Shown here: positions 1 to 64,000 of the stretch, piece by piece
Layout: each line of letters begins with the position of its first letter
Position numbering within the stretch: position 1 is the stretch's first letter
NCBI GenBank assembly: GCA_017640665.1
Contig: JAEPQE010000002.1
Location: forward strand, 248,001-312,000
Direction of reading: 5' to 3'
DNA: 64,000 nucleotides
Origin: Balneolaceae bacterium
Lineage (GTDB): Bacteria; Bacteroidota; Rhodothermia; Balneolales; Balneolaceae
Notes under the pieces: generated by a model
The model's input: only the letters and a program-made list of their open reading frames with translations
Told to the model about the DNA's origin: nothing
Databases searched by the model: none
Translations under genes and position numbers: made by a program

Positions 1-371
1 TTGTCTTTCGTTATAATTTCCAGAGTAAACCATTCTTTGTTAATTAATCCCCTTTCAACTAACGCCTGACCTGAATCAAAATTAGAAAACAAAAACCGAT
101 CAATTTCATCAAAAGAGATATTCCTTCTTTTAATTCTGAGATAGCTAAAAATACGCAGATACTGAGTTAATGAATAAGTATCAGAACTAAACTCGTAGTC
201 GTTTCTTGTGAATACTTTAATCAGAATGGCTACGGCAAATATCCAGAGAAATAAAGCGAAGAAAACCCCAAGCAATAAACAAGCGAATAATGCCATAAAA
301 TCCAGTAAGGTAAAACTGGCTTCCACACTTACTGAAATGATTGGAGGGTTTTTTTGAAGTTTATAGCGCAT
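1..371 (-). CDS. Hypothetical membrane protein (3' end outside window)
   Basis: An ATG at 371 opens a frame that runs off the left edge, so only about 123 N-terminal residues are visible. Residues about 20-50 form one hydrophobic segment rich in L, F, A and V, followed by a charged soluble part (motifs FTRNDYEF and RIKRRNISFDEIDRF). It starts 17 bases after the stop of the carboxylase gene and may share its transcript. I do not recognise a family. A small single-span membrane protein is the most that can be said. Confidence 0.55.
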   Translation of the reverse strand, partial: MRYKLQKNPPIISVSVEASFTLLDFMALFACLLLGVFFALFLWIFAVAILIKVFTRNDYEFSSDTYSLTQYLRIFSYLRIKRRNISFDEIDRFLFSNFDSGQALVERGLINKEWFTLEIITKD

Positions 372-388
372 CTAAGAATATAGAAACT

Positions 389-2008
389 CTATACCTGAAT
401 CACTCCGGTTTTAAAATCTTCTATTTCAGGATTAAGATTGGCACACTTTAATGCATTCGAAATTCGATTTCTGGTTTCCAAAGGGTGAATAATTCCATCT
501 ACCCAAAGTCTGGATGCAGCATAACGAACATTCGTTTGTTTATTGTAGCTATCGGTAATCTCTTTCATCAATTCAGCTTGTTTTTCTTCACTCACTTCCT
601 CTCCTTTCTTTTTCATGGAAGCAATTTTAATCTGAAGCAAAGTTTTTGCAGCTGATGCCCCACTCATTACCGCAATATTCGCTGTTGGCCAAGCATACAT
701 AAATCGCGGATCATACGCACGACCACACATTGCGTAATTCCCGGCTCCATAGCTGTTTCCAATCACTATAGTAATTTTTGGGACAGTAGAGTTTGCCATC
801 GCATTCACCATTTTTGCCCCATCTTTGATGATGCCTCCATGCTCGCTTCTTTTTCCTATCATAAAACCAGTCACATCCTGTAAAAAAACCAAGGGTATCT
901 TCTTCTGGTTACAGTTCATGATAAAACGAGCTGCTTTGTCCGCACTATCGGAATAAATTACTCCACCAATCTGCATCTCTCCTTGTTTAGTTTTGTTGAT
1001 AGTACGTTGATTGGCTACAATCCCAACACTCCAGCCATCTATCCGGGCATAGCCGGTTATCAAAGACTGACCATATCCCTTTTTGAATTCTGTAAAACTA
1101 TCTTCATCAATAATGCATTCCAGAATCTCATTCATATCATAAGGAGATGTTCTTGATTCAGGCAGAATATCGTAGACATCTGATGCAGGTCTTGCCGGAT
1201 CTTTAGGTTCAGACCGGTTAAAACCTGCTTTGTCAAACGGTCCCAGTTTATCAACTAAATCCCGGATGGTGTCAAGACATTCTTCATCGTCTTTCATCTT
1301 GTAGTCCGTAACGCCGCTAATTTCGGTATGGGTGGTAGCGCCACCTAAGGTTTCATTGTCTACTGATTCCCCGATTGCAGCTTTCACCAAATAACTTCCT
1401 GCAAGGAAAACACTGCCAGTTCCATCTACGATTAAAGCCTCATCGCTCATAATGGGCAAATATGCGCCCCCGGCTACACAACTCCCCATGATAGCCGCAA
1501 TTTGGGGGATTCCTTTTGCAGAGATTACTGCGTTGTTTCGAAACATTCTTCCAAAGTGTTCTTTATCTGGAAATATCTCATCTTGCATTGGAAGAAAAAC
1601 TCCCGCTGAGTCTACCAGGTAAATCAGTGGAATATGGTTTTCGATGGCAATTTCCTGTGCTCTCAGATTCTTTTTTGCTGTGATGGGGAACCACGCTCCT
1701 GCTTTTACGGTAGCATCATTGGCTACAATCATACAGGTTCTTCCGCTTACTTCTCCTATCCCGGTAACTACTCCACCGCCGGGACATCCTCCAACTTCCT
1801 CGTACATTTCATATCCGGCCCAGAGCCCTAGTTCATAAAAATCTGAATCCTTATCAACCAATTTTTTGATTCTTTCCCGGGCAGTAAGTTTTCCTTTACT
1901 ATGTTCTTTTTCGATTCTGGAAGTACCTCCCCCCAACTTAATCTGCTCTTCCTGATTATTTAATTCTTTAATTAATTCATTTAACCAATTCTTTGGTTTT
2001 GTGTCCAT
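389..2008 (-). CDS. Acyl-CoA carboxylase, carboxyltransferase (beta) subunit, methylcrotonoyl-CoA type
   Basis: This is the carboxyltransferase subunit of a biotin-dependent acyl-CoA carboxylase, which moves the carboxyl group from carboxybiotin to an acyl-CoA in the cytoplasm. The 539 residues match the family length and have two crotonase-fold halves. Visible motifs are DSAGVFLPMQ (133-142), GSCVAGGAYLP (175-185) and QDVTGFMIGKRSEHGG (about 377-392). The FLPMQDEIFPDKEHFGR stretch resembles methylcrotonoyl-CoA carboxylase beta (leucine breakdown) more than propionyl-CoA carboxylase beta. The biotin-carrying alpha subunit is not next to it here, so substrate choice remains an inference. The ATG at 2008 is the natural start. 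Confidence 0.88.
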   Translation of the reverse strand: MDTKPKNWLNELIKELNNQEEQIKLGGGTSRIEKEHSKGKLTARERIKKLVDKDSDFYELGLWAGYEMYEEVGGCPGGGVVTGIGEVSGRTCMIVANDATVKAGAWFPITAKKNLRAQEIAIENHIPLIYLVDSAGVFLPMQDEIFPDKEHFGRMFRNNAVISAKGIPQIAAIMGSCVAGGAYLPIMSDEALIVDGTGSVFLAGSYLVKAAIGESVDNETLGGATTHTEISGVTDYKMKDDEECLDTIRDLVDKLGPFDKAGFNRSEPKDPARPASDVYDILPESRTSPYDMNEILECIIDEDSFTEFKKGYGQSLITGYARIDGWSVGIVANQRTINKTKQGEMQIGGVIYSDSADKAARFIMNCNQKKIPLVFLQDVTGFMIGKRSEHGGIIKDGAKMVNAMANSTVPKITIVIGNSYGAGNYAMCGRAYDPRFMYAWPTANIAVMSGASAAKTLLQIKIASMKKKGEEVSEEKQAELMKEITDSYNKQTNVRYAASRLWVDGIIHPLETRNRISNALKCANLNPEIEDFKTGVIQV

Positions 2009-2124
2009 AGGTAAGAATTCAATGTTTTTGTATACTAGCGTTCAACTATATTTCGTTGAAAATAGAAATTTTAGAGATCGATTACTTAATTCCTCATCGA
2101 TCTTCGAACTCAATCTTTCTTACA

Positions 2125-3501
2125 ATGCAAAAAAGACTCTTTTTAATCATCGGTTTTTTAGTGATTTCGGCCCCTCTACTTCTGGCTCAGCGTTCTAACC
2201 GGGTCAGTTACGTGAACCTTATTAATCGTGCAAACGCTCCGCAAATATTCATCGATGATATTTTACTACCCACTGAAGACGGGAAAGCAAATCTATCGCT
2301 TATATTTCGTTTTGACAACGACTTCCTTCCCTATAAGAAGATCTCTGTTAGTGACGATATTACCGCTCCAGAGGGTATGCAATATTATACTATAGCGAGG
2401 CTTAACTCTGAAATATATAAAGGCAAAGCCGGACGAAGATCTTCAAATCTGGAAACTGCTACACGAGATTTTTGGATTGATACACTCTATACGAAAACCT
2501 TTGATGAGACTGAATCGAAAAGTTTGTACGCTTCTGGCTCCTTAACAAACACCCTTAATCCAGGACTTTATAACTATGTACTTCAGCTTAGTCTGATGGA
2601 GAGCACTGAAGAAAGAAACTCAAACCGTCAAAATATTCATATTTGGGATTGGGATAAAAAACCATTTGGAGAGATTTATCTTATCAAAGAAAAGACTAAA
2701 GATGATAAGCTGGTCTTAATGAATATGGACGATAACGTGCTCTTTGGGAAAGATTTTATGATGCTGGTCAGAATCCCTAACTATTCTAACGAAAACGATT
2801 ACAATATAACGATCTCCAAAGCGCGAACCGGTCGCCGTGATACTACAAAGGCAGAAACTGTATATAGTGCTGAGTTAGCCAATCAAGAAGTGATGAAGGG
2901 AATCATTCCTCAACTCACAAATGGAAAAGAGCCTGCGATAACCTATAAGAATTCCGAGAATGGGTATGACTATATATTAGTATCTATTCCAAACTCCGGC
3001 TTCGAAAACGCAGCTTATATTGTGGAAGTGACTTCTCCGGATCAGGACAAACCCGTTGCAAAAAGTTTCTTCAAATCCTACTGGAGGGATATGCCTGCCA
3101 GTCTTTTAAACCTGGATGTAGCAATCGATAATATGAAGTTCATTGTTTCTGAAGCTGAGTTAAAGCGATTGAAATCTGGTGACGGGAAGGAAAAAGAGCA
3201 AAAATTCCGAGCCTTCTGGGAGAGTAAAGATCCAACCCCAAATACAGTCTATAACGAATTAATGGCAGAGTATTTTCGTCGGGTTGATTTCGCTTTCAAA
3301 GAGTATAGAAATCCAGGAAACCTTAATGGGCACGAAACAGATCAGGGTGAAGTGTATATAAAATATGGCCCTCCTACGAAGAAAGATCGACGTTTCCCTA
3401 CCAATGGAGAAGTAGTTGAAGTCTGGACTTACCCTAATCGTACTTTTGTATTCCAAAAAACAACAGGGTTTGGAGATTTTGTATTAAAGGCTACAGATTA
3501 G
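2125..3501 (+). CDS. GWxTD-domain secreted protein
   Basis: The start at 2125 is chosen because it opens directly onto a signal peptide (MQKRLFLIIGFLV...LLLAQ). An upstream ATG at 2056 would put 23 polar residues before it. The mature protein of about 440 residues ends in a domain with DQGEVYIKYGPP, an arginine-rich turn and VVEVWTYPNRTFVF, which is the GWxTD family pattern of Bacteroidota and relatives. The diagnostic GWxTD itself reads GHETD here, so the tryptophan is replaced. The function of the family is unknown, and export to the periplasm or outer membrane is expected. The gene is divergent from the carboxylase gene. Confidence 0.75.
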   Translation: MQKRLFLIIGFLVISAPLLLAQRSNRVSYVNLINRANAPQIFIDDILLPTEDGKANLSLIFRFDNDFLPYKKISVSDDITAPEGMQYYTIARLNSEIYKGKAGRRSSNLETATRDFWIDTLYTKTFDETESKSLYASGSLTNTLNPGLYNYVLQLSLMESTEERNSNRQNIHIWDWDKKPFGEIYLIKEKTKDDKLVLMNMDDNVLFGKDFMMLVRIPNYSNENDYNITISKARTGRRDTTKAETVYSAELANQEVMKGIIPQLTNGKEPAITYKNSENGYDYILVSIPNSGFENAAYIVEVTSPDQDKPVAKSFFKSYWRDMPASLLNLDVAIDNMKFIVSEAELKRLKSGDGKEKEQKFRAFWESKDPTPNTVYNELMAEYFRRVDFAFKEYRNPGNLNGHETDQGEVYIKYGPPTKKDRRFPTNGEVVEVWTYPNRTFVFQKTTGFGDFVLKATD

Positions 3502-3555
3502 GACTATTATTTCGAGCTGATTGCCCTTACTTTAGCGCTAGAAAAAAAGAAGTGC

Positions 3556-4545
3556 ATGAAACCTGTCATCGGGATAAGTATTGGCGACATCAACGGAGTT
3601 GGACCTGAGATAATCCTCAAAGCTATTGGGAAGATTGATCTGGAAGCATCCTCTCCCCTCATTATTGCTCCAAAACAAGTACTGGATTACCATGCCAAGC
3701 AACTCAAGCTGAGAATTCATATCAACCGTTGTGAATTTATTGATCAGATTGATCCTGGTTTTATTAATCTGTTGGATATGCCGGTAGAAGACCTCAAAAT
3801 TGTTCCTGGAAATAAGAGTACCCAAAGTGGTGAAATTGCCATGCAATCTATCGAACTTGGAATTGAATTGGCATCCATTGAAGTGACTCAGGCATTAGTG
3901 ACGGCCCCGATCTCTAAAGAGGCGGTAAACCTTGCTGGCTATAAAATCCCCGGCCATACCGAATTCCTTGCCCAAAAAACGGATACCGATGAGGTCTTAA
4001 TGATGTTGGTAAGCGAAGCACTTCGAGTTGCATTGGTTACCGCTCACATCCCAATCTCAGCAGTTTCAAAAACTATTTCGAAAGAATTAATTCTCAGAAA
4101 ACTTGGGATTCTGGATCAAAGCCTGAAGAAGGATTTTGGAATCCCTTCCCCAAAAATAGCCGTCTTTGGATTGAATCCTCATGCAGGCGATGGTGGAGTA
4201 ATTGGTAAAGAAGAAATCGAAGTAATCATACCCACACTGAAAAAAGCTCAGTCTTCCGGCATAAATGCAGAAGGACCTTTCCCAGCCGATGGATTCTTTG
4301 GTCAACGCCTGGATAAAGAATTTGATGCTATCCTTGCTATGTACCACGATCAGGGACTGGTTCCTTTCAAACTCCTATCTTTTGGGAAAGGAGTAAATTT
4401 CACGGCTGGGCTTCCCATCATCAGAACTTCACCCGATCACGGTACAGCCTTCAATATTGCAGGAAAAGGATCGGCCAATCCCTCTTCTTTCATTCAGGCC
4501 TATGAGTTAGCCGTTCAACTTGCTAAGAAAAGATATGAACCCTGA
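3556..4545 (+). CDS. pdxA: 4-hydroxythreonine-4-phosphate dehydrogenase
   Basis: PdxA makes 3-amino-1-hydroxyacetone phosphate by NAD-dependent oxidation and decarboxylation of 4-phosphohydroxy-L-threonine in the DXP-dependent pyridoxal phosphate pathway. The 329 residues match the normal length. It opens with GISIGDINGVGPE. The three metal-binding histidines appear as VTAHIPI (H164), GLNPHAGD (H209) and MYHDQG (H264), and PGHTEF gives the substrate histidine (H134). The C-terminal IRTSPDHGTAFNIAGKG motif is intact. It begins an overlapping run with the methyltransferase, ftsE and then queG. Confidence 0.96.
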   Translation: MKPVIGISIGDINGVGPEIILKAIGKIDLEASSPLIIAPKQVLDYHAKQLKLRIHINRCEFIDQIDPGFINLLDMPVEDLKIVPGNKSTQSGEIAMQSIELGIELASIEVTQALVTAPISKEAVNLAGYKIPGHTEFLAQKTDTDEVLMMLVSEALRVALVTAHIPISAVSKTISKELILRKLGILDQSLKKDFGIPSPKIAVFGLNPHAGDGGVIGKEEIEVIIPTLKKAQSSGINAEGPFPADGFFGQRLDKEFDAILAMYHDQGLVPFKLLSFGKGVNFTAGLPIIRTSPDHGTAFNIAGKGSANPSSFIQAYELAVQLAKKRYEP

Positions 4546-5317
4546 GCGAAAAGAAATATATACCTCCCTTGCTCCTCTTTACGACACTTTAATGGGAGAT
4601 GTGGATTATGAATCATGGGCAGATTTCATTGATGAGATCATGCAAACTCATCATTTCGATCCTATTGAGATTCTGGAGCTGGCGTGTGGTACTGGTTCGC
4701 TTGCACTTTCTTTAGCGGAACTCGAATGCTATACCATTACTGCCACCGATCTTTCTCCCTCAATGGTGGACGTGGCACGGGGAAAAGCCGCGGAGTTTGA
4801 ATCCGATGTTAATTTCTTTCCTATGAATTATCTGAACATTAATCTTCAAAAAAAATTCGATTGTATCTACACGGTTTTCGATAGCGTGAACTATCTGAAG
4901 AAGAAATCTGAGGTAAAACTATTTCTGGAAAATTCTTACAAAATCCTGAAACCCGGGGGATTATTGATTTTTGATTTTTCTACCCCAAAAAACTCACTCC
5001 AATCGGTAGACTACCTAAATAATGAAGAAGGCGATGCTGGAAGGTTTCGATACCTAAGAAGCAGTCGTTATGATGCCAAAGAGAAAATCCACTATAATGA
5101 ATTTGAAATTGATGAGCTTGATGAACAAACCGGAAAAGTGATTAATACTTTTCGGGAAGTTCATACACAACGGGCATATTCTCTCAACGAAATGCTGTTA
5201 ATTGTGGAACAAACCCCCTATCATCAGGTTGCTAAATATGATGGCTTTGATTTGATTGACGCCGATGAAAACAGTGCACGCGTAACCATGGTACTAAAAT
5301 GTCAGACACAGCAGTAA
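4535..5317 (+). CDS. Class I SAM-dependent methyltransferase
   Basis: The ATG at 4535 overlaps the end of pdxA by 11 bases. A TTG five codons upstream is a weaker alternative. The 260-residue protein has the Rossmann motif I ILELACGTGSLAL, the acidic ATDLSPSMVD at the end of strand 2, and the motif KPGGLLIFDFSTP. These are the marks of a small-molecule type methyltransferase, similar to YjhP/UbiE-like Methyltransf_25 proteins. The substrate cannot be inferred. The tight coupling to pdxA and ftsE reflects operon packing and does not by itself show a shared pathway. Confidence 0.85.
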   Translation: MNPERKEIYTSLAPLYDTLMGDVDYESWADFIDEIMQTHHFDPIEILELACGTGSLALSLAELECYTITATDLSPSMVDVARGKAAEFESDVNFFPMNYLNINLQKKFDCIYTVFDSVNYLKKKSEVKLFLENSYKILKPGGLLIFDFSTPKNSLQSVDYLNNEEGDAGRFRYLRSSRYDAKEKIHYNEFEIDELDEQTGKVINTFREVHTQRAYSLNEMLLIVEQTPYHQVAKYDGFDLIDADENSARVTMVLKCQTQQ

Positions 5318-6012
5318 TAGAACTTAGAAATGTTTCCCTTAGCTACGAGCACAGACCTGTTCTCAAGAATGTGAATTTCAAGCTCAACAATGGAGAATTT
5401 TGCTACTTGATTGGCCCAACCGGAATTGGAAAAAGTTCTTTTCTGAAATTGCTTTATCGGGATGTAGTGCCTGACGAAGGAAGTGTTCGGGTAACTGATT
5501 TCCCTGTTAATAAAATTAGTATGAAGCAGGTGCCTATACTTCGCCGAAGAATGGGAATCGTTTTTCAGGATTTTCAGCTTCTTCAGGATCGTGATGTATA
5601 CGATAATGTAGCTTTTGCGCTACAGGTAACTGGTGAAAAACCAAAATTCATCAAACAGCGGGTATTAGAGGTTTTAGGGATGGTAGGATTGAGCCACAGA
5701 AGAAAAAACATGCCCAGTGACCTTTCTGGTGGAGAACAACAGCGAGTAGTAATTGCTCGCGCTCTGGCTAATGAACCGCGTATTCTTCTTGCCGATGAAC
5801 CAACCGGAAATCTAGACCCTAAAGCCACTCAGGATATTATGAATATCCTGAAATTGATAAATAACCGGGGCACAGCAGTTCTTTTAGTTACCCATGACTA
5901 CGCCGTTGTGAAGAAATACCCTTACAGAACGGTGCGACTTATTGATGGGAAAGTTCAGGATCTTGCATGGAAAGGCGATAAGTTGGTTCCATTGAAAAAA
6001 GAACCGGTTTAG
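5299..6012 (+). CDS. ftsE: Cell division ATP-binding protein FtsE
   Basis: This is an ABC-transporter ATPase of the FtsE type. With FtsX it forms a membrane complex that controls peptidoglycan hydrolases at the septum. In 237 residues it shows Walker [10 protein letters not shown] (39-47), the Q-loop VFQDFQLL, the signature LSGGEQQ (142-148), Walker [10 protein letters not shown] and the switch histidine in LVTHD. Length and the compact sequence fit FtsE better than LolD, though the two are close relatives. It overlaps the methyltransferase by 19 bases. No FtsX-like membrane gene lies beside it. Confidence 0.8.
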
Positions 6013-6030
6013 GTATTTTGATTCATCTTT

Positions 6031-6966
6031 ATGATGAACAAACAGAAATACACTTCTTTAATCCGAAACCGCGCCCTCGAACTGGGCTTTGATGCCTGCG
6101 GTTTTGCCAAAGCGGAACGGTTAGATACCGAAGCCGAAAGACTGGCCAAATGGTTGGATGAAGATCGGCATGGAACTATGGACTGGATGGCAAATAACTT
6201 TGAAAAAAGAGTAGATCCTACCCTATTGGTTCCAGATTCAAAAACGGTAGTTTCTCTTCTTGCCAGTTATCATCACCCAAAACATAACACCCAAGTTGGA
6301 ATAACTGATCAACCACTGATTGCCAAATATGCTCAGGGACGGGATTATCACAAAGTGCTGAAAAAGAAACTAAAAGAGCTTTTCAATTTTACTTCTGATT
6401 TAGTCGGTGGAATTGAAGGACGGTTTTTTACCGATTCTGCCCCTGTTCTTGATAAAGCCTGGGCAGTAAAAGCCGGGCTCGGCTGGGTTGGTAAAAACTC
6501 CAATATCCTGAACAGAAATATTGGTTCCTGGTTTTTTATTGCGGAGATGGTTATTGATCTGGAAACAGAATATGATTCTCCAACCACCGATCATTGCGGA
6601 ACGTGTACCGCTTGTTTAGATGCCTGCCCTACAAATGCCATCTATGAGCCGTATAAAGTCGATGCAACCAAATGCATCTCCTACCTCACCATAGAGCACA
6701 AAGGCGCTATAGACGAGCAATATCATACCGATATCCAGAACTGGGTATTTGGCTGCGATATCTGTCAGGATGTGTGCCCCTGGAACAGCAAAGCGAAGTT
6801 AGCCCAATTATTTGATCTTCATCCAAAAGAAAGAGTTCTGAACGCTAATTTTGAAGGACTGACTGAATCTGAGTTCGATTCATTGTTTGAAGGAAGTGCC
6901 GTCCGGAGAACGAGGTTTGAAGGGTTTTCCCGGAATCTGGAGATTGTGAAGGGGAATCTCTCTTAG
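6031..6966 (+). CDS. queG: Epoxyqueuosine reductase
   Basis: QueG performs the last step of queuosine synthesis, a cobalamin-dependent reduction of epoxyqueuosine in tRNA. Two [4Fe-4S] clusters are visible: CGTCTACLDACP (C189, C192, C195, C199) and C215 with CDICQDVCP (C242, C245, C249). The catalytic aspartate is in FFTDSAPVLDK (D135). The 311 residues correspond to the shorter form without the C-terminal HEAT extension of some homologues. It follows ftsE by 18 bases. An ATG at 6031 is followed directly by a second ATG, so the start is uncertain by one codon. Confidence 0.94.
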   Translation: MMNKQKYTSLIRNRALELGFDACGFAKAERLDTEAERLAKWLDEDRHGTMDWMANNFEKRVDPTLLVPDSKTVVSLLASYHHPKHNTQVGITDQPLIAKYAQGRDYHKVLKKKLKELFNFTSDLVGGIEGRFFTDSAPVLDKAWAVKAGLGWVGKNSNILNRNIGSWFFIAEMVIDLETEYDSPTTDHCGTCTACLDACPTNAIYEPYKVDATKCISYLTIEHKGAIDEQYHTDIQNWVFGCDICQDVCPWNSKAKLAQLFDLHPKERVLNANFEGLTESEFDSLFEGSAVRRTRFEGFSRNLEIVKGNLS

Positions 6967-7025
6967 TAATAGTTGTCTTCAGGAATCGGTTTTGACTTAA
7001 CGCTGTACTTAGCGGAAATGATTAT

Positions 7026-7811
7026 TCAACTGTCGTACTGTTTAAGAATCAGATTCAGTTTTTCTTTGTATGTGCGACTTAACTTCAACTCATTTCCATC
7101 GTTCATTGTAACGATGTATTCGCCATGGAAATAAGATTCCATTGATTCTATTTCCTCGATATTCACGATATATGATTTATGAATTCGAATGTACCGTTCA
7201 GGATCTAATTCACTTTCGATTTCTTTCATTGAATAATTAACAAGCTCCCAGCTTTTATCCTTCAAATGTAGCTTTAAATATGCCCCTTCGCTTTCCATCC
7301 ACATAATTTGGTCGACAGATATGAATGATATCTTCCCTTTTTTCTTGACAGATATTTTTTTTAAAAAGCTTCTTTTTTCTCTTACCTGAAGTATATCAAC
7401 GACTTTCTGTATTGCTTGCAGAGAAATTTCATTCCCGCTTTTATTTTCATCTGCAACCCTATCGAGCATTTTGTTAAATCGATCTTCACTAAATGGTTTT
7501 AAGATGTAATCAATAGCGTTCTCTTCAAATGCTTCTATCGCATATTCTTTATAAGCTGTAATAAAAACTATGTGTGAACTGTTATTTTCTAATTGACTTA
7601 CAAGATCAATTCCGTTTAGTTCAGGCATTTCTATATCCAGAAGTAGTAAACCAGGACTCCTTGCTTTAATCATTTCCAAGGCTTCTTTTCCATTGCTACA
7701 TTCAGAGATCAAAAAGAATCGTTTATCCTTCTCCAGATACACACGGATAACATCCCGGGCTGGTTTTTCGTCGTCGGCAATTATTACGGTTATTTGTTTT
7801 TTGTTATTCAC
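7026..7811 (-). CDS. LytTR-family response regulator
   Basis: This 261-residue protein has an N-terminal receiver domain with acidic pocket D13/D14, phospho-acceptor D59 in LLLLDIEMPELNG and the conserved lysine in YILKPF (about K105). A C-terminal LytTR DNA-binding domain follows (IMWMESEGAYLKL, RYIRIHKSYIVN, LKLSRTYKE). Its start overlaps the end of the sensor kinase by eight bases, so it is the partner of that kinase. It probably controls nearby genes, but no target site is evident. Confidence 0.92.
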   Translation of the reverse strand: MNNKKQITVIIADDEKPARDVIRVYLEKDKRFFLISECSNGKEALEMIKARSPGLLLLDIEMPELNGIDLVSQLENNSSHIVFITAYKEYAIEAFEENAIDYILKPFSEDRFNKMLDRVADENKSGNEISLQAIQKVVDILQVREKRSFLKKISVKKKGKISFISVDQIMWMESEGAYLKLHLKDKSWELVNYSMKEIESELDPERYIRIHKSYIVNIEEIESMESYFHGEYIVTMNDGNELKLSRTYKEKLNLILKQYDS

Positions 7812-8940
7812 TGATTATTTCCGATGATCTTGAAAAGGGAATTTCTAATTCAGTAACCACCCCTTCTAATTTTGAATGATTTTGAATTCGAAATAAAAAA
7901 TCTTCCCTATATAGTTTTTTCAATCTGCTCTTTACATTACGGATGCCGATACCTTCTTGAATAACTTCTTCCTTTAGAAATGGTCCTTCATTAAATAGGA
8001 AAATATGAAGCCGCTTATTTTTTTGAAAAATCTTAAGCTCTATGGTCTTTGCTTTAGCGCTTTTTGCTATTCCGTATTTAATAGCATTCTCAATTAAAGG
8101 CTGGAGAATGAGGTTCGGAACTTTAAAAGGTAAACAATCAGTATCGATTTTTTTCTTTAGTTCAATCCGACCTTTAAATCGTGTTGATTCTATATCCATG
8201 TATAAATCAAAAAACTCAAGTTCTTTCTCTAAACTCACTAACTGATGTTCTTCAAAATCCAAAGTACGACGAAGAAACCCCCCGAGCTTGGTAGTAATAT
8301 TAATTGAGGTGTTATGTTCTCCAACAAGCGTTAATGAAGAGATTGTATTTAACGTGTTGAATAAAAAATGAGGATTTAGCTGTAATTTTAATGCTTGAAG
8401 CTGTGCCTGTGTTAGTTGAGATTTCAACTGGTTATTTTTTAATTTTTCCAGTGCAAGATTTAATTGATTATTCTTCTGTATTGAATAAGCATGGACAACC
8501 ACCAACACCATTTGAACAAGTACAAAAATCAAAAAATCGTTGGTAAATCTTGAGAAAAGATAGGGAGCGTACTCGGAAAAAGAAGCCGTGCTCAAATCCA
8601 GATATCCATATACAGCAAACATATAGAAGAGTGTAATATTACTTAACAGCATTACAAGTACTACCCCTAAAATGAAGTATCTAATAATCACTTTAAGCCA
8701 ATCTTCCTGGCTGAATGGATACTTATTTACCATATACAACATTAATGGACTTGCGACCATCCATAAATACCATATTGGTAACTGGGCAACGAAAAGGTTT
8801 ACCCAATTGGGATCATTACCATTCTTTAGGCTGTTCGAATAAAGCTGACTACTGATAATCACAGCAAAGAAGGTCCAGAAACAAAAAAGGAAAACCCATT
8901 GTTTTAAGGAGATTGATAAATATGTCTTTAGTAAACTCAT
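7804..8940 (-). CDS. Membrane sensor histidine kinase, LytS/YehU (His_kinase) family
   Basis: Four hydrophobic segments fill the first about 150 residues, followed by a coiled-coil region and a His_kinase domain. The phospho-acceptor histidine is H191 in LNPHFLFNTLNTISS. The ATP-binding part shows LILQPLIENAIKYG and GIGIRNVKSRLKKLY. The 378 residues are a typical length. It is translationally coupled to the LytTR regulator downstream. There is no recognisable ligand-binding domain outside the membrane, so the signal is unknown. Confidence 0.9.
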   Translation of the reverse strand: MSLLKTYLSISLKQWVFLFCFWTFFAVIISSQLYSNSLKNGNDPNWVNLFVAQLPIWYLWMVASPLMLYMVNKYPFSQEDWLKVIIRYFILGVVLVMLLSNITLFYMFAVYGYLDLSTASFSEYAPYLFSRFTNDFLIFVLVQMVLVVVHAYSIQKNNQLNLALEKLKNNQLKSQLTQAQLQALKLQLNPHFLFNTLNTISSLTLVGEHNTSINITTKLGGFLRRTLDFEEHQLVSLEKELEFFDLYMDIESTRFKGRIELKKKIDTDCLPFKVPNLILQPLIENAIKYGIAKSAKAKTIELKIFQKNKRLHIFLFNEGPFLKEEVIQEGIGIRNVKSRLKKLYREDFLFRIQNHSKLEGVVTELEIPFSRSSEIISE

Positions 8941-9172
8941 TAAAAATATTTTCCGAAAATAAAGACGTTTGTTTGTTTCTAATAACTGATTGAAGTATAC
9001 CGCTCTTTCTCATTCTCAAAACGGCCTTTTTTATAACTAAACCGGTGCCAACTTATAAATGCTCAAATAAGTCCTTTTGATTAACAAAAAAAGCCTCATC
9101 GTGATTTTTTGATATCAGAATAAAAGAACCAGTGATAGTTTTCAATAAGTAAACCATAACAACTACTTATTG

Positions 9173-9727
9173 ATGAATTCTTACACTAAACTTTTTTACT
9201 CTACATTGATTGTATTCTCATTTCTTTGGGTTCCAAAAGTAAATGCTCAGGCTTTAACCCCAAATGACATACTTGCTGCCTGGGATCTTATGACTGAAAT
9301 GGTACTAGAATCTGCTAAACTGATGCCTGCAGAGGGATACTCTTTCACCCCAAATGATGAATTAAGGAATTTCGCTAATCAAATAAACCATACTGCTGCT
9401 TCTAATGTAGGATTTGGAGCATCTGTAAATGCGGGAATACCAGAATTTGAAATTCCGGATCGTTCGAATCCACCTCAGAAAAAAGAAGAAGTTATTTCCT
9501 TTCTGGAAAACTCATTTAAATATTACCGCTGTGGACTCGAAAGTCTAACCCAAGACGATCTTGAATCAACAGTTCCATGGGGAAGGCTCGGCAATCAAAC
9601 TCAAATTAGCAGATTGAAAGCAATACTAATCGTTATGAGCCACCTACAGAGAGAACATGGTAAAACTATGATGTATTTACGAGCTCAGGGTATCACCCCT
9701 CCTCCTTCCGGCAGTTTTTCCTTTTAA
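9173..9727 (+). CDS. Secreted DinB-like four-helix protein
   Basis: An ATG at 9173 opens a signal peptide (LFYSTLIVFSFLWVPKVNAQ) and a mature part of about 160 residues. The helical pattern resembles the DinB/DUF664 four-helix bundle: FANQINHTAASN early, CGLESLTQDDLESTVPWG in the middle and MSHLQREHGKTMMYLRAQGITPP at the end. Candidate metal-binding histidines lie in QINHT and in SHLQREHG. Secreted members are common in Bacteroidota and their role is unknown. A TTG one codon earlier is also possible. Confidence 0.65.
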   Translation: MNSYTKLFYSTLIVFSFLWVPKVNAQALTPNDILAAWDLMTEMVLESAKLMPAEGYSFTPNDELRNFANQINHTAASNVGFGASVNAGIPEFEIPDRSNPPQKKEEVISFLENSFKYYRCGLESLTQDDLESTVPWGRLGNQTQISRLKAILIVMSHLQREHGKTMMYLRAQGITPPPSGSFSF

Positions 9728-9752
9728 TTCTATTCACAAAATCATATTTCAC

Positions 9753-10478
9753 ATGAAAAGCCTATTAATTCTGTTCTCTTTCATATTATTCGTTGCTTGT
9801 ACTAGTAAACAAAGTCCACCTCCAACCGAACCTTCGTTCCAGCGGGTAATTCCCGGAGATGAATCCTTAGTAACCGAAAGAATTAAAACTCATAGGGTAA
9901 CATACACGAAACCCGGAGCTTCTATGCTGTATGTAATGGAAGAAATTGAGAAGAACGGTATCAAGATTTTTGAGCTTGATATATACTTTGGTGCAGATGA
10001 GACCCGTACTCCTGACCGTATTTTTATTGATAAAGAAACTCTAGGCTATGCTGGCAGAGTATTAAGGTTTGATGCATACCACATAGACGTAGAATTTAAT
10101 GAAGGTATTTTTCAAGGTAATCTTACACCCACTGAAGGCTCCGATTATACTCCTGTCATTTATAACAAAGAATATCCGCATAATGCTTTTGAACCCGCTG
10201 TAATTAATTATTTCATTACTGCGCTCCCTTTAAAAGAAGGATACAAAGCTTCCATACCCGTGTTTGATCTTAATAATGGATCAGAGATGTTCTGGAGTAA
10301 TATCGAGGTACTTGGAAAAGAAGAAATTACTATCGATGGCATAGCGTATGATACCTGGAAAGTTCTGTCTAAAGGGATTCGAGAGAAAACGATATGGGTA
10401 AGCGAAGAACATCCATACGCAATTCAGTTCAAAACCAAAGGAGCCGGTCCTGGAACCTGGAAATTAGCCCCTGAATAG
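9753..10478 (+). CDS. Hypothetical lipoprotein, DUF3108-like
   Basis: A 241-residue lipoprotein with lipobox LFVAC, so lipidation is expected at C16. The mature part is predicted to be beta-rich and ends with DTWKVLSKGIREKTIWVSEEHPY, which resembles the C-terminal strands of DUF3108-type periplasmic proteins. It begins 25 bases after the DinB-like gene, which suggests a shared transcript. The function is unknown, and the family link is weak. Confidence 0.55.
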   Translation: MKSLLILFSFILFVACTSKQSPPPTEPSFQRVIPGDESLVTERIKTHRVTYTKPGASMLYVMEEIEKNGIKIFELDIYFGADETRTPDRIFIDKETLGYAGRVLRFDAYHIDVEFNEGIFQGNLTPTEGSDYTPVIYNKEYPHNAFEPAVINYFITALPLKEGYKASIPVFDLNNGSEMFWSNIEVLGKEEITIDGIAYDTWKVLSKGIREKTIWVSEEHPYAIQFKTKGAGPGTWKLAPE

Positions 10479-10533
10479 AGGCTTATTAATTGTTTGAGAT
10501 ATCCCACCCATTTAAGAATCAGATTAAAGTATT

Positions 10534-11751
10534 ATGAAGAAAAAGCTATTTCTATTTTTAAAATATTTTTTTGGGATACTTTTATTAGGCTTAATTCTCG
10601 TAATGATCTTTTTAACCATAAGATCTGAGATAGTATCTTCAGAGGAAATTATACCCGTTTCATTTGAAATAATTGATTCTACTTATTCCAAAGAAGCCGA
10701 TAAAATAATTGAGTTAATTTCTGAAATTAGAGACGAATGGAATCTTCCCTCCCTTTCAATTGCTGTTGGTTTTAATAACCAACTTGTGTTCTCTGGAATA
10801 TCGGGTTATAGTGAAATTGATTCTTCAATACCAGCTTCTTTAAATACTAAATACAGAATTGGAAGTATTTCTAAGCCAATAACCGCTACTGCACTAGCTA
10901 TTTTGGAGGAGAGAGATAGTATATCATTTTCTGATACTGTACAGAACATACTTCCAACACTTTACTCGCATTCTAAACCAATAACTCTTTTACAACTTGC
11001 CACTCATACTTCCGGGATAAAACATTATGAAGAAGGGATTTCTTTTTTCTACAATGAAATAATTAAAAAAAAGCAGTATGAAAGTGTTGAGGAGTCTTTG
11101 AATGAGTTTAAAGATAGACCTTTACTATTCCCTCCAGGGACTGATTTTTATTACAGCAGTAATGGTTATAATATTCTTGCAAGAATAATTGAAGAGGTCT
11201 CAAATTCAGAATATTTAATTTTTATATCTGAAGAGATTTTAACCAAATCAGATATGCATTCTACTTCCTTAGAGAATTATCCAAACCTATCTCATTCCAA
11301 TTTAGCTACATTCTATTTACCCTTACCATTCGATCGTTATATTGAGGCACCTGATGTAAACAATAGTAATAAATGGGCTAGCGGTGGGTTTTTATCAACC
11401 CCTTCAGACCTTATCAGATTTTCAAATTCACTTCTCAACTACGAACTGTTTTCTAAAGCTCAACTAGATATTATTTTTACCCCATACCCTCTAAAAAATG
11501 GAGAATCAAACGAGCAGAATTATGGTATTGGATGGCGAATTGACCCAGTAATTTTGACTGTTAATGATTTGAGAACAGAATTTAAAACTGTTCATCATGG
11601 AGGAAATAGTGCTGGAAGTATGACTTTCTTACTAATGTTTCCTGATCAAAAACTTTCTATAGCAATGGCTACTAATACAAACCCTAACAACGCTGGGGAA
11701 CTGCGAGGTAAAATGTATTCAGTTGCTAAAGTTTTTCTTTCAAAAAAATGA
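10534..11751 (+). CDS. Membrane-anchored serine hydrolase (beta-lactamase/class C PBP family)
   Basis: An N-terminal hydrophobic segment (residues about 7-28) anchors a 370-residue catalytic domain. It has S111-x-x-K114 in RIGSISKPITA, the YSSNGYN motif and HHGGNSAGS near the C terminus, which is the standard active-site triad of the Beta-lactamase (PF00144) family. Members are DD-peptidases, esterases or amidases, and no resistance role is implied. The gene is AT-rich compared with its upstream neighbours. Confidence 0.85.
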   Translation: MKKKLFLFLKYFFGILLLGLILVMIFLTIRSEIVSSEEIIPVSFEIIDSTYSKEADKIIELISEIRDEWNLPSLSIAVGFNNQLVFSGISGYSEIDSSIPASLNTKYRIGSISKPITATALAILEERDSISFSDTVQNILPTLYSHSKPITLLQLATHTSGIKHYEEGISFFYNEIIKKKQYESVEESLNEFKDRPLLFPPGTDFYYSSNGYNILARIIEEVSNSEYLIFISEEILTKSDMHSTSLENYPNLSHSNLATFYLPLPFDRYIEAPDVNNSNKWASGGFLSTPSDLIRFSNSLLNYELFSKAQLDIIFTPYPLKNGESNEQNYGIGWRIDPVILTVNDLRTEFKTVHHGGNSAGSMTFLLMFPDQKLSIAMATNTNPNNAGELRGKMYSVAKVFLSKK

Positions 11752-11756
11752 ATAAC

Positions 11757-11783
11757 AAAAAGTAAGGTTTTTACCTTCTTTTG
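11757..11783. terminator. Possible bidirectional terminator
   Basis: A short hairpin (GTAAGGT/ACCTTC with one bulge) lies between runs of A and T, between the convergent serine hydrolase and sigma factor genes. The T-rich flank on both strands suits a weak two-way terminator. Confidence 0.35.
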
Positions 11784-11812
11784 AGCTTGCTACTGCTAAA
11801 AAACCTAGCTCT

Positions 11813-12445
11813 TTAAAACCGATCCTTTTTATCAATCAGGGCTTTGTAGAGGAGTTCGCGGGCGCGGAAGATGTGGGCTTTTACGGTGCCGAGCGGAAGA
11901 TCGAGTTCATCTGCAATTTCATCGTAGCTGAGTTCTTCCATGTGACGTAATTGAATCACTGCTTTGTACTTTTCAGGAAGATTCGCAATGGCATCCTGTA
12001 CTATAGCCTTTCTCTCTTTTTTAATGATGGGTTCATCGGTTGAAAAGCTTTCATCCGGTAACTGAACCTCCATCTCCCCATCTTTGGTCTTAATGGGATC
12101 GTTAATAGAAAACGTTTGTAGTTTTTTCTTTCGGAGATAATCAATGGTATGGTTCGTAGCAATTCTGTACAACCAGGTAGAAAAAGCATACTCATTGCTA
12201 TAGGTTTGCAGGTTTTTGAACGCTTTAATAAAGACTTCCTGAACCAGGTCTTCCACCATCTCCGTCTCTTTGATCATTTTGCGGATGTGGAAGTAAATCG
12301 GTCGGTCATACTTATCTACCAGCTTCTTATAAGAATCCTCATTACCTGTAAGAGCATCAGCAACGAACTTATCGTCTTCTATGCTACTCGCCGAGGCATT
12401 CTCGCGTGGTGATGTATTTGTTACGTTATTACTACTATCTGCCAT
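11813..12445 (-). CDS. RNA polymerase sigma factor, ECF subfamily
   Basis: The 210-residue protein from the ATG at 12445 (a TTG two codons earlier is less likely) has sigma region 2, with VEDLVQEVFIKAFKNL and FSTWLYRIATNHTIDYLRKKK. Region 4 has LPEKYKAVIQLRHMEELSYDEIADELDLPLGTVKAHIFRARELL. This matches the general RpoE-like ECF factors of Bacteroidota. No anti-sigma gene is adjacent: the upstream neighbour on the same strand is the Ppx-like gene. The regulon cannot be predicted here. Confidence 0.92.
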   Translation of the reverse strand: MADSSNNVTNTSPRENASASSIEDDKFVADALTGNEDSYKKLVDKYDRPIYFHIRKMIKETEMVEDLVQEVFIKAFKNLQTYSNEYAFSTWLYRIATNHTIDYLRKKKLQTFSINDPIKTKDGEMEVQLPDESFSTDEPIIKKERKAIVQDAIANLPEKYKAVIQLRHMEELSYDEIADELDLPLGTVKAHIFRARELLYKALIDKKDRF

Positions 12446-12505
12446 TAACAATCAAAAATTTGTGGCTTAAAATACAAAGCTTAGTGTAAATGAAAATTCT
12501 TAATT

Positions 12506-13426
12506 TCAATCTTTTTCAGCTAACAACATGGCCCCATGTCTGATCCCACCGGTAGAGACTTTTATTTCCGGGATATCATAAAATTTCATAAATCCTTCTA
12601 AAATCAAAAGGCCTGTCAGAAAGATGTCTTCCCTCCCTTTCAATAGCTTCGGGCTCAATTCCAGAAGTTGATCATAGGTATGCAGGCTAAAGATTTCGAT
12701 GCTCTTTGATAACTTTTCACGATCAATGATATGCCCGTTTAAACGTTCATTTTCATACTCATCTAGCTGAATATCTATTGCTGCGAGCGAAGTAGCTGTT
12801 CCCGCAACACCGATTGCTGTGACATTCTTTGCAGGTTTGAACTTCGTTTTTCCAAAGAGATATTTTATTTCATCGTTACACTCAAAAATCTCCTCCTGAT
12901 ATGGCGGATTGTGCAACAGGAACCGTTCTTTAAATCGAACGGACCCCATGTCAAAAGAATGGTACTGTTCAAGCCCTTCAACATTTCCCAATGCAAGTTC
13001 TGTGCTCCCTCCTCCAATATCCAACACAAATGCATTATGGTTAGCATCCAATTCTAAAACAGAAAGCGCACCCAGAAAAGTGTATTGTGCTTCTTCATCA
13101 CCACTCAATAACCGGACTTCGTACCCCGTCTCATCTTTTACTTTTTTGATGAAAGTATCCCGGTTTTCCGCATCCCGTACTGCACTTGTCGCCGTCACGA
13201 TTACTTCCTCTACCTCAGGATACTCTGACTCAATAATTTCTTTGAAGTCTCTCAGGCTTTGGAGAACACGTTCCATACTATCTCTATGTAAGAGCTTAGT
13301 ATTATCCACTCCCTTCCCTAAGCGAGGGATCCGTTGCTCTTCACGAATCACATTAATATTCCCATCATTTACTTCTGCAATCAGGAGTAATACGGTGTTT
13401 GTTCCTATGTCGATGGCTGCTTTCAT
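12506..13426 (-). CDS. Ppx/GppA family phosphatase (exopolyphosphatase-like)
   Basis: The 306-residue protein has the sugar-kinase/actin-like fold: AIDIGTNTVLLLIAEV at the N terminus, VTATSAVRDAENRDTF, and the second phosphate loop FVLDIGGGSTELAL. GVAGTATSLAAI and STGGIRHGAML follow. The family hydrolyses polyphosphate or pppGpp. The short form lacks the C-terminal HD domain of longer Ppx proteins. It overlaps the end of prmA by four bases, so translation is probably coupled. Confidence 0.9.
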   Translation of the reverse strand: MKAAIDIGTNTVLLLIAEVNDGNINVIREEQRIPRLGKGVDNTKLLHRDSMERVLQSLRDFKEIIESEYPEVEEVIVTATSAVRDAENRDTFIKKVKDETGYEVRLLSGDEEAQYTFLGALSVLELDANHNAFVLDIGGGSTELALGNVEGLEQYHSFDMGSVRFKERFLLHNPPYQEEIFECNDEIKYLFGKTKFKPAKNVTAIGVAGTATSLAAIDIQLDEYENERLNGHIIDREKLSKSIEIFSLHTYDQLLELSPKLLKGREDIFLTGLLILEGFMKFYDIPEIKVSTGGIRHGAMLLAEKD

Positions 13427-14253
13427 GCGTTAAATAAAATGGCGATCCATTCCTTTTGCTGGCGGGTATCAATATGCGTTAATCCCTGTAAACTTTCTTG
13501 AGAAAGCATGATGTTCTCATCTTCTTCCAGCAAACCAGATAAAAGTAGTTTCCCTCCCGGTTTTAGAAAACCCAGCAACTCAGGAATCAGGTGAATAAGT
13601 GCATTGCGATTGATATTCGCCAGAATCACATCATAGGCTGATCCATCCGGGATTACTTCAGTAGATCCCAATTCTACTTCAAAATCTAACACCTGATTCA
13701 GTTCCATATTTTCCTCAGCGTTGTCCTTACTCCATTCATCAATATCAAAACCAAAAGCGGAACTTGCGCCTGATTTTAAAGTGGCAATGCCCAGAATTCC
13801 TGTTCCTGTACCAGCATCTAACACGGTATCTCCTTCGGTAATAATCTCAGGAATCCATTCAAGAATTAGTCGTGTGGTAGCATGATAACCTGTTCCAAAT
13901 GCCATTTTAGGGTCAATGAGCAACTCAATAGAATTGGGATCTTTATTTTCAGGAGCCCATGTTGGGCGGACATAAAACTTCCCGATATTCTGCGGTTTGA
14001 TGGATTGCTCCCAGGTCTCGTTCCAGTTTTGAGGTGAAACCAACTCTTCTTTCAAAATCGAAGCTCCCTCGAAATTGAGTAATATTCGCTCAATTTCTTC
14101 TCGTCTAAAATCGTCAAACCGATTTGCCGGAATAGAGGCTATCAGTATATCCTCTTCTTCTTCAAAACCTTCGAAATCCATATCGAACAGCTCTGCAATA
14201 AGCAACTCATGGAAGTCATCTTTTAGTGCTATAAAGAGCTGAATGTAGTCCAT
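13423..14253 (-). CDS. prmA: Ribosomal protein L11 methyltransferase
   Basis: PrmA trimethylates ribosomal protein L11 using S-adenosylmethionine. The 276-residue protein has an N-terminal substrate-binding domain, then the catalytic motifs MAFGTGYHATT, VLDAGTGTGILGIATLKSGA and VILANINRNALI, all diagnostic. The ATG at 14253 shares its first base with the stop of the upstream M28 peptidase gene (TGATG), which fixes the start better than the TTG at 14256. Confidence 0.93.
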   Translation of the reverse strand: MDYIQLFIALKDDFHELLIAELFDMDFEGFEEEEDILIASIPANRFDDFRREEIERILLNFEGASILKEELVSPQNWNETWEQSIKPQNIGKFYVRPTWAPENKDPNSIELLIDPKMAFGTGYHATTRLILEWIPEIITEGDTVLDAGTGTGILGIATLKSGASSAFGFDIDEWSKDNAEENMELNQVLDFEVELGSTEVIPDGSAYDVILANINRNALIHLIPELLGFLKPGGKLLLSGLLEEDENIMLSQESLQGLTHIDTRQQKEWIAILFNA

Positions 14254-15224
14254 CAAATGCGATTGTAAATGAGTTCAAGCATCACATCGCCTACAGCTTG
14301 TAAGGTTTCTTTCCCTATAATGGGCATATCATCCTGATGGGTGTGCCAATGTTTTGGAAAAACGCTGCTACCACCCTCACTAGAATTATAATGATGGATA
14401 ATATCAATCACAGGGATATCCGTATTTTCACTTACAATTTTATGATCATCCTGAATGGCCACTCCTCGTTCATTCAAAAAGTAATCTTGATAGCCTTTAC
14501 CCGCTGCAATTTCCCACAATTCATCTACGAGGTTAGGAGCGTAAGTCATTGAGTAGCTTTCTTTTGGAAACTGAGCATTTTCGGCTCCTACCATATCAAG
14601 AAGAATACCAAATCGTGGAGAGTAACCTGGTACAGGAGGGTTCTTAGACCAGAATCTTGATCCTAAAAAGTAATTATCCAGATCACCCTGAGTTCCATAA
14701 TCCTCCCCATCAAATAATACAATATCTACTCCGAGCGGAGGCGGGTTATCAGCGAAAATTCTGGCTAGCTCTAAAAGTACACCTACTCCACTTCCGCCAT
14801 CATCAGCCCCTGGGATGTAATCAGCAGTTCTGGCGGTATCTTCATCTGCCCTGGGACGAGTATCCCAATGGGCACAGAGCATAATCCGGTCGGCTTCCGT
14901 AGGATTAAATGCCGCAATAATATTCGCCATATTCAATCGGCCGCCCGAATAACCGATTGATGTAAATTCCTGAGAGAATACACTGTTACTACCAGCGTAA
15001 CTTCTCAATTTGTTTTCGAGATACTTCCTCGTTTCAGTATGACCATAAGTGTTGGGCACACGCGGCCCGAAGTCTACCTGTTTTTGAATAAACGAATAGG
15101 CAGAATCCGCCGAGAAAGCAGGAACTGTTCGTCCTTTAGACGAAAACTGAAGTCCCGAATCATCTTCCTGAGTACATGAAATCAGTAACACAAAAAGTAT
15201 TAAAACGTAAGAAACTCTATTCAT
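14253..15224 (-). CDS. M28 family zinc peptidase / glutaminyl-cyclase-like lipoprotein
   Basis: This 323-residue protein has a lipoprotein signal (LFVLLISC) and a zinc peptidase domain. Metal-ligand motifs are CAHWDTRP, GADDGGSGVGVLLE and LFDGEDYG, and HTHQDDM comes late in the protein. The motif set and length resemble bacterial glutaminyl cyclases, which cyclise N-terminal glutamine, as well as M28 aminopeptidases. Sequence alone does not decide between them. It should act in the periplasm. Its start overlaps the SDR gene by eight bases and its stop is coupled to prmA. Confidence 0.85.
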   Translation of the reverse strand: MNRVSYVLILFVLLISCTQEDDSGLQFSSKGRTVPAFSADSAYSFIQKQVDFGPRVPNTYGHTETRKYLENKLRSYAGSNSVFSQEFTSIGYSGGRLNMANIIAAFNPTEADRIMLCAHWDTRPRADEDTARTADYIPGADDGGSGVGVLLELARIFADNPPPLGVDIVLFDGEDYGTQGDLDNYFLGSRFWSKNPPVPGYSPRFGILLDMVGAENAQFPKESYSMTYAPNLVDELWEIAAGKGYQDYFLNERGVAIQDDHKIVSENTDIPVIDIIHHYNSSEGGSSVFPKHWHTHQDDMPIIGKETLQAVGDVMLELIYNRI

Positions 15225-15981
15225 CCCGATGTACCATTTGTGCTGAAGATTGATAGACCGGCATCACAATAGAATCCAGAATATTCACATGATCAGGTCG
15301 GTTAGCCATAAATACGATGATCTCTGCAATATCCTGGGCAGTAAGAGCTTCCATACCTCTATAAACTGAATCAGCACGTTCGTTATCCCCTTTAAATCTA
15401 ACATTACTAAACTCAGTTTCTACTAATCCAGGCGATATCATGCTTACCCGAATTTTAGTCCCATGCAGATCTTTTTTTGTTGCTTCGGTTATTGCTTTCA
15501 CAGCATGTTTTGTAGCAGAATAGACAACTCCACCGGGATAAGCTTCATACCCGGCAATAGAACCTATATTTATCACATGCCCGGAATTTCGTTTAATCAT
15601 TTTGGGAGTGATCAATCGGATCATTGCTAACAATCCTTTCACATTGGTGTCAATCATCGTATCCCAGTCATCAAAATCACCGGATTGAACCGGATCAACT
15701 CCTACAGCAAGACCAGCGTTATTGATGAGGATATCTACTTCCAATGCAAGATTATTTACAAACTCTTTGCAGGCTTCCAGTTCACGAATATCAAACACTT
15801 CAAAAGTTACATTTACCACATAGGTCGAGGTCAGGTACTTGCTGAAATCTTCTAGTCGTTCTTTTCTTCTCCCGGTTAGAATCAGGTTACAACCTTGCTC
15901 TGCAAGCAATTCAGCTGTGCTTTTTCCAATACCCGAGGTAGCTCCCGTAATAAGTACCGTTTTTCCATTCAGGCGGTTCAT
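15217..15981 (-). CDS. Short-chain dehydrogenase/reductase (YdfG-like)
   Basis: A classical SDR of 254 residues with the cofactor loop TGATSGIGKS (12-21), LTGRRKERL suggesting NADP preference, NNAG, the catalytic serine in INIGSIAGYEAY and the YSATKHAVK tyrosine/lysine pair. The overall layout resembles YdfG/serine 3-dehydrogenase, which oxidises 3-hydroxy acids. The exact substrate is unknown. It is the first of three tightly linked genes with the peptidase and prmA. Confidence 0.88.
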   Translation of the reverse strand: MNRLNGKTVLITGATSGIGKSTAELLAEQGCNLILTGRRKERLEDFSKYLTSTYVVNVTFEVFDIRELEACKEFVNNLALEVDILINNAGLAVGVDPVQSGDFDDWDTMIDTNVKGLLAMIRLITPKMIKRNSGHVINIGSIAGYEAYPGGVVYSATKHAVKAITEATKKDLHGTKIRVSMISPGLVETEFSNVRFKGDNERADSVYRGMEALTAQDIAEIIVFMANRPDHVNILDSIVMPVYQSSAQMVHRDE

Positions 15982-16027
15982 GATGAAGTAGTTTTTGTTA
16001 CAATTCGAACCCGTGTATTATAGCAAA

Positions 16028-17560
16028 TTAGCCAAGAAGTTCCACTAAACGGGCCGCATTCAACAGTTTAGACTCCTGAAAAGAATCCGCCATAAATTGG
16101 ATTCCATAAGGAAGTCCGTTTGAGTGAGTACCCGCAGGCAAACTGATACCACAGATTCCCGCCAGGTTCGCAGAAATAGTATAAATGTCATTTAAATACA
16201 TTTGTACAGGGTCATTCTGCTTCTCTCCTATTCCAAAAGCAGTAGTTGGAGCCGTAGGGGTAACGATTACATCCACATTTTTGAATGCGTTGGTAAAATC
16301 TTCTTTAATAAGTCTGCGAACTCGTTGAGCTTTACCGTAATAAGCATCGTAGTAACCCGCACTAAGTACATACGTGCCCAACATGATACGCCGCTTTACT
16401 TCTACACCGAAGCCCTCTGTGCGGGATTTTTTATATAAACGTGTCAGAGGGGCATCTAACTTAGTGAGTTCTTGTTGCAAAGAAACTAAATCATCGCCTT
16501 CTGCGCTTTTTACAGCCTGCTTGAGCGCTTCTTCTTCCGCTTTTAACTCATCCAGCATTTGATCTTTATCTGCCCGATGTCCATACCTTATTCCATCAAA
16601 ACGAGCCAGATTGCTAGACGCCTCAGCAGTAGCCAAAATATAATAAGTAGCCAGCGCATACTTTGAGTGAGGGAGCTCAATCGGGACTAACTCTGCACCA
16701 TCAGCTTCCAGCTTATTCAAAATCTCTTTTATACCGGTATTGATCTCAACATCCAGTCCTTCTCCGAAAAGTGCTTCGGGAACACCAATCTTTATATTCT
16801 TTTTGGGACTTTGAGCCGCAACCACATAATCATCTTTCTCAACGGAAGAGCAGGTATTATCCCGCTCATCAAAACCGGCTATGGTTTGTAAAACTGTAGC
16901 AACATCCTCTACAGAATGCCCAAAAGGACCAATGGAATCGAAAGATGAAGCAAATGCAACTAAACCATAACGAGAAACCCGTCCATAGGTAGGTTTCAAT
17001 CCCACTACTCCACAATAAGACGCAGGTTGACGGATTGAGCCTCCGGTATCTGATCCCAAAGTAGCATTTGCCATTCCTGCTGCTACTGCAGCAGCACTTC
17101 CTCCGGATGACCCCCCGGTAACTTTAGTAGTATCATGGGGATTCTTTGCTGCGCCATATCGACTATATTCATTGGTTGAACCCATTGCAAATTCATCCAT
17201 GTTTAAGCGGCCAATCAGAATAGCATCTTCAGCATGCAGTCGCTCAATAACTGTAGCATCGTAAACGCTTTCGAAGCCATCTAAGATATTCGACGCACAA
17301 GTTACAGGCTTTCCGCGCTCACAAATCACATCTTTGATACCCATAATTGCTCCAACAAGAGCCCCGGCCTCACCTTTTTCCACCTTTTTTTGGATGGCAT
17401 CAGCTTGCTCAAAAGCCGAGTCAAAATTGAGATAAACGTATGCGTTTACCTCCTCATTTTCAGCTTCAATTTGGGATTTATACCCTTCTACAAGTTCCCT
17501 TAATGTAACGTCTCCTGCCAGTACTTTTTTTTTGGCTTCAGCAATCGTCTGTATGGTCAA
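16028..17560 (-). CDS. gatA: Asp-tRNA(Asn)/Glu-tRNA(Gln) amidotransferase subunit A
   Basis: GatA releases ammonia from glutamine so that GatB can amidate mischarged Glu-tRNA(Gln) or Asp-tRNA(Asn). The 510-residue amidase-signature protein shows the catalytic lysine in MGIKDVI and the Ser-cisSer part in KVTGGSSGGSAAAVAAG and LGSDTGGSIRQPASYCG. GLKPTYGRVSRYGL is also present. The other subunits are not in the window. It follows tatA by 11 bases. Confidence 0.95.
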   Translation of the reverse strand: MTIQTIAEAKKKVLAGDVTLRELVEGYKSQIEAENEEVNAYVYLNFDSAFEQADAIQKKVEKGEAGALVGAIMGIKDVICERGKPVTCASNILDGFESVYDATVIERLHAEDAILIGRLNMDEFAMGSTNEYSRYGAAKNPHDTTKVTGGSSGGSAAAVAAGMANATLGSDTGGSIRQPASYCGVVGLKPTYGRVSRYGLVAFASSFDSIGPFGHSVEDVATVLQTIAGFDERDNTCSSVEKDDYVVAAQSPKKNIKIGVPEALFGEGLDVEINTGIKEILNKLEADGAELVPIELPHSKYALATYYILATAEASSNLARFDGIRYGHRADKDQMLDELKAEEEALKQAVKSAEGDDLVSLQQELTKLDAPLTRLYKKSRTEGFGVEVKRRIMLGTYVLSAGYYDAYYGKAQRVRRLIKEDFTNAFKNVDVIVTPTAPTTAFGIGEKQNDPVQMYLNDIYTISANLAGICGISLPAGTHSNGLPYGIQFMADSFQESKLLNAARLVELLG

Positions 17561-17571
17561 ACCGCCCTCTA

Positions 17572-17787
17572 TTACTTTGAAGTTTTGTTTTCTTCGTGAT
17601 TTACGGCGTCATCAATGTCTTTGGAACTCTCTTCGATTTCCTTTTTGATGTCTTTTGAGGCTTGTCTGAACTCTTTAATTCCCTGCCCTAATCCTTTGGC
17701 TAATTCAGGAATTCTCTTTGCTCCGAAAAATACGAGAACAAAGATCGCGATGATGATAATTTCGGTTGTTCCTATTCCATTAAACAT
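17572..17787 (-). CDS. tatA: Sec-independent translocase protein TatA
   Basis: A 71-residue protein with one N-terminal membrane helix (TEIIIIAIFVLVFFGAKRIPELAKGLG) and an amphipathic helix ending in KEFRQASKDIKKE, then an acidic tail. This is the TatA/TatE pattern of the pore subunit that exports folded proteins with twin-arginine signals. TatB and TatC are not adjacent. The gene is co-oriented with gatA. Confidence 0.93.
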   Translation of the reverse strand: MFNGIGTTEIIIIAIFVLVFFGAKRIPELAKGLGQGIKEFRQASKDIKKEIEESSKDIDDAVNHEENKTSK

Positions 17788-17952
17788 AAAATAATCCTGG
17801 TTGGATTTAGTTGATGTATTTGTGCCAAGATAACAATATTTTCGGCACGATTTGAGCTCAAAAAAAATTTAATGAATACTTGAATTTTATCAGGCTCACA
17901 TGTTTAATGTACCAGATATATTAGACAAAAATTTTAAACCAAAGGTAAAACT

Positions 17953-18207
17953 ATGATTTGGACAGTTGAATTAGCTGCTGCGTTGGACGAAGCTCCTTTT
18001 CCGGCTAATAGAGACGAGCTAATTGAATGGGCAGAGCGAAATGGCCTCCCCACTCAGATAATTGTAAATCTCGAAGAGTTAGAAGAGATTGATGAAGGTG
18101 AAAACACTATTTACGAGAGTATGGAAGATATTTGGCCTGATTATATCCGAAAAGAGGACTTTTTTCATAACGAAGATGATGAAGGCTTCGACTACGACGA
18201 CGTATAG
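17953..18207 (+). CDS. Small acidic DUF2795-like protein
   Basis: An 84-residue acidic protein. The front half (LDEAPFPANRDELIEWAERNGLP, then IIVNLEELEEI) resembles DUF2795, a helical domain found in small bacterial proteins of unknown role. The tail is rich in E and D. It is the first gene in a rightward run leading to the Omp85 gene 40 bases later. The ATG at 17953 has an AAAGGT-like stretch just upstream. Confidence 0.7.
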   Translation: MIWTVELAAALDEAPFPANRDELIEWAERNGLPTQIIVNLEELEEIDEGENTIYESMEDIWPDYIRKEDFFHNEDDEGFDYDDV

Positions 18208-18247
18208 CTACGATTTAACATTTTAGAATGAACCAAAAGACTGTGCC

Positions 18248-20689
18248 ATGCGCGGTCTTTGTTTCTTAATTTACTTGAAAACCCTACTCCCCATTTACAA
18301 GCTGGCACTTGGTGTAGCATGTATCTTTTTGCTACAGTCCGGCTCTATATCCCCATTATGGGCTCAGACTACAAATTCAGATTCAACCAATGTTGAAGAC
18401 GTTGTGCGTAGGGTACGCTTCTCTGGGAACGATTTTGTAAAAGACCGTACCTTGGAAAACCTGATCCGAACACGAACAAATCGTGAGTTTTTGGGTATTC
18501 CCCGATTCACTCCCTGGTATTTCATCTGGAAAGCAAGTAATGGCCGGTTTGGAGAAGACCCTTCTTACCTGGATCGCCAAATTGTAGAAAATGATATGGA
18601 GCGAATTGCTCTTTACTACGAATCACTAGGTTTTCTGAATGTTAAGGTAGATACTACCATTGTAGAATTTCGGGCGGACAAAATTGAGGTCTCATTTATT
18701 ATCAATGAAGGAGAAGCCTCACGAATGCAATCACTCTCCTATACAGGTTTTCCGGACTTCCCAAATCCTGAAATCAAGCGCCGCTTCTTTATTCAGAGTC
18801 CGCTTACCGGTAGAGCGTTAAACGACTCCACCTATCACGTTAACCAGCAATACAATTCTCAGGAACTGAAAAATGAACAATTACGAATTCTCAGCTTTCT
18901 GAAAAATAATGGGTATGCATCTGTTGATCGGGATTCGGTAACTGCATTTGTTAAGCAAGACTCAGCAGATGCCTTATTCCTTGACGTACTTTTTAGTATT
19001 GAGCCGGGATCAATTTACAAATTCGGCGATCTGGAAGTGAAACTAGCTGATGGAACTCCGCCAGATAATTATAGTGAACTGGATACTCTTTCCGGGGAAC
19101 CATTTACGGCAGATACAAACAAAATTTTCCTGGCAAAAGAACCAGAAACTGATACCAAGTTTTCGCTCATGAGTGATCAGATTCTTTTTAAACCGGGAGA
19201 AACCTACAACGAGGAATTATATCTGCAAACAGTGAAGGAATTTCAAAACCTGGGAATGCTTTATATCCGAAGATTCGGTCAGAATAGAAATGGAGTGCGT
19301 CCGGACTTCTCCAAAGAGGAAATACCGGTTTATTTTGATCTGGAAACTATCACGAAACATAGTATTGGCACAGAACTTTTTGGAATGAAGCGCTATGGTT
19401 TTGGTACTGGTTTGGGAGTAGATTACTCTAACAATAACGTATTCGGAAAAGCAGAACGTCTAAGTATTGGTGCAAATGCCAGCTTTGAGTATGTTTCTTC
19501 AAGCACACTGGAAGAAATTGCTCCTGAGGATACTGTGCAATCTTCGTTATTCAGAAGCTATGAAGTCAGAGGTGAATATTCAGTTCCCAGAATTGCTTTC
19601 CCATTTTCTTTTCTTGATAATACCAGATATTTCACCAGTGCTTTAACCAGATATTCTCTCTCTTACAGCCGTTCTGATCAATTACTTTTTGATATCAATT
19701 CAGATGTTCGATTTAATTATCAGTATGAAGTCCAACATAATGATCAGTTTTCTTCATTTTTAGATCTTATAGAATTGGATATTGTAGATACGAGCCCGAC
19801 AGATAGGTTTAATGATTCACTGAGAGCAGAATTTGGAGAAAATTCTCTGGAATACATTCGAATCTTACAAGATTTTGAGCCCCAGATTTCCTCCGTAATC
19901 AGGTATACATTCCGAAGCCAGAATACAGATTTGATTAAAAGAAATTACGGATATTTCAGTGAATACTCGATTTCGGCTGGTGGCAATATACCTTATGCTA
20001 TTGATCGGTTTATAATAACTCCTGATACTTTAGAAAGCACGTTACCTCCTCTATTTGGATTAAGCAACAACGAGCTTACTTACAGTAGATATGTAAAACT
20101 AACCGCTGATTACAGAAAGTACTATCCCATCTCAAACAGCGGAGTGTTTGGATGGAGGTTATTTGGAGGAATTGCACATCCTTATGGCAAAAATGAAACT
20201 ATTCCTCTAAACCGTCGATTTTTCGCTGGTGGAAGTAATGATATAAGAGGTTGGGCTCCATTTCAACTAGGACCTGGAGACATTGCTTCTGACGAAGTAA
20301 CGATTAACGGTGGGGAAATCAAGCTCGCTGCATTTACCGAAGCCCGCCAGATCTTTCTAAGAGATTTAATTGGTGCTAACTGGCATGCTGCCTGGTTTGT
20401 TGATGCCGGTAATATCTGGTACGGACCACGTAACGACTTTAATTCTGCTACCGCAACTAATGACGGAACAAATAGTGAGGCATCTTTAGAAGATGAATTA
20501 GAACGAGGCCGTTTCAAACTCGACTCCTTTTATAAACAGATTGCCGTAGGATCCGGATTAGGACTCAGACTGGATTGGGAATATGTTGTAGTTCGCTTTG
20601 ATTTTGCCTTCCGTGCTCACGACCTTCAGGAAGGTTGGTTTAATAACCCAAAACTATATTTTAGCTTCGGAATCGGGCATTCATTCTAA
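18248..20689 (+). CDS. Omp85/BamA-superfamily outer-membrane protein, TamL-like
   Basis: The 813-residue protein has a signal sequence (about residues 1-40), POTRA-type repeats (the first near VRRVRFSGNDFVKDRTLENLIRTR) and a C-terminal Omp85 beta-barrel. The barrel carries NRRFFAGGSNDIRGW and ends in GIGHSF with a terminal phenylalanine. This fits the TamL group of Bacteroidota, a lipoprotein-type TamA relative involved in outer-membrane protein assembly. I see no clear lipobox, so it may be a non-lipidated variant. TamB is not adjacent. Confidence 0.85.
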   Translation: MRGLCFLIYLKTLLPIYKLALGVACIFLLQSGSISPLWAQTTNSDSTNVEDVVRRVRFSGNDFVKDRTLENLIRTRTNREFLGIPRFTPWYFIWKASNGRFGEDPSYLDRQIVENDMERIALYYESLGFLNVKVDTTIVEFRADKIEVSFIINEGEASRMQSLSYTGFPDFPNPEIKRRFFIQSPLTGRALNDSTYHVNQQYNSQELKNEQLRILSFLKNNGYASVDRDSVTAFVKQDSADALFLDVLFSIEPGSIYKFGDLEVKLADGTPPDNYSELDTLSGEPFTADTNKIFLAKEPETDTKFSLMSDQILFKPGETYNEELYLQTVKEFQNLGMLYIRRFGQNRNGVRPDFSKEEIPVYFDLETITKHSIGTELFGMKRYGFGTGLGVDYSNNNVFGKAERLSIGANASFEYVSSSTLEEIAPEDTVQSSLFRSYEVRGEYSVPRIAFPFSFLDNTRYFTSALTRYSLSYSRSDQLLFDINSDVRFNYQYEVQHNDQFSSFLDLIELDIVDTSPTDRFNDSLRAEFGENSLEYIRILQDFEPQISSVIRYTFRSQNTDLIKRNYGYFSEYSISAGGNIPYAIDRFIITPDTLESTLPPLFGLSNNELTYSRYVKLTADYRKYYPISNSGVFGWRLFGGIAHPYGKNETIPLNRRFFAGGSNDIRGWAPFQLGPGDIASDEVTINGGEIKLAAFTEARQIFLRDLIGANWHAAWFVDAGNIWYGPRNDFNSATATNDGTNSEASLEDELERGRFKLDSFYKQIAVGSGLGLRLDWEYVVVRFDFAFRAHDLQEGWFNNPKLYFSFGIGHSF

Positions 20690-20704
20690 ATACGATATAC
20701 TGAT

Positions 20705-21256
20705 ATGAGTAAAAAACTAAAACGTCTTCGAAATCAAGCCCAGATTGTATTCAATTCCCGGTTTATCAAAAACCTTTCTGCGGCGGAACGCTTTGAATTT
20801 CTACAACTTTGCCACCGCAGAACATATAAGGAAGGTGAATATGTTTTTTACCGGAATGATCCGGGTACAGGAATGTATTTTATTGAAGATGGAACAGTAG
20901 AACTCACTTTTAATATTGGAGAGGAATCAGATGATCAACAAGATTCTGAAGGCTTTCTTTTGGAAACTTCAGATAGCTTCGGTGCGCTTTCTATTGGATA
21001 TAACCTCAGAAGAAGATCTTCCGCACGCTGTGTAACCGACTCTACCCTACTTGGGTTCTTTAAACCTGATTTCGAGTTGCTTATGGAGCGGCATCCCCAA
21101 ATCGCTGTTAAGTTTCTTCAAACACTTTCTAACATAGCGCTCCGTCAACTGGAGCGTGCTACTAATAAAATCGAAGAATTATCAGATCCTTATACAGCCA
21201 TTAAAATCGAATTCGAAGCCTATTACGAACAATCAGATTCCGGAGAACTCAACTAA
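20705..21256 (+). CDS. Cyclic-nucleotide-binding domain protein
   Basis: A 183-residue protein dominated by a cNMP-binding (CRP-like) beta-barrel: RTYKEGEYVFYRNDPGTGMYFIEDGTVEL, then a glycine-containing LLETSDSFGALSIGYNLRRRSSARCVTDS. The phosphate-binding cassette is only partly conserved, so nucleotide binding is uncertain. There is no helix-turn-helix at the C terminus, only a helix with the LERATNKIEEL pattern. It therefore looks like a stand-alone sensor and not a CRP transcription factor. Its stop overlaps the rlmD start (TAATG). Confidence 0.8.
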   Translation: MSKKLKRLRNQAQIVFNSRFIKNLSAAERFEFLQLCHRRTYKEGEYVFYRNDPGTGMYFIEDGTVELTFNIGEESDDQQDSEGFLLETSDSFGALSIGYNLRRRSSARCVTDSTLLGFFKPDFELLMERHPQIAVKFLQTLSNIALRQLERATNKIEELSDPYTAIKIEFEAYYEQSDSGELN

Positions 21257-22668
21257 TGAGTTTAAAGAAGGGTCATGAAGTCACCTTAAAAATTGAAGGT
21301 GCGGCTTTCAAAGGAAAAGGAATTGGAAAAGTTGATGGAATGGCTGTTTTCGTTTCTGGTACCATGCCCGGTGATGAAGTTCGTACCCGAATTATCAAAC
21401 GGAAAAAGAACTTCAGGGAAGGAAAACTCCTGGAAATCGTATCTCCAAGCCCTGATCGAATAAAACCGGTGTGTCAACATGCTAATGTTTGCGGCGGTTG
21501 TAGCTGGCAACACGTTCCTTATGAAAAACAATTGGAGTATAAAACCCAACAGGTAACAGATCACATCAGAAGGATTGGAGGCTTGGATACACCTGTGTTA
21601 AACGCTTTAGGTTCCGAAAGCGAACTTTACTACAGAAATAAAATGGAGTACAGCGTAAGCAGTCGAAGATGGCTTACTGAAGAAGAAATTAAAAGCGAAG
21701 AGTTTGTAGACGATTCAGGATTCGCCGCCGGGCTTCATGCTCCTGGAAGATTTGATAAGATCCTTAACCTGAACGAATGCCATTTACAGAGAACCGAGTC
21801 TTTTCAAATTCTGGATTTCGTAAGAACCTACTGTCTTGAACATGATATCGAGCCTTTTAATACCTTTGATAAAACCGGTTATCTCCGACATGTCATGATC
21901 AGAACTGTTCACCACACCGAAGATTTCATGGTAAATCTGGTCACATTTAAAGATGAGCCGGAAACCATCAAAAAACTTTCTAATGCCCTTTTAGAAGCAT
22001 TTCCAATCATCACAACAATTTTAAATAACGTGAATGATCAAATTTCGCCAACATCTGTCGGCCGTTTTGAGCACGTTGTTTATGGTCCGGGATTTATCAG
22101 AGATAAAATTGGTGACTTTGAATTCAAAATTCATCCCAATGCATTCTTTCAAACTAATACCGCTCAGGCTGAGAAACTCTATAAAATAGCCAGAGATTAT
22201 GCAGAACTGGAAGATGGCGATGTGGTATATGATTTGTATTGCGGAGTAGGCACATTGAGTCTTTTTATGAGTCAGAAAGCCAGTAAAGTAGTTGGCATTG
22301 AATTAGTAGAAGTGGCTGTTGAAAATGCAAAATTTAATGCTATTGAAAATAGTGTTGAAAATGTCTCATTCATTAAGGGTGATATGAAAGACGTCTTTAC
22401 ACCAGAAATAGTAGAAGAATTTGGAGCACCCGATGTACTGATTACCGATCCGCCCCGTGCCGGAATGCACCCGGATGTTGTTGCCCGATTATGTGAGCTG
22501 AAAGTCCCAAGAATGGTCTATGTAAGCTGTGAAAGTAGTACAATGGCCAGAGATCTCAAAATTCTTTCTGAGGTGTATGACATCCTCGAAATACAACCTG
22601 TAGACATGTTCCCTCAAACCTATCATGTGGAAGCGGTTGCAAAGTTGAGACTAAAAAAGAATGCTTAA
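21256..22668 (+). CDS. rlmD: 23S rRNA (uracil-5-)-methyltransferase RlmD/RumA family
   Basis: This 470-residue enzyme makes 5-methyluridine in 23S rRNA or tRNA with S-adenosylmethionine. It has an N-terminal TRAM domain (VTLKIEGAAFKGKGIGKV), iron-sulfur cysteines C73, C79 and C82 in CQHANVCGGCSW with a later cysteine in LNECHLQ, and the methyltransferase motifs FFQTNTAQAE, YDLYCGVGTLSL and ITDPPRAGMHP. The catalytic VYVSCESSTMARDL is present. Family members differ in target (RlmD, RlmC, TrmA-like), and the assignment to RlmD follows the iron-sulfur type. Confidence 0.9.
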   Translation: MSLKKGHEVTLKIEGAAFKGKGIGKVDGMAVFVSGTMPGDEVRTRIIKRKKNFREGKLLEIVSPSPDRIKPVCQHANVCGGCSWQHVPYEKQLEYKTQQVTDHIRRIGGLDTPVLNALGSESELYYRNKMEYSVSSRRWLTEEEIKSEEFVDDSGFAAGLHAPGRFDKILNLNECHLQRTESFQILDFVRTYCLEHDIEPFNTFDKTGYLRHVMIRTVHHTEDFMVNLVTFKDEPETIKKLSNALLEAFPIITTILNNVNDQISPTSVGRFEHVVYGPGFIRDKIGDFEFKIHPNAFFQTNTAQAEKLYKIARDYAELEDGDVVYDLYCGVGTLSLFMSQKASKVVGIELVEVAVENAKFNAIENSVENVSFIKGDMKDVFTPEIVEEFGAPDVLITDPPRAGMHPDVVARLCELKVPRMVYVSCESSTMARDLKILSEVYDILEIQPVDMFPQTYHVEAVAKLRLKKNA

Positions 22669-22686
22669 AAATATCTATCAGTTAAT

Positions 22687-23586
22687 ATGAACAGGTTCCT
22701 CACTCTTGTAATCGTTCTTTTGTTTACAATCCAATCTCTTGCGCAGAATAGCAGCATAATTGCAGATGGAGCTGAACTAAAACTTATCTCTGATGAATTT
22801 TCATTTACTGAAGGACCAGCCGTTGATCCTTATGGGAATGTATACTTTACCGACCAACCTAATAACCGCATTCTAAAATGGTCTACTCACAACGGGTTGA
22901 ATCTTTATATGGGTGAGAGCTTTCGGGCTAATGGCTTGTATTTTGACAACGAAGGTAATTTACTCGCAGCAGCAGATGAGAAGAATCAATTGATCCGGAT
23001 TGCACCTGATAAATCAATTACCATTTTGATTGATAGCTTTGAGGATAAACGACTAAACGGCCCTAATGATATCTGGGTAGATGCCAAAGGGGGCATATAC
23101 TTCACCGATCCATATTACCAACGCCCATGGTGGGACCATACCGAACCGGAACTAGACGAACGGGTGTATTATCTCTCCCCTGATAGCGAACTGGTAATAG
23201 TTGCAGACGATGTAGTAAAACCCAATGGAATAATTGGAAGTGCTGATGGAACTATGCTTTTTGTTGCAGATATCGGAGATAACAAAACCTACTCTTACAC
23301 GATCAACGAAGATGGTACACTTTCCGATCAAACTCTTTTTGCAGAACTGGGTTCAGATGGAATGACTTTGGACGATCAGGGTAATCTTTATCTGACTGGA
23401 AACGGAGTAACGGTTTTTAATCCTGAGGGAGAACAAATCGAACATATTGATGTCCCGGAGAATTGGACTGCAAATGTCACTTTTGGGGGATTTGAACAGG
23501 ATATTTTATTCATTACCGCCAGTAAATCACTATACACACTGCAAATGAAGGTTAAAGGAGTCAGGAAATTCTCGATATCGAAATGA
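22687..23586 (+). CDS. Secreted SMP-30/gluconolactonase-like beta-propeller
   Basis: A signal peptide (LTLVIVLLFTIQSLAQ) precedes a six-bladed propeller of the SMP-30/LRE family. Typical motifs are EGPAVDPYGNVYFTDQPNNRI, NGPNDIWVDAKGGIYFTDPYYQ and VVKPNGIIGSADGTMLFVAD, with acidic and asparagine residues that bind a divalent metal. Members hydrolyse sugar lactones or related esters. The substrate here is unknown, and export to the periplasm is predicted. Confidence 0.87.
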   Translation: MNRFLTLVIVLLFTIQSLAQNSSIIADGAELKLISDEFSFTEGPAVDPYGNVYFTDQPNNRILKWSTHNGLNLYMGESFRANGLYFDNEGNLLAAADEKNQLIRIAPDKSITILIDSFEDKRLNGPNDIWVDAKGGIYFTDPYYQRPWWDHTEPELDERVYYLSPDSELVIVADDVVKPNGIIGSADGTMLFVADIGDNKTYSYTINEDGTLSDQTLFAELGSDGMTLDDQGNLYLTGNGVTVFNPEGEQIEHIDVPENWTANVTFGGFEQDILFITASKSLYTLQMKVKGVRKFSISK

Positions 23587-23610
23587 GCTTCAAAAAAGGG
23601 GGGTAGAGGA

Positions 23611-24360
23611 TTAAAAAGTAAGACCAAATCCAAAGTTAACTCTCCGATAGGTAAGTTCGTTCTCTATACTTTGTTGATTCCACCATAAGTTTTCCTCTTC
23701 AAAGCTTAACTTCTCAAAATTATAGCCAAGATTGATATACCAACCATAACCTGCCCTTGTTTCAAAGATCAGTCCTCCTCCAACATTAAACATCAATCCA
23801 CCTTTATGATTTTCAATAGGGACTCCCGTTTCATTTTCGCCTTCGGAAGTAAAACTATACCCCAATTTCAAAAAAGTAAATGGTGTGGTATTAGCCTTTA
23901 AAAAATTCACTTTAAAGTCTGCAAATACAGGAATTGTATTTAGTGGATCATCATAACTAACATAAGCAATGCCCAAACCCGCTGAAAAATGAGGATTAAA
24001 CTGGTACCCGTGCGTCATCTGAAATCTCAACGAATTCCCTGATTTCCCCGGAAGCCGGTCAAATCCAGTTTGATTTACATATCCTTTTACCTTATAAAAA
24101 CTTTCTGCGAAACGAGGCTCCTTTTTAATCTCTTCTACCTCTTCGAATAAGATAAAAAACTGACTTCCCCCCTCTATTTCGATTCTCAGAGAAGTATTTT
24201 GTTCAAATTCCAGGATTGAACCTCTGAGTATACTTCCGTCTTTCAGATAAACTACATCTTCTAAATAAGATTGCGCATTCACAAACTGAGGGTAGGCAAA
24301 CAATCCTAAAAGCAACACCGGGAATAGTTTCATTGGTTTAGTAAAAGTATAATTTTTCAT
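23611..24360 (-). CDS. Hypothetical outer-membrane beta-barrel protein
   Basis: The 249-residue protein has a signal peptide that begins most naturally at an internal methionine (24333, LFPVLLLGLFAYPQFVNAQ). The ATG at 24360 adds nine polar residues. A short N-terminal domain (VVYLKDGSILRGSILEFE) resembles the SH3-like strand motif seen in several Bacteroidota surface proteins. Alternating aromatic strands follow and end in NFGFGLTF, as expected for a small outer-membrane barrel. The function is unknown. It follows the LVIVD lipoprotein by three bases. Confidence 0.65.
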   Translation of the reverse strand: MKNYTFTKPMKLFPVLLLGLFAYPQFVNAQSYLEDVVYLKDGSILRGSILEFEQNTSLRIEIEGGSQFFILFEEVEEIKKEPRFAESFYKVKGYVNQTGFDRLPGKSGNSLRFQMTHGYQFNPHFSAGLGIAYVSYDDPLNTIPVFADFKVNFLKANTTPFTFLKLGYSFTSEGENETGVPIENHKGGLMFNVGGGLIFETRAGYGWYINLGYNFEKLSFEEENLWWNQQSIENELTYRRVNFGFGLTF

Positions 24361-24363
24361 AAC

Positions 24364-25701
24364 TCATTCAGTAGATTGGATTACCGGTATAGTGCTCAAA
24401 CGGACAATGTTATTAATATCTGAATAGTCGTATTGTACGATTCCGGAATTACCTGTTACCATCAATACATTATTGAAAGGGATCACATCAAAGGTTTTAA
24501 TATCGGTAATGCTTCTTATCATTTTTATGTCCAATGGATCAGAAGCATCCATTACTTTCAGACCTGATTCACCTTCACTCACAAATAGATGATCTCCGTC
24601 AATTCCCAGTCCATAAGGACTTTTCATAGTATAAGAAGCTACTTCCTGAGGGTTACCGATGTTTCCAATATCAATTACTTCTAAGCGATTTTCTCCTCTC
24701 GGACAAATATCACCTTCTCTTAACGTTACAAAAGCGTATTCACCTTGAACTACAACCGGATCGCAAGCTGTTAAATGGCTATACACTGAAATTTCTGCCG
24801 GTGATGACGGAGTTTCGATAGAATAAATATACATCGCGCTTTGAGAACCAATAAACAAATGATTCTGATACGGAAAAATAGTCTCGATTCTCCATCCAAT
24901 ATTATCCTTATTACCGATTAACGGCGTTGGAGAACTAATATCTACAGTGATAAGACTACGATCATCAACGGCGTACAGATAGTCACCTGACACTGCAAAC
25001 CTTGCCATTGAGCCTCCCTTCCCTGTTCCGTTTACAGAAGGAGACCTGTTACCTGAACCTTCGAATGCAACACTTCCGGAAGCTAAATCCAATTCACCCC
25101 AAATTCCAAACCTTGGATTGTAGATATAACAATCATCACTTTCACAAACCTCGGTAATTTTCACTTCTTTCCAATCAACTACTATCCCTTTGGATGCTTC
25201 GATTTCCTGATATGGAAATCCCAAATATATTTCTGACCAATTTGAAAATACATCTTCTGACCGGCTTATAAGTTGAGGGTTCTCTATGTCCTGAATATCA
25301 AACACTAATAAATCAGAATTAGAATCAGCATACAATAACGCACCATTTACAGCAATATCTTTGTTAGCAGGGATATTAAGAAAGCCTACATTTTCGGGAT
25401 TAGCAGGGTCGGAGTTATCAATAATATGCACACCTTTATTTACTTCATTTACGAATAGATAACCATCGTAAAAATAGATCTTTCCCGGTTCTTCTAAATC
25501 CTGGGGAGACTGAAGTTGTACTGAGGCAGTAAACTCTGCTTCAGAAAGATAAACAGGCTCATATTCTATCCAGGAAACAGTTTGTACACGCTTATCTTCA
25601 CAGCCTGAAAAAACAATGGAAATGAGGAAAAATGAACTGAGTATAAAATTGAGTGGATGCGATGCCCGGGGGTTTTTAAAAAAGAAGTTGACCATTTTCA
25701 T
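24364..25701 (-). CDS. LVIVD-repeat lipoprotein
   Basis: A 445-residue lipoprotein (lipobox FSGC, C34) built from repeats of the LVIVD type. Examples are YLFVNEVNKGVHIIDNSDPANP, LLVFDIQDIENPQLIS and LFVSEGESGLKVMDASDPLDIK, and they form a beta-propeller. Such proteins sit on the outer membrane or surface and have no known enzymatic role. It is followed at once by the small barrel gene, which suggests that the two act or are regulated together. Confidence 0.83.
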   Translation of the reverse strand: MKMVNFFFKNPRASHPLNFILSSFFLISIVFSGCEDKRVQTVSWIEYEPVYLSEAEFTASVQLQSPQDLEEPGKIYFYDGYLFVNEVNKGVHIIDNSDPANPENVGFLNIPANKDIAVNGALLYADSNSDLLVFDIQDIENPQLISRSEDVFSNWSEIYLGFPYQEIEASKGIVVDWKEVKITEVCESDDCYIYNPRFGIWGELDLASGSVAFEGSGNRSPSVNGTGKGGSMARFAVSGDYLYAVDDRSLITVDISSPTPLIGNKDNIGWRIETIFPYQNHLFIGSQSAMYIYSIETPSSPAEISVYSHLTACDPVVVQGEYAFVTLREGDICPRGENRLEVIDIGNIGNPQEVASYTMKSPYGLGIDGDHLFVSEGESGLKVMDASDPLDIKMIRSITDIKTFDVIPFNNVLMVTGNSGIVQYDYSDINNIVRLSTIPVIQSTE

Positions 25702-25898
25702 AAGTTAGTTACAAACTGATGGATAGTACCGTAGTTTATTACCATTTTCACATAGCATAAAGATGTGATTTAGCGGTAGATTTCTTGGCTAGTTATTTTC
25801 CAAAAACTCTATGTAAAGTCAACTTTAAGTTGGCTTATTCCTCTACAATCAATATCCTAATCCTTTGTAGTCCAATACCTAATCAACCTCAATTCATT

Positions 25899-27146
25899 AT
25901 GTGCTACACCGCTCTCGTTTTATCAGTTGTGATACTTTTTACTCTGGGATGTGATAACCAAAATTCTGTTGTAATAGATAGCAACGCCAAAGAAAGACTC
26001 AGTTCTACTCTAAAAGCCTTCGTAGATTCCGGTCGGGTTGCAGGATCTTCTGCTCTGATTTTTGAGAAAGGTAAAGAAGTCTACTTCGGTGCATTTGGGG
26101 ATGCAGACCGGGAAGCTGGTACGAAAATGAATCGGAATACCATTGTCCAGATTTATTCCATGACCAAACCCATTACAGGTACTGCCTTAATGCAGCAATA
26201 CGAACAAGACAAATTCCAGCTGGATGATCCCCTTGCTGATTACCTTCCTGAATTTGAAGATGTACAGGTATTCGAAGGTATGGATGATTCAGGAAACCCT
26301 ATTCTTGTAAAACCGAAACGACCAATTACAGTACGGGATATTACCCGGCATACGGCAGGTTTCGCAAATGACGGAAACGCGCCTTATGTAGGAGAACTCC
26401 TTCAGGAAGCAAATCTGTTTAATTTTGAGAATACTCTTGAGCAAACGGTATTAGGATTGAGCAAACTCCCATTAGTGTTCCATCCTGGAGAAGAATGGTA
26501 CTACGGTCCTTCTGTTGATGTACAGGCCCGTTTAGTTGAAGTTCTTTCCGGGCAGCCTTTCGAAGAATACCTGAATGAACACATTCTAGGACCTTTGGAG
26601 ATGAATGAAACTCGCTACCTGGTTCCCGAAAAAGACAGGGAGCGCATGTCTTCTGTTTACGGTGGAGATGAAAATGGAGCGCTTATTCAGTTTCCTGATC
26701 AACAAGCTCACAATCTGAATATCAATGAATATCCTCTGCGACATGGTGGATGGGGACTTACCTCTACCCTGGATGATTACCAGACATTTGCGCGAATGCT
26801 GGTTAATGAGGGCACTCTAAACGGAGTTCAAATTCTGAAACCTGAAACCGTTCAATTAATGGCAACGAATCATCTTGCAGATGACGTCACTGAACGACTT
26901 TGGCTTCCCGGAAAAGGTCAGGTTGGTTTTGGGATTGATTTTGCGGTTCGAACAGCCCCTCCGGCAGACGAAAATGAAAACCAGGGAGTAGTTGGGGAAT
27001 TTTTTTGGGATGGTGCCGCTACCACCCTCTTTTGGGTTGATCCGGCTAATGAATTAACTGTGGTTTTCTTTGTCCAGAAGTTCCCATTTGATATGAGTCT
27101 GCACAAAGATTTTAGAAAAGCAGTTTATGATCTTAGTTTTGACTGA
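25899..27146 (+). CDS. Serine hydrolase lipoprotein (beta-lactamase/class C family)
   Basis: The ATG at 25899 is chosen because it opens onto a lipoprotein signal (LVLSVVILFTLGC, C18). A TTG at 25785 would add 38 residues that do not look like a leader. The mature enzyme shows S87-x-x-K90 in YSMTKPITG, the YGPSVDVQA tyrosine motif and a C-terminal WDGAATTLFWVDP, as in esterase EstB-like members of the family. It is longer and less AT-rich than the other serine hydrolase in the window. The substrate is unknown. Confidence 0.85.
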   Translation: MCYTALVLSVVILFTLGCDNQNSVVIDSNAKERLSSTLKAFVDSGRVAGSSALIFEKGKEVYFGAFGDADREAGTKMNRNTIVQIYSMTKPITGTALMQQYEQDKFQLDDPLADYLPEFEDVQVFEGMDDSGNPILVKPKRPITVRDITRHTAGFANDGNAPYVGELLQEANLFNFENTLEQTVLGLSKLPLVFHPGEEWYYGPSVDVQARLVEVLSGQPFEEYLNEHILGPLEMNETRYLVPEKDRERMSSVYGGDENGALIQFPDQQAHNLNINEYPLRHGGWGLTSTLDDYQTFARMLVNEGTLNGVQILKPETVQLMATNHLADDVTERLWLPGKGQVGFGIDFAVRTAPPADENENQGVVGEFFWDGAATTLFWVDPANELTVVFFVQKFPFDMSLHKDFRKAVYDLSFD

Positions 27147-27329
27147 TTCAAGAAATTAATAGCAGAAAAAGTTTACTTTCGGGAACATTCAATTCATTCA
27201 TAAAACTTACCACCGAAATAAGAATACTGCTTGGTTGTACTTTCGGAGTTAGTCTCAGAACATCAAAACGAAATTGTCTCATACATCAATTAGGATCTGG
27301 AAAACGTTGATAATCTCGACATACCCTTC

Positions 27330-27590
27330 TCTACCGTCTCACAGTGGATGTAAAGAAGATTGAATGGTTCCTTTTGGCATAATTCTGATTATCTACGAGT
27401 CAAGACCGGATGTTACCATTGAAGCTGCCATAAGTACATTCAAAGCCAGTAGTAGAACCCTTCTTAAATGAGGGATGGATCCAACCAAACTAGTTATCTA
27501 ACAATGATATCTATTTCTGAGAATGAAATGGACGAATTTTTGAACCTAGTGATGAGCGGAATAACAAAAATAAGGGCGCATAAAGGTTAG
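27330..27590 (+). pseudogene. Decayed proA (glutamate-5-semialdehyde dehydrogenase) fragment
   Basis: The 440 bases between the serine hydrolase and mtgA (27147-27586) have no intact gene. From about 27378 one frame reads VPFGIILIIYESRPDVTIEAA and continues with FKASSRTLLK before a stop, close to the ProA motif GVI-x-IYESRPNVT. Just before it, in other frames, VSQWM and KKIEW fit the residues expected upstream. This implies frameshifts and stops in a relic. A last piece (27504-27590, ISENEMDEFLNLVMSG) has an open 28-codon frame of unknown origin. Nothing is seen in 27147-27330. Confidence 0.45.
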
Positions 27591-28450
27591 TCTAATTTTA
27601 AACGAGATTTAAAAAAAGCTGTATCCTCTACCGGCACCCACATTTTGGGTTTAAGAGTTTCATAACTGATCTCATTAGACCTTGATAGACTAAAACTTGA
27701 AGCTACATTCTCTTCTGATGATTTTTTTTCTTTCAGATAAGCAATACCACTCAATTGCATCATGTTTCTTAGTATCCAGTCTTTTCGCTCTGCAACATAA
27801 GGCGTTGGAGGTTCTACTTTCATTCTTTTGGGATTAGGAAGAACTGCAGCCATACGTGCTGCTTCATCATTGGTTAACTCTATAGCTGGTTTAGAAAAGA
27901 AATGTTCTGAAGCCTTTCCAATTCCATAAACTCCAGGACCAAATTCAACTATGTTTAAATAAACTTCCAGAATCCGTTCTTTAGTCCACAAAGCTTCAAT
28001 TGTAAAAGTAATCCCTGCTTCGATACCCTTCCTCAAATAGGACTTTCTACTCGATAAAAATAAATTCTTGCTCACTTGTTGTGATATTGTACTCGCTCCC
28101 CTTACTCGCTCTCCATTTTCCATTTCTTCAAGTGCATTTTTAATGGCATCAAAATCCAATCCTGGGTGACTCCAGAAACGTTGATCTTCTGATGCAACCA
28201 CTGCCCACTTAATATTTTCAGGGAGTTGATCATAGTCAATCCAATATGATCGCAAACTATACCTTTCAGCATTTAATGTCTTCCAATCCTCCTGAAGAGT
28301 AAAAGAAGTGAATCCGGGATTAATCCATCTTAGAGACAATACAATCAACAGAAACCAGAAGGTGTAACCAATCGCTAAGCCGGAAAAAATCTTCAACCCT
28401 TTTTTAACTGAAAACTTCTTTCTGTTATGTTTTAAAAAGTACTCGTCCAT
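27587..28450 (-). CDS. mtgA: Monofunctional biosynthetic peptidoglycan transglycosylase
   Basis: MtgA polymerises lipid II glycan chains in the inner membrane. The 287-residue protein has one N-terminal membrane helix (IFSGLAIGYTFWFLLIVLSL) and a GT51 domain with the catalytic glutamate E88 in VASEDQRFW. The motifs RGASTISQQVSKNLFLS, TKERILEVYLNIVEFG and GVYGIGKASEHFF follow. There is no transpeptidase domain, which separates it from class A penicillin-binding proteins. The C-terminal extension after PNPKRM is longer than usual. Confidence 0.93.
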   Translation of the reverse strand: MDEYFLKHNRKKFSVKKGLKIFSGLAIGYTFWFLLIVLSLRWINPGFTSFTLQEDWKTLNAERYSLRSYWIDYDQLPENIKWAVVASEDQRFWSHPGLDFDAIKNALEEMENGERVRGASTISQQVSKNLFLSSRKSYLRKGIEAGITFTIEALWTKERILEVYLNIVEFGPGVYGIGKASEHFFSKPAIELTNDEAARMAAVLPNPKRMKVEPPTPYVAERKDWILRNMMQLSGIAYLKEKKSSEENVASSFSLSRSNEISYETLKPKMWVPVEDTAFFKSRLKLD

Positions 28451-28524
28451 TCACATAATTGTTAACTACTCTCTTTTAGCTATGACGAACCTAAAATGTT
28501 TCTGGTTCTAATTTGAAGCTCTCT

Positions 28525-29715
28525 CTATGAATGGGTAATTCGAGTCTGTAAAGCTATTTTTTTTTCTTTTGAAATTGTACAAAAAACCAAAAATTCCTCC
28601 CTACCATCTTTAAGCCTGAATTTTTTTTTGATCTTATTCGCTCCCATCGGGAAATTCTTCGAAATCACATTAACAATACCTTTTGGATAGACTTTCTTAA
28701 TTTCTTTTTTATTGGGCTTGATGAGTTCAAGGACTTCAAAAACTCGTCCCGGAAAGTTTTCTATAATTATCTCTGAGGTGTAAAGGTGAGTATTGGGATG
28801 AAGCTTCCTTAGCCCAAATTTTGTTCCTGTTAAGTTAAACGCCCCTGCTTTTCTGATGGCTGAATTGGGTTCGTAGATATATTTCATAGGATTAGAGTAC
28901 TCTGAGGCTGCTTCGTTCTCCTCCTCCAAGGTAAAAGCAAATTTCTGATCTGGTTTAAGTTCTGAAATATTCCATGCCTCGATCTGAGGTGTAACGTCAG
29001 TATCTTTTTTCAGGTAAAAAAGCACCTCTTTCACTTCGTTATCCACCGCCAAAACCTGCGCTTTAAAAGTATCAGGGAGTAATTCCAAAGTACTTTTGAT
29101 ATCAATCATTGGTGAAGTTTTAATAACTACTTCGTTTCCTTTCTCTATCAAGAGCTCATATAACTCCACCACGTTGGGTTGATATTCCTCAAGACCAAAT
29201 ACTCGCTTCTTGTTAAAATCCCGACGGGATGGATCGAGATAAATCACATCAAAGTGACTATCAATTTTGGATAGAATATCACCTGCTTTGGCAATATGTG
29301 CTTCAAGCTGCCTCCCAAAAAGCTTAAAATTGAATTCCGTAATAGCTGCCAACTCTTTATTTGGCTCAACGTAAACGACACGTTCAAATCCACTACTCAT
29401 ATAGAATAAATCAACTCCGCTCCCCCCTGTTAAATCCAGAATCGAGTTCCCCTCAATCCAGCGGGATTTAAATTTTGCAGTAATCTCAGAGGAAGCCTGC
29501 TCCAGGTTTTCTTTTGGCGGAAAAATCACCTGCGGATTACCCCACCACTCAGGAAGTTTAGATTCGCTCTTTTGTCTTGAAGCAATCTGAATGGCAATTT
29601 CCCGAATAGGAAGTTCAGGATACTTCCTGGCTTGCAGAGCAATAGTAGCCGGATCATTATTTGCATGCTCCTGAATGAATCGGATAACTTCAGGGTTATT
29701 GATTTTCGAAATCAT
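28525..29715 (-). CDS. Class I SAM-dependent methyltransferase with THUMP-like C-terminal domain
   Basis: The 396-residue start at 29715 (MISKINNPEV) is preferred. A longer frame to 29835 would run into the neighbouring desaturase gene and lacks family similarity. The N-terminal helical part is followed by a Rossmann fold (SILDLTGGSGVDLFYMS, VVYVEPNKELA, DVIYLDPSRRD) and a C-terminal THUMP-like region (ENFPGRVFEVLELIKPNKKEIKKVYPKG). This Bacteroidota family is annotated only as a putative methyltransferase. Nucleic acid is a plausible substrate because of the DPSRRD motif. Confidence 0.8.
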   Translation of the reverse strand: MISKINNPEVIRFIQEHANNDPATIALQARKYPELPIREIAIQIASRQKSESKLPEWWGNPQVIFPPKENLEQASSEITAKFKSRWIEGNSILDLTGGSGVDLFYMSSGFERVVYVEPNKELAAITEFNFKLFGRQLEAHIAKAGDILSKIDSHFDVIYLDPSRRDFNKKRVFGLEEYQPNVVELYELLIEKGNEVVIKTSPMIDIKSTLELLPDTFKAQVLAVDNEVKEVLFYLKKDTDVTPQIEAWNISELKPDQKFAFTLEEENEAASEYSNPMKYIYEPNSAIRKAGAFNLTGTKFGLRKLHPNTHLYTSEIIIENFPGRVFEVLELIKPNKKEIKKVYPKGIVNVISKNFPMGANKIKKKFRLKDGREEFLVFCTISKEKKIALQTRITHS

Positions 29716-29755
29716 TTCGTAAGATACTTTTTCCTGAAATCTTAAAAACCTGTTT

Positions 29756-31228
29756 GTGAAAATATCTGTAATCGGCGCGGGAATCGGAGGTCTGGCATCA
29801 GCTTGCCTGTTGGCTTCAAGAGGGCATAAAGTCACCGTATATGAGAAGAATAGTCGAGTTGGTGGAAAGATGAACCTTGTTGAGGCTGAAGGATTTAGAT
29901 TTGATACCGGTCCAAGTTTGTTAACAATGCCTCATCTGTTAGAAAAGCTTTTCAACGAATGTGAACAAAGACTCGAAGATCACCTAAAACTCCTGCCCAT
30001 TTCTCCTATTTGTCGTTACAATTATCAGGATGGTACGGTTTTCGACTGTTTTGATGACCGGCTTAAAACGCAGTCAGAAATCGATCGAATCGCTCCCGAA
30101 GATTCCCAATCATATTCCCAGTTTCTTGATTACGCGGAATCCATTTATAACAAAACAGCGGATGCATTTATCTACAATCCTTTATATGATTTCTCAGATT
30201 TCCGAAACCTGGATTTGTTTTCTTTTTTTGGGATTGATGCCTTTTCGAAAGTAAGTGGGAAAATTGATGCTTATTTCGAATCTGAATATCTGCGGAAGTT
30301 CTTTAAGCGATTTACAACCTATAACGGTTCCTCTCCCTATCTTGCTCCCGCCACCCTGAACGTGATTCCTCACGTAGAACTCAATCAGGGTGGTTTTTAT
30401 GTGGATGGTGGTATGTACAAAATAGCCGAAACACTATTCTGGTTAGCTGGTTCCCTAGGAGTCGATTTTGTATTCAATGCTGAAGTTTCTGAAATCAACG
30501 TTTCAAATAAAAAAATAGATGGTATCTATGTAAATGGAGCGTTTCATAGCTCTGATTTAGTGGTTGCAAATAGTGATGCCACCGAAACAGTTGTACATCT
30601 GCTATCTGAAGTAGACATCCCAATAAAGAAAAAAGAAAAAGCGGCTGCTATTGAACCTTCCTGTTCAGGATTTGTGCTGCTACTCGGTATAGACACTCAA
30701 TACGAGCAACTCGTTCATCATAATATTTTCTTCAGTCAAAATTATGAGCAAGAATTCCAACAGATATTTGAACAAAAAGTGATGCCGGGTGATCCTACCA
30801 TCTATATTGCAAACACTTCCTTTTCAAATCCTTCTCACGCCCCGGAAGGTGGTTCAAATCTGTTCGTGTTGGTAAATGCGCCATATCTGTCAGAAAGCTA
30901 TGACTGGGATAAAGAATCGGCTAGCTATGGAAGCAAAGTAATCAAATCTTTGGAAGAACGAGGGCTTTCAGATTTATCTAGCCACATAACTTTCCAGAGC
31001 ATCATCACTCCCAAGGATTTTTATATAAAATACTTATCTAATAAAGGAAGTATTTATGGGACTTCCTCCAATAACAAGTTTGCAGCCTTTGTGCGACCAA
31101 GAAACAAATCCAGAGAAATTGACGGGCTTTATTTTGCGGGAGGATCGACACATCCTGGTGGAGGAATTCCGCTGGTTATACAATCCGCCTTTAATGTAGT
31201 GGAACTAATAGATCGTTATGAGGGCTGA
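29756..31228 (+). CDS. Phytoene desaturase-family carotenoid oxidoreductase (CrtI/CrtD-like)
   Basis: A GTG at 29756 begins a 490-residue FAD flavoprotein with the nucleotide loop VIGAGIGGLASA (5-16), YEKNSRVGGKM, TGPSLLTMPHLLEKLF and the C-terminal FAGGSTHPGGGIPLVIQSA. The central FTTYNGSSPYLAPATLNVIPHVE resembles the 1-hydroxycarotenoid 3,4-desaturase (CrtD) branch as much as CrtI. It should introduce double bonds into a carotenoid at the membrane. No other carotenoid genes are in the window. It is divergent from the methyltransferase. Confidence 0.85.
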   Translation: MKISVIGAGIGGLASACLLASRGHKVTVYEKNSRVGGKMNLVEAEGFRFDTGPSLLTMPHLLEKLFNECEQRLEDHLKLLPISPICRYNYQDGTVFDCFDDRLKTQSEIDRIAPEDSQSYSQFLDYAESIYNKTADAFIYNPLYDFSDFRNLDLFSFFGIDAFSKVSGKIDAYFESEYLRKFFKRFTTYNGSSPYLAPATLNVIPHVELNQGGFYVDGGMYKIAETLFWLAGSLGVDFVFNAEVSEINVSNKKIDGIYVNGAFHSSDLVVANSDATETVVHLLSEVDIPIKKKEKAAAIEPSCSGFVLLLGIDTQYEQLVHHNIFFSQNYEQEFQQIFEQKVMPGDPTIYIANTSFSNPSHAPEGGSNLFVLVNAPYLSESYDWDKESASYGSKVIKSLEERGLSDLSSHITFQSIITPKDFYIKYLSNKGSIYGTSSNNKFAAFVRPRNKSREIDGLYFAGGSTHPGGGIPLVIQSAFNVVELIDRYEG

Positions 31229-31731
31229 GCAACGCCTGCTTTTCCTAAATTGATAACTTCGACATTCTGAATTTTCCCGCTATCAATTTCAAATCGAATT
31301 ACCGTTCTGTATTCCTGAAATCCCTGCTTTCCTGCAGCTCCAGGGTTGATATACAACATCTTATTTTGCTCTTGATCACGGGCTACTTTTAAAATGTGGG
31401 AATGTCCACAAATAAAAACATCCGGAGTATTGTTCTCCATTTCTTCACGAATTGGAATGCAATACCGCCCGGGAATTCCTCCAATATGAGTCATCCAGAA
31501 GTCAATACCATCCCTTTCAAAACGCTGATGAAGTGGATATTCTTTACGGATATCCTGTCCATCAATATTGCCATACACCCCTAGAACCGGAGCTATTTCT
31601 TTAAGCTTATCGGCTATCTGGATAGTCCCGAAATCACCGGCATGCCAAATCTCATCACAGTCTTTGAAATAATCAAAAACCTGAGGATCAAGATAATTGT
31701 GAGTGTCCGAAATAAGGCCGATTTTGATCAT
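31216..31731 (-). CDS. YfcE/MJ0936-type metallophosphoesterase
   Basis: A compact 171-residue calcineurin-like phosphoesterase. Metal-ligand motifs appear in order: ISDTHNYLD, HAGDFG, GVYGNIDGQD, WMTHIGG and CGHSHILK, followed by INPGAAG. This is the YfcE class of phosphodiesterases. Its 3' end overlaps the convergent desaturase gene by 13 bases. The physiological substrate is unknown. Confidence 0.9.
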   Translation of the reverse strand: MIKIGLISDTHNYLDPQVFDYFKDCDEIWHAGDFGTIQIADKLKEIAPVLGVYGNIDGQDIRKEYPLHQRFERDGIDFWMTHIGGIPGRYCIPIREEMENNTPDVFICGHSHILKVARDQEQNKMLYINPGAAGKQGFQEYRTVIRFEIDSGKIQNVEVINLGKAGVAQPS

Positions 31732-31836
31732 ACAATTTTGCTATCATCCTTGCCGGTTGTATAGCCAACAAAGAAACGACATTTTCTAATTTTCTCCTAT
31801 AGCAAAGCACAACATTCATAATTTCTAATTCATTCG

Positions 31837-32844
31837 TTGAAAGGCTTTAGTATAATCATAGTAACATGGAACGGGTTAAATCACCTGAAAACTTTCCTCC
31901 CTTCCGTGGTTGAAACTGATTATGAAAATTTTGAAATCATTCTTGCTGATAATGCCTCCACCGACGGATCGATTGAATGGGTTAAGCAGCACTTTCCAAC
32001 TGTTAAAATTGCTTCTTTCGATGATAACTATGGCTATACCGGGGGTAACAATCGTGCAGTTCCTTTCGCAACTAAGGAAATTCTCTTATTTCTCAACAAT
32101 GATGTAAAAGTTGTTCCTGAATGGCTCAAGGGATTGAATACTCTTTTCGAAACCGACACTCAAATCGCTGCGGCGCAGCCTAAAATTTTGTCTTATAAGC
32201 AGCCTGACTATTTTGAATATGCGGGTGCTGCAGGTGGATTTCTAGATAATCTGGGATATCCTTTTTGTAGAGGACGTTTACTCGATACTTATGAAAAAGA
32301 TGAAGGTCAATATGACTCAGTAGTTGATATAACCTGGGCTTCAGGGGCCGCTCTTGCAATCAAAAAGAAAATTTTCGATGAACTGGAGGGTTTTGATGAA
32401 GACTTTGAATTTCACATGGAAGAAATTGATTTGTGCTGGCGAGTAATTAATCGTGGTCATACTGTTAAGTTCACACCACAAAGTATTGTCTATCATCTAG
32501 GTGGGGGTTCACTTCCGATGGGAAGTTCCAGAAAAGTATACTACAATTTCAGAAATAACCTGTTTATGCTTTGGAAGAATCTCCCATCATCACAGCTTTG
32601 GTATAAAATTGTTACTCGCTTAGTCTTAGATCAAATTGCCGCACTTCGCTCACTGGTTTCGGGGAGGCCAAATGAATTCTTAACCATCATTAAAGCACAC
32701 CTACATTTTATTTTTGGATTAGCTAAAGTTCATCGAAAAAGAAAACTGATTACCAGGAATCCGGACACAAACGCTTTGCAACCTTTTTCTCTGGTTTGGC
32801 AGTATTTTATCAGAGGAAAACGAAAGTATCCTGAGCTTTTCTAA
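31837..32844 (+). CDS. Glycosyltransferase family 2
   Basis: A TTG at 31837 is the only plausible start before an in-frame stop, giving MKGFSIIIVTWNG. The 335-residue protein has a GT-A fold with LADNASTDGS, LLFLNNDVKVVPEWL as the DxD-like site, and FDEDFEFHMEEIDLCWRVINRGH. This is the rhamnosyltransferase-like group that adds sugars to cell-surface polysaccharide. The C-terminal part is basic and may lie on the membrane. It is followed three bases later by the M50-like gene. Confidence 0.88.
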   Translation: MKGFSIIIVTWNGLNHLKTFLPSVVETDYENFEIILADNASTDGSIEWVKQHFPTVKIASFDDNYGYTGGNNRAVPFATKEILLFLNNDVKVVPEWLKGLNTLFETDTQIAAAQPKILSYKQPDYFEYAGAAGGFLDNLGYPFCRGRLLDTYEKDEGQYDSVVDITWASGAALAIKKKIFDELEGFDEDFEFHMEEIDLCWRVINRGHTVKFTPQSIVYHLGGGSLPMGSSRKVYYNFRNNLFMLWKNLPSSQLWYKIVTRLVLDQIAALRSLVSGRPNEFLTIIKAHLHFIFGLAKVHRKRKLITRNPDTNALQPFSLVWQYFIRGKRKYPELF

Positions 32845-32846
32845 AT

Positions 32847-33479
32847 ATGAATATTGAGAAATACATAGACGGGGTAATTCCCTTTATTAAAAAATGGTGG
32901 TTTTCATTCATTCTCATCGTTCCTATATGGATAACCATTGAACGGGTAGTTTTGGCATTAACAGAAAATATAATGGTAGCCGTTAACTACCCCTACCCTC
33001 CCTTATTAGGCTTTTTTTTCTTGGTGATTGATAACCTGGACTTGATTCTTCACGAAGGCGGACATACTATTTTCGGTTTCTTTGGATGGAGATTCTTAGC
33101 CATTCTGGGGGGAAGCTTAATGGCTGTATTGATTCCTTTTCTTCTATTTTTGACAGCTTGGAATAAGAAGCAGAAAATCCTGGCTCAGGCATGTCTTTTT
33201 CAAATGGGTTACAGCACTTTTGTGTCGGCTGTGTATTGTGCTGATGCTTACCACAAAATCCTGCCGTTAATTGGAAATGATGAATCTAAAGCCGGACATG
33301 ATTATGCTAATATGCTTAGTCATTTCTATATGGTAGACAAGAATATGGAAGTAGCCTGGATAATTTTTGCATTCGGAGTTTTGTTTTTACTTCTTTGCCT
33401 GATTTGGCCGCTATTGTACAGAAGGGAAACCGAATATGTGGATTTGAGCAAAGAGTTAGAAAAAAGCGGGCTTAATTGA
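32847..33479 (+). CDS. Integral membrane protein with HExxH motif (M50-like)
   Basis: The 210-residue protein has about five hydrophobic segments. In the second lies LILHEGGHTIFGFFG, with H69-E70-G71-G72-H73 fitting the HExxH zinc motif of intramembrane M50 proteases. It is much shorter than typical site-2 proteases and I see no clear second-ligand motif, so activity is uncertain. It is coupled to the glycosyltransferase and ends in a hairpin region. Confidence 0.6.
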   Translation: MNIEKYIDGVIPFIKKWWFSFILIVPIWITIERVVLALTENIMVAVNYPYPPLLGFFFLVIDNLDLILHEGGHTIFGFFGWRFLAILGGSLMAVLIPFLLFLTAWNKKQKILAQACLFQMGYSTFVSAVYCADAYHKILPLIGNDESKAGHDYANMLSHFYMVDKNMEVAWIIFAFGVLFLLLCLIWPLLYRRETEYVDLSKELEKSGLN

Positions 33480-33487
33480 GCCCGCTT
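33460..33487 (-). terminator. Rho-independent terminator
   Basis: A perfect 9-bp stem (AAGCGGGCT/AGCCCGCTT, loop of six) lies between convergent genes. On the minus strand it is followed by a T-run, so it ends the DUF1761 transcript. It overlaps the last codons of the M50-like gene on the other strand. Confidence 0.75.
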
Positions 33488-33504
33488 CTTAAACTGTAAA
33501 GAAA

Positions 33505-33906
33505 CTATCTCCAGGCTCCTAGTACCAAGCCCATCAAAGTAAATACAACTACCCAATAGCCTCCCTGAATGAAAGAAAGTTTAAAAGAGCGCTGTTCATA
33601 CAAGTTATTAATAATCATCGTTGGTAAAATCCAACCTGCACCTGTTAAAAACCCATAAAAGGCTCCCATAGCAAGATCGATTGAGTCGTCAGCTAAAAAC
33701 ATAGCCAGGCAATAGGTCATAATAACTTGCAAAACAAAAGTTGTTCCGAAAATCTTCGCCATATTCCCCGATTGCTGTTTTTCCTCGGTCATTCCAACTT
33801 CTGCCATCCAGGCTTTACCGAAAAGTGGTCCATACCACAAAAAGCCTACAACAAACCCGATTAATGAGGCTACCAGAACTGCTAAATAATTGATTTCAGC
33901 TTCCAT
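33505..33906 (-). CDS. DUF1761 membrane protein
   Basis: From the ATG at 33906 the protein has 133 residues with four membrane helices (NYLAVLVASLIGFVVGFLWYGPLFGKAWM near the N terminus). The FLWYGPLFGKAWMAEVG motif is characteristic of DUF1761. The family has no known function. The longer frame starts at a TTG and is less likely. It is a single gene with its own terminator. Confidence 0.85.
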   Translation of the reverse strand: MEAEINYLAVLVASLIGFVVGFLWYGPLFGKAWMAEVGMTEEKQQSGNMAKIFGTTFVLQVIMTYCLAMFLADDSIDLAMGAFYGFLTGAGWILPTMIINNLYEQRSFKLSFIQGGYWVVVFTLMGLVLGAWR

Positions 33907-33998
33907 ATTATACTCCAAAATTAATTAGTTAATGATAATCCGACCAGGCTCAGCTATTAACTGAGCGCCAATGAATTAACTAAAAAAAGAGCACTACT

Positions 33999-35276
33999 TC
34001 AATCAGAGTTATTATTCACTAATCCGGCTCTTTCTTTTTTGTAATCATCCCATTCAAAGTCTTTCAAAAATTTGAGTGCTTTATTTGCTCCTACTTCGAA
34101 TAGATCAACTTTCTTTTGAAGAGGCATGTTAAAATCCAACCAGTTAAATATTTCTTCATTTGGATCAATAGATGTAATTAAATGACGGTAATCAGGGTTT
34201 TTGAAAATGAAATCATAGTCGGATAAATGTCTGACTGTTCCCAGCATTGAACCACTAAATTGGAATAGTTTTTCAGTTTTATTTTGTTTCTTCCTTAAAG
34301 CGCTAAGTTTTGCACCAAAGGTTGGACGAGACGGGACGCCTTCACTAATATGAAAAACATTAATTGGAAAATTTGATAGTAACCCTCCGTCCACAAATTT
34401 TACTTCTTCCGGTATGTCTCCGTCATAACCTACCGTCTCATTCCAGATTATCTCTGTTTCGGATCCTTTGTTTGGGATATTGGAAACCTTCATGGGAGTA
34501 AAAAAGAATGGAATAGACATTGAAGCCCTAACCAACTTCGAAGGATTTACTCCAGAAGGCTTTTCCCAATACAAATTAGTCATTTCAGGAAACTTTGCTT
34601 TTGTTTGAGTAGTAATATCTGAAGCGATAAACACTAAGCCGGCCTCATCAGGTCGTTTCCAAACTGCATTTGATTCTTCTGCTCTTCTTCTCAAAGAATC
34701 AGGAATTTCCCTTCTCCGATGTAACAGGTCATCAATACTTTGAATACCATTATCAGATAGTATTTCTGAAATCCAATGCTCGAACTTATTTCCCGGATTT
34801 AATCCAAGCTTCGACATTAGGTCTATGATAATACCTACTGTAGCTAATAATGCGCGGGAATAGAAAACCAGTTTCCCTTTTTTATCAATATAAGCCTGGA
34901 TGAACTTCCGGGTAGACTTTCTCCCATCTACAAATTCGATAAGATTCTGATCTTCAAGAATTTCAAGGATCCTCTCAGATTTAGGACTGTCGATTGAACC
35001 TGTTGCAGCCAACAACATGGTATTAATCGCCCCGGCTGAAGTTCCGGCTAAGGAAAAGAAACGGATACCTGCTTTTTCCATGATATACGTGTACCCTACC
35101 AAAGCTATTCCTAACACTCCTCCTCCTTCCTGAACCAAGTCAACATATTGATTCCCTCTATCATCAACGATATCAGAAAATTCTTTTCCTGATTCTTTTA
35201 AAGAAATAGCTTCTGCTACATATCGCTTAATTCTGGAATCATTCAGATAAAGATTAGTTCTTTCTTCTAACGTCAT
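33999..35276 (-). CDS. Patatin-like phospholipase
   Basis: The start at 35276 (MTLEERTNLY) follows the nuclease stop by seven bases. A longer frame would be read through the nuclease gene in another phase. The 425-residue protein has the patatin oxyanion motif GGGVLG (51-56), the nucleophile serine S80 in GTSAG and the aspartate in VDGGLLSNFPI. It is expected to hydrolyse acyl lipids. No signal peptide is seen, so it is probably cytoplasmic or injected by a system not present here. Confidence 0.87.
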   Translation of the reverse strand: MTLEERTNLYLNDSRIKRYVAEAISLKESGKEFSDIVDDRGNQYVDLVQEGGGVLGIALVGYTYIMEKAGIRFFSLAGTSAGAINTMLLAATGSIDSPKSERILEILEDQNLIEFVDGRKSTRKFIQAYIDKKGKLVFYSRALLATVGIIIDLMSKLGLNPGNKFEHWISEILSDNGIQSIDDLLHRRREIPDSLRRRAEESNAVWKRPDEAGLVFIASDITTQTKAKFPEMTNLYWEKPSGVNPSKLVRASMSIPFFFTPMKVSNIPNKGSETEIIWNETVGYDGDIPEEVKFVDGGLLSNFPINVFHISEGVPSRPTFGAKLSALRKKQNKTEKLFQFSGSMLGTVRHLSDYDFIFKNPDYRHLITSIDPNEEIFNWLDFNMPLQKKVDLFEVGANKALKFLKDFEWDDYKKERAGLVNNNSD

Positions 35277-35283
35277 GATATCC

Positions 35284-36135
35284 TCAATTGCTTTTTTGAA
35301 CTTCAAAATAAAGTAGCCCATGATCAGAGAATTTACCAACCCAATCATCCTGAGCCTGAATGCCAGTTTCTTTATTCCAACCACGCATATCCACATCCGC
35401 TCCTGAAAACTGCTTGAACTGAAGATGATCAGCAGCAACAACATGATCGAGATTGCTTTTCGGAATACTTGAACCGCTTCCATTATTGTAAGAAAAAGGG
35501 TGGTTTTTGGTTAAGACCCGCATATCCCTGTATCGACATTTACGATGTAATTCAGCAATTTCCCCTTCGCTTGAAATATCATAAACATCTCTCGGATAGT
35601 AATTAAGACCCATCGTATTTAAGTCTCCCATAAAAATGTAATTAACCGGTTTAGGAGTAGTTCCGGTTGCATTTGCAGTGGCTTTCGCCGCTTTATTTAA
35701 TACCACCCTGAAATCAAAAGCCCTGGTAATCATATCATTTCTCAGCCCAAAGCCCTTCGGATCGTTCATACTCTTAAGATGAAGAAACAAAAGTGGGTAA
35801 TATTCCCCATCTACAGAAACAGTAACCAAAACACCTGGCCTGAGTGCAGCCTGACCTGATTTAAACTGCACTTTTTGTGTGATGTACGCTTGCATCGACT
35901 TCTTAACGCCAACCATGATTTCTTGAGTCTGAGCGCCTTCAGTTATAAAAAACTGATGATCAGGCATAGCTTCCATGAATGGGCGGAAGACACGACTGCT
36001 TTTAACTTCATAGACTGCAAAAATATCAGGATTTTGGTCCGCCATAAATTGTACGCAATCATTAATTTTATGTATGTTTTTTGAGTCGCCGAAATGTTCA
36101 ACATTCCATGACGCGACAGAAAATGCTTTTGCCAT
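35284..36135 (-). CDS. Endonuclease/exonuclease/phosphatase family protein
   Basis: The 283-residue protein opens with ASWNVEHFGDSKNI, the asparagine and glutamate signature of the EEP (DNase I-like) fold. It continues with FLHLKSMNDP, IFMGDLNTMG and a C-terminal NLDHVVAADHL and SDHGLLYFEV, which supply the remaining metal and catalytic residues. The substrate may be DNA or a phospholipid-type phosphodiester. It has no signal peptide and forms a two-gene unit with the patatin. Confidence 0.85.
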   Translation of the reverse strand: MAKAFSVASWNVEHFGDSKNIHKINDCVQFMADQNPDIFAVYEVKSSRVFRPFMEAMPDHQFFITEGAQTQEIMVGVKKSMQAYITQKVQFKSGQAALRPGVLVTVSVDGEYYPLLFLHLKSMNDPKGFGLRNDMITRAFDFRVVLNKAAKATANATGTTPKPVNYIFMGDLNTMGLNYYPRDVYDISSEGEIAELHRKCRYRDMRVLTKNHPFSYNNGSGSSIPKSNLDHVVAADHLQFKQFSGADVDMRGWNKETGIQAQDDWVGKFSDHGLLYFEVQKSN

Positions 36136-36143
36136 AGTTTTCG

Positions 36144-36151
36144 TACCTTTG
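36144..36151 (+). promoter_or_regulatory. Candidate -10 box upstream of deoC
   Basis: TACCTTTG matches the Bacteroidota -10 consensus TAnnTTTG about 50 bases before the deoC start. No well-spaced TTG -33 element is seen, so this is tentative. Confidence 0.3.
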
Positions 36152-36201
36152 TTACGGTTTCTAGTAAAGACCGATCAAAGCCTAACTCCTTACATTAGAA
36201 A

Positions 36202-37101
36202 ATGAGTACAACCGATTTTTCAGTTACAACTCCAATAGACCATGTTGCTGTTGAAGAGCGTGTAGCCCGACTGAATAAACGCAGCATCAAAAAAGATTCT
36301 AAGATCCAGGCGCTTAAAATGGCGTTAAGTATGATGGATTTAACCACACTGGAAGGAAAGGATTCTGAAGGAAAAGTAATCCAGTTGTGCCAGAAAGCTA
36401 AGCTCCCTTACGCACCCATGCCCGATCTTCCAACGGTGGCTGCTGTATGTGTGTACCCTACCATGGTTAGAACTGCAAAAGATCAGGTAAAAGGCTCAGG
36501 CATTAATGTAGCCAGTGTGGCAACCGCATTCCCTAGTGGAATGGCTCCCCTCTCTGTTAGAATTGATGATACCAAATTTGCAGTAGATGAAGGTGCAGAT
36601 GAAGTAGATATGGTGATAAGCCGCGGGGCATTTCTATCAGGAGAGTACAATCAGGTTTTTGATGAAATTGCTGCGATCAAAGAAGCCTGTGGAAAAGCTC
36701 ACCTTAAAGTGATTTTAGAAACAGGTGAACTTCACACGTATGAAAATGTTCGAAAAGCCAGTGATTTAGCAATGGAAGCTGGTGGTGATTTTATCAAAAC
36801 ATCAACTGGTAAGATTAGTCCGGCGGCAACCCAACCTGTTACGTTAGTAATGCTCGAAGCTATTCGTGATTATTATTATAAAACAGGAAAAATGGTTGGA
36901 ATGAAACCAGCCGGAGGTATTAGAACCGCGAAACAAGCACTTCAATATTTAGTGTTAGTAAAAGAAACCCTGGGAGCAGCCTGGCTCAATAACGAGTATT
37001 TCAGATTTGGAGCCAGCTCGTTAGCTAATGATGTGCTCATGCAAATTGTAAAACAACAAACCGGCCAATATCAGTCAGCCGATTATTTTTCAGTGGATTA
37101 A
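36202..37101 (+). CDS. deoC: Deoxyribose-phosphate aldolase
   Basis: DeoC cleaves 2-deoxyribose 5-phosphate into acetaldehyde and glyceraldehyde 3-phosphate. The 299-residue long form has D136 in EVDMVI, the Schiff-base lysine K199 in DFIKTSTGK and the second lysine K235 in GMKPAGGIRTA. It heads an operon with two aldehyde dehydrogenase-family genes, which suggests that the acetaldehyde produced is oxidised next to the aldolase. Confidence 0.95.
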   Translation: MSTTDFSVTTPIDHVAVEERVARLNKRSIKKDSKIQALKMALSMMDLTTLEGKDSEGKVIQLCQKAKLPYAPMPDLPTVAAVCVYPTMVRTAKDQVKGSGINVASVATAFPSGMAPLSVRIDDTKFAVDEGADEVDMVISRGAFLSGEYNQVFDEIAAIKEACGKAHLKVILETGELHTYENVRKASDLAMEAGGDFIKTSTGKISPAATQPVTLVMLEAIRDYYYKTGKMVGMKPAGGIRTAKQALQYLVLVKETLGAAWLNNEYFRFGASSLANDVLMQIVKQQTGQYQSADYFSVD

Positions 37102-37119
37102 GAAATTCAGGATTAGATT

Positions 37120-38628
37120 ATGTCTCAAACAACAGAAACCAAAGAAACCCCATACAAACCTACCTCTCCGAATTCGAAATTGGATTTTGCTTCTGTATGG
37201 GAATATGCGCCAGCCCCGGAAAGTAGTGATCATGTTGAAATCAAAGACCAGTATCAACTGTTCATTGATGGTAAATTCGTTAAACCATCTAAAGGGCGTT
37301 ATTTCAAAAGCACTAATCCTGCTACAACAGAAGTTATTACTGAATTTGCAGAAGCAACCCAAAATGATGTTGATAAAGCCGTAAAAGCAGCACGGAAAGC
37401 ATTTAAGGGCGAATGGTCATCTCTTGCTCCAAAAACCCGTGGAAAATACCTCTATCGGATTGCAAGAATGCTTCAGGAACGTTCACGTGAATTTTCTGTA
37501 CTGGAGAGTATGGATGGAGGAAAACCAATTCGTGAATCGAGGGATGTGGATGTTCCACTCGCTGCAGCTCACTTTTTTTATTATGCGGGTTGGGCCGATA
37601 AACTAGACTATGCATTCCCCGGAAAAACGCCTGAGCCGCTTGGCGTTTGTGGTCAGATTATCCCGTGGAATTTTCCTTTGTTGATGCTCGCCTGGAAAAT
37701 AGCGCCCGCTCTGGCCTGCGGAAATACCGTAGTTTTGAAACCAGCTGAAACCACTTCTCTCACCGCTCTAAAGTTCGCTGAGTTAGTAAAAGATGCAGGC
37801 GTACCTGCCGGTGTAATTAACATCGTAACCGGTGCAGGACAAACGGGTGCTGAGATTGTAAATCACAAAGATATCGACAAAATTGCGTTTACAGGTTCAA
37901 CCGGCGTAGGTAAGCTGATTCAAAAATCATTGGCCGGAACTGATAAGAAATTTACCCTTGAATTGGGCGGTAAAGGAGCACTCATTGTGTTTGAGGACGC
38001 TCCTATCGATCAAGCTGTAGAAGGAATAATCAATGCTATTTTCTTTAACCAGGGTCATGTTTGCTGTGCCGGTTCAAGACTTTTGGTTCAGGAAGGTGTT
38101 GCTGACTTGGTCACCCAAAAACTAAAAGACCGAATGGAAACATTGATTGTGGGTGACCCGCTTGATAAGAATACCGATATCGGTGCTATCAATTCAAGCC
38201 AGCAGTTTGAAACCATCAATTCTTATCTTGAAATTGGAGTAGATGAAGGCGCTGATGTATACCAAAGCAAGTGTTCAATTCCTGAGAATGGATACTTCAT
38301 CCGTCCTACCCTGCTCGCTAACGTTGCCCAAAGTAACCGAGTGGTTCAGGAAGAAATTTTCGGTCCTGTTTTAACGGTTCAAACCTTCAGAACAGCAGAT
38401 GAAGCCATCGATAAGGCAAATAATACACCGTTTGGATTAGCTGGCGGAGTCTGGACCGACAAAGGATCTAAAATCTTTAAAGTTGGAGCTGGGCTTAGGT
38501 CTGGTGTGGTATGGGCTAACACCTATAACAAATTTGATCCTACGTCTCCATTCGGTGGATACAAAGAAAGTGGAGTTGGCCGTGAAGGCGGACTGCATGG
38601 GCTTTCAGCTTACGTGAAATTGAAATAA
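37120..38628 (+). CDS. NAD(P)-dependent aldehyde dehydrogenase
   Basis: This is a complete 502-residue aldehyde dehydrogenase with IPWNFPLLML, cofactor motif VLKPAE, FTGSTGVGK, the general-base glutamate E281 in ELGGKG and the catalytic cysteine C315 in GHVCCAGSR. The C-terminal SPFGGYKESGVGREGG is intact. It lies 18 bases after deoC and is well placed to oxidise acetaldehyde to acetate. A 40-residue N-terminal extension precedes the usual family start. A different aldehyde substrate remains possible. Confidence 0.93.
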   Translation: MSQTTETKETPYKPTSPNSKLDFASVWEYAPAPESSDHVEIKDQYQLFIDGKFVKPSKGRYFKSTNPATTEVITEFAEATQNDVDKAVKAARKAFKGEWSSLAPKTRGKYLYRIARMLQERSREFSVLESMDGGKPIRESRDVDVPLAAAHFFYYAGWADKLDYAFPGKTPEPLGVCGQIIPWNFPLLMLAWKIAPALACGNTVVLKPAETTSLTALKFAELVKDAGVPAGVINIVTGAGQTGAEIVNHKDIDKIAFTGSTGVGKLIQKSLAGTDKKFTLELGGKGALIVFEDAPIDQAVEGIINAIFFNQGHVCCAGSRLLVQEGVADLVTQKLKDRMETLIVGDPLDKNTDIGAINSSQQFETINSYLEIGVDEGADVYQSKCSIPENGYFIRPTLLANVAQSNRVVQEEIFGPVLTVQTFRTADEAIDKANNTPFGLAGGVWTDKGSKIFKVGAGLRSGVVWANTYNKFDPTSPFGGYKESGVGREGGLHGLSAYVKLK

Positions 38629-38699
38629 AAACGATTGCCGACGAAAGATGAATCATTAAAATATCTTTCATCAGTAGTTTGTAGTCAATAGTCTTAATT

Positions 38700-39563
38700 A
38701 TGGAACACTTAGAAGTTTTAAAAACATATAAGATTTACATCGGGGGAAATTTTCCTCGCACAGAATCGGGTCGGTTTTATAAAGTATATGATTCCGAGAA
38801 AGAGTTGTTGGCGAATGCCTGCCTTTGCAGCCGAAAGGATGTCCGTGATGCCGTAAAAATAGCTCGTGGAGCTTTTGGTGGATGGAAATCACGCAGTGCA
38901 TATAACCGTGGCCAAATACTCTATCGCATCGCAGAAATGATGGAAAGCAGACGTGCCGAGTTTGAATCACAGCTCTCAAAAATTGGCTTCACTTCTGCAG
39001 AAGCTACTGCTGATGTAAATGCCTCTATCGACCGATTAATCTATTATGCTGGCTGGACCGATAAATATCAGCAGATATTTGGTTCTGTGAACCCTGTTGC
39101 AAGCGCACATTTTAACTTTAGCTTGTTGGACCCAACCGGGGTTGTCGGAATTTTCGCACCGGAAGCCAGCCCATTGTTGGGATTAGTATCTTTGGTTGCA
39201 CCAGTGATTGCAGGAGGAAACACCTGTGTGGCATTGGCTTCTGAAGCATATCCTCTTCCTGCCATCATTTTTGCTGAGGTTTTAAACTCATCGGATGTTC
39301 CCGGAGGAGTTGTAAACATTCTTACCGGAAAAAAAGAAGAATTAGCGGAACATTTTAGTGCTCATAAAGATGTAAACGCTATGATCTATACTGATAATCT
39401 TTCTAATGAAATGAAAAAAATGATAGACGAGAATGCTTCAACTTCCGTAAAGCGAATAGTAAAAAAACTCGTGAATGATTGGTATGAAGATGACACTCAA
39501 AGTCCTTATTTCATTACTGATTTTCAGGAAACTAAAACAACGTGGCATCCGGTTGGCTTTTAA
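38700..39563 (+). CDS. Aldehyde dehydrogenase-like protein without catalytic domain
   Basis: The 287 residues align with the N-terminal cofactor half of the preceding dehydrogenase (KIYIGGNFPRTESG, YAGWTDKYQQIFG, VAPVIAGGNTC, VPGGVVNILTG). The cofactor-site PWNF is APEAS here, the LKPAE lysine is absent (LASEA), and the protein stops before ELGGK and the catalytic cysteine. The last 30 residues (NDWYEDDTQSPYF...TTWHPVGF) are a different tail. The frame is clean, so it is a maintained non-catalytic paralogue and not an obvious pseudogene. A structural or regulatory partner of the dehydrogenase is a reasonable guess. Confidence 0.8.
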   Translation: MEHLEVLKTYKIYIGGNFPRTESGRFYKVYDSEKELLANACLCSRKDVRDAVKIARGAFGGWKSRSAYNRGQILYRIAEMMESRRAEFESQLSKIGFTSAEATADVNASIDRLIYYAGWTDKYQQIFGSVNPVASAHFNFSLLDPTGVVGIFAPEASPLLGLVSLVAPVIAGGNTCVALASEAYPLPAIIFAEVLNSSDVPGGVVNILTGKKEELAEHFSAHKDVNAMIYTDNLSNEMKKMIDENASTSVKRIVKKLVNDWYEDDTQSPYFITDFQETKTTWHPVGF

Positions 39564-39564
39564 C

Positions 39565-40140
39565 ATGAAATATGTAATTCTCATCCTCTTTTTTAGCGGA
39601 TTATTCCTGAACTGCTCAAGTTCAAAACCAAATATCGAAGAATGCTGCCCGGATCAATCTTCTACAGCAGAAACTTCAAATACCCAACAAACGGAAAATG
39701 AAAATGAAAAATCTTCTTCTTCCGAAAACATATACACTAGATACAGAAGCTCCCTTTCTGATACATACTCTGCGAAGAGCAATGAAATCCCACTTGCCTA
39801 TCAGGAAATAAAAGTGGTTGATGAGTCTGAAGATGAAACTGATATGTTTGAAGGATACAGAGTACAAATTTACTCGGGGCAAAATGTGGCTATGGCAGAT
39901 ACTATTGCATCAATTTTCCGAGCCTGGTCTGATACAACGATTGTAGGTTATCAGGCAGATACGTATACCTTCTTCAAGTCGCCGTATTACCGGGTACACG
40001 TAGGCGATTTTCATGAGCGCAATCGTGCCATATATTTCTCAAACATACTGAAAAGAAGATTTCGAGACGCCTGGGTAGTCTACGATCGTATTGATCCCTG
40101 GAAAATCCCAGCTGACACTACGGATATTTATACAAAGTAA
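39565..40140 (+). CDS. SPOR-domain lipoprotein
   Basis: The ATG at 39565, one base after the preceding stop, starts a lipoprotein (LFFSGLFLNC, C17). The 191-residue protein has a serine- and glutamate-rich linker and a C-terminal SPOR-like domain (GYRVQIYSGQNVAMAD, FFKSPYYRVHVGDFHERNRAIYFSNILKRRF). SPOR domains bind denuded peptidoglycan at the septum, so a cell-wall role is likely. Its position behind the dehydrogenases may only reflect read-through. Confidence 0.82.
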   Translation: MKYVILILFFSGLFLNCSSSKPNIEECCPDQSSTAETSNTQQTENENEKSSSSENIYTRYRSSLSDTYSAKSNEIPLAYQEIKVVDESEDETDMFEGYRVQIYSGQNVAMADTIASIFRAWSDTTIVGYQADTYTFFKSPYYRVHVGDFHERNRAIYFSNILKRRFRDAWVVYDRIDPWKIPADTTDIYTK

Positions 40141-40221
40141 GTTCTGTTACACATCTGTTACTTCTTTTTGTTCGTACCCATATATAAGTATTACTATATT
40201 AGCTCAAACTAAAGGCACTGT

Positions 40222-40959
40222 ATGAAGTTGTTATCATTGATATGCGGAATAATATTATTTTTTCTTTTACCTCTTCAGACAGAGAATAGAGAAGCAATAG
40301 CTCAAGAGGCTAGTCTGGAAAGTGCAAGTATTTCAGGCACAGTGACCTTACCTACTTCCTCATCGTCCAGTTCAAGACAGTTCAGAGGAGCTGCCTATAG
40401 AAACCGAGGTAATTCTTCTGCTTCCTCTCAAAACAGCTCTGATTCTAACCCGTATATAAATACCATTGTAAGCGCACACCCTGTTTCTTTTTCTATAGAT
40501 AATCTACCTACTTCCGATTCGGTACAAATCATACAGAAAAATGCCGTGTTCATACCCCAGGTAACCCCGGTAACTATTGGAAGTACTGTTCAATTCGTAA
40601 ATAGTGATTCCTTTTATCATAATGTGTTTAGCCTTACGCCCGGAGCTCGCTTTAACATAGGAAGAAGAAAAACCGGAGACGTGTATTCTAAAGAAGTTCC
40701 AGCGCTTGAATGGAAAGTATCCGGACTCGGCCCCATTGATTTATTCTGTGATATTCACTCCCAAATGAATGCCATTATTTTAAGTCTGGACACCCCCTAC
40801 TTCACTCGTGTTAACGAAGATGGAACATATACCTTAAATAATTTACCAGAAGGTACCTATGAGCTGCGCGGGTACAATCGAAATACTGAACTTTATACGC
40901 AACGAATCTCCATTGATGAAAATGAGCAACATCAGCTCAATCTAAATCTGGTAAATTAA
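40222..40959 (+). CDS. Secreted cupredoxin-domain protein
   Basis: A signal peptide precedes a serine-rich, low-complexity stretch (about residues 45-75) and a plastocyanin-like domain. The type 1 copper ligands are visible: H133 in FYHNVF, then C176, H179 and M182 in FCDIHSQM. A short carboxypeptidase-regulatory-like beta domain ends the protein (NEDGTYTLNNLPEGTYELRGYN). This layout is known from methylamine-utilisation-type plastocyanin proteins. It is the first gene of a five-gene run, and electron transfer or copper sensing in the periplasm is plausible. Confidence 0.83.
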   Translation: MKLLSLICGIILFFLLPLQTENREAIAQEASLESASISGTVTLPTSSSSSSRQFRGAAYRNRGNSSASSQNSSDSNPYINTIVSAHPVSFSIDNLPTSDSVQIIQKNAVFIPQVTPVTIGSTVQFVNSDSFYHNVFSLTPGARFNIGRRKTGDVYSKEVPALEWKVSGLGPIDLFCDIHSQMNAIILSLDTPYFTRVNEDGTYTLNNLPEGTYELRGYNRNTELYTQRISIDENEQHQLNLNLVN

Positions 40960-40961
40960 GT

Positions 40962-42650
40962 ATGAGATTCACGATTAGTACTAAACTTATCGCACTTCTT
41001 CTGGGGCTCACCCTTGTTGTATTAATTGTTGTAATCAGCGCAATTAATAATGTTTTTTCAAGGACTATCAACGAAAATGTTGTACTGGATTTCGCTCAGC
41101 TACGTGGATTCTTCAAAGTTCAACAGAGCTTACAGTATGACCGTTTAGCAGAATCAGCTTATTTAATTAGTGAAAACTCTTTATTTAAAGCGAATGTCAG
41201 GTTAAACGACCCTCCTTCGGTAGAGCAAAGCCTAAGGGAGTTTTCCTACTTCACAAAATCTGATCTTTTTCTCGTTACCGATACTGATGGGAATGTACTT
41301 TCCTGGCTTGGAAGACCCGATTCAACTAGTGTTAACTTAACCACAAGAAAAAGTGTAGAAATGGCATTGAGGGGTGAAGAACCTCCTGTAGAAATTGAAT
41401 GGCCACAGCTTTGGGAAGTAGACGATGTACTGTATCAAATTGTAACAATTCCAATCTATCTGGGAAATACAATCGGAGGTACAATTACTTTAGGAACTAC
41501 TTACAAAGACATAGAAGCGATAACACTTAAAGAAAATACTTCGCTTGAAGTGGCTATGTTTTTGAAAGATAAAACCATTGCCTTTTCTGATACCTCTTTA
41601 AATGAGGATAATTTCAGAACTGAAGCATTAGAAAAAAGTTCATTAATCGATAGTCTCACTTCTAATCTTGTAGTTAGCGAACCCTTCCGAACTACACTAG
41701 GAAATACCGAAGTACTTACTTTTATAAGTCCATTAGGAAGAGGCGAGAGAGCTTATTACTATGCCTATGTACCTACTGCAAAACAATTTGAAATTCTCTC
41801 CACACTTCAGCGTAATATTATACTGATTGCCTTGGTAAGTATATTTGTAGTTATACCTTTGGCTATTTTCCTTGCCCGTGCTTTCTCAGGCCCAATTAAA
41901 ACCCTTACCGAAGCAATGCTTAAAGTTCGGGAAGGAGATTTGAATGTATCCCTTAAGCCCAAGACTAATGATGAGATCGGCATTTTAACAAAAACGTTCA
42001 ATGAGATGATTATTGGATTACGTGAACGTTTTGCCTTGTCGAAATATGTAGGTGATCATACTTTGGAAATGATTGAGAAGAATTCAGAAACGGAGCCTGA
42101 CCTCGGAGGTACAAGACAACAATTGGCTATCTTGTTTACCGATATCAGAGGGTCTACAGAAAAGATTGCTAATTCCGAACCCGAGATCTTTATCTCTTAT
42201 TTAAATAGAACCCTAAGTGCGCAGGCTGATGCAGTTTTAGAACAGGACGGATCCATTGACAAGTTTGTAGGCGATTCTTTAATCGCACTCTTTACAGGAC
42301 ATGACGCATTGGAAAGAGCCATTAAGTGTGGAATTAATATTCAGAAATCTTATCAGAGTGATACAGAAGTTTCCGATTTTTTTGATGGATTGGGAGTTGG
42401 AATAAACTTTGGACCTATGGTACTTGGTAATATGGGAGCTAAAGAACGACTGGATTATACTGTGATCGGACCGGAAGTTAACTTGGCAGCACGTTTATGT
42501 TCAGAAGCTCAACCAGGCCAGGTATTACTCCCAAGAAATAAGGTTCAATACTTTGGCCTTGAACAAACCTTCAGCTTTAAAACAGTGATGAAAAAAAATC
42601 TGAAAGGGTTTGAGCAGGAAATTGAAATTGTAGAGGTAGTCTATGAATAA
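40962..42650 (+). CDS. Membrane adenylate/guanylate cyclase with HAMP domain
   Basis: The 562-residue protein has an N-terminal membrane helix, an extracytoplasmic cache-type sensor (about residues 35-270), a second helix, a HAMP domain (LTEAMLKVREGDLNV...NDEIGILTKTFNEM) and a class III cyclase domain. The two metal-binding aspartates are in LFTDIRGST and DKFVGDSL. LDYTVIGPEVNLAARL supplies the transition-state asparagine and arginine. It makes cAMP or cGMP in response to a periplasmic signal. It lies two bases after the cupredoxin gene and overlaps the next by eight, so the three are one transcript. Confidence 0.9.
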   Translation: MRFTISTKLIALLLGLTLVVLIVVISAINNVFSRTINENVVLDFAQLRGFFKVQQSLQYDRLAESAYLISENSLFKANVRLNDPPSVEQSLREFSYFTKSDLFLVTDTDGNVLSWLGRPDSTSVNLTTRKSVEMALRGEEPPVEIEWPQLWEVDDVLYQIVTIPIYLGNTIGGTITLGTTYKDIEAITLKENTSLEVAMFLKDKTIAFSDTSLNEDNFRTEALEKSSLIDSLTSNLVVSEPFRTTLGNTEVLTFISPLGRGERAYYYAYVPTAKQFEILSTLQRNIILIALVSIFVVIPLAIFLARAFSGPIKTLTEAMLKVREGDLNVSLKPKTNDEIGILTKTFNEMIIGLRERFALSKYVGDHTLEMIEKNSETEPDLGGTRQQLAILFTDIRGSTEKIANSEPEIFISYLNRTLSAQADAVLEQDGSIDKFVGDSLIALFTGHDALERAIKCGINIQKSYQSDTEVSDFFDGLGVGINFGPMVLGNMGAKERLDYTVIGPEVNLAARLCSEAQPGQVLLPRNKVQYFGLEQTFSFKTVMKKNLKGFEQEIEIVEVVYE

Positions 42651-43842
42651 AAAGAAAATTACCGGGGTACTCTTACTGCTTTTGGCTTTTCAAGCTGATA
42701 TAGTTGCTCAGGTTCAGATAAATGGAACTATCGATATTGAATTTTCTTCGGGTGGCAGCGATTCAAAATTTATCACAAATGGAATAAACGAAGACTTCAG
42801 ATACCTACACCTATCAATCCCGCAAATCAACCTTCTTCTATTTAGCCCGATTAACGATCAGTTTTTTGTAGAAGCAAGACTTCAATCTGATACCTGGGGA
42901 ACAGGTCAACTTAGTACTCCACGTTTTACCCTTGCAAATTTAACATGGGCCCATCCGGATAAAAATTTCTCGCTTAGTTTCGGCCGTTTCCTGTCACCTA
43001 TAGGGATTTACTCAAAAAAAGCTTTAAGCATTGATCGCACGTTTGTCGATTTACCTCTCAACTACAGCTACTTCACCAATATTTCTGACGAACGTGGATT
43101 CTGGCCTGCTGCGGGTAACAACGCAAACTATACTACCGGCGATGTGGGGCTGTCTACTATTTATTTGGGCGGCTATACTACCGGTATTTTACTGGATTGG
43201 ATGCTTATTGAAGAAAAACTAAGGTTGGAAACCTCTTTTTCAATGGTAGCTCCGGCATCCGATCAGAATTACACAAACCTCGCAAACGGAGCGGTACTAA
43301 CGCACCTTACCTTCAACCCAAATATCTTTTGGCAGTTCGGACTTTCAGCCAGTCATGGAAGTTATATGCAACTAACTCCGGTTAACCGAATCCATCGTCC
43401 CAATAATCCCTTAGAGCAATATCGTCAAAGCCTTGTTGGTTTAGACATACGCTATGCCTTCGGCTTTTTGGAAATTCAGACGGAAACTATTTTTTCTTAC
43501 TGGACTTCCCCATGCTATACCAACGGTCAGTTTCAATTATACGGAAATGAACTTGCTGAATATCGTACATCAAATATTGGAACCAACATTGATCTTCGTT
43601 TTGAGCCGCCTTCTCTTCCCGGTTCCTATATCGCCTTTCGTGCCGATCATTTGAATTTTTTAACAGCGGAAACTGATTCTTCTACCTTATCTTCTGATTG
43701 GGACACAGACACTTCCCGATTGACAGCAGTTTTCGGATATAAACTTGCCCGAAACGTTGAGACAAAAATAGCAGTTAGCGAACAGACTCCATTTGATCAG
43801 TCACTTTATGCATTCAGGTTTTTCCTAACTGCATTCTTTTAA
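42643..43842 (+). CDS. Hypothetical porin-like outer-membrane protein
   Basis: A 399-residue protein with a signal peptide (VLLLLLAFQADIVAQ) and alternating strands throughout (VEARLQSDTWG, NFSLSFGRFLSPIGIY, YIAFRADHLNF), ending in FFLTAFF with a terminal phenylalanine. This suits a beta-barrel of 14 or more strands. The FGRFLSPIGIYSKKALSIDR stretch is reminiscent of OprO/OprP-type or carbohydrate porins. No substrate can be named. Confidence 0.7.
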   Translation: MNKKKITGVLLLLLAFQADIVAQVQINGTIDIEFSSGGSDSKFITNGINEDFRYLHLSIPQINLLLFSPINDQFFVEARLQSDTWGTGQLSTPRFTLANLTWAHPDKNFSLSFGRFLSPIGIYSKKALSIDRTFVDLPLNYSYFTNISDERGFWPAAGNNANYTTGDVGLSTIYLGGYTTGILLDWMLIEEKLRLETSFSMVAPASDQNYTNLANGAVLTHLTFNPNIFWQFGLSASHGSYMQLTPVNRIHRPNNPLEQYRQSLVGLDIRYAFGFLEIQTETIFSYWTSPCYTNGQFQLYGNELAEYRTSNIGTNIDLRFEPPSLPGSYIAFRADHLNFLTAETDSSTLSSDWDTDTSRLTAVFGYKLARNVETKIAVSEQTPFDQSLYAFRFFLTAFF

Positions 43843-43857
43843 ATAATTCAAATAAGG

Positions 43858-44472
43858 ATGGACAGAAAAAGTTTTTTAAGAAAAGTTCCCCTACTGGGAG
43901 TTGGAACCGGTCTTGTACTCACAGGATGTAGTACAGGTACTGGAACAGACGATTCAGGCGGTAGCGATGATTTAACTATTCTTCTGGAGGCAGCAGAGGT
44001 TGAAGCACAAGCAATTCAAACATATAATGCTGCTGCAGGGCTTCTTTCCACTCAGGCTTATATTGATATTGCTAATCTGTATAAGTCACATCACGAGGAG
44101 CATCTCACCACTTTTAATACATTAATCCAGACATTGGATGGAAGTCCGATAAACCTATCCGATGCCGGACCGGATGAAAGAGCCGGAGATCTTGGTAGTG
44201 ATCCCAGCGAGGCTGATATAATTCATCTTGCAATGACATTAGAGCTGGAAGCTGCAGATGCTTATTTTCAACAATCGGTGGCTCAGCTTCAGGGAACTAA
44301 TGCTAAACTCAGAATGGGTGAAATTTTCCCTGTTGAAGTTGCTCATTTTGTCACCTTAAAAGGTGCTTTAGATGCCGCATTAGGTCTTTCAGCAGCAAAT
44401 GTGGCCGGTGCTTCGTTTGTAGATATTAAAGCAGATTTCACACCGTTTCCGGGGTCCTATACCGATTCTTAA
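43858..44472 (+). CDS. Ferritin-like domain lipoprotein
   Basis: The leader DRKSFLRKVPLLGVGTGLVLTGC resembles a degenerate twin-arginine signal ending in a lipobox (C24). The mature domain has the four-helix ferritin-like pattern: LLEAAEVEAQAIQTYNAA, YKSHHEEHLTTF, AMTLELEAADAYFQQS and FPVEVAHFVTLKGAL. Glutamates and histidines lie at the di-iron positions. It resembles the Ferritin_2/DUF4439 group of extracytoplasmic proteins, whose function is unknown. It is in the cupredoxin-cyclase operon. Confidence 0.82.
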   Translation: MDRKSFLRKVPLLGVGTGLVLTGCSTGTGTDDSGGSDDLTILLEAAEVEAQAIQTYNAAAGLLSTQAYIDIANLYKSHHEEHLTTFNTLIQTLDGSPINLSDAGPDERAGDLGSDPSEADIIHLAMTLELEAADAYFQQSVAQLQGTNAKLRMGEIFPVEVAHFVTLKGALDAALGLSAANVAGASFVDIKADFTPFPGSYTDS

Positions 44473-44475
44473 TTC

Positions 44476-45141
44476 ATGAAAGCATTAATCAAATTTGTAA
44501 TCCTTCTGGGCGCTTTCTTCACCTTTACACTTTTGCTTTTTAAGGTGCTTGGCATCCTTTCTGTTGAAGACATCCGCTACTGGCTGGAGCAGGCAATGAC
44601 TGTTTCTCCGTGGATTGTAGGGTTGATTATTGTGGCACTGATGTTGATTGATCTGTTTATTGCAATTCCTACCCTTTCGCTTACCATACTTTCAGGTTTT
44701 TTTCTGGGGATGGAGCTCGGAGTATTTTATTCTACTTTGGGGATGTTAGGAGCAGGAACTATGGGCTATGTAATAAGCCGCTTTCATGGAGAAAAGCTTT
44801 TGAAGTTTGTAAGCAAAGATCAGGATCAGATTGAAGAAATGAGAAGATTATTTACTCAATTCGGACCTTTTTCTTTGATGCTATGTCGTGCAGCACCTAT
44901 GTTGCCGGAAGTTACATCCTGTCTGGCCGGGGTTACAAAAATGCCCTTTTGGAAATACATCCTTTTCTATTCAATTGGAACCATTCCATATTCAATCATT
45001 GCCGCTTATTCAGGCTCTGTAAGCACCATCGATGATCCCTCTCCTGCAATCTTCACTTTCATCGGTATTTTTGGAGGCCTAAGCTTAGTTTGGGCTGGTT
45101 TTCTTTATTTCAATAAGAAAAAACTGAAAGAACCTTCTTAA
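44476..45141 (+). CDS. VTT-domain (TVP38/TMEM64, DedA-like) membrane protein
   Basis: The 221-residue protein has about six hydrophobic segments and the VTT core FFLGMELGVFYSTLGMLGAGTMGYVISRFHG with CRAAPMLPEVTSCLAGVTKMPFWKYILFYSIGTIPY. Relatives include DedA-type lipid scramblases and TMEM41/VMP1. It is three bases after the ferritin-like gene and closes the operon. Confidence 0.88.
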   Translation: MKALIKFVILLGAFFTFTLLLFKVLGILSVEDIRYWLEQAMTVSPWIVGLIIVALMLIDLFIAIPTLSLTILSGFFLGMELGVFYSTLGMLGAGTMGYVISRFHGEKLLKFVSKDQDQIEEMRRLFTQFGPFSLMLCRAAPMLPEVTSCLAGVTKMPFWKYILFYSIGTIPYSIIAAYSGSVSTIDDPSPAIFTFIGIFGGLSLVWAGFLYFNKKKLKEPS

Positions 45142-45170
45142 CTAGTCTTCTCTTTTGATTATAATCTCAT

Positions 45171-45719
45171 ATGAGATTGTTTTTCTTTAATAACACAAGG
45201 GCTAAATCTGGACTTTTCAGAACCAAAGACGGTATTAATTTAAATCTCCATGCCAAAAGAAGTTCTCTTCTAAAGAAAAATCGCAAGTTTTTAAACTTGG
45301 TATTCAACCTCCACATGATTGACTTCGCGGTTAGACTGGGCTCGGTTATTGGCATTTTCTTTTATGGAGTAAGTCAATTTTCTTTTGAGATAGAACTTTG
45401 GACGAAACCTTTAATTATACCTGGTGCTTCAATCGAAGTTGTTGAACCAATTGAAGAGCAACGCCTTATCTATCCTATTGTGCAATACAATGATGGAAGT
45501 CTTATGAGCGAAGGAGAAAATATGCCTTCAAACAGACTTGAAAGATTAAGGCTGCTAAGAAATCGATTAAATGAGGAACCAAGAATAATAGCTTTACTAA
45601 TTATTGAAAAGGACACACCAATGAAATTTGTGTATAGCTTGACAGAAGAGCTTAGAATAGCAGGTCTATACCGAATTCATTTTGCTACTGGCTCAGGCGA
45701 TGAAAGAAACATTAGGTAA
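45171..45719 (+). CDS. ExbD/TolR-like protein, orphan
   Basis: A 182-residue protein with a basic N terminus, one membrane helix (IDFAVRLGSVIGIFFYGVSQF, about 50-70) and a C-terminal periplasmic domain. Its ALLIIEKDTPMKFVYSLTEELRIAGLYRIHFATG pattern matches the ExbD/TolR fold. The membrane aspartate needed for proton use is at the start of the helix (MIDFAV), but there is no ExbB/TolQ or TonB beside it. The 45-residue cytoplasmic N terminus is longer than in typical ExbD. The family match is moderate. Confidence 0.6.
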   Translation: MRLFFFNNTRAKSGLFRTKDGINLNLHAKRSSLLKKNRKFLNLVFNLHMIDFAVRLGSVIGIFFYGVSQFSFEIELWTKPLIIPGASIEVVEPIEEQRLIYPIVQYNDGSLMSEGENMPSNRLERLRLLRNRLNEEPRIIALLIIEKDTPMKFVYSLTEELRIAGLYRIHFATGSGDERNIR

Positions 45720-45758
45720 AATAAATATAATACTTTAGAGGATGACTTATTTATAAGA

Positions 45759-45788
45759 CCTCTCACCTCTCACCTCTCACCTCTCACC
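45759..45788. repeat. Tandem octamer CCTCTCAC
   Basis: The octamer CCTCTCAC is repeated nearly four times without error, between the ExbD-like gene and ychF. It is low complexity and is not a spacer-separated array. Confidence 0.85.
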
Positions 45789-45791
45789 AAA

Positions 45792-46886
45792 CTAAACATT
45801 AAACCTGAAGAGCATCACATCGCCATCGGCAACGATATACTCTTTCCCTTCCTGGCGCATTTTTCCTGCTTCTTTAGCCCCTTTCTCCCCTTTTAAATCT
45901 ACATAGTCCTGGTAAGCGATTGTCTCAGCGCGAATAAATCCCTTTTCGAAATCGGTATGAATAACTCCAGCTGCTTGTGGCGCTTTAGTTCCTTTCTTGA
46001 TTGTCCAGGCCCGGGCTTCTTTTGGTCCGGCTGTGAAATAAGTGATTAATCCAAGTTCGGAATATGCTCCCTTTATCAGGCGATCCAGCCCGCCACTACT
46101 AACCCCGAGTTCTTCCAAAAACATCTCTTTCTCTTCTTCATCCAGCTCAGCTATTTCTGCTTCGATTTTAGCGCAGAACATAACAACCTCATCCCCGAAA
46201 CCAGCTGCAACACTCTTCACCGCTTCTACCAGGTTGTTACCTGTTTCTAAATCTTCTTCCCCAACGTTGCAGGCATATAAAACGGGCTTTGCTGAAAGAA
46301 GAAAGAGATCACTATAAGCTTCTTTATCGTCATTGGAAGCTTCAAAAGTTCGGGCAGTGTTTCCATTCTCAAGATGTGCTCTAAGCCGATCAACTATATC
46401 AAGTTGAGCTTTGAATACTTTATCTCCGCTTTTAGATTGTTTCCTTAATGTATCTACCCGCTTTTCAACACTTTCTAAATCTTTTAAAATTAATTCAGAT
46501 TCTATAATTGCAATGTCTCGTTCGGGGTCTACATCTCCTTCAACATGAATAATATCATCATCCACAAAACACCGAACCACATGGATAATGAGGTCTGTTT
46601 CCCGGATATTGGATAGGAATGCATTCCCCTTCCCTTTTCCTTCTGCAGCCCCGGCTACTAACCCGGCTATATCAACAAATTCTATGGCTGTCGGGATCAC
46701 ATTTGCAGACCCTGCGATCTCAGCAAGATTCAATAAACGCTCATCCGGTATAGAAACCTGACCAACATTAGGGTCGATGGTACAAAAAGGAAAGTTAGCT
46801 GATTCAGCACCGCCATTACTCAGTGCGTTAAAAAGTGTGGATTTACCTACGTTGGGCAACCCAACAATTCCGCATTTAAGACTCAT
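45792..46886 (-). CDS. ychF: Redox-responsive ATPase YchF (Obg-family)
   Basis: YchF is a conserved Obg-family P-loop protein that prefers ATP over GTP and binds ribosomes. The 364 residues include the P-loop GLPNVGKSTLFNAL, FVDIAGLVAGAAEGKGKGN and the specificity region (NVGEEDL). The C-terminal TGS domain is intact (YFTAGPKEARAWTIKKGTKAPQAAGVIHTDFEKGFIRAETI). It is the first of three minus-strand genes going left from nusB. Confidence 0.95.
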   Translation of the reverse strand: MSLKCGIVGLPNVGKSTLFNALSNGGAESANFPFCTIDPNVGQVSIPDERLLNLAEIAGSANVIPTAIEFVDIAGLVAGAAEGKGKGNAFLSNIRETDLIIHVVRCFVDDDIIHVEGDVDPERDIAIIESELILKDLESVEKRVDTLRKQSKSGDKVFKAQLDIVDRLRAHLENGNTARTFEASNDDKEAYSDLFLLSAKPVLYACNVGEEDLETGNNLVEAVKSVAAGFGDEVVMFCAKIEAEIAELDEEEKEMFLEELGVSSGGLDRLIKGAYSELGLITYFTAGPKEARAWTIKKGTKAPQAAGVIHTDFEKGFIRAETIAYQDYVDLKGEKGAKEAGKMRQEGKEYIVADGDVMLFRFNV

Positions 46887-46903
46887 TAATTATCTGATTA
46901 TTT

Positions 46904-47578
46904 TTAAAAATCTATTCTAGTTTGTTGAACAAAATCCATTTCCGGAAGCAATACCGCTGTTAGTTTGCCAAGATGTTCGTATACACAACCAGTGTCGATA
47001 CCAACCATATTTTTTCCAGTAATTGGAGACCGGACCGGAGTGTGACCGAAAACTACGGTTTTTTCCCAAACATTATCTTCTGCTTCTATGTGATCTCTTC
47101 TCCATAAAAAACTGTTCCAAAGCCTCCGGGTTGCGACGGCTTCTTTAATGGTGATATTGGGAGGAATTCCTCCGTGCACGAAAAACCATCTAGAAGCATC
47201 ATGATACAGTTTTGTATTTGTGAAAAACCTAAGGTGATTCTGTGGAATTTCTAAGCTCGAATCCCCTTTTTGATACGATTCCATAGTCGCATCTCCCCCA
47301 TTGTCAAACCAATCCAGCATGTGCTTACTCGGATAAGCCATTAACAGCATTGCATCGTGATTTCCTCTCAGGAATACGCAGTTATGCGAATTTGAGAACT
47401 CTATCAGGATATCCACAACTCCCTTAGAGTCAGGTCCCCGGTCTACATAGTCCCCTAAAAATACATACGTACGGGTAGTACCATATCCTTCATCCAGGCG
47501 ATTAAGTAATGCTTGTAACGTTTTTGAACAGCCATGAATATCACCAATGGCTATCACATCTTGATGTTCGGAACTCAT
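46904..47578 (-). CDS. PPP-family metallophosphatase (protein phosphatase/Ap4A hydrolase-like)
   Basis: The 224-residue protein has the serial PPP motifs IGDIHGCSKTL, FLGDYVDRGPDS and FLRGNHDAML, then FFVHGGIPP and VVFGHTP. This is the bacterial type that includes PrpA and small Ser/Thr phosphatases, and ApaH is a close alternative. Translation is coupled to nusB by a 4-base ATGA overlap, which hints at a shared regulatory role with transcription antitermination. Confidence 0.87.
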   Translation of the reverse strand: MSSEHQDVIAIGDIHGCSKTLQALLNRLDEGYGTTRTYVFLGDYVDRGPDSKGVVDILIEFSNSHNCVFLRGNHDAMLLMAYPSKHMLDWFDNGGDATMESYQKGDSSLEIPQNHLRFFTNTKLYHDASRWFFVHGGIPPNITIKEAVATRRLWNSFLWRRDHIEAEDNVWEKTVVFGHTPVRSPITGKNMVGIDTGCVYEHLGKLTAVLLPEMDFVQQTRIDF

Positions 47579-48039
47579 TTTCCGGTCGATCTCTCGATCA
47601 ATCCTCTTCCTTTTTTGTTAATTTTTCCTTGCTTACTGAGTTCTAAAAGCGAAGCATCAAGAATTCCGTTCACGAATTTACCGGATTTTGCTGTAGAATA
47701 TTTTTTTACGATCTCAATCGCTTCGTTGATCGTTACTTTAGTGGGTATCTCTTCGAAGTAAATAAACTCGCACAACGCCATTTTAAGTACAATTAGGTCA
47801 ATCATGGCAAGGCGATTGATATCCCAGTTTTTTATGTGTGATTCAATGATCTCGTTAAACTGGCTTTCATTATCCAGGGTTCTAAAAAACAGTTTTTCAG
47901 CAAACCGACGAGCCTCTTTTTCCTTGCCTACCTTCTCTTTGATAATAGTATCGGTGATGTACTGAACAGTATCCCCGCTTTGTTGATGTGCGTAAATAGA
48001 TTGAAGAACGGTTTCGCGAACGAGGCGACGATTAATCAT
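47575..48039 (-). CDS. nusB: Transcription antitermination factor NusB
   Basis: NusB binds boxA RNA with S10 (NusE) and supports rRNA antitermination. The 154-residue, mostly helical protein starts NRRLVRETVLQSIYAHQQS and ends with the family block KMALCEFIYFEEIPTKVTINEAIEIVKKYSTAKSGKFVNGILDA. Length is normal for the short NusB type. A Bacteroidota-type promoter is visible upstream. Confidence 0.94.
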   Translation of the reverse strand: MINRRLVRETVLQSIYAHQQSGDTVQYITDTIIKEKVGKEKEARRFAEKLFFRTLDNESQFNEIIESHIKNWDINRLAMIDLIVLKMALCEFIYFEEIPTKVTINEAIEIVKKYSTAKSGKFVNGILDASLLELSKQGKINKKGRGLIERSTGK

Positions 48040-48066
48040 GTGATAAAACTAAGAAATTTAACGCGC

Positions 48067-48093
48067 CAAAGATAAACAATATTCAACACACAA
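48067..48093 (-). promoter_or_regulatory. Probable nusB promoter
   Basis: On the minus strand TTG (48091-48093), 16 bases, then TATCTTTG (48067-48074) fit the Bacteroidota -33/-10 pattern about 30 bases before the nusB start. Confidence 0.42.
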
Positions 48094-48150
48094 TATTCAT
48101 TAATCAACACTCATTTTTACTTCCTTGTTAAATATTGAATGTTGTATATT
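48078..48150. repeat. Imperfect inverted repeat between nusB and tRNA-Val
   Basis: Arms 48078-48097 and 48131-48150 are inverted copies with 17 of 20 matches, separated by 33 bases. Each arm overlaps a candidate promoter (nusB leftward, tRNA rightward). A hairpin, or evolutionary copying of promoter sequence, are both possible. Confidence 0.6.
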
Positions 48151-48152
48151 CG
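48125..48152 (+). promoter_or_regulatory. Possible tRNA-Val promoter
   Basis: TTG, 17 bases and TATATTCG end seven bases before the mature tRNA start. The -10 deviates by one base from TAnnTTTG. Confidence 0.3.
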
Positions 48153-48158
48153 AGCATT

Positions 48159-48232
48159 GCGTCCGTAGCTCAGTTGGTTAGAGTATCACATTGACATTGT
48201 GGGGGTCACTGGTTCGAATCCAGTCGGACGCA
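48159..48232 (+). tRNA. tRNA-Val (GAC anticodon)
   Basis: The 74-base gene folds as a standard cloverleaf. The acceptor arms GCGTCCG/CGGACGC pair fully, the D-arm is GCTC...GAGT, the anticodon loop TTGACAT presents GAC (valine, GUC codons), and the T-arm is ACTGG-TTCGAAT-CCAGT. The discriminator base is A and CCA is not encoded. The 3' end from 48216 is the attachment site of the integrated element, and the gene is left intact. Confidence 0.93.
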
Positions 48233-48234
48233 CT
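48216..48234. repeat. attL core, 19-bp direct repeat
   Basis: GAATCCAGTCGGACGCACT at the tRNA-Val 3' end recurs exactly at 55040-55058. Such a tRNA-end duplication is the usual product of tyrosine-integrase insertion. Confidence 0.9.
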
Positions 48235-48239
48235 AAAAT

Positions 48240-48273
48240 CCTATATAAGTTATTAATTTATATAGGTTTTTTT
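48240..48273 (+). terminator. Terminator after tRNA-Val
   Basis: A 9-bp AT-rich stem (CCTATATAA/TTATATAGG) followed by seven T's ends the tRNA transcript. It lies inside the element, so the element supplies this terminator. Confidence 0.6.
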
Positions 48274-48279
48274 ATTTCG

Positions 48280-48303
48280 TAGTACAAAGATTGGTACAAA
48301 CAT
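48280..48303 (+). repeat. Left-end tandem 12-mers (candidate integrase arm sites)
   Basis: Two abutting 12-mers, TAGTACAAAGAT and TGGTACAAACAT, share 10 of 12 bases. The second is identical to the pair at the right end of the element. Confidence 0.6.
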
Positions 48304-48308
48304 CATTG

Positions 48309-48875
48309 TTAATTCATATTTGGACTTTTGACCTTAAGGTATTCAACACCTAGACTATCAATCTTAGTAATGTATACCCCCCCAGTTTTATATTTATTAG
48401 TTGTCCGTACTATTTGATCAATTTGTAGTTCTATTTCTTTGGAAGGCTTATTTAATCCTTTTTCCAATCTTGAGGAAAGTGAATCTAGCCTCATCATCCC
48501 TCCTTGATTTGATAAATAGATTGATAAATTAATCCAGTTTAATTGCATCTCAACGCCTTTAAGTTGCGAATCTGAATCTAGAGAATCTGAATTTGTGCTT
48601 TCTCTATTAAATTCTATTCCTAGAATGTTATCATTTAACTTTGTATTTGTAGTAATTCTTTCCCCTTCAATAAGGTTTTCAAATAGTAGATTTATTCCTA
48701 CTGCACCAGCACTTATAAAACCAGATATAACAATACAAAGAGCTATCAGAAGAAAGTAGTGTTTTGATTTTAGTTCGGACTTACCAATCAACCAATAAAT
48801 CGTTAAGGCTATTACTGAAAGACATACCCCTACAATTCCTCCGTTTAAAAAGGCATCAATTATTTCTACACCCAT
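48309..48875 (-). CDS. Hypothetical membrane protein of the element
   Basis: The 188-residue protein has two or three N-terminal hydrophobic segments (FLNGGIVGVCLSVIALTIYWLI and FLLIALCIVISGFISAGAVGINLLF) and a polar C-terminal domain rich in coiled-coil-like heptads (SLSSRLEKGLNKPSKEIELQIDQIV). I do not recognise the family. It is the last gene of the element, 11 bases after the YegP-like gene. Confidence 0.6.
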   Translation of the reverse strand: MGVEIIDAFLNGGIVGVCLSVIALTIYWLIGKSELKSKHYFLLIALCIVISGFISAGAVGINLLFENLIEGERITTNTKLNDNILGIEFNRESTNSDSLDSDSQLKGVEMQLNWINLSIYLSNQGGMMRLDSLSSRLEKGLNKPSKEIELQIDQIVRTTNKYKTGGVYITKIDSLGVEYLKVKSPNMN

Positions 48876-48886
48876 AATTCAATTAG

Positions 48887-49045
48887 CTATGAACCTGTAT
48901 ATCCGTTTCTTTGAGCATTTGCAACACAATTAGCTCTTGAACTGTAGCCTTCAGATGAAGCACCTACTATACGTCCATTAGATGCTATTCTTCTCCATCT
49001 CCACTCTCCAGCATTATCTTGATATATCTCCCATTTATCTGCCAT
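48887..49045 (-). CDS. Small single-repeat YegP/DUF1508-like protein
   Basis: An ATG at 49045 starts a 52-residue frame. Its key features are KWEIYQDNAGEWRWRR, an ASNGRIVGASSEGYSS block and a C-terminal CVANAQRNGY, which is one full DUF1508 repeat. YegP proteins normally have two such repeats, but single-repeat forms exist. The function is unknown. Co-orientation and close spacing put it with the membrane protein downstream. Confidence 0.85.
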   Translation of the reverse strand: MADKWEIYQDNAGEWRWRRIASNGRIVGASSEGYSSRANCVANAQRNGYTGS

Positions 49046-49129
49046 AACTATATTTATTGATTAAAGTTTATACTTAAAATAATAAGTTAATGTTAAAGCG
49101 CAAGTGAAATAAAGTCTTACAATTATAAT

Positions 49130-50056
49130 TTATTTATAGGGCTTAAAATCTAATTTCACCCCATCTGGAATAGTCGCCATGTAGTTAGAAACCCAATAGG
49201 CACCGTCAAGTTCTTTTACAGGAAGTGTAAAGTCTATCTGACCATTTGAAGTTTCTAGAGAACCATGAAATAACCAAATTAGCGTTCCATGCTCATCCTG
49301 CTCATAACTTAGTAAATCAATTGGAATTTGATAGACTACTTTCTTCCAATTAAAAGTCATTTTAAGAGATAGTCCAATGAAAACTTTTTCCCAATAAAAA
49401 TAGAACGGTGTATTAATATCTATTTGAAGAGTTTTTTTCCCAGTAGAATCCTCTTTCACATAAGGCACACTATCAGCGCATATATCTAAAAGAGATACTT
49501 TTTCTTTTTTAGAATATGAAAAAATCTTATCGGAGTACTTTATCCCCCTTAAATCAAACTCATTTTCGTCTAAGAAATAAACATCTAGATCAATCGGGGA
49601 GAAATTGAACTCCATACTTTCAAAATTCTCAATACTAAACTCTTGATAATTTGATTCAAATTTGAAAAAATTTACTGGAATTTGCTCATTAGGTATTTCC
49701 CTAAGTTCCACTAGCATAATCCTATTACCCTGATTTCGAGCAATCTCTTTAGTACTTTTTGTAAAACCTGCCTTTGATACACATAGAAGATGTTGTGCAC
49801 CTACATTATTAAGTTTTTCTACCCAACCCCTAAAATCATTTGAACTAGGTTTACTCTTTCTATTTTGTATTTCAACAATAGTAATACTTTCTCTTGGTGC
49901 TTCTCCCTTCTTAATTACAAGGTCACATTGAGTATAAAATTTACCTCCAGTATTGAGTAGAGGTAACTTAACATCACGTTCTATTACAGTATCACTGTCT
50001 ATTGATTTCTCAATCAGTTCAACAATCTCTTCGAAATACTTACCCTTATTTATCAA
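49130..50056 (-). CDS. Putative PD-(D/E)XK nuclease-like protein
   Basis: The first 150 of 308 residues look like a restriction-endonuclease fold: GKYFEEIVELIEKSI, then YTQCDLVIKKG (aspartate) and TIVEIQNRK (glutamate in an ExQ motif), then RGWVEKLNNVGAQHLLCVSKAGF. This D...ExQ/K order matches Mrr-like or holiday-junction-type nucleases. The remaining half is beta-rich and unrecognised. A role in defence or DNA processing is a guess. The gene sits between the SH3 protein and the YegP-like gene. Confidence 0.5.
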   Translation of the reverse strand: MINKGKYFEEIVELIEKSIDSDTVIERDVKLPLLNTGGKFYTQCDLVIKKGEAPRESITIVEIQNRKSKPSSNDFRGWVEKLNNVGAQHLLCVSKAGFTKSTKEIARNQGNRIMLVELREIPNEQIPVNFFKFESNYQEFSIENFESMEFNFSPIDLDVYFLDENEFDLRGIKYSDKIFSYSKKEKVSLLDICADSVPYVKEDSTGKKTLQIDINTPFYFYWEKVFIGLSLKMTFNWKKVVYQIPIDLLSYEQDEHGTLIWLFHGSLETSNGQIDFTLPVKELDGAYWVSNYMATIPDGVKLDFKPYK

Positions 50057-50059
50057 AAG

Positions 50060-51145
50060 CTAATCTTGAAAAGAAGTTAAAATTCCATCTACAATATATA
50101 AGTATGTTCGATTCGAAATTGTACCATATATCAATTGTTCTCGGACCGTAAATTGAGTAACTGTTCTATTAACATCATCAGGTTCTCCCCAACTTGCTAT
50201 AACCATCTCTTTTGTCATACCAATTCTTATTGACCCATTTAGTATATCACTTTTATTTTGCTCAGTTAATGAACTTTCATTTTGAGTAACAAAGTCTCTT
50301 CTTCTTTTTTCTGTATTTCTTCTTATTTGTTCTGTAATAGAGTAAGGTCGAATTAACTCTTCCGAAACTATACTTGAATGCATCCAACCCTCGATATAAT
50401 TATCTTTTTCAGAATCTATATCAAAGGAAAATAAATCTATTTTATCATAGTCTCTTATTAATAAATTTACCCATTCACCTTCTCTAGCTATTTCATATAA
50501 TTTATCTCCTCTTTCTATTACTTGAATTACTTCACCTGAGGTTGAAGGACTCGACCTTAAATTTGCAGCATCTGATTTTACCCATACTGGTTTTTTCTCA
50601 ATTATAGCTATTCGGTTCTTTATCAAATCTAATCTTTCCTCTCTTACCTTTCGCTCATCTTCTTTAATTTTTTCACTGATTCTTTTCTTTTTTTGTATTT
50701 GTTCTTGAATACTTTTGAAATCTATAAAGTTTAAATAATGCACATACCCTTCAATACCGTTAATTCTTACTTTTACGTAATTGTTTTCGTAAATATCAAT
50801 AATAATACCTTTGTCTCCTGCTTTGGTAGTGTAAAGAGTTGTAGCAGGATAACCTGCCTTATCTCTTACTGGTGAATTAGGCTCTATCTTTAAGTCTTCA
50901 TATTCTCCCCCAAAGCTTACTACTTCCAAGCTATCAAGTAAAAAGTTAATTCTCTTCATTCTTGATTCAATTATTGCAAGACTATCAATCAGTTTTCCTT
51001 GATCTAGTTTAAGTTCTTTGAGCTCGATTGATAAAGTTTCCTTTGTGACCTCTTGCCCTAATAGTAAACCCCCTAAAGAAAATGTGATTAACATCACTAC
51101 TATTGAGATAAATGCTATTCTCTTTTTTCTTATTCTTTCTTTCAT
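50060..51145 (-). CDS. SH3b-domain membrane-anchored protein with OmlA-like C terminus
   Basis: The 361-residue protein has an N-terminal membrane helix (IAFISIVVMLITFSLGGLLLG), coiled coils and two SH3b domains: about 85-140 (TTKAGDKGIIIDIYENNYVKVRINGIEGYVHY) and 190-255 (AANLRSSPSTSGEVIQVIERGDKLYEI). The C-terminal IRIGMTKEMVIASWGEPDDVNRT resembles SmpA/OmlA (BamE). It should be exposed outside the inner membrane. It lies four bases upstream of the nuclease-like gene. Its role in the element is unknown. Confidence 0.7.
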   Translation of the reverse strand: MKERIRKKRIAFISIVVMLITFSLGGLLLGQEVTKETLSIELKELKLDQGKLIDSLAIIESRMKRINFLLDSLEVVSFGGEYEDLKIEPNSPVRDKAGYPATTLYTTKAGDKGIIIDIYENNYVKVRINGIEGYVHYLNFIDFKSIQEQIQKKKRISEKIKEDERKVREERLDLIKNRIAIIEKKPVWVKSDAANLRSSPSTSGEVIQVIERGDKLYEIAREGEWVNLLIRDYDKIDLFSFDIDSEKDNYIEGWMHSSIVSEELIRPYSITEQIRRNTEKRRRDFVTQNESSLTEQNKSDILNGSIRIGMTKEMVIASWGEPDDVNRTVTQFTVREQLIYGTISNRTYLYIVDGILTSFQD

Positions 51146-51240
51146 AGCTTTTGCGTTTTAATTTGTCTCGTAAGAATTTAAACTCTTATGAATATTATGT
51201 TTATATATGTTTTTAAACATTAATTATCAATGGTGAGTTT

Positions 51241-51280
51241 TGGGACTATAGACAAGCCCAGAGGGATAGTCCCATTTTTT
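51241..51280 (+). terminator. Plus-strand hairpin with T-run, unknown role
   Basis: A perfect 9-bp stem (TGGGACTAT/ATAGTCCCA) with a 16-base loop is followed by six T's on the strand opposite to the element genes. It could end a small antisense RNA or serve as a replication-origin hairpin. The rest of the gene-free stretch 51146-51477 shows only the Rep terminator. Confidence 0.4.
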
Positions 51281-51406
51281 CTTTCAGTTTTAAGCGTTTC
51301 AAATTTTTAAGCTATTCTCGCATATTGTTACCTTTTTTCTTCTCGTACTCTACTGCATTTACTATCTACAATAGCAACAGAGGGTATTTTAGACTTTCTT
51401 CCATAA

Positions 51407-51440
51407 ATAAAAAAAGGAGTGCATCATAGATACACCCCTT
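51407..51440 (-). terminator. Terminator downstream of the Rep gene
   Basis: On the minus strand AAGGGGTG pairs with CACTCCTT (one G-T wobble) and is followed by a run of T's, about 40 bases after the Rep stop. Confidence 0.65.
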
Positions 51441-51477
51441 CCATTGGTTGAGTAATAGTTAATAAGTTAGATGAGCT

Positions 51478-52503
51478 TTAGTAGTTAATCACTACCCATT
51501 TCAAGGCATTTAGCATAAAGACATAGCTACCCCAGACTTCTATATTTTGTGGTCTCTTAACTAACCTTGCCATTCTTTCGCTTTTGTGCCCTAGATAATT
51601 ACTTAACAACCTTCTGAAGGCGATTGCCTGATTTCCTGTTAGCTCAAAGTTCTCGATAATTAAATCACCCCAGTTTCTTGAGGTTGCCCAGTATCTACCT
51701 TGATCAATGAGTTTATCTTCCTGTTCTTTAGACATATACTTAGAAACATACACGGTAGCCATTCTCATACTTTTTAGCACTTGAACATTCGTTCCTACCC
51801 TTAAATGTTCTTCCATTTTAACTTCCCACCCAGTTTGAACTATTTCATACCATGCAAAGGAAATCCATTTCTTTGTGTATTCTACCATTTTATTTTTCGT
51901 GGTATATACAATTAAGTGATAATGAGGTGCTCCTCTCTTTTGAGATTCCAGTCTCCACATATAAGCGACCTCTCCAAATTCTCTTTTCATTCGTTTTAGA
52001 AATACATCTAAATCTCGTTTATATCGTTCTCTCTTAGTTGGGTAAATACCTGGATAAGTAAGGGTAACAAACAAAGGTTTCTTTCCACTTTGAAAATCTA
52101 CCTTATTGAGTTTCTTAAGCATATTAAGCCGAGATTTCTTAGAAAAGGACGTGATATCTCCTTCTTTTCTTTCAGGTGGATTTAATTCTGTTTGTTTTAC
52201 CTTTTTAAAAAATGCCCAACCAGTCTCCTTATACATTCTTTGGGCATATACTTCTGATTTTTCATTAACCAAAGCAGGTTTAGTTAAGACTTTGTTCATA
52301 AGGTCAGAGAACATATGGAGATCGGGAGTTTTCTCATTTATCTGACAGCTATTACCAAATAAAGTAACCTCCCATTCTAGAAGTCTCGAATAATGCTTTT
52401 TAGTTTCTACTGATCTAAATAAATCTGTTCTCTGTTGCTCATAAACCTCTTCTAATTGCTCTTCGAATTCCTCAAACGATAAACCTACTGGAGCAGAATT
52501 CAT
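51478..52503 (-). CDS. HUH rolling-circle replication initiation protein
   Basis: The 341-residue protein carries the three HUH motifs in order: FVTLTYP (motif 1), RGAPHYHLIVY with its two histidines (motif 2) and VYVSKYMSKE with the nicking tyrosine (motif 3). The arrangement resembles Reps of ssDNA phages and small rolling-circle plasmids and not IS200/IS605 transposases, which are much shorter. It would nick at an origin and prime replication of the excised circle. It starts one base after the HTH gene stop. Confidence 0.8.
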   Translation of the reverse strand: MNSAPVGLSFEEFEEQLEEVYEQQRTDLFRSVETKKHYSRLLEWEVTLFGNSCQINEKTPDLHMFSDLMNKVLTKPALVNEKSEVYAQRMYKETGWAFFKKVKQTELNPPERKEGDITSFSKKSRLNMLKKLNKVDFQSGKKPLFVTLTYPGIYPTKRERYKRDLDVFLKRMKREFGEVAYMWRLESQKRGAPHYHLIVYTTKNKMVEYTKKWISFAWYEIVQTGWEVKMEEHLRVGTNVQVLKSMRMATVYVSKYMSKEQEDKLIDQGRYWATSRNWGDLIIENFELTGNQAIAFRRLLSNYLGHKSERMARLVKRPQNIEVWGSYVFMLNALKWVVINY

Positions 52504-52504
52504 C

Positions 52505-52801
52505 TTAACCCCCTTGGCTTTGTAGAGGGTTAAGACGATTCTGCTCTAGGTACTCTTCTATACCATCAGTTGGGTAAAGTATCTTTCTTCCTTCTTGAGA
52601 AAACGGGATTCTACGTTCGTCTCGTAGATATTGGCAGGTTCGGCGACTCCAACCCGTGAGTTCCATTAACTCTTCAGTAGTTAGCCAAGGTTTCCTTTTG
52701 GCTTTTCTTATAAGGTGAGGTAGTTCTTGTTCTAAAAGCTGTTTAACAGCCTCGTTGACGACTTGAGCTAGTTCGTCTTTTGTTGTGATATAAGCATTCA
52801 T
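52505..52801 (-). CDS. HTH DNA-binding protein (excisionase-like)
   Basis: A 98-residue protein whose centre (WLTTEELMELTGWSRRTCQYLRDERRIPFSQEGRKILYPTDGIEEYL) is a winged HTH_17/MerR-type domain, typical of excisionase-like proteins encoded next to integrases in Bacteroidota. It probably controls excision or Rep expression. It is tightly coupled to the Rep gene. Confidence 0.85.
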   Translation of the reverse strand: MNAYITTKDELAQVVNEAVKQLLEQELPHLIRKAKRKPWLTTEELMELTGWSRRTCQYLRDERRIPFSQEGRKILYPTDGIEEYLEQNRLNPLQSQGG

Positions 52802-52897
52802 TAGTACGCGATTTTGTTATGATTTCGCGCAAACCTAATGCATCTAAAATGCTGTTATTAAGACATAAGGGGGCTTATGACATGACGGAAGTACTTA

Positions 52898-53665
52898 TTA
52901 CATATCATTCAATACTCTATCAATTCTTCTATCAATTGACCGTTCCGAAAGCTCTCCTGCTAGATCATTTTCAATTAAAGCTTTTCTGATTTGATTCTTA
53001 TTGGGTTGTCCTTCATAATCACCTGAAGAGTGGATAAACTTTTTATATCCTTTTTCACCTTTTTCTGCTTTTTTAATTAAGTCAACTACAAACGGATGAA
53101 TTTCTTCTTGTGGTGCTGTTTTATCTAAAGGTCTGTGATAGATTTTTTCCTCTTTTATTTGTTCTTGGTATTCAAACTCTGTTTTTAGTTTTACTTTTTT
53201 AGGGTAATTATCTAAAACTACACTTTCGATTAAATCATCTAGAACATATTTATGTTTAAAAAACTTTAACCTTTTTGAATATGCGATTTTAGCTTTATTG
53301 AAATTAAATTTCAGCCCTACTTCATCAAGTTCCGGATTATCTTTCTTGATTTTACCGATATAATATTCAATTAGATCAAAGTCAGTTACTATACTATTAT
53401 CAATACAGTTAATTAGTTCATCTTTGGTTTGTGAGTCATTTATATTATCAAGTGCTCGCTTCAAGACTCTTTTAAAATGGTTAACCGTTTCTTCAAGTTT
53501 ATAATAAGTTTCATCAACCCCATTTTTTATCTGAACTATAAGTGAAAATCCAAAATGAGGTGACTGTTTTTTTGCTATCTTATTATATGTCCTCCGGTAG
53601 TCATTTCCGATGATTTCATACTTTTTTTTGATTTCTTGTACAAATGGTAATTGTTTCTCTTCCAC
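52898..53665 (-). CDS. Unknown element protein
   Basis: The 255 residues are charged and mainly helical, with no membrane segment or motif I recognise. The C-terminal third (FVVDLIKKAEKGEKGYKKF, then ALIENDLAGELSERSIDRRIDRVL) may form a small DNA-binding helical domain. It begins eight bases after the integrase stop, so the two are likely co-transcribed. A role in integration or maintenance is inferred only from position. Confidence 0.6.
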   Translation of the reverse strand: MEEKQLPFVQEIKKKYEIIGNDYRRTYNKIAKKQSPHFGFSLIVQIKNGVDETYYKLEETVNHFKRVLKRALDNINDSQTKDELINCIDNSIVTDFDLIEYYIGKIKKDNPELDEVGLKFNFNKAKIAYSKRLKFFKHKYVLDDLIESVVLDNYPKKVKLKTEFEYQEQIKEEKIYHRPLDKTAPQEEIHPFVVDLIKKAEKGEKGYKKFIHSSGDYEGQPNKNQIRKALIENDLAGELSERSIDRRIDRVLNDM

Positions 53666-53673
53666 TATAACTA

Positions 53674-54889
53674 TTATTTAAAAATATTTTCCATTTCATT
53701 ATCTAATAATTCTTCATCGAATGACTTTAGATAGACTTCTGTAGTTTTCAAATTACTATGTGCAAGTGCTTTCGAGATTGAATAAACCCCCATCCCTTTC
53801 TGTAAAGCGTAGTTTGCAAATGAATGCCTTGAAACATGAAAAGAAATATTCTCATCTATCTTTGCTTGTTTAGCCAACTCTTTCAAATGTCTATTTACGA
53901 TTACGTTCTTACTTGAAATCTTTTTTCTAAGCACAAATTCATCTTTATACACTTCATTTAGGATTGGGAATATATACCCTTTCTTGTCAGTATTGTACCC
54001 TTTTAAAATTTCGATAGCAGGTTCTAGCAGTTTAATATTTTTGGTACTTCCTGTTTTTTTCATTTCATACTTAAGCCGACCATCAACTAAGTTTTCAGGA
54101 GTAAGAGTACATATATCAGAAAATCGTATTCCCGCCATATAGAAACTAAAAATAAAGTAATTCCTTACATGCCAAAGTTCAGAACCCTTCTCTAATTCTA
54201 GGTTTACAATTCTATTGATTTCTTTTTCGCCCAACTTGGCTCTACTTACTTTTTCTCTTTTAACTCTTTCAAACTGGTAGTAAGGATCTTTGCTAATCAA
54301 ACCTTGTTTAAAAGCTTCGTTTACTAATCCTCTAAAACGTTGAAGTTTGTTTCTTACTGTATTTGGTTTATTACCTAATTCATGAGTCATATACTCTTGC
54401 ATCTCATTAAGAAATTTTTGATCTACTCTTGAAATTGGAATATGTATTAAGCCCATTCTTTCGATATCATTTAAGGCTACCCGAACATGTTTGTATTCCC
54501 AGTATCTATCTTGACTCTTTAGCTTGTCCGTGTACTTTTCTCCAAAAGTTTTAAGTGTCTCAACTCGATTAGCACTTATTTTATCTTTTAAAGAATCAGC
54601 GTCTAATTCTCCCTCCTTTCTTAAGTCAGATTTCTTTCCTTCAGCCTTTAGTTTTAGGCTTAACAGTTCTTCATTAAATTTCCGATAAAGTGGGTGTGAC
54701 TTCCTAACAACCTGCCCTTTTTCATTCCAGTATTTAGGGTTAATAGTTATGCCAGTACTTAGGGTTAATAGTTATGCCAGTACTTAGGTATTTTGATCTT
54801 CGATTTTCAGTTAATCTAATGTATATAGGAATGTCTCCATTCTTCCTTTTCTTTCTCTCTAGTTGAACAAAATTTATAGTAATACTCAT
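53674..54889 (-). pseudogene. Tyrosine recombinase (integrase), split by a 25-bp duplication
   Basis: From an ATG at 54889 the frame encodes a typical N-terminal arm (VQLERKKRKNGDIPIYIRL, YLSTGITINPKYW) and then meets a stop. The remainder continues in another frame. The break is a perfect 25-bp tandem repeat (54734-54783), and removing one copy gives one open frame of 396 residues, the normal length. The downstream part from ATG 54456 keeps the catalytic core: R in MAGIRFSDICTL, HVSRHSFANYAL and Y in TTEVYLKSFD. A 260-residue core-only product is possible. Confidence 0.88.
54734..54783. repeat. Perfect 25-bp tandem duplication in the integrase gene
   Basis: Copies 54734-54758 and 54759-54783 are identical. 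Twenty-five is not a multiple of three, so the duplication shifts the integrase frame. Confidence 0.95.
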
Positions 54890-54905
54890 GGATCATAAAA
54901 TTAAT

Positions 54906-54929
54906 TGGTACAAACATTGGTACAAACAT
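54906..54929 (+). repeat. Right-end tandem 12-mers (candidate integrase arm sites)
   Basis: Two abutting identical copies of TGGTACAAACAT lie just upstream of the integrase start. The same 12-mer occurs near the left end in the same orientation. Confidence 0.65.
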
Positions 54930-55039
54930 TTTACCGAGTCTACAACTTTTAGAAATTACAGTCAACTACAAATATAATTGTTTTTACTGTATTTATGGAA
55001 ATTTCAGAGGTAGTAAAAAGTAGCAAATTTCATTAAATT

Positions 55040-55058
55040 GAATCCAGTCGGACGCACT
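55040..55058. repeat. attR core, 19-bp direct repeat
   Basis: Second copy of the tRNA-Val 3' end. No complete tRNA is present here. It lies ten bases before the end of the sensor kinase gene. Confidence 0.9.
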
Positions 55059-55068
55059 CTAATCTCTT

Positions 55069-57189
55069 TCAAAAACGAAATTCAAAGACTGCTCCTTCTT
55101 CGTTTGACACTTCCATTTCTGCATTTAGTTGCTTGGTAAGAGTCTTAATGAGTTTCATGCCCAAAGAACTTCCTTTTTTAGGTGGTAAGTCTTTGTCAAT
55201 TCCTACACCATCGTCTTTAATCCTAAAAAGATGGTGACCATCTTGCTGGCTAAACGAAATCACAACATTCCCCTTTTCTCTTCCTTTAAAGGCATGTTTG
55301 AATGAATTAGTAAGTACTTCATTCAATAAGAGCCCACACGGTATGGCTTGTGTAATTGGAAGAATGATGTCATCCAGATCAAAGGTCATTTCAACAGTAA
55401 TGGAGCCAGTCCCCATTGTTTGCTCAATGGTTTTACTTAGTTCTTTTATATAATCTTGTACCTTTATCTCAGAGAAATTTTCATTGTCGTATAACTTCTC
55501 GTGAACCAATGCAATGGAGTGAATACGCATTTGGCTATCACGCAAAATTTTTCGCGCATTTTCATCATTTGCAGTGTACGATTGCAACTCAAGTAGTCCG
55601 GTAATTACAGCCAGATTATTTTTTACCCGGTGATGAATTTCCGCCAAGAGCACTTCCTTTTCTTTTAATGAATCCCGAACTTTTTCTTCCGCTTTTTTAC
55701 GGTCTGTGATATCGACATAAATCCCATATTTGTACATCATCTTTTCATCGATAATAATTGGAACAGCATATATAATTACATCAATAAGTTCGCCGGACTT
55801 TGTTTTTCTTCTGGTGGCAACTTCTTCTACATAAGGAGTTTCTGTTAGTCGGCGGGCATAATCTATTTCGGTGTCTGGTACAATTACCCGGTCTAATTCC
55901 AATCCGGCAATTTCCATTTCCTCGTACCCAAACAGCCTTTCGAAACCTTTATTTACTTCAATTACTTCGTTATGGCTATTTAATAAGGCGATTCCAAGTG
56001 GCGAGGTATTAAACAAATCACTTAGTAAATGCTGTCTTTTTTTGAGCTCTTCTTCGGCTAGTTTGCGCTCTGAGATATCACGCTCAATAATAATCAGAAC
56101 TTCTTCATCAAAATAAGTACCGGTATTTACCAGTAATTCAGTCGGGAATACTTCCCCGTTAGATTTTCGCCCCCAACCATCCAGTTTCACAGAACTATTT
56201 TGATCTGCTTTTTTTATCTCCATTAACCGATCAGGTAGGAATTTTCCCGGAGCACTTAATTTCTTGTAATGTTCTCCAACCAACTCCTGTACTGAGTATC
56301 CAAAAGTATATTTAGTACCCATATTGGCGCCAAGTATTATCCCCTCATCATTCACCAGATAAATTGCATCGCTGATCGAATCAAACAAATCACGGTAACT
56401 TTGCATACTTCTGTGTGAGCGATTCATCGCTTCTATCCTTTGGGTGATATCCAATACCAACGAATAGGTTGAAACAAGCCTGCCGGCATCATCAAACAAA
56501 TAAGAGTTGTACCATTCACAATAAATGGTATCTCCTGATTTAGTAATATTTCGATTTAGGATCGATTTACTTTTAATCCGATGCTTTACAGTCTCTTTAA
56601 ATTCTTCTTTAACCAATTCAATATCTTCCGGATGCACAAATTTGTTAAGCATATCAGGATGTTTGATAGCCTCATCCTGTGTCCACCCAAATAATTCTTC
56701 TGCTTTGGGTGACCATCTTAAAACTTTGTGTTCACTGTTCCATTCAATTTCTCCCATAGGAAAATCTATGAATTCCACCGGGCTTGATAGCTGGTATTCG
56801 CTATTTACGTTGAACAAAGTTTGAGCGATATCATGGGCTACAACTAGCTTTGATGGTCTTCCCTTATAATTAATTAAATGAGATGAAAATTGTACTAACT
56901 GATGCTCTTTATCAGCGATCTCGAATTCCCAAACCTGGTTCGATACGGTTTGCGCATTTGAAATTTTAGGATGATGGGAGGTGATCCTGGTGCCAAAATC
57001 ATCAAGACGTTTCCCTATTATTTCCTCTCTTGAAAGTCCAAATCTTCTGACAACATTTTCATTTATATCTAAAATCCTGAGGGAAATTTGGTCGCATATA
57101 AACATTAACTGCGAACCAAAAAAAGTCTCTTCACTTTTAAGCATCTGTGGACTCGAAACCGGGTTTATGATTGCCGCCCAAATATCCAC
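55069..57189 (-). CDS. Multi-PAS sensor histidine kinase (HisKA_2 type)
   Basis: Up to four PAS domains fill the first 500 residues (CDQISLRILDINENVVRRFG, FGWTQDEAIKHPDM, LVNDEGIILGANMGTKYTFGY, LLNSHNEVIEVNKGFERLFGY). A HisKA_2 kinase follows, with the phospho-acceptor histidine in EIHHRVKNNLAVITGLLELQS, then LLNEVLTNSFKHAF and DDGVGIDKDLP. There is no membrane segment, so it is a cytoplasmic sensor. The frame starts at GTG 57189, and an ATG at 57144 is an alternative. No partner regulator is adjacent. Confidence 0.88.
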   Translation of the reverse strand: MDIWAAIINPVSSPQMLKSEETFFGSQLMFICDQISLRILDINENVVRRFGLSREEIIGKRLDDFGTRITSHHPKISNAQTVSNQVWEFEIADKEHQLVQFSSHLINYKGRPSKLVVAHDIAQTLFNVNSEYQLSSPVEFIDFPMGEIEWNSEHKVLRWSPKAEELFGWTQDEAIKHPDMLNKFVHPEDIELVKEEFKETVKHRIKSKSILNRNITKSGDTIYCEWYNSYLFDDAGRLVSTYSLVLDITQRIEAMNRSHRSMQSYRDLFDSISDAIYLVNDEGIILGANMGTKYTFGYSVQELVGEHYKKLSAPGKFLPDRLMEIKKADQNSSVKLDGWGRKSNGEVFPTELLVNTGTYFDEEVLIIIERDISERKLAEEELKKRQHLLSDLFNTSPLGIALLNSHNEVIEVNKGFERLFGYEEMEIAGLELDRVIVPDTEIDYARRLTETPYVEEVATRRKTKSGELIDVIIYAVPIIIDEKMMYKYGIYVDITDRKKAEEKVRDSLKEKEVLLAEIHHRVKNNLAVITGLLELQSYTANDENARKILRDSQMRIHSIALVHEKLYDNENFSEIKVQDYIKELSKTIEQTMGTGSITVEMTFDLDDIILPITQAIPCGLLLNEVLTNSFKHAFKGREKGNVVISFSQQDGHHLFRIKDDGVGIDKDLPPKKGSSLGMKLIKTLTKQLNAEMEVSNEEGAVFEFRF

Positions 57190-57266
57190 TTTCTCGTCTT
57201 TTATACCAATAAAAATATAGGTGAATAATCTGGTTGGAAAACTCTGTGCGTGTTTTTGTTTTTTGT

Positions 57267-57274
57267 TATCTTTG
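57267..57274 (+). promoter_or_regulatory. Candidate -10 box for the thrS operon
   Basis: TATCTTTG matches the Bacteroidota -10 consensus 34 bases before thrS. No well-spaced TTG element is obvious. Confidence 0.35.
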
Positions 57275-57307
57275 TAGGCTCAAAAGAACGTTTTTTAAAC
57301 TAACTGA

Positions 57308-59251
57308 ATGTCAGACCAGAAAATTACGATTACCCTGCCAGACGGATCATCCAGGAAATACGCAGCAGGAACAACAGGGCTGCAAATAGCAGAATCAATC
57401 TCATCAGGACTCGCAAGAGTAGCACTTAGTATTACCGTTAATGGAGATATTTGGGACTTAAACCGCCCTATTAATAAGGATGCTACAATTTCAATAAATA
57501 CCTGGGATACCGAAGATGGCCAATATACCTTCTGGCATTCATCTGCTCACTTACTTGCTGAAGCAGTTCAGGAACTCTATCCGGATGCAAAGTTTGGAAT
57601 CGGACCTCCCATTGAAAATGGTTTTTATTACGATATTGATTTCGGTGAGAAACAAATTACACAAGAAAACCTCGCTCAGATTGAGAAGAAGTTTCTGGAA
57701 GTTGCCCGAAATAAATCATCTTTTGAGCGTAAAGAAATCTCAAAAAAAGATGCACTGGAATTCTACGAAAACCGAGGCAATGAGTACAAAGTTGATCTGA
57801 TCGAAGGACTCGAAGATGGCGACATTACCTTTTATACCCAGGGTAATTTTACAGATTTATGCCGTGGTCCTCATATTCCTAATTCGGGAGTTGTAAAGGC
57901 AATCAAACTAACCAACCTTGCCGGGGCTTATTGGCGTGGTGATGTAAACAGTAAGCAGTTAACGCGTATTTATGGGATCACCTTCCCGAAACAAAAACTA
58001 CTTGAAGAGTATCTCCATCGTATTGAAGAAGCTAAGCGAAGAGATCACAGAAAGCTCGGCAAAGAACTTGGCATTTACATGATCGACAGCATGGTTGGAA
58101 GCGGACTTCCTCTCTGGTTGCCAAACGGAACCGTTCTGAGAAGAACACTCGAATCATTTTTAAGAGATGAACAGGTTAAACGCGGATATAAAGAAGTGAT
58201 CACACCGCACATTGGAAATCTTGAATTATATAAAACTTCAGGGCACTATCCATACTATCAGGATTCTCAGTATGATCCTATTCAGGTGGATGATGAAGAA
58301 TATATGCTCAAGCCGATGAACTGTCCTCATCACCACAGAATCTATTCATCTGATTTAAGAAGTTACAGAGACCTCCCTTTTCGCCTCGCTGAGTTTGGAA
58401 CAGTATATCGCTATGAGCAATCCGGTGAACTAAGCGGTCTTTCCCGTGTTCGTGGCTTTACACAAGATGATGCTCATATTTATTGTACACACGATCAATT
58501 GAAAGACGAGATCAAGCATACCATTGAACTCACACAATTTGTATTCAATACGTTTGGGATGCCTGTAGATATCCGGCTCTCATTCCGTGATGATAACGAT
58601 GAGAAGTATGGCGGTAATATGGAATACTGGGAACGTGCTCAGGCTGAAATCAAGGAAGTGGCCGATGAAATGGAGCTCGATTATACGATTGCTCCCGGCG
58701 AAGCAAGCTTTTATGGACCTAAAATTGATTTTATTATTCGTGATGCAATTGGTAGAAAATGGCAACTTGGAACCGTTCAGGTTGATTATGTTATGCCGGA
58801 ACGATTTGATCTTACCTATGTAGGTTCTGATAATGAAAAACACCGTCCTGTCATTATTCACAGAGCACCGTTTGGGTCAATGGAACGCTTCACAAGTATT
58901 TTAATTGAACACTTTGCCGGAGACTTCCCGGTATGGCTTTCTCCGGAGCAGGTAAGAATTCTTCCAATTTCTGATGACCAGAATGAATACGCCCAAAATT
59001 GCGCTCAGGAATTAAGGAATATCGGCGTCCGGGTTGAAGTAGATGAACGTAGTGAACAGATTGGTGGGAAAATCCGGGATGCTGAAACGAGTAAGACTCC
59101 ATATATGTTAATAATAGGAGCAAAGGAATTAGAAGCTGGAACTGTTTCAGTTCGCAGACATAAAAAGGGAGATATTGGAACTTTCAAATTTTCTGATTTT
59201 CTTTCACAACTAAACACAGAAATTGCTGAAAAGCAGTTACCAGAAAATTAA
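57308..59251 (+). CDS. thrS: Threonine--tRNA ligase
   Basis: A full-length class II synthetase of 647 residues. It has an N-terminal TGS domain (ITLPDGSSRKYAAGTTGLQIAESI), the editing domain (WHSSAHLLAEAVQELYPDAKFGIGP) and a catalytic core with MNCPHHHRIY carrying the zinc cysteine. Motif 2 is FRLAEFGTVYRYEQSGELSGLSRVRGFTQDDAH and motif 3 is HRAPFGSMERF. The anticodon-binding domain is intact (VRILPISDDQNEYA). It heads the translation operon. Confidence 0.97.
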   Translation: MSDQKITITLPDGSSRKYAAGTTGLQIAESISSGLARVALSITVNGDIWDLNRPINKDATISINTWDTEDGQYTFWHSSAHLLAEAVQELYPDAKFGIGPPIENGFYYDIDFGEKQITQENLAQIEKKFLEVARNKSSFERKEISKKDALEFYENRGNEYKVDLIEGLEDGDITFYTQGNFTDLCRGPHIPNSGVVKAIKLTNLAGAYWRGDVNSKQLTRIYGITFPKQKLLEEYLHRIEEAKRRDHRKLGKELGIYMIDSMVGSGLPLWLPNGTVLRRTLESFLRDEQVKRGYKEVITPHIGNLELYKTSGHYPYYQDSQYDPIQVDDEEYMLKPMNCPHHHRIYSSDLRSYRDLPFRLAEFGTVYRYEQSGELSGLSRVRGFTQDDAHIYCTHDQLKDEIKHTIELTQFVFNTFGMPVDIRLSFRDDNDEKYGGNMEYWERAQAEIKEVADEMELDYTIAPGEASFYGPKIDFIIRDAIGRKWQLGTVQVDYVMPERFDLTYVGSDNEKHRPVIIHRAPFGSMERFTSILIEHFAGDFPVWLSPEQVRILPISDDQNEYAQNCAQELRNIGVRVEVDERSEQIGGKIRDAETSKTPYMLIIGAKELEAGTVSVRRHKKGDIGTFKFSDFLSQLNTEIAEKQLPEN

Positions 59252-59270
59252 CTAAACAACGAGGATAACT

Positions 59271-59807
59271 ATCGCAAGAAATAACTTTCGAGGACCTGTT
59301 AAAGAAGACAGGCCGAGATTAAATGATGAAATCAGAGCCGCACAAGTACGAGTAATTAAACCCGATGGTGGCCATGAAATAACCAACTCTGATCGTGCAC
59401 TTCAAATAGCGGAACAATTTGGCCTGGATTTAGTGGAGATTGCACCGGATGCTAATCCACCGGTTTGCAAAGTCATCGACTACGGAAAATATCTCTATGA
59501 AAAGAAAAAGAAAGAGAAAGAAGCTAAGAAAAAGCAACATACTGTTACTGTAAAAGAGCTTCGTTTCCGACCTAATACCGATGACCACGATCTTGAGTTT
59601 AAAACGCGCCACGCCCGAGAGTTTTTGGAAGGCGGAGATAAAGTGAAGGCAACTGTACAGTTCAGGGGCCGGGATATGTTATACACTGAAAAAGGGGAAT
59701 TACTACTTCTTAAGCTTGCAAAAAGCCTGGAAGATGTATCAAAGGTAGAGTCTAAACCCAATATGGAAGGCCGCCGGATGATTATGATGTTAACGCCTAA
59801 TAAATAA
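59271..59807 (+). CDS. infC: Translation initiation factor IF-3 (apparent AUC start)
   Basis: IF-3 binds the 30S subunit and checks initiator codon pairing. The conserved N-terminal domain (RPRLNDEIRAAQVRVIKPDGGHEI) begins well before the first ATG at 59433, so the gene must start upstream. Between an in-frame stop at 59253 and that domain there is no ATG, GTG or TTG. ATC at 59271, six bases after a GAGG sequence, is the best start. Use of a rare start is a known way for IF-3 to limit its own synthesis. The 178-residue length is normal. Confidence 0.88.
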   Translation: MARNNFRGPVKEDRPRLNDEIRAAQVRVIKPDGGHEITNSDRALQIAEQFGLDLVEIAPDANPPVCKVIDYGKYLYEKKKKEKEAKKKQHTVTVKELRFRPNTDDHDLEFKTRHAREFLEGGDKVKATVQFRGRDMLYTEKGELLLLKLAKSLEDVSKVESKPNMEGRRMIMMLTPNK

Positions 59808-59816
59808 TTCTCTGCA

Positions 59817-59847
59817 TTGCTTAGGCGTACTTTAATCCCTATCTTTG
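59817..59847 (+). promoter_or_regulatory. Probable rpmI promoter
   Basis: TTG (59817-59819), 20 bases and TATCTTTG (59840-59847) give a close match to the Bacteroidota promoter pattern, 36 bases before rpmI. Confidence 0.5.
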
Positions 59848-59883
59848 GAGTCTTTAATTTTTCACAAAGCAAGTGGATTTGAA

Positions 59884-60084
59884 ATGCCAAAAATGAAAAG
59901 TAATAGTGGAGCTAAAAAGCGTTTTAAAGTTACCGGTTCAGGTAAAATTAAACGTAAGAAAGCTTTCAAGCGCCACATTCTTACTAAAAAGAGCAGCAAA
60001 ACTAAACGACAATTGGGTAAAAGTACGCTTGTAGCTGATGCTGATGTAGCAAAAGTGAAAGCACTTATCCCAAACAAATTTTAA
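59884..60084 (+). CDS. rpmI: 50S ribosomal protein L35
   Basis: The 66-residue basic protein [20 protein letters not shown]... is L35. The ATG at 59884 gives the family N terminus (MPKMKSN). An upstream TTG would add 13 unrelated residues. It lies in the classical infC-rpmI-rplT order, 19 bases before rplT. Confidence 0.97.
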
Positions 60085-60103
60085 TCATTTAATCTAAGAC
60101 AAA

Positions 60104-60451
60104 ATGCCACGATCACTAAATTTAGTGGCTTCCCGTCGCCGTCGCAAAAAGATTCTGAATCAAGCGAAAGGTTACTGGGGCAAGCGAAAAAATGTTTATA
60201 CGATTGCGAAAAACGCGGTAGAAAAAGGTCTTCAGTACCAATACCGTGATCGCAAAAATCGTAAACGTGTTTTCCGTCGACTATGGATTGTTAGAATAAA
60301 CGCGGCAGCGCGCCTGAACGGAACTACCTATTCTAAGCTCATTCATGCAATGAGCCAAAAGAATATGGAGATTAACCGTAAGGTATTGGCCGAGCTAGCA
60401 GTTCATGATGCGGAAACGTTTGCTGCCATTGTGAAGGAAGCCCACGCTTAA
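60104..60451 (+). CDS. rplT: 50S ribosomal protein L20
   Basis: The 115-residue L20 is recognisable from the start ([20 protein letters not shown]), [26 protein letters not shown] and the C-terminal [17 protein letters not shown]. It is an early assembly protein of the large subunit. In many bacteria L20 also represses its own operon, but no leader structure for that is evident here. A terminator follows. Confidence 0.97.
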
Positions 60452-60474
60452 CAGCGAACTTGCTATTTACCAAG

Positions 60475-60513
60475 CCGGTAAATCTTCGATATGTAAGGTT
60501 TACCGGTTTTTTT
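60475..60513 (+). terminator. Rho-independent terminator after rplT
   Basis: The 8-bp stem CCGGTAAA/TTTACCGG with a 16-base loop is followed by seven T's. It separates rplT from pheS. Confidence 0.8.
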
Positions 60514-60552
60514 ATTTTTGCACCTAACCTTTGATGTGAATTTTCTACTTAC

Positions 60553-61560
60553 ATGCTTGACGATATATCTGACTTAAAGAAAGAAATCGCCACCTATACG
60601 GTTACCAATCAGGAACAACTTGAAGCATTCCGACTGGAATTCCTTTCCAGAAACGGACGGGTACAATCGATGTTTAAAAACCTCGGATCGGTTCCTAAAG
60701 AAGACAGAGCTGCTGTAGGTAAGGGCATGAACGAGGTTAAACAGCTCGCCAACAAAAGGTTTGAAGAAGCTAAAACCGAGCTGGAAAAATCTACTTTGGT
60801 TGCGAAGAGCGTACTCGATGATCTTACACTTACTGCCCCACAAACGCCTATAGGATCTCTTCATCCTCTCACCAAAACAATGGATGAGATGAAGCAGATT
60901 TTTTACCGTCTGGGATTCACAATTTCAGATGGCCCTGAAGTAGAAGACGATTTCCATAATTTTACAGCGCTCAACTTCCCTCCTAATCATCCTGCAAGAG
61001 ACGAACAGGATACTTTTTTTGTTAGAAAGAGTGATGATGCTGAAATGATGGATTTAGTACTTCGCACCCATACTTCTCCGGTTCAGATTCGTTTAATGGA
61101 AAATACTAAACCTCCGATCCGTTCTATTATGCCCGGACGAGTGTACCGAAATGAAGCAGTATCCCCAAAATCATACTTTCTGTTCCATCAGGTAGAAGCA
61201 TTATATGTTGATGAAAACGTGAGTGTAGCCGATTTAAAAGAAACGCTGATCACATTCGTAAAATTGATGTACGGCAGCGATGTAAAATATCGCCTCCGTC
61301 CCGGTTTCTTTCCTTTTACAGAACCTAGTTTAGAAATGGATATTTGGTGGGGATCTGAAAAAGACGGCAAATGGCTCGAAATTCTTGGTTCCGGGATGGT
61401 AGACCCTAATGTGTTTGATGCTTCAGGAATAGACTCTAAAAAATACACCGGCTTTGCCTGGGGAATGGGTGTGGAACGTATCGCCATTTTGAAGTACGGA
61501 ATTGATGATATCCGCACTTTCTACGAAAACGACATCCGCTTTTTAGAACAATTTAATTAA
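60553..61560 (+). CDS. pheS: Phenylalanine--tRNA ligase alpha subunit
   Basis: PheS is the catalytic class II subunit of the (alpha beta)2 enzyme. The 335 residues have the N-terminal coiled coil, GSLHPLTKTMDEMKQIF, PEVEDDFHNFTALNFPPNHPARDEQDTFF, motif 2 (IMPGRVYRNEAVSPKSYFLFHQVEALYVDENV) and motif 3 in the GFAWGMGVERIAILKYGI block. It is followed 17 bases later by pheT. Confidence 0.97.
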   Translation: MLDDISDLKKEIATYTVTNQEQLEAFRLEFLSRNGRVQSMFKNLGSVPKEDRAAVGKGMNEVKQLANKRFEEAKTELEKSTLVAKSVLDDLTLTAPQTPIGSLHPLTKTMDEMKQIFYRLGFTISDGPEVEDDFHNFTALNFPPNHPARDEQDTFFVRKSDDAEMMDLVLRTHTSPVQIRLMENTKPPIRSIMPGRVYRNEAVSPKSYFLFHQVEALYVDENVSVADLKETLITFVKLMYGSDVKYRLRPGFFPFTEPSLEMDIWWGSEKDGKWLEILGSGMVDPNVFDASGIDSKKYTGFAWGMGVERIAILKYGIDDIRTFYENDIRFLEQFN

Positions 61561-61577
61561 GATTTTTTCGCCCGAAT

Positions 61578-64000
61578 ATGAAAGTATCGTACAACTGGCT
61601 TAAAGAATTTATAGACCTTCCACTCTCTCCCGCAGATGCTGCTGAGAAGATGACATTGATCGGGCTGGAAGAGGAAGAAACTTTCGAATATGGAAGTAAT
61701 CTGGATGGAGTAATTGTTGGAGAAGTTGTAGAAGTAACTCAACATCCCAATGCAGATCGGCTTCAGCTGTGCCAGGTTAATCTGGGTAAAGAAACCGTAC
61801 AAATCGTTTGCGGAGCTAAAAATGTTTCAGCCGGACAAAAAGTTCCTGTCGCTACTGTTGGAACCACTCTCCCGATAAAATTGGATGACGGAAGTTTGCT
61901 CACTTTAAGAAAAGCAAAGCTTCGTGGTGAAGTATCTAACGGAATGATTTGTGCTGAAGATGAGCTAGGAATTGGCACAGATCATGATGGAATTATGGTA
62001 TTGGATAGCACTCTTGAAGTGGGAACTCCAATTAATCAGGTTTTTGATTTAAATACTGATACCATCATCGATATTGCTATTACTCCAAACCGACCTGATG
62101 CTACATGTCATCTTGGTGTAGCCCGGGATTTAGCAGCAGCTCTGAATCTGGAATTGAAGAAACCATATCAGACACTCCGGATTCAGTCGATGAACCCGAC
62201 TGAGTCATCTCCTCCGGCAGAGGGGGCTATTAGTTCCCCTTCAGGCGTGAAGGGGTGGCAGCGCAAAGGCGCTGACGGGGTAGTCGCTAAAATAGATGAC
62301 AAGCCCATTTACAAAAATTATGTGAAAAACCTTCCTTACAACTCTGATCTAAAAGAAAGAGCACGAGATCTAAGAAAAGCTGGGAATCTTCCTGAAGTAC
62401 TGTTCTGGAATGAAGTAAAATCGAAGAAATTCCATGGAATAGACTTCGACAGGCAAAGAGTAATTGGCAATTACATTGTTGATTTCTATGTGAAATCTCT
62501 AGGGATGGTAATTGAAATAGACGGTTCAAGTCACGATGATAAACAAGAATATGATGCTGAGCGTCAAGCTTATCTGGAAGAGTTGGGTTTGGTTGTACAC
62601 CGAATAACTACAGAAGATGTAAAAAACAATTTGTCTGATGCTCTTAAGTGGCTTGAAGCGAGAATCGTGGAAGAGTATGGGACACCCCTGAATCCAATGC
62701 TAGACGCATCGGATTCATCCCCTCTGAAAGAGGGGAACTATTCAGAGGTTAATACTGATGATATCATTATTGAAATACAAAACCCCGAAAAATGCCATCG
62801 GTATGTAGGCAAAATGATCAGGAATGTGGAGATCAAAGAATCTCCTGATTGGCTTAAAAACCGATTATTAGCATTAGGTATGCGTCCGGTAAATAACGTT
62901 GTAGATGTTACTAATTATGTGATGCATGAACTGGGTCAGCCCCTGCATGCCTTCGATTATGATGAAATCAAAGGAAAGAAAATCATTGTAAAGGATTTCG
63001 AAAAAGAAATTGAGTTTGAGACTCTGGATCATGTTAAAAGAAAATGTGCACCAGGTACGCTCTTTATTTGTGATGGAAGCGGACCAACCGCAATTGCCGG
63101 TGTGATGGGCGGACTTCACTCTGAAGTAAGTGACTCCACAACAAATATTCTACTCGAAAGTGCTTATTTCGATCCGGGAACAATCCGGAAAACCGCCAAA
63201 GCACAAACTTTACAAACCGATGCCTCTTATCGTTTTGAAAGAGGGATTGATCCTAATATACAAGCTATTGCAGCAGAACGGGCAGCTGCTTTAATTGCAG
63301 AAGTTTCTGGTGGCAAACTTTCTGATGAGATCATTGATGTTCATCCTGTAAAGACAGAACCTATTGAGCTAACACTTACAAAGGCGTATCTAAACAGACT
63401 TTTAGGTACCGATCTCTCCATTAATGAAGTCCTAGCTATTTTGGATGGTCTGGAGTTTGAAGTGCTTTCATCAGACGAAGAAAAAGCTACCTTTAAAATT
63501 CCAACTTTCCGACCGGATTTAACCCGCGAAGTTGATTTGATTGAAGAAGTAGGTCGTTTGTACGATTACAACAAAATTGAAGCACCGAATCACGGTATCT
63601 TTGTTTCCACAGAAAAATTCTCGGACTGGGAAATTCTTATTTCAAAGATAAAAAAAGCATCTGTTGAGCTTGGGTTCAGAGAAATCTACTCTAATTCGTT
63701 AATATCAGAAAAAGAAGCAGGGCAATTTGGTTCTCTTGATGATATGATTGGTACACTCAATCCACTCACAAAGGACATGACCACCCTTCGCCCCTCCCTT
63801 CTTCACGGGTTTTTGAAGGCCTCGGCTTATAATTTCAATCGTCAGGCTTCAGGAGTTCGGTTCTTCGAAATAGGTAATGTGTTTAATCAAAGTGATGATT
63901 TCACTTATCATGATGGCATTAAAGAGCAAACCCATGTTCTCTTTGGGCTATCTGGATTAAAGTCAACCGAGCACTGGACTACCAAGCCGGTATCATATTC
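61578..64000 (+). CDS. pheT: Phenylalanine--tRNA ligase beta subunit with inserted DUF559 endonuclease domain (3' end outside window)
   Basis: The frame from ATG 61578 is open to the window edge (about 807 residues). Residues 1-196 are the normal N terminus: KVSYNWLKEF, tRNA-binding fold with VCGAKNVSAGQKVPVA, and ITPNRPDATCHLGVARDLAAA. Residues about 197-391 are foreign. They hold a full DUF559 domain (about 250-368) with NYIVDFY (D302), VIEIDG (E313, D315) and SSH (H319). From about 392 PheT resumes with IIIEIQNPEKCHRYVGKMIRNV, NNVVDVTNYVMHELGQPLHAFDYDEI and the B5 domain. All segments are in one frame without stops. The insert lies in a variable linker, so the synthetase may still work. 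Confidence 0.93.
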   Translation, partial: MKVSYNWLKEFIDLPLSPADAAEKMTLIGLEEEETFEYGSNLDGVIVGEVVEVTQHPNADRLQLCQVNLGKETVQIVCGAKNVSAGQKVPVATVGTTLPIKLDDGSLLTLRKAKLRGEVSNGMICAEDELGIGTDHDGIMVLDSTLEVGTPINQVFDLNTDTIIDIAITPNRPDATCHLGVARDLAAALNLELKKPYQTLRIQSMNPTESSPPAEGAISSPSGVKGWQRKGADGVVAKIDDKPIYKNYVKNLPYNSDLKERARDLRKAGNLPEVLFWNEVKSKKFHGIDFDRQRVIGNYIVDFYVKSLGMVIEIDGSSHDDKQEYDAERQAYLEELGLVVHRITTEDVKNNLSDALKWLEARIVEEYGTPLNPMLDASDSSPLKEGNYSEVNTDDIIIEIQNPEKCHRYVGKMIRNVEIKESPDWLKNRLLALGMRPVNNVVDVTNYVMHELGQPLHAFDYDEIKGKKIIVKDFEKEIEFETLDHVKRKCAPGTLFICDGSGPTAIAGVMGGLHSEVSDSTTNILLESAYFDPGTIRKTAKAQTLQTDASYRFERGIDPNIQAIAAERAAALIAEVSGGKLSDEIIDVHPVKTEPIELTLTKAYLNRLLGTDLSINEVLAILDGLEFEVLSSDEEKATFKIPTFRPDLTREVDLIEEVGRLYDYNKIEAPNHGIFVSTEKFSDWEILISKIKKASVELGFREIYSNSLISEKEAGQFGSLDDMIGTLNPLTKDMTTLRPSLLHGFLKASAYNFNRQASGVRFFEIGNVFNQSDDFTYHDGIKEQTHVLFGLSGLKSTEHWTTKPVSY
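62207..62285. repeat. Left composite hairpin end of the DUF559 insert
   Basis: Hairpins: CCCCTTCA/TGAAGGGG (62236-62255, loop of four) and CAGCGC/GCGCTG (62259-62274). AGTTCCCC comes before them and CGGGGTAGTC after. A weaker hairpin (62207-62226) lies just upstream. The same layout recurs inverted at the right end. Confidence 0.8.
62681..62748. repeat. Right composite hairpin end of the DUF559 insert
   Basis: GACACCCCT is followed by the hairpin GAATCCAATGC/GCATCGGATTC (62690-62716, one mismatch) and CCCCTCT/AGAGGGG (62719-62735), then AACTATTCAGAGG. Read on the minus strand it gives AGTTCCCCT, hairpin, hairpin, GGGGTGTC, like the left end. Confidence 0.8.

Follow-up and report, generated by a model that had tools for sequence, protein, structure and literature searches.

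We describe an insertion in pheT, the gene of the beta subunit of phenylalanyl-tRNA synthetase, which in our judgement is probably a mobile element consisting of a DUF559 nuclease flanked by palindromes, able to persist within a coding sequence if its insertion keeps the frame and falls in a loop that tolerates it. This reading draws on what was observed directly of the element's structure and reading frame, of its presence and absence among relatives, of nuclease-less copies with the same ends, and of the recurrence of such insertions in coding genes. Mobility of the element is well supported, and DUF559 would be its driver. DUF559 is a common protein family with little assigned function. The window referred to below is the whole stretch of 64,000 nucleotides that was analysed, and its features around the insertion are the following.

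61578..63998, + strand: pheT (phenylalanyl-tRNA synthetase beta), interrupted, in frame; runs past the window end to 994 codons
62170..62231, + strand: additional palindromic unit, oriented like the right end, outside the left end (sequence, inverted repeats, single-strand fold)
62232..62284, + strand: left terminal inverted repeat, two hairpins (inverted repeats, fold, second copy in genome)
62346..62648, + strand: DUF559 endonuclease domain, PF04480 (Pfam, model, fold matches)
62680..62738, + strand: right terminal inverted repeat, two hairpins (inverted repeats, fold; pattern found three times in genome)

The pheT gene and its insert

A single open frame starting at position 61578 spans the whole insert and ends in a normal PheT C-terminus, as read from the sequence and its translation. 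Counted from stop to stop the frame has 994 codons with no stop inside; from the ATG the protein is 987 amino acids long, compared to 802 in the nearest congener, with about 185 extra codons lying between the two normal parts of PheT. The gene is single-copy in the genome, and the interrupted copy is the only one. The original prediction of a complete DUF559 domain set in frame into PheT is borne out, in that the frame from 61578 is continuous and contains the two junctions with PheT and each of the four landmark peptides of DUF559, and Pfam finds, in this order, tRNA_bind (residues 45-150), DUF559 (257-357, E 1e-25) and B3_4 (405-578). The limits proposed for the insert (62163-62750) were off by no more than about 10 nt, the symmetrical element extending over 62232-62738 and the outer unit beginning at about 62170. 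In comparison with solved structures, the first half of PheT breaks off at residue 190 of the E. coli protein and the second picks up at residue 201, and residues 190-201 form a hypervariable inter-domain linker, in agreement with the variable linker first suggested as the site.

The DUF559 segment is absent from PheT of all 58 relatives searched, two congeners included, so it is not a conserved PheT domain, a point for which a comparison with orthologues had been proposed at the outset. In these relatives a short linker with about 14 variable residues joins the two halves. PheT of the nearest congener is 90–92% identical on either side of the insert, and C-terminal identities for the two congeners are 72% and 90%. 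The species is sampled by one genome, and among the relatives searched the insert is seen in that species alone. By this comparison the segment is not ancestral in pheT. Because dN/dS between the window's PheT and that of a congener is about 0.04–0.05, with no acceleration, and because dN to the outgroup for the two PheT parts (0.093 and 0.191) is no higher than for the uninterrupted sister (0.100 and 0.197), the protein is, to judge from its substitution rates, still evolving like a working enzyme.

Anatomy of the element

The left end (62232-62284) has the layout AGTTCCCCTTC-loop-GAAGGGGTGGC-stem-loop-GACGGGGTAGT, and the right end (62680-62738) is its inverted counterpart, GGGACACCCC-stem-loop-TCATCCCCTCTGAAAGAGGGGAAC. 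These terminal inverted repeats are about 55 nt each and form hairpins; relative to shuffled sequences, the single-strand fold of 62168-62290 has a z-score of -3.9 and that of the right-end region a z-score of -6.3. The symmetrical part between 62232 and 62738 measures 507 nt (about 0.5 kb), a multiple of three. The original prediction was right about the modular nature of the insert. It overlooked that the ends are palindromic and that related elements are inserted in frame in other genes.

In many loci the element ends read AATT..AATT/AATG, where AATT may be part of the target or of the repeat; a near-identical empty site was not found. A target-site duplication was not readable at any locus looked at. 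At L191, a clean intergenic element, the flanks match in two congeners and the spacer is rearranged or diverged there, so that no target-site duplication was obtained. In intergenic copies elsewhere (L191 being an example) DUF559 begins just after the left palindrome and mostly ends just before the right one. The pheT copy keeps this intergenic type of spacing but has neither an ATG at the DUF559 start nor a stop, and consequently the full DUF559 domain would be made only within PheT, unless weaker in-frame start candidates (ATG at 62190, GTG at 62247 and 62322) are used.

The domain itself scores 90.1 bits against the DUF559 (PF04480) profile, for which the curated cut-off is 20.6, and five putative active-site residues of the insert (D107, E118, D120, H124 and K127) show no variation across 23 sequences. 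In an AlphaFold model of the insert the DUF559 core is predicted with confidence, and the arms encoded by the palindromes are disordered. The model is matched best in fold by 3hrl, a DUF559 crystal structure, and by 3r3p, the homing endonuclease I-Bth0305I, the catalytic domain of the latter with probability 1.00 and a TM-score of 0.76 to the target, and E. coli Vsr (1vsr) stands further down the list. The insert domain is accordingly a predicted PD-(D/E)XK/Vsr-like endonuclease, and the modeled match to I-Bth0305I lends support to the homing-like character that had been attributed to it.

Nuclease-less copies in the same genome

L055, about 1496-1605: nuclease-less copy in the carA/carB spacer
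L227, about 1500-1620: nuclease-less copy in the fadA/fadB spacer

A genome search for further copies, recommended in the original prediction, yielded two that have no nuclease. Searching with the left end led to a second place, in the carA/carB spacer, where a copy some 120 bp long has no nuclease, and another such copy lies in the fadA/fadB spacer (the names fadA and fadB are our reading of the translations of two fatty-acid-oxidation genes). The 3.8 Mb genome contains the right-end pattern at exactly three places, pheT, carA/carB and fadA/fadB, and the pattern is found neither in a reversed control nor in the two congeners; the carA/carB spacer of the nearest congener is about 20 nt long and element-free. 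Since there are three copies here, none in the congeners, and an empty carA/carB spacer, the element family is likely to have been mobile after the species separated, as far as these sequence comparisons can tell. Of the copies found in the genome, that in pheT alone combines these ends with a coding sequence for the nuclease. The carA/carB and fadA/fadB copies could in principle have been moved by an enzyme other than DUF559.

In-frame modules in other genes

L114:1073-4192, - strand, genome G042: leucyl-tRNA synthetase (LeuRS) with in-frame DUF559 module and palindromic borders
L040, L089, L099, L103, L104, L183: modules in HsdR of different genera, at the same place before Walker A
L094, L096, L100, L101, L102, L105, L106, L185; L111-L113, L115; L088, L090; L109: in-frame modules in type ISP/IIG enzymes, HsdS, type III methylase
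L043, L116, L117, L118; L119, L120; L186: HemF, HemD and QueG fusions

In named genomes the nearest relatives of the insert are mostly in-frame modules within restriction-modification proteins, with HsdR, HsdS, type IIG/ISP enzymes and a type III methylase as hosts; searches of the phylum and the order added HsdR, an N6-methylase-like protein, ISP and type IIG hosts. The position in HsdR is just before the Walker A motif. In genome G042 the module occupies a loop at the base of the LeuRS editing domain; there is no second LeuRS match in that genome, and LeuRS of other genomes of the order carries no DUF559 module. In-frame insertion reaches at least two essential tRNA synthetases, PheT and LeuRS. 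DUF559 is also fused at gene ends, to the N-terminus of HemF, the C-terminus of HemD and the N-terminus of QueG, in each case with a palindromic linker. Hosts read the repeats in different frames (giving NSPPLEGW or FPSSGGV), and DUF559 is always in frame.

Single palindromic units with no nuclease are also read in frame within genes (L203 814-860; L103; L183; L184; L185), some of them in a gene that also holds a full module.

Evidence of movement comes from comparison of modules with their hosts. For L100 and L101, dS is 0.22 for the module and 0.98 for the adjoining host gene. The module of L089 is near (82–86%) and its HsdR host distant (65–67%), and the reverse applies to L099, with a distant module (65–69%) and near HsdR hosts (81–89%). 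At the HsdR site, then, likeness of modules does not run parallel to likeness of hosts, which suggests repeated arrival at one site in a homing-like manner; recombination within hsd operons could have contributed to the pattern. The original description of a transposon-like module agrees with the terminal inverted repeats, the two nuclease-less copies, the empty site in the congener and the low module dS (seen in this other pair of hosts). Because dS is saturated in most pairs of modules, dN/dS was taken from close pairs alone, and in these unsaturated pairs embedded modules have values of about 0.05–0.12, which fits a working nuclease.

Palindromes at DUF559 loci and at transposase loci

The palindrome core stands within 450 nt on both sides of DUF559 at 36 of the 51 loci whose flanks are complete, compared to one of the same 51 when the search is moved 1 kb further out and to none of 261 control windows. 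Some of the DUF559 loci were picked by likeness to the insert, and most of them come from searching the order with Pfam alone. Left and right ends taken from the same locus are more alike than ends taken from different loci (0 of 5000 permutations). Palindromes regularly border DUF559 genes in the sampled genomes.

A different explanation would have an unrelated transposase of the RAYT/Y1 type move the palindromes in trans, with DUF559 as cargo or as a separate repair or defence gene that became trapped between two copies of them. We consider this unlikely. A Y1 transposase is present in the window's genome, and a Y1 (RAYT-like) transposase gene located between hsd genes (L040 979-1578) adjoins the hsdR insertion of genome G043. 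Against these stand the absence of the DUF559 palindrome core from all 19 Y1 loci of the order, five of which were read closely and have their own repeats, and the existence of at least 10 genomes of the order with DUF559 and no Y1 match at the threshold used, along with the regular presence of the palindromes at DUF559 loci. For the 19 loci read, RAYT is ruled out as the bearer of these palindromes.

Plasmids and phages were searched as well and contained distant DUF559 proteins, nothing closer. Two identical DUF559 copies 3.25 kb apart in genome G071 (L148 1232-1531 and 4483-4782) were considered as a fresh transposition and rejected, as repeats show a duplication spaced by 3.25 kb; they are probably a segmental duplication.

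Discussion

The palindrome-flanked mobile element, our preferred explanation, would have entered the flexible PheT linker between the tRNA-binding and B3/B4 domains. Its retention would be due to a length and frame that keep the whole reading frame open, and to a linker that tolerates a separately folding domain; for the same two reasons the product is probably a single PheT-DUF559 chain, in which the palindrome-coded stretches would serve as disordered connectors. DUF559 may recognise the ends or the target and so cause movement, and the PheT-DUF559 fusion may be expressed and active. In-frame copies would survive by selection after random or homing-type insertion, and those that do survive would gain a host gene that cannot be lost.

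One could also regard the insert as a stable domain fusion in which PheT acquired an added nuclease function, for example in defence or repair, and not as a mobile element. The HemF, HemD and QueG fusions look fixed in several species and modules elsewhere are under purifying selection, as such a fusion would have it, but the PheT insert is limited to one species among the relatives searched, and both its complete terminal repeats and the nuclease-less relatives elsewhere in its genome speak against such a fusion; we rate it as quite improbable. An assembly or sequencing artefact joining two loci, conceivable for a species represented by one genome, has very little probability considering that the insertion falls exactly in the variable linker with the frame kept and both ends complete, that the contig is 1.05 Mb long, and that LeuRS provides an analogous case. 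Removal of the segment by splicing, as an intein or intron, would suit the position within an essential gene and the homing-type nuclease fold, and is ruled out for practical purposes by the absence of an intein domain in Pfam and NCBIfam scans of PheT (as the original prediction had also maintained) and, up to E 1, of any Rfam hit to an intron within 61500-63500, as well as by a frame that stays open all the way through, a feature not required of an intron.

Homing endonucleases are carried by introns or inteins, which are removed by splicing. The pheT element resembles those of the Vsr fold (EDxHD), such as I-Bth0305I, in its catalytic fold, and the modules resemble them in the repeated occupation of a conserved site in HsdR and in ISP genes; unlike them, the pheT insert does without splicing and has palindromes as its ends. 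It also has traits of MITEs and insertion sequences, namely terminal inverted repeats and several copies that are polymorphic between close relatives.

Rickettsia palindromic elements (RPEs) are palindromic repeats found in frame within unrelated protein genes and translated in the product (reviewed in PMC10969869). The pheT element is likewise palindromic and in frame in a protein gene, a likeness in mode of life from which we claim no membership, and it could be pictured as an RPE that carries a nuclease of the homing type. RPEs are about 150 bp long and encode a short peptide, whereas the pheT element has a whole endonuclease domain and terminal inverted repeats. In-frame palindromic elements are in this sense a kind already known, and there is a fair chance that the pheT element represents a class of its own. 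In the REP/RAYT system (REPtrons), the gene of a DNA-processing enzyme is bordered by palindromes and enzyme-less copies occur elsewhere in the genome (PMC3733652), and the pheT element shares this combination of an enzyme gene, palindromic borders and enzyme-less genomic copies. It differs in that the DUF559 enzyme is of the PD-(D/E)XK type and not an HUH tyrosine transposase, that the ends do not have the GTAG-tagged hairpin layout, and that the elements lie in frame inside coding genes. Within the DUF559 family the insert domain is related to NGO0050 and to Caulobacter VsrA, the latter proposed to act in mismatch repair (PMC12907096); these are stand-alone proteins and, unlike the pheT insert, have not been assigned to any mobile element with palindromes. 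In the open-access literature, to which our search was limited, we found no description joining DUF559 with palindromes or in-frame insertion, and it is in this sense that we call the pheT type of element undescribed.

More tentatively, it is possible that DUF559 nucleases provide the mobility of a class of elements with palindromic ends, widespread and undescribed, which home in frame into protein-coding genes, essential tRNA synthetases and restriction-modification enzymes among them, and persist there translated and unspliced; the pheT copy, the sole coding one in this genome, might then have moved the nuclease-less copies in trans.

Palindromic ends of its own, nuclease-less copies and in-frame insertions give DUF559 a testable job, comparable to that of RAYTs for REPs. 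A whole nuclease domain can settle unspliced in an essential enzyme, as it did in two tRNA synthetases, and it did so repeatedly in restriction enzymes. Such elements clearly illustrate how mobile DNA can give rise to new parts of proteins, and they provide natural examples of insertion sites that enzymes tolerate.
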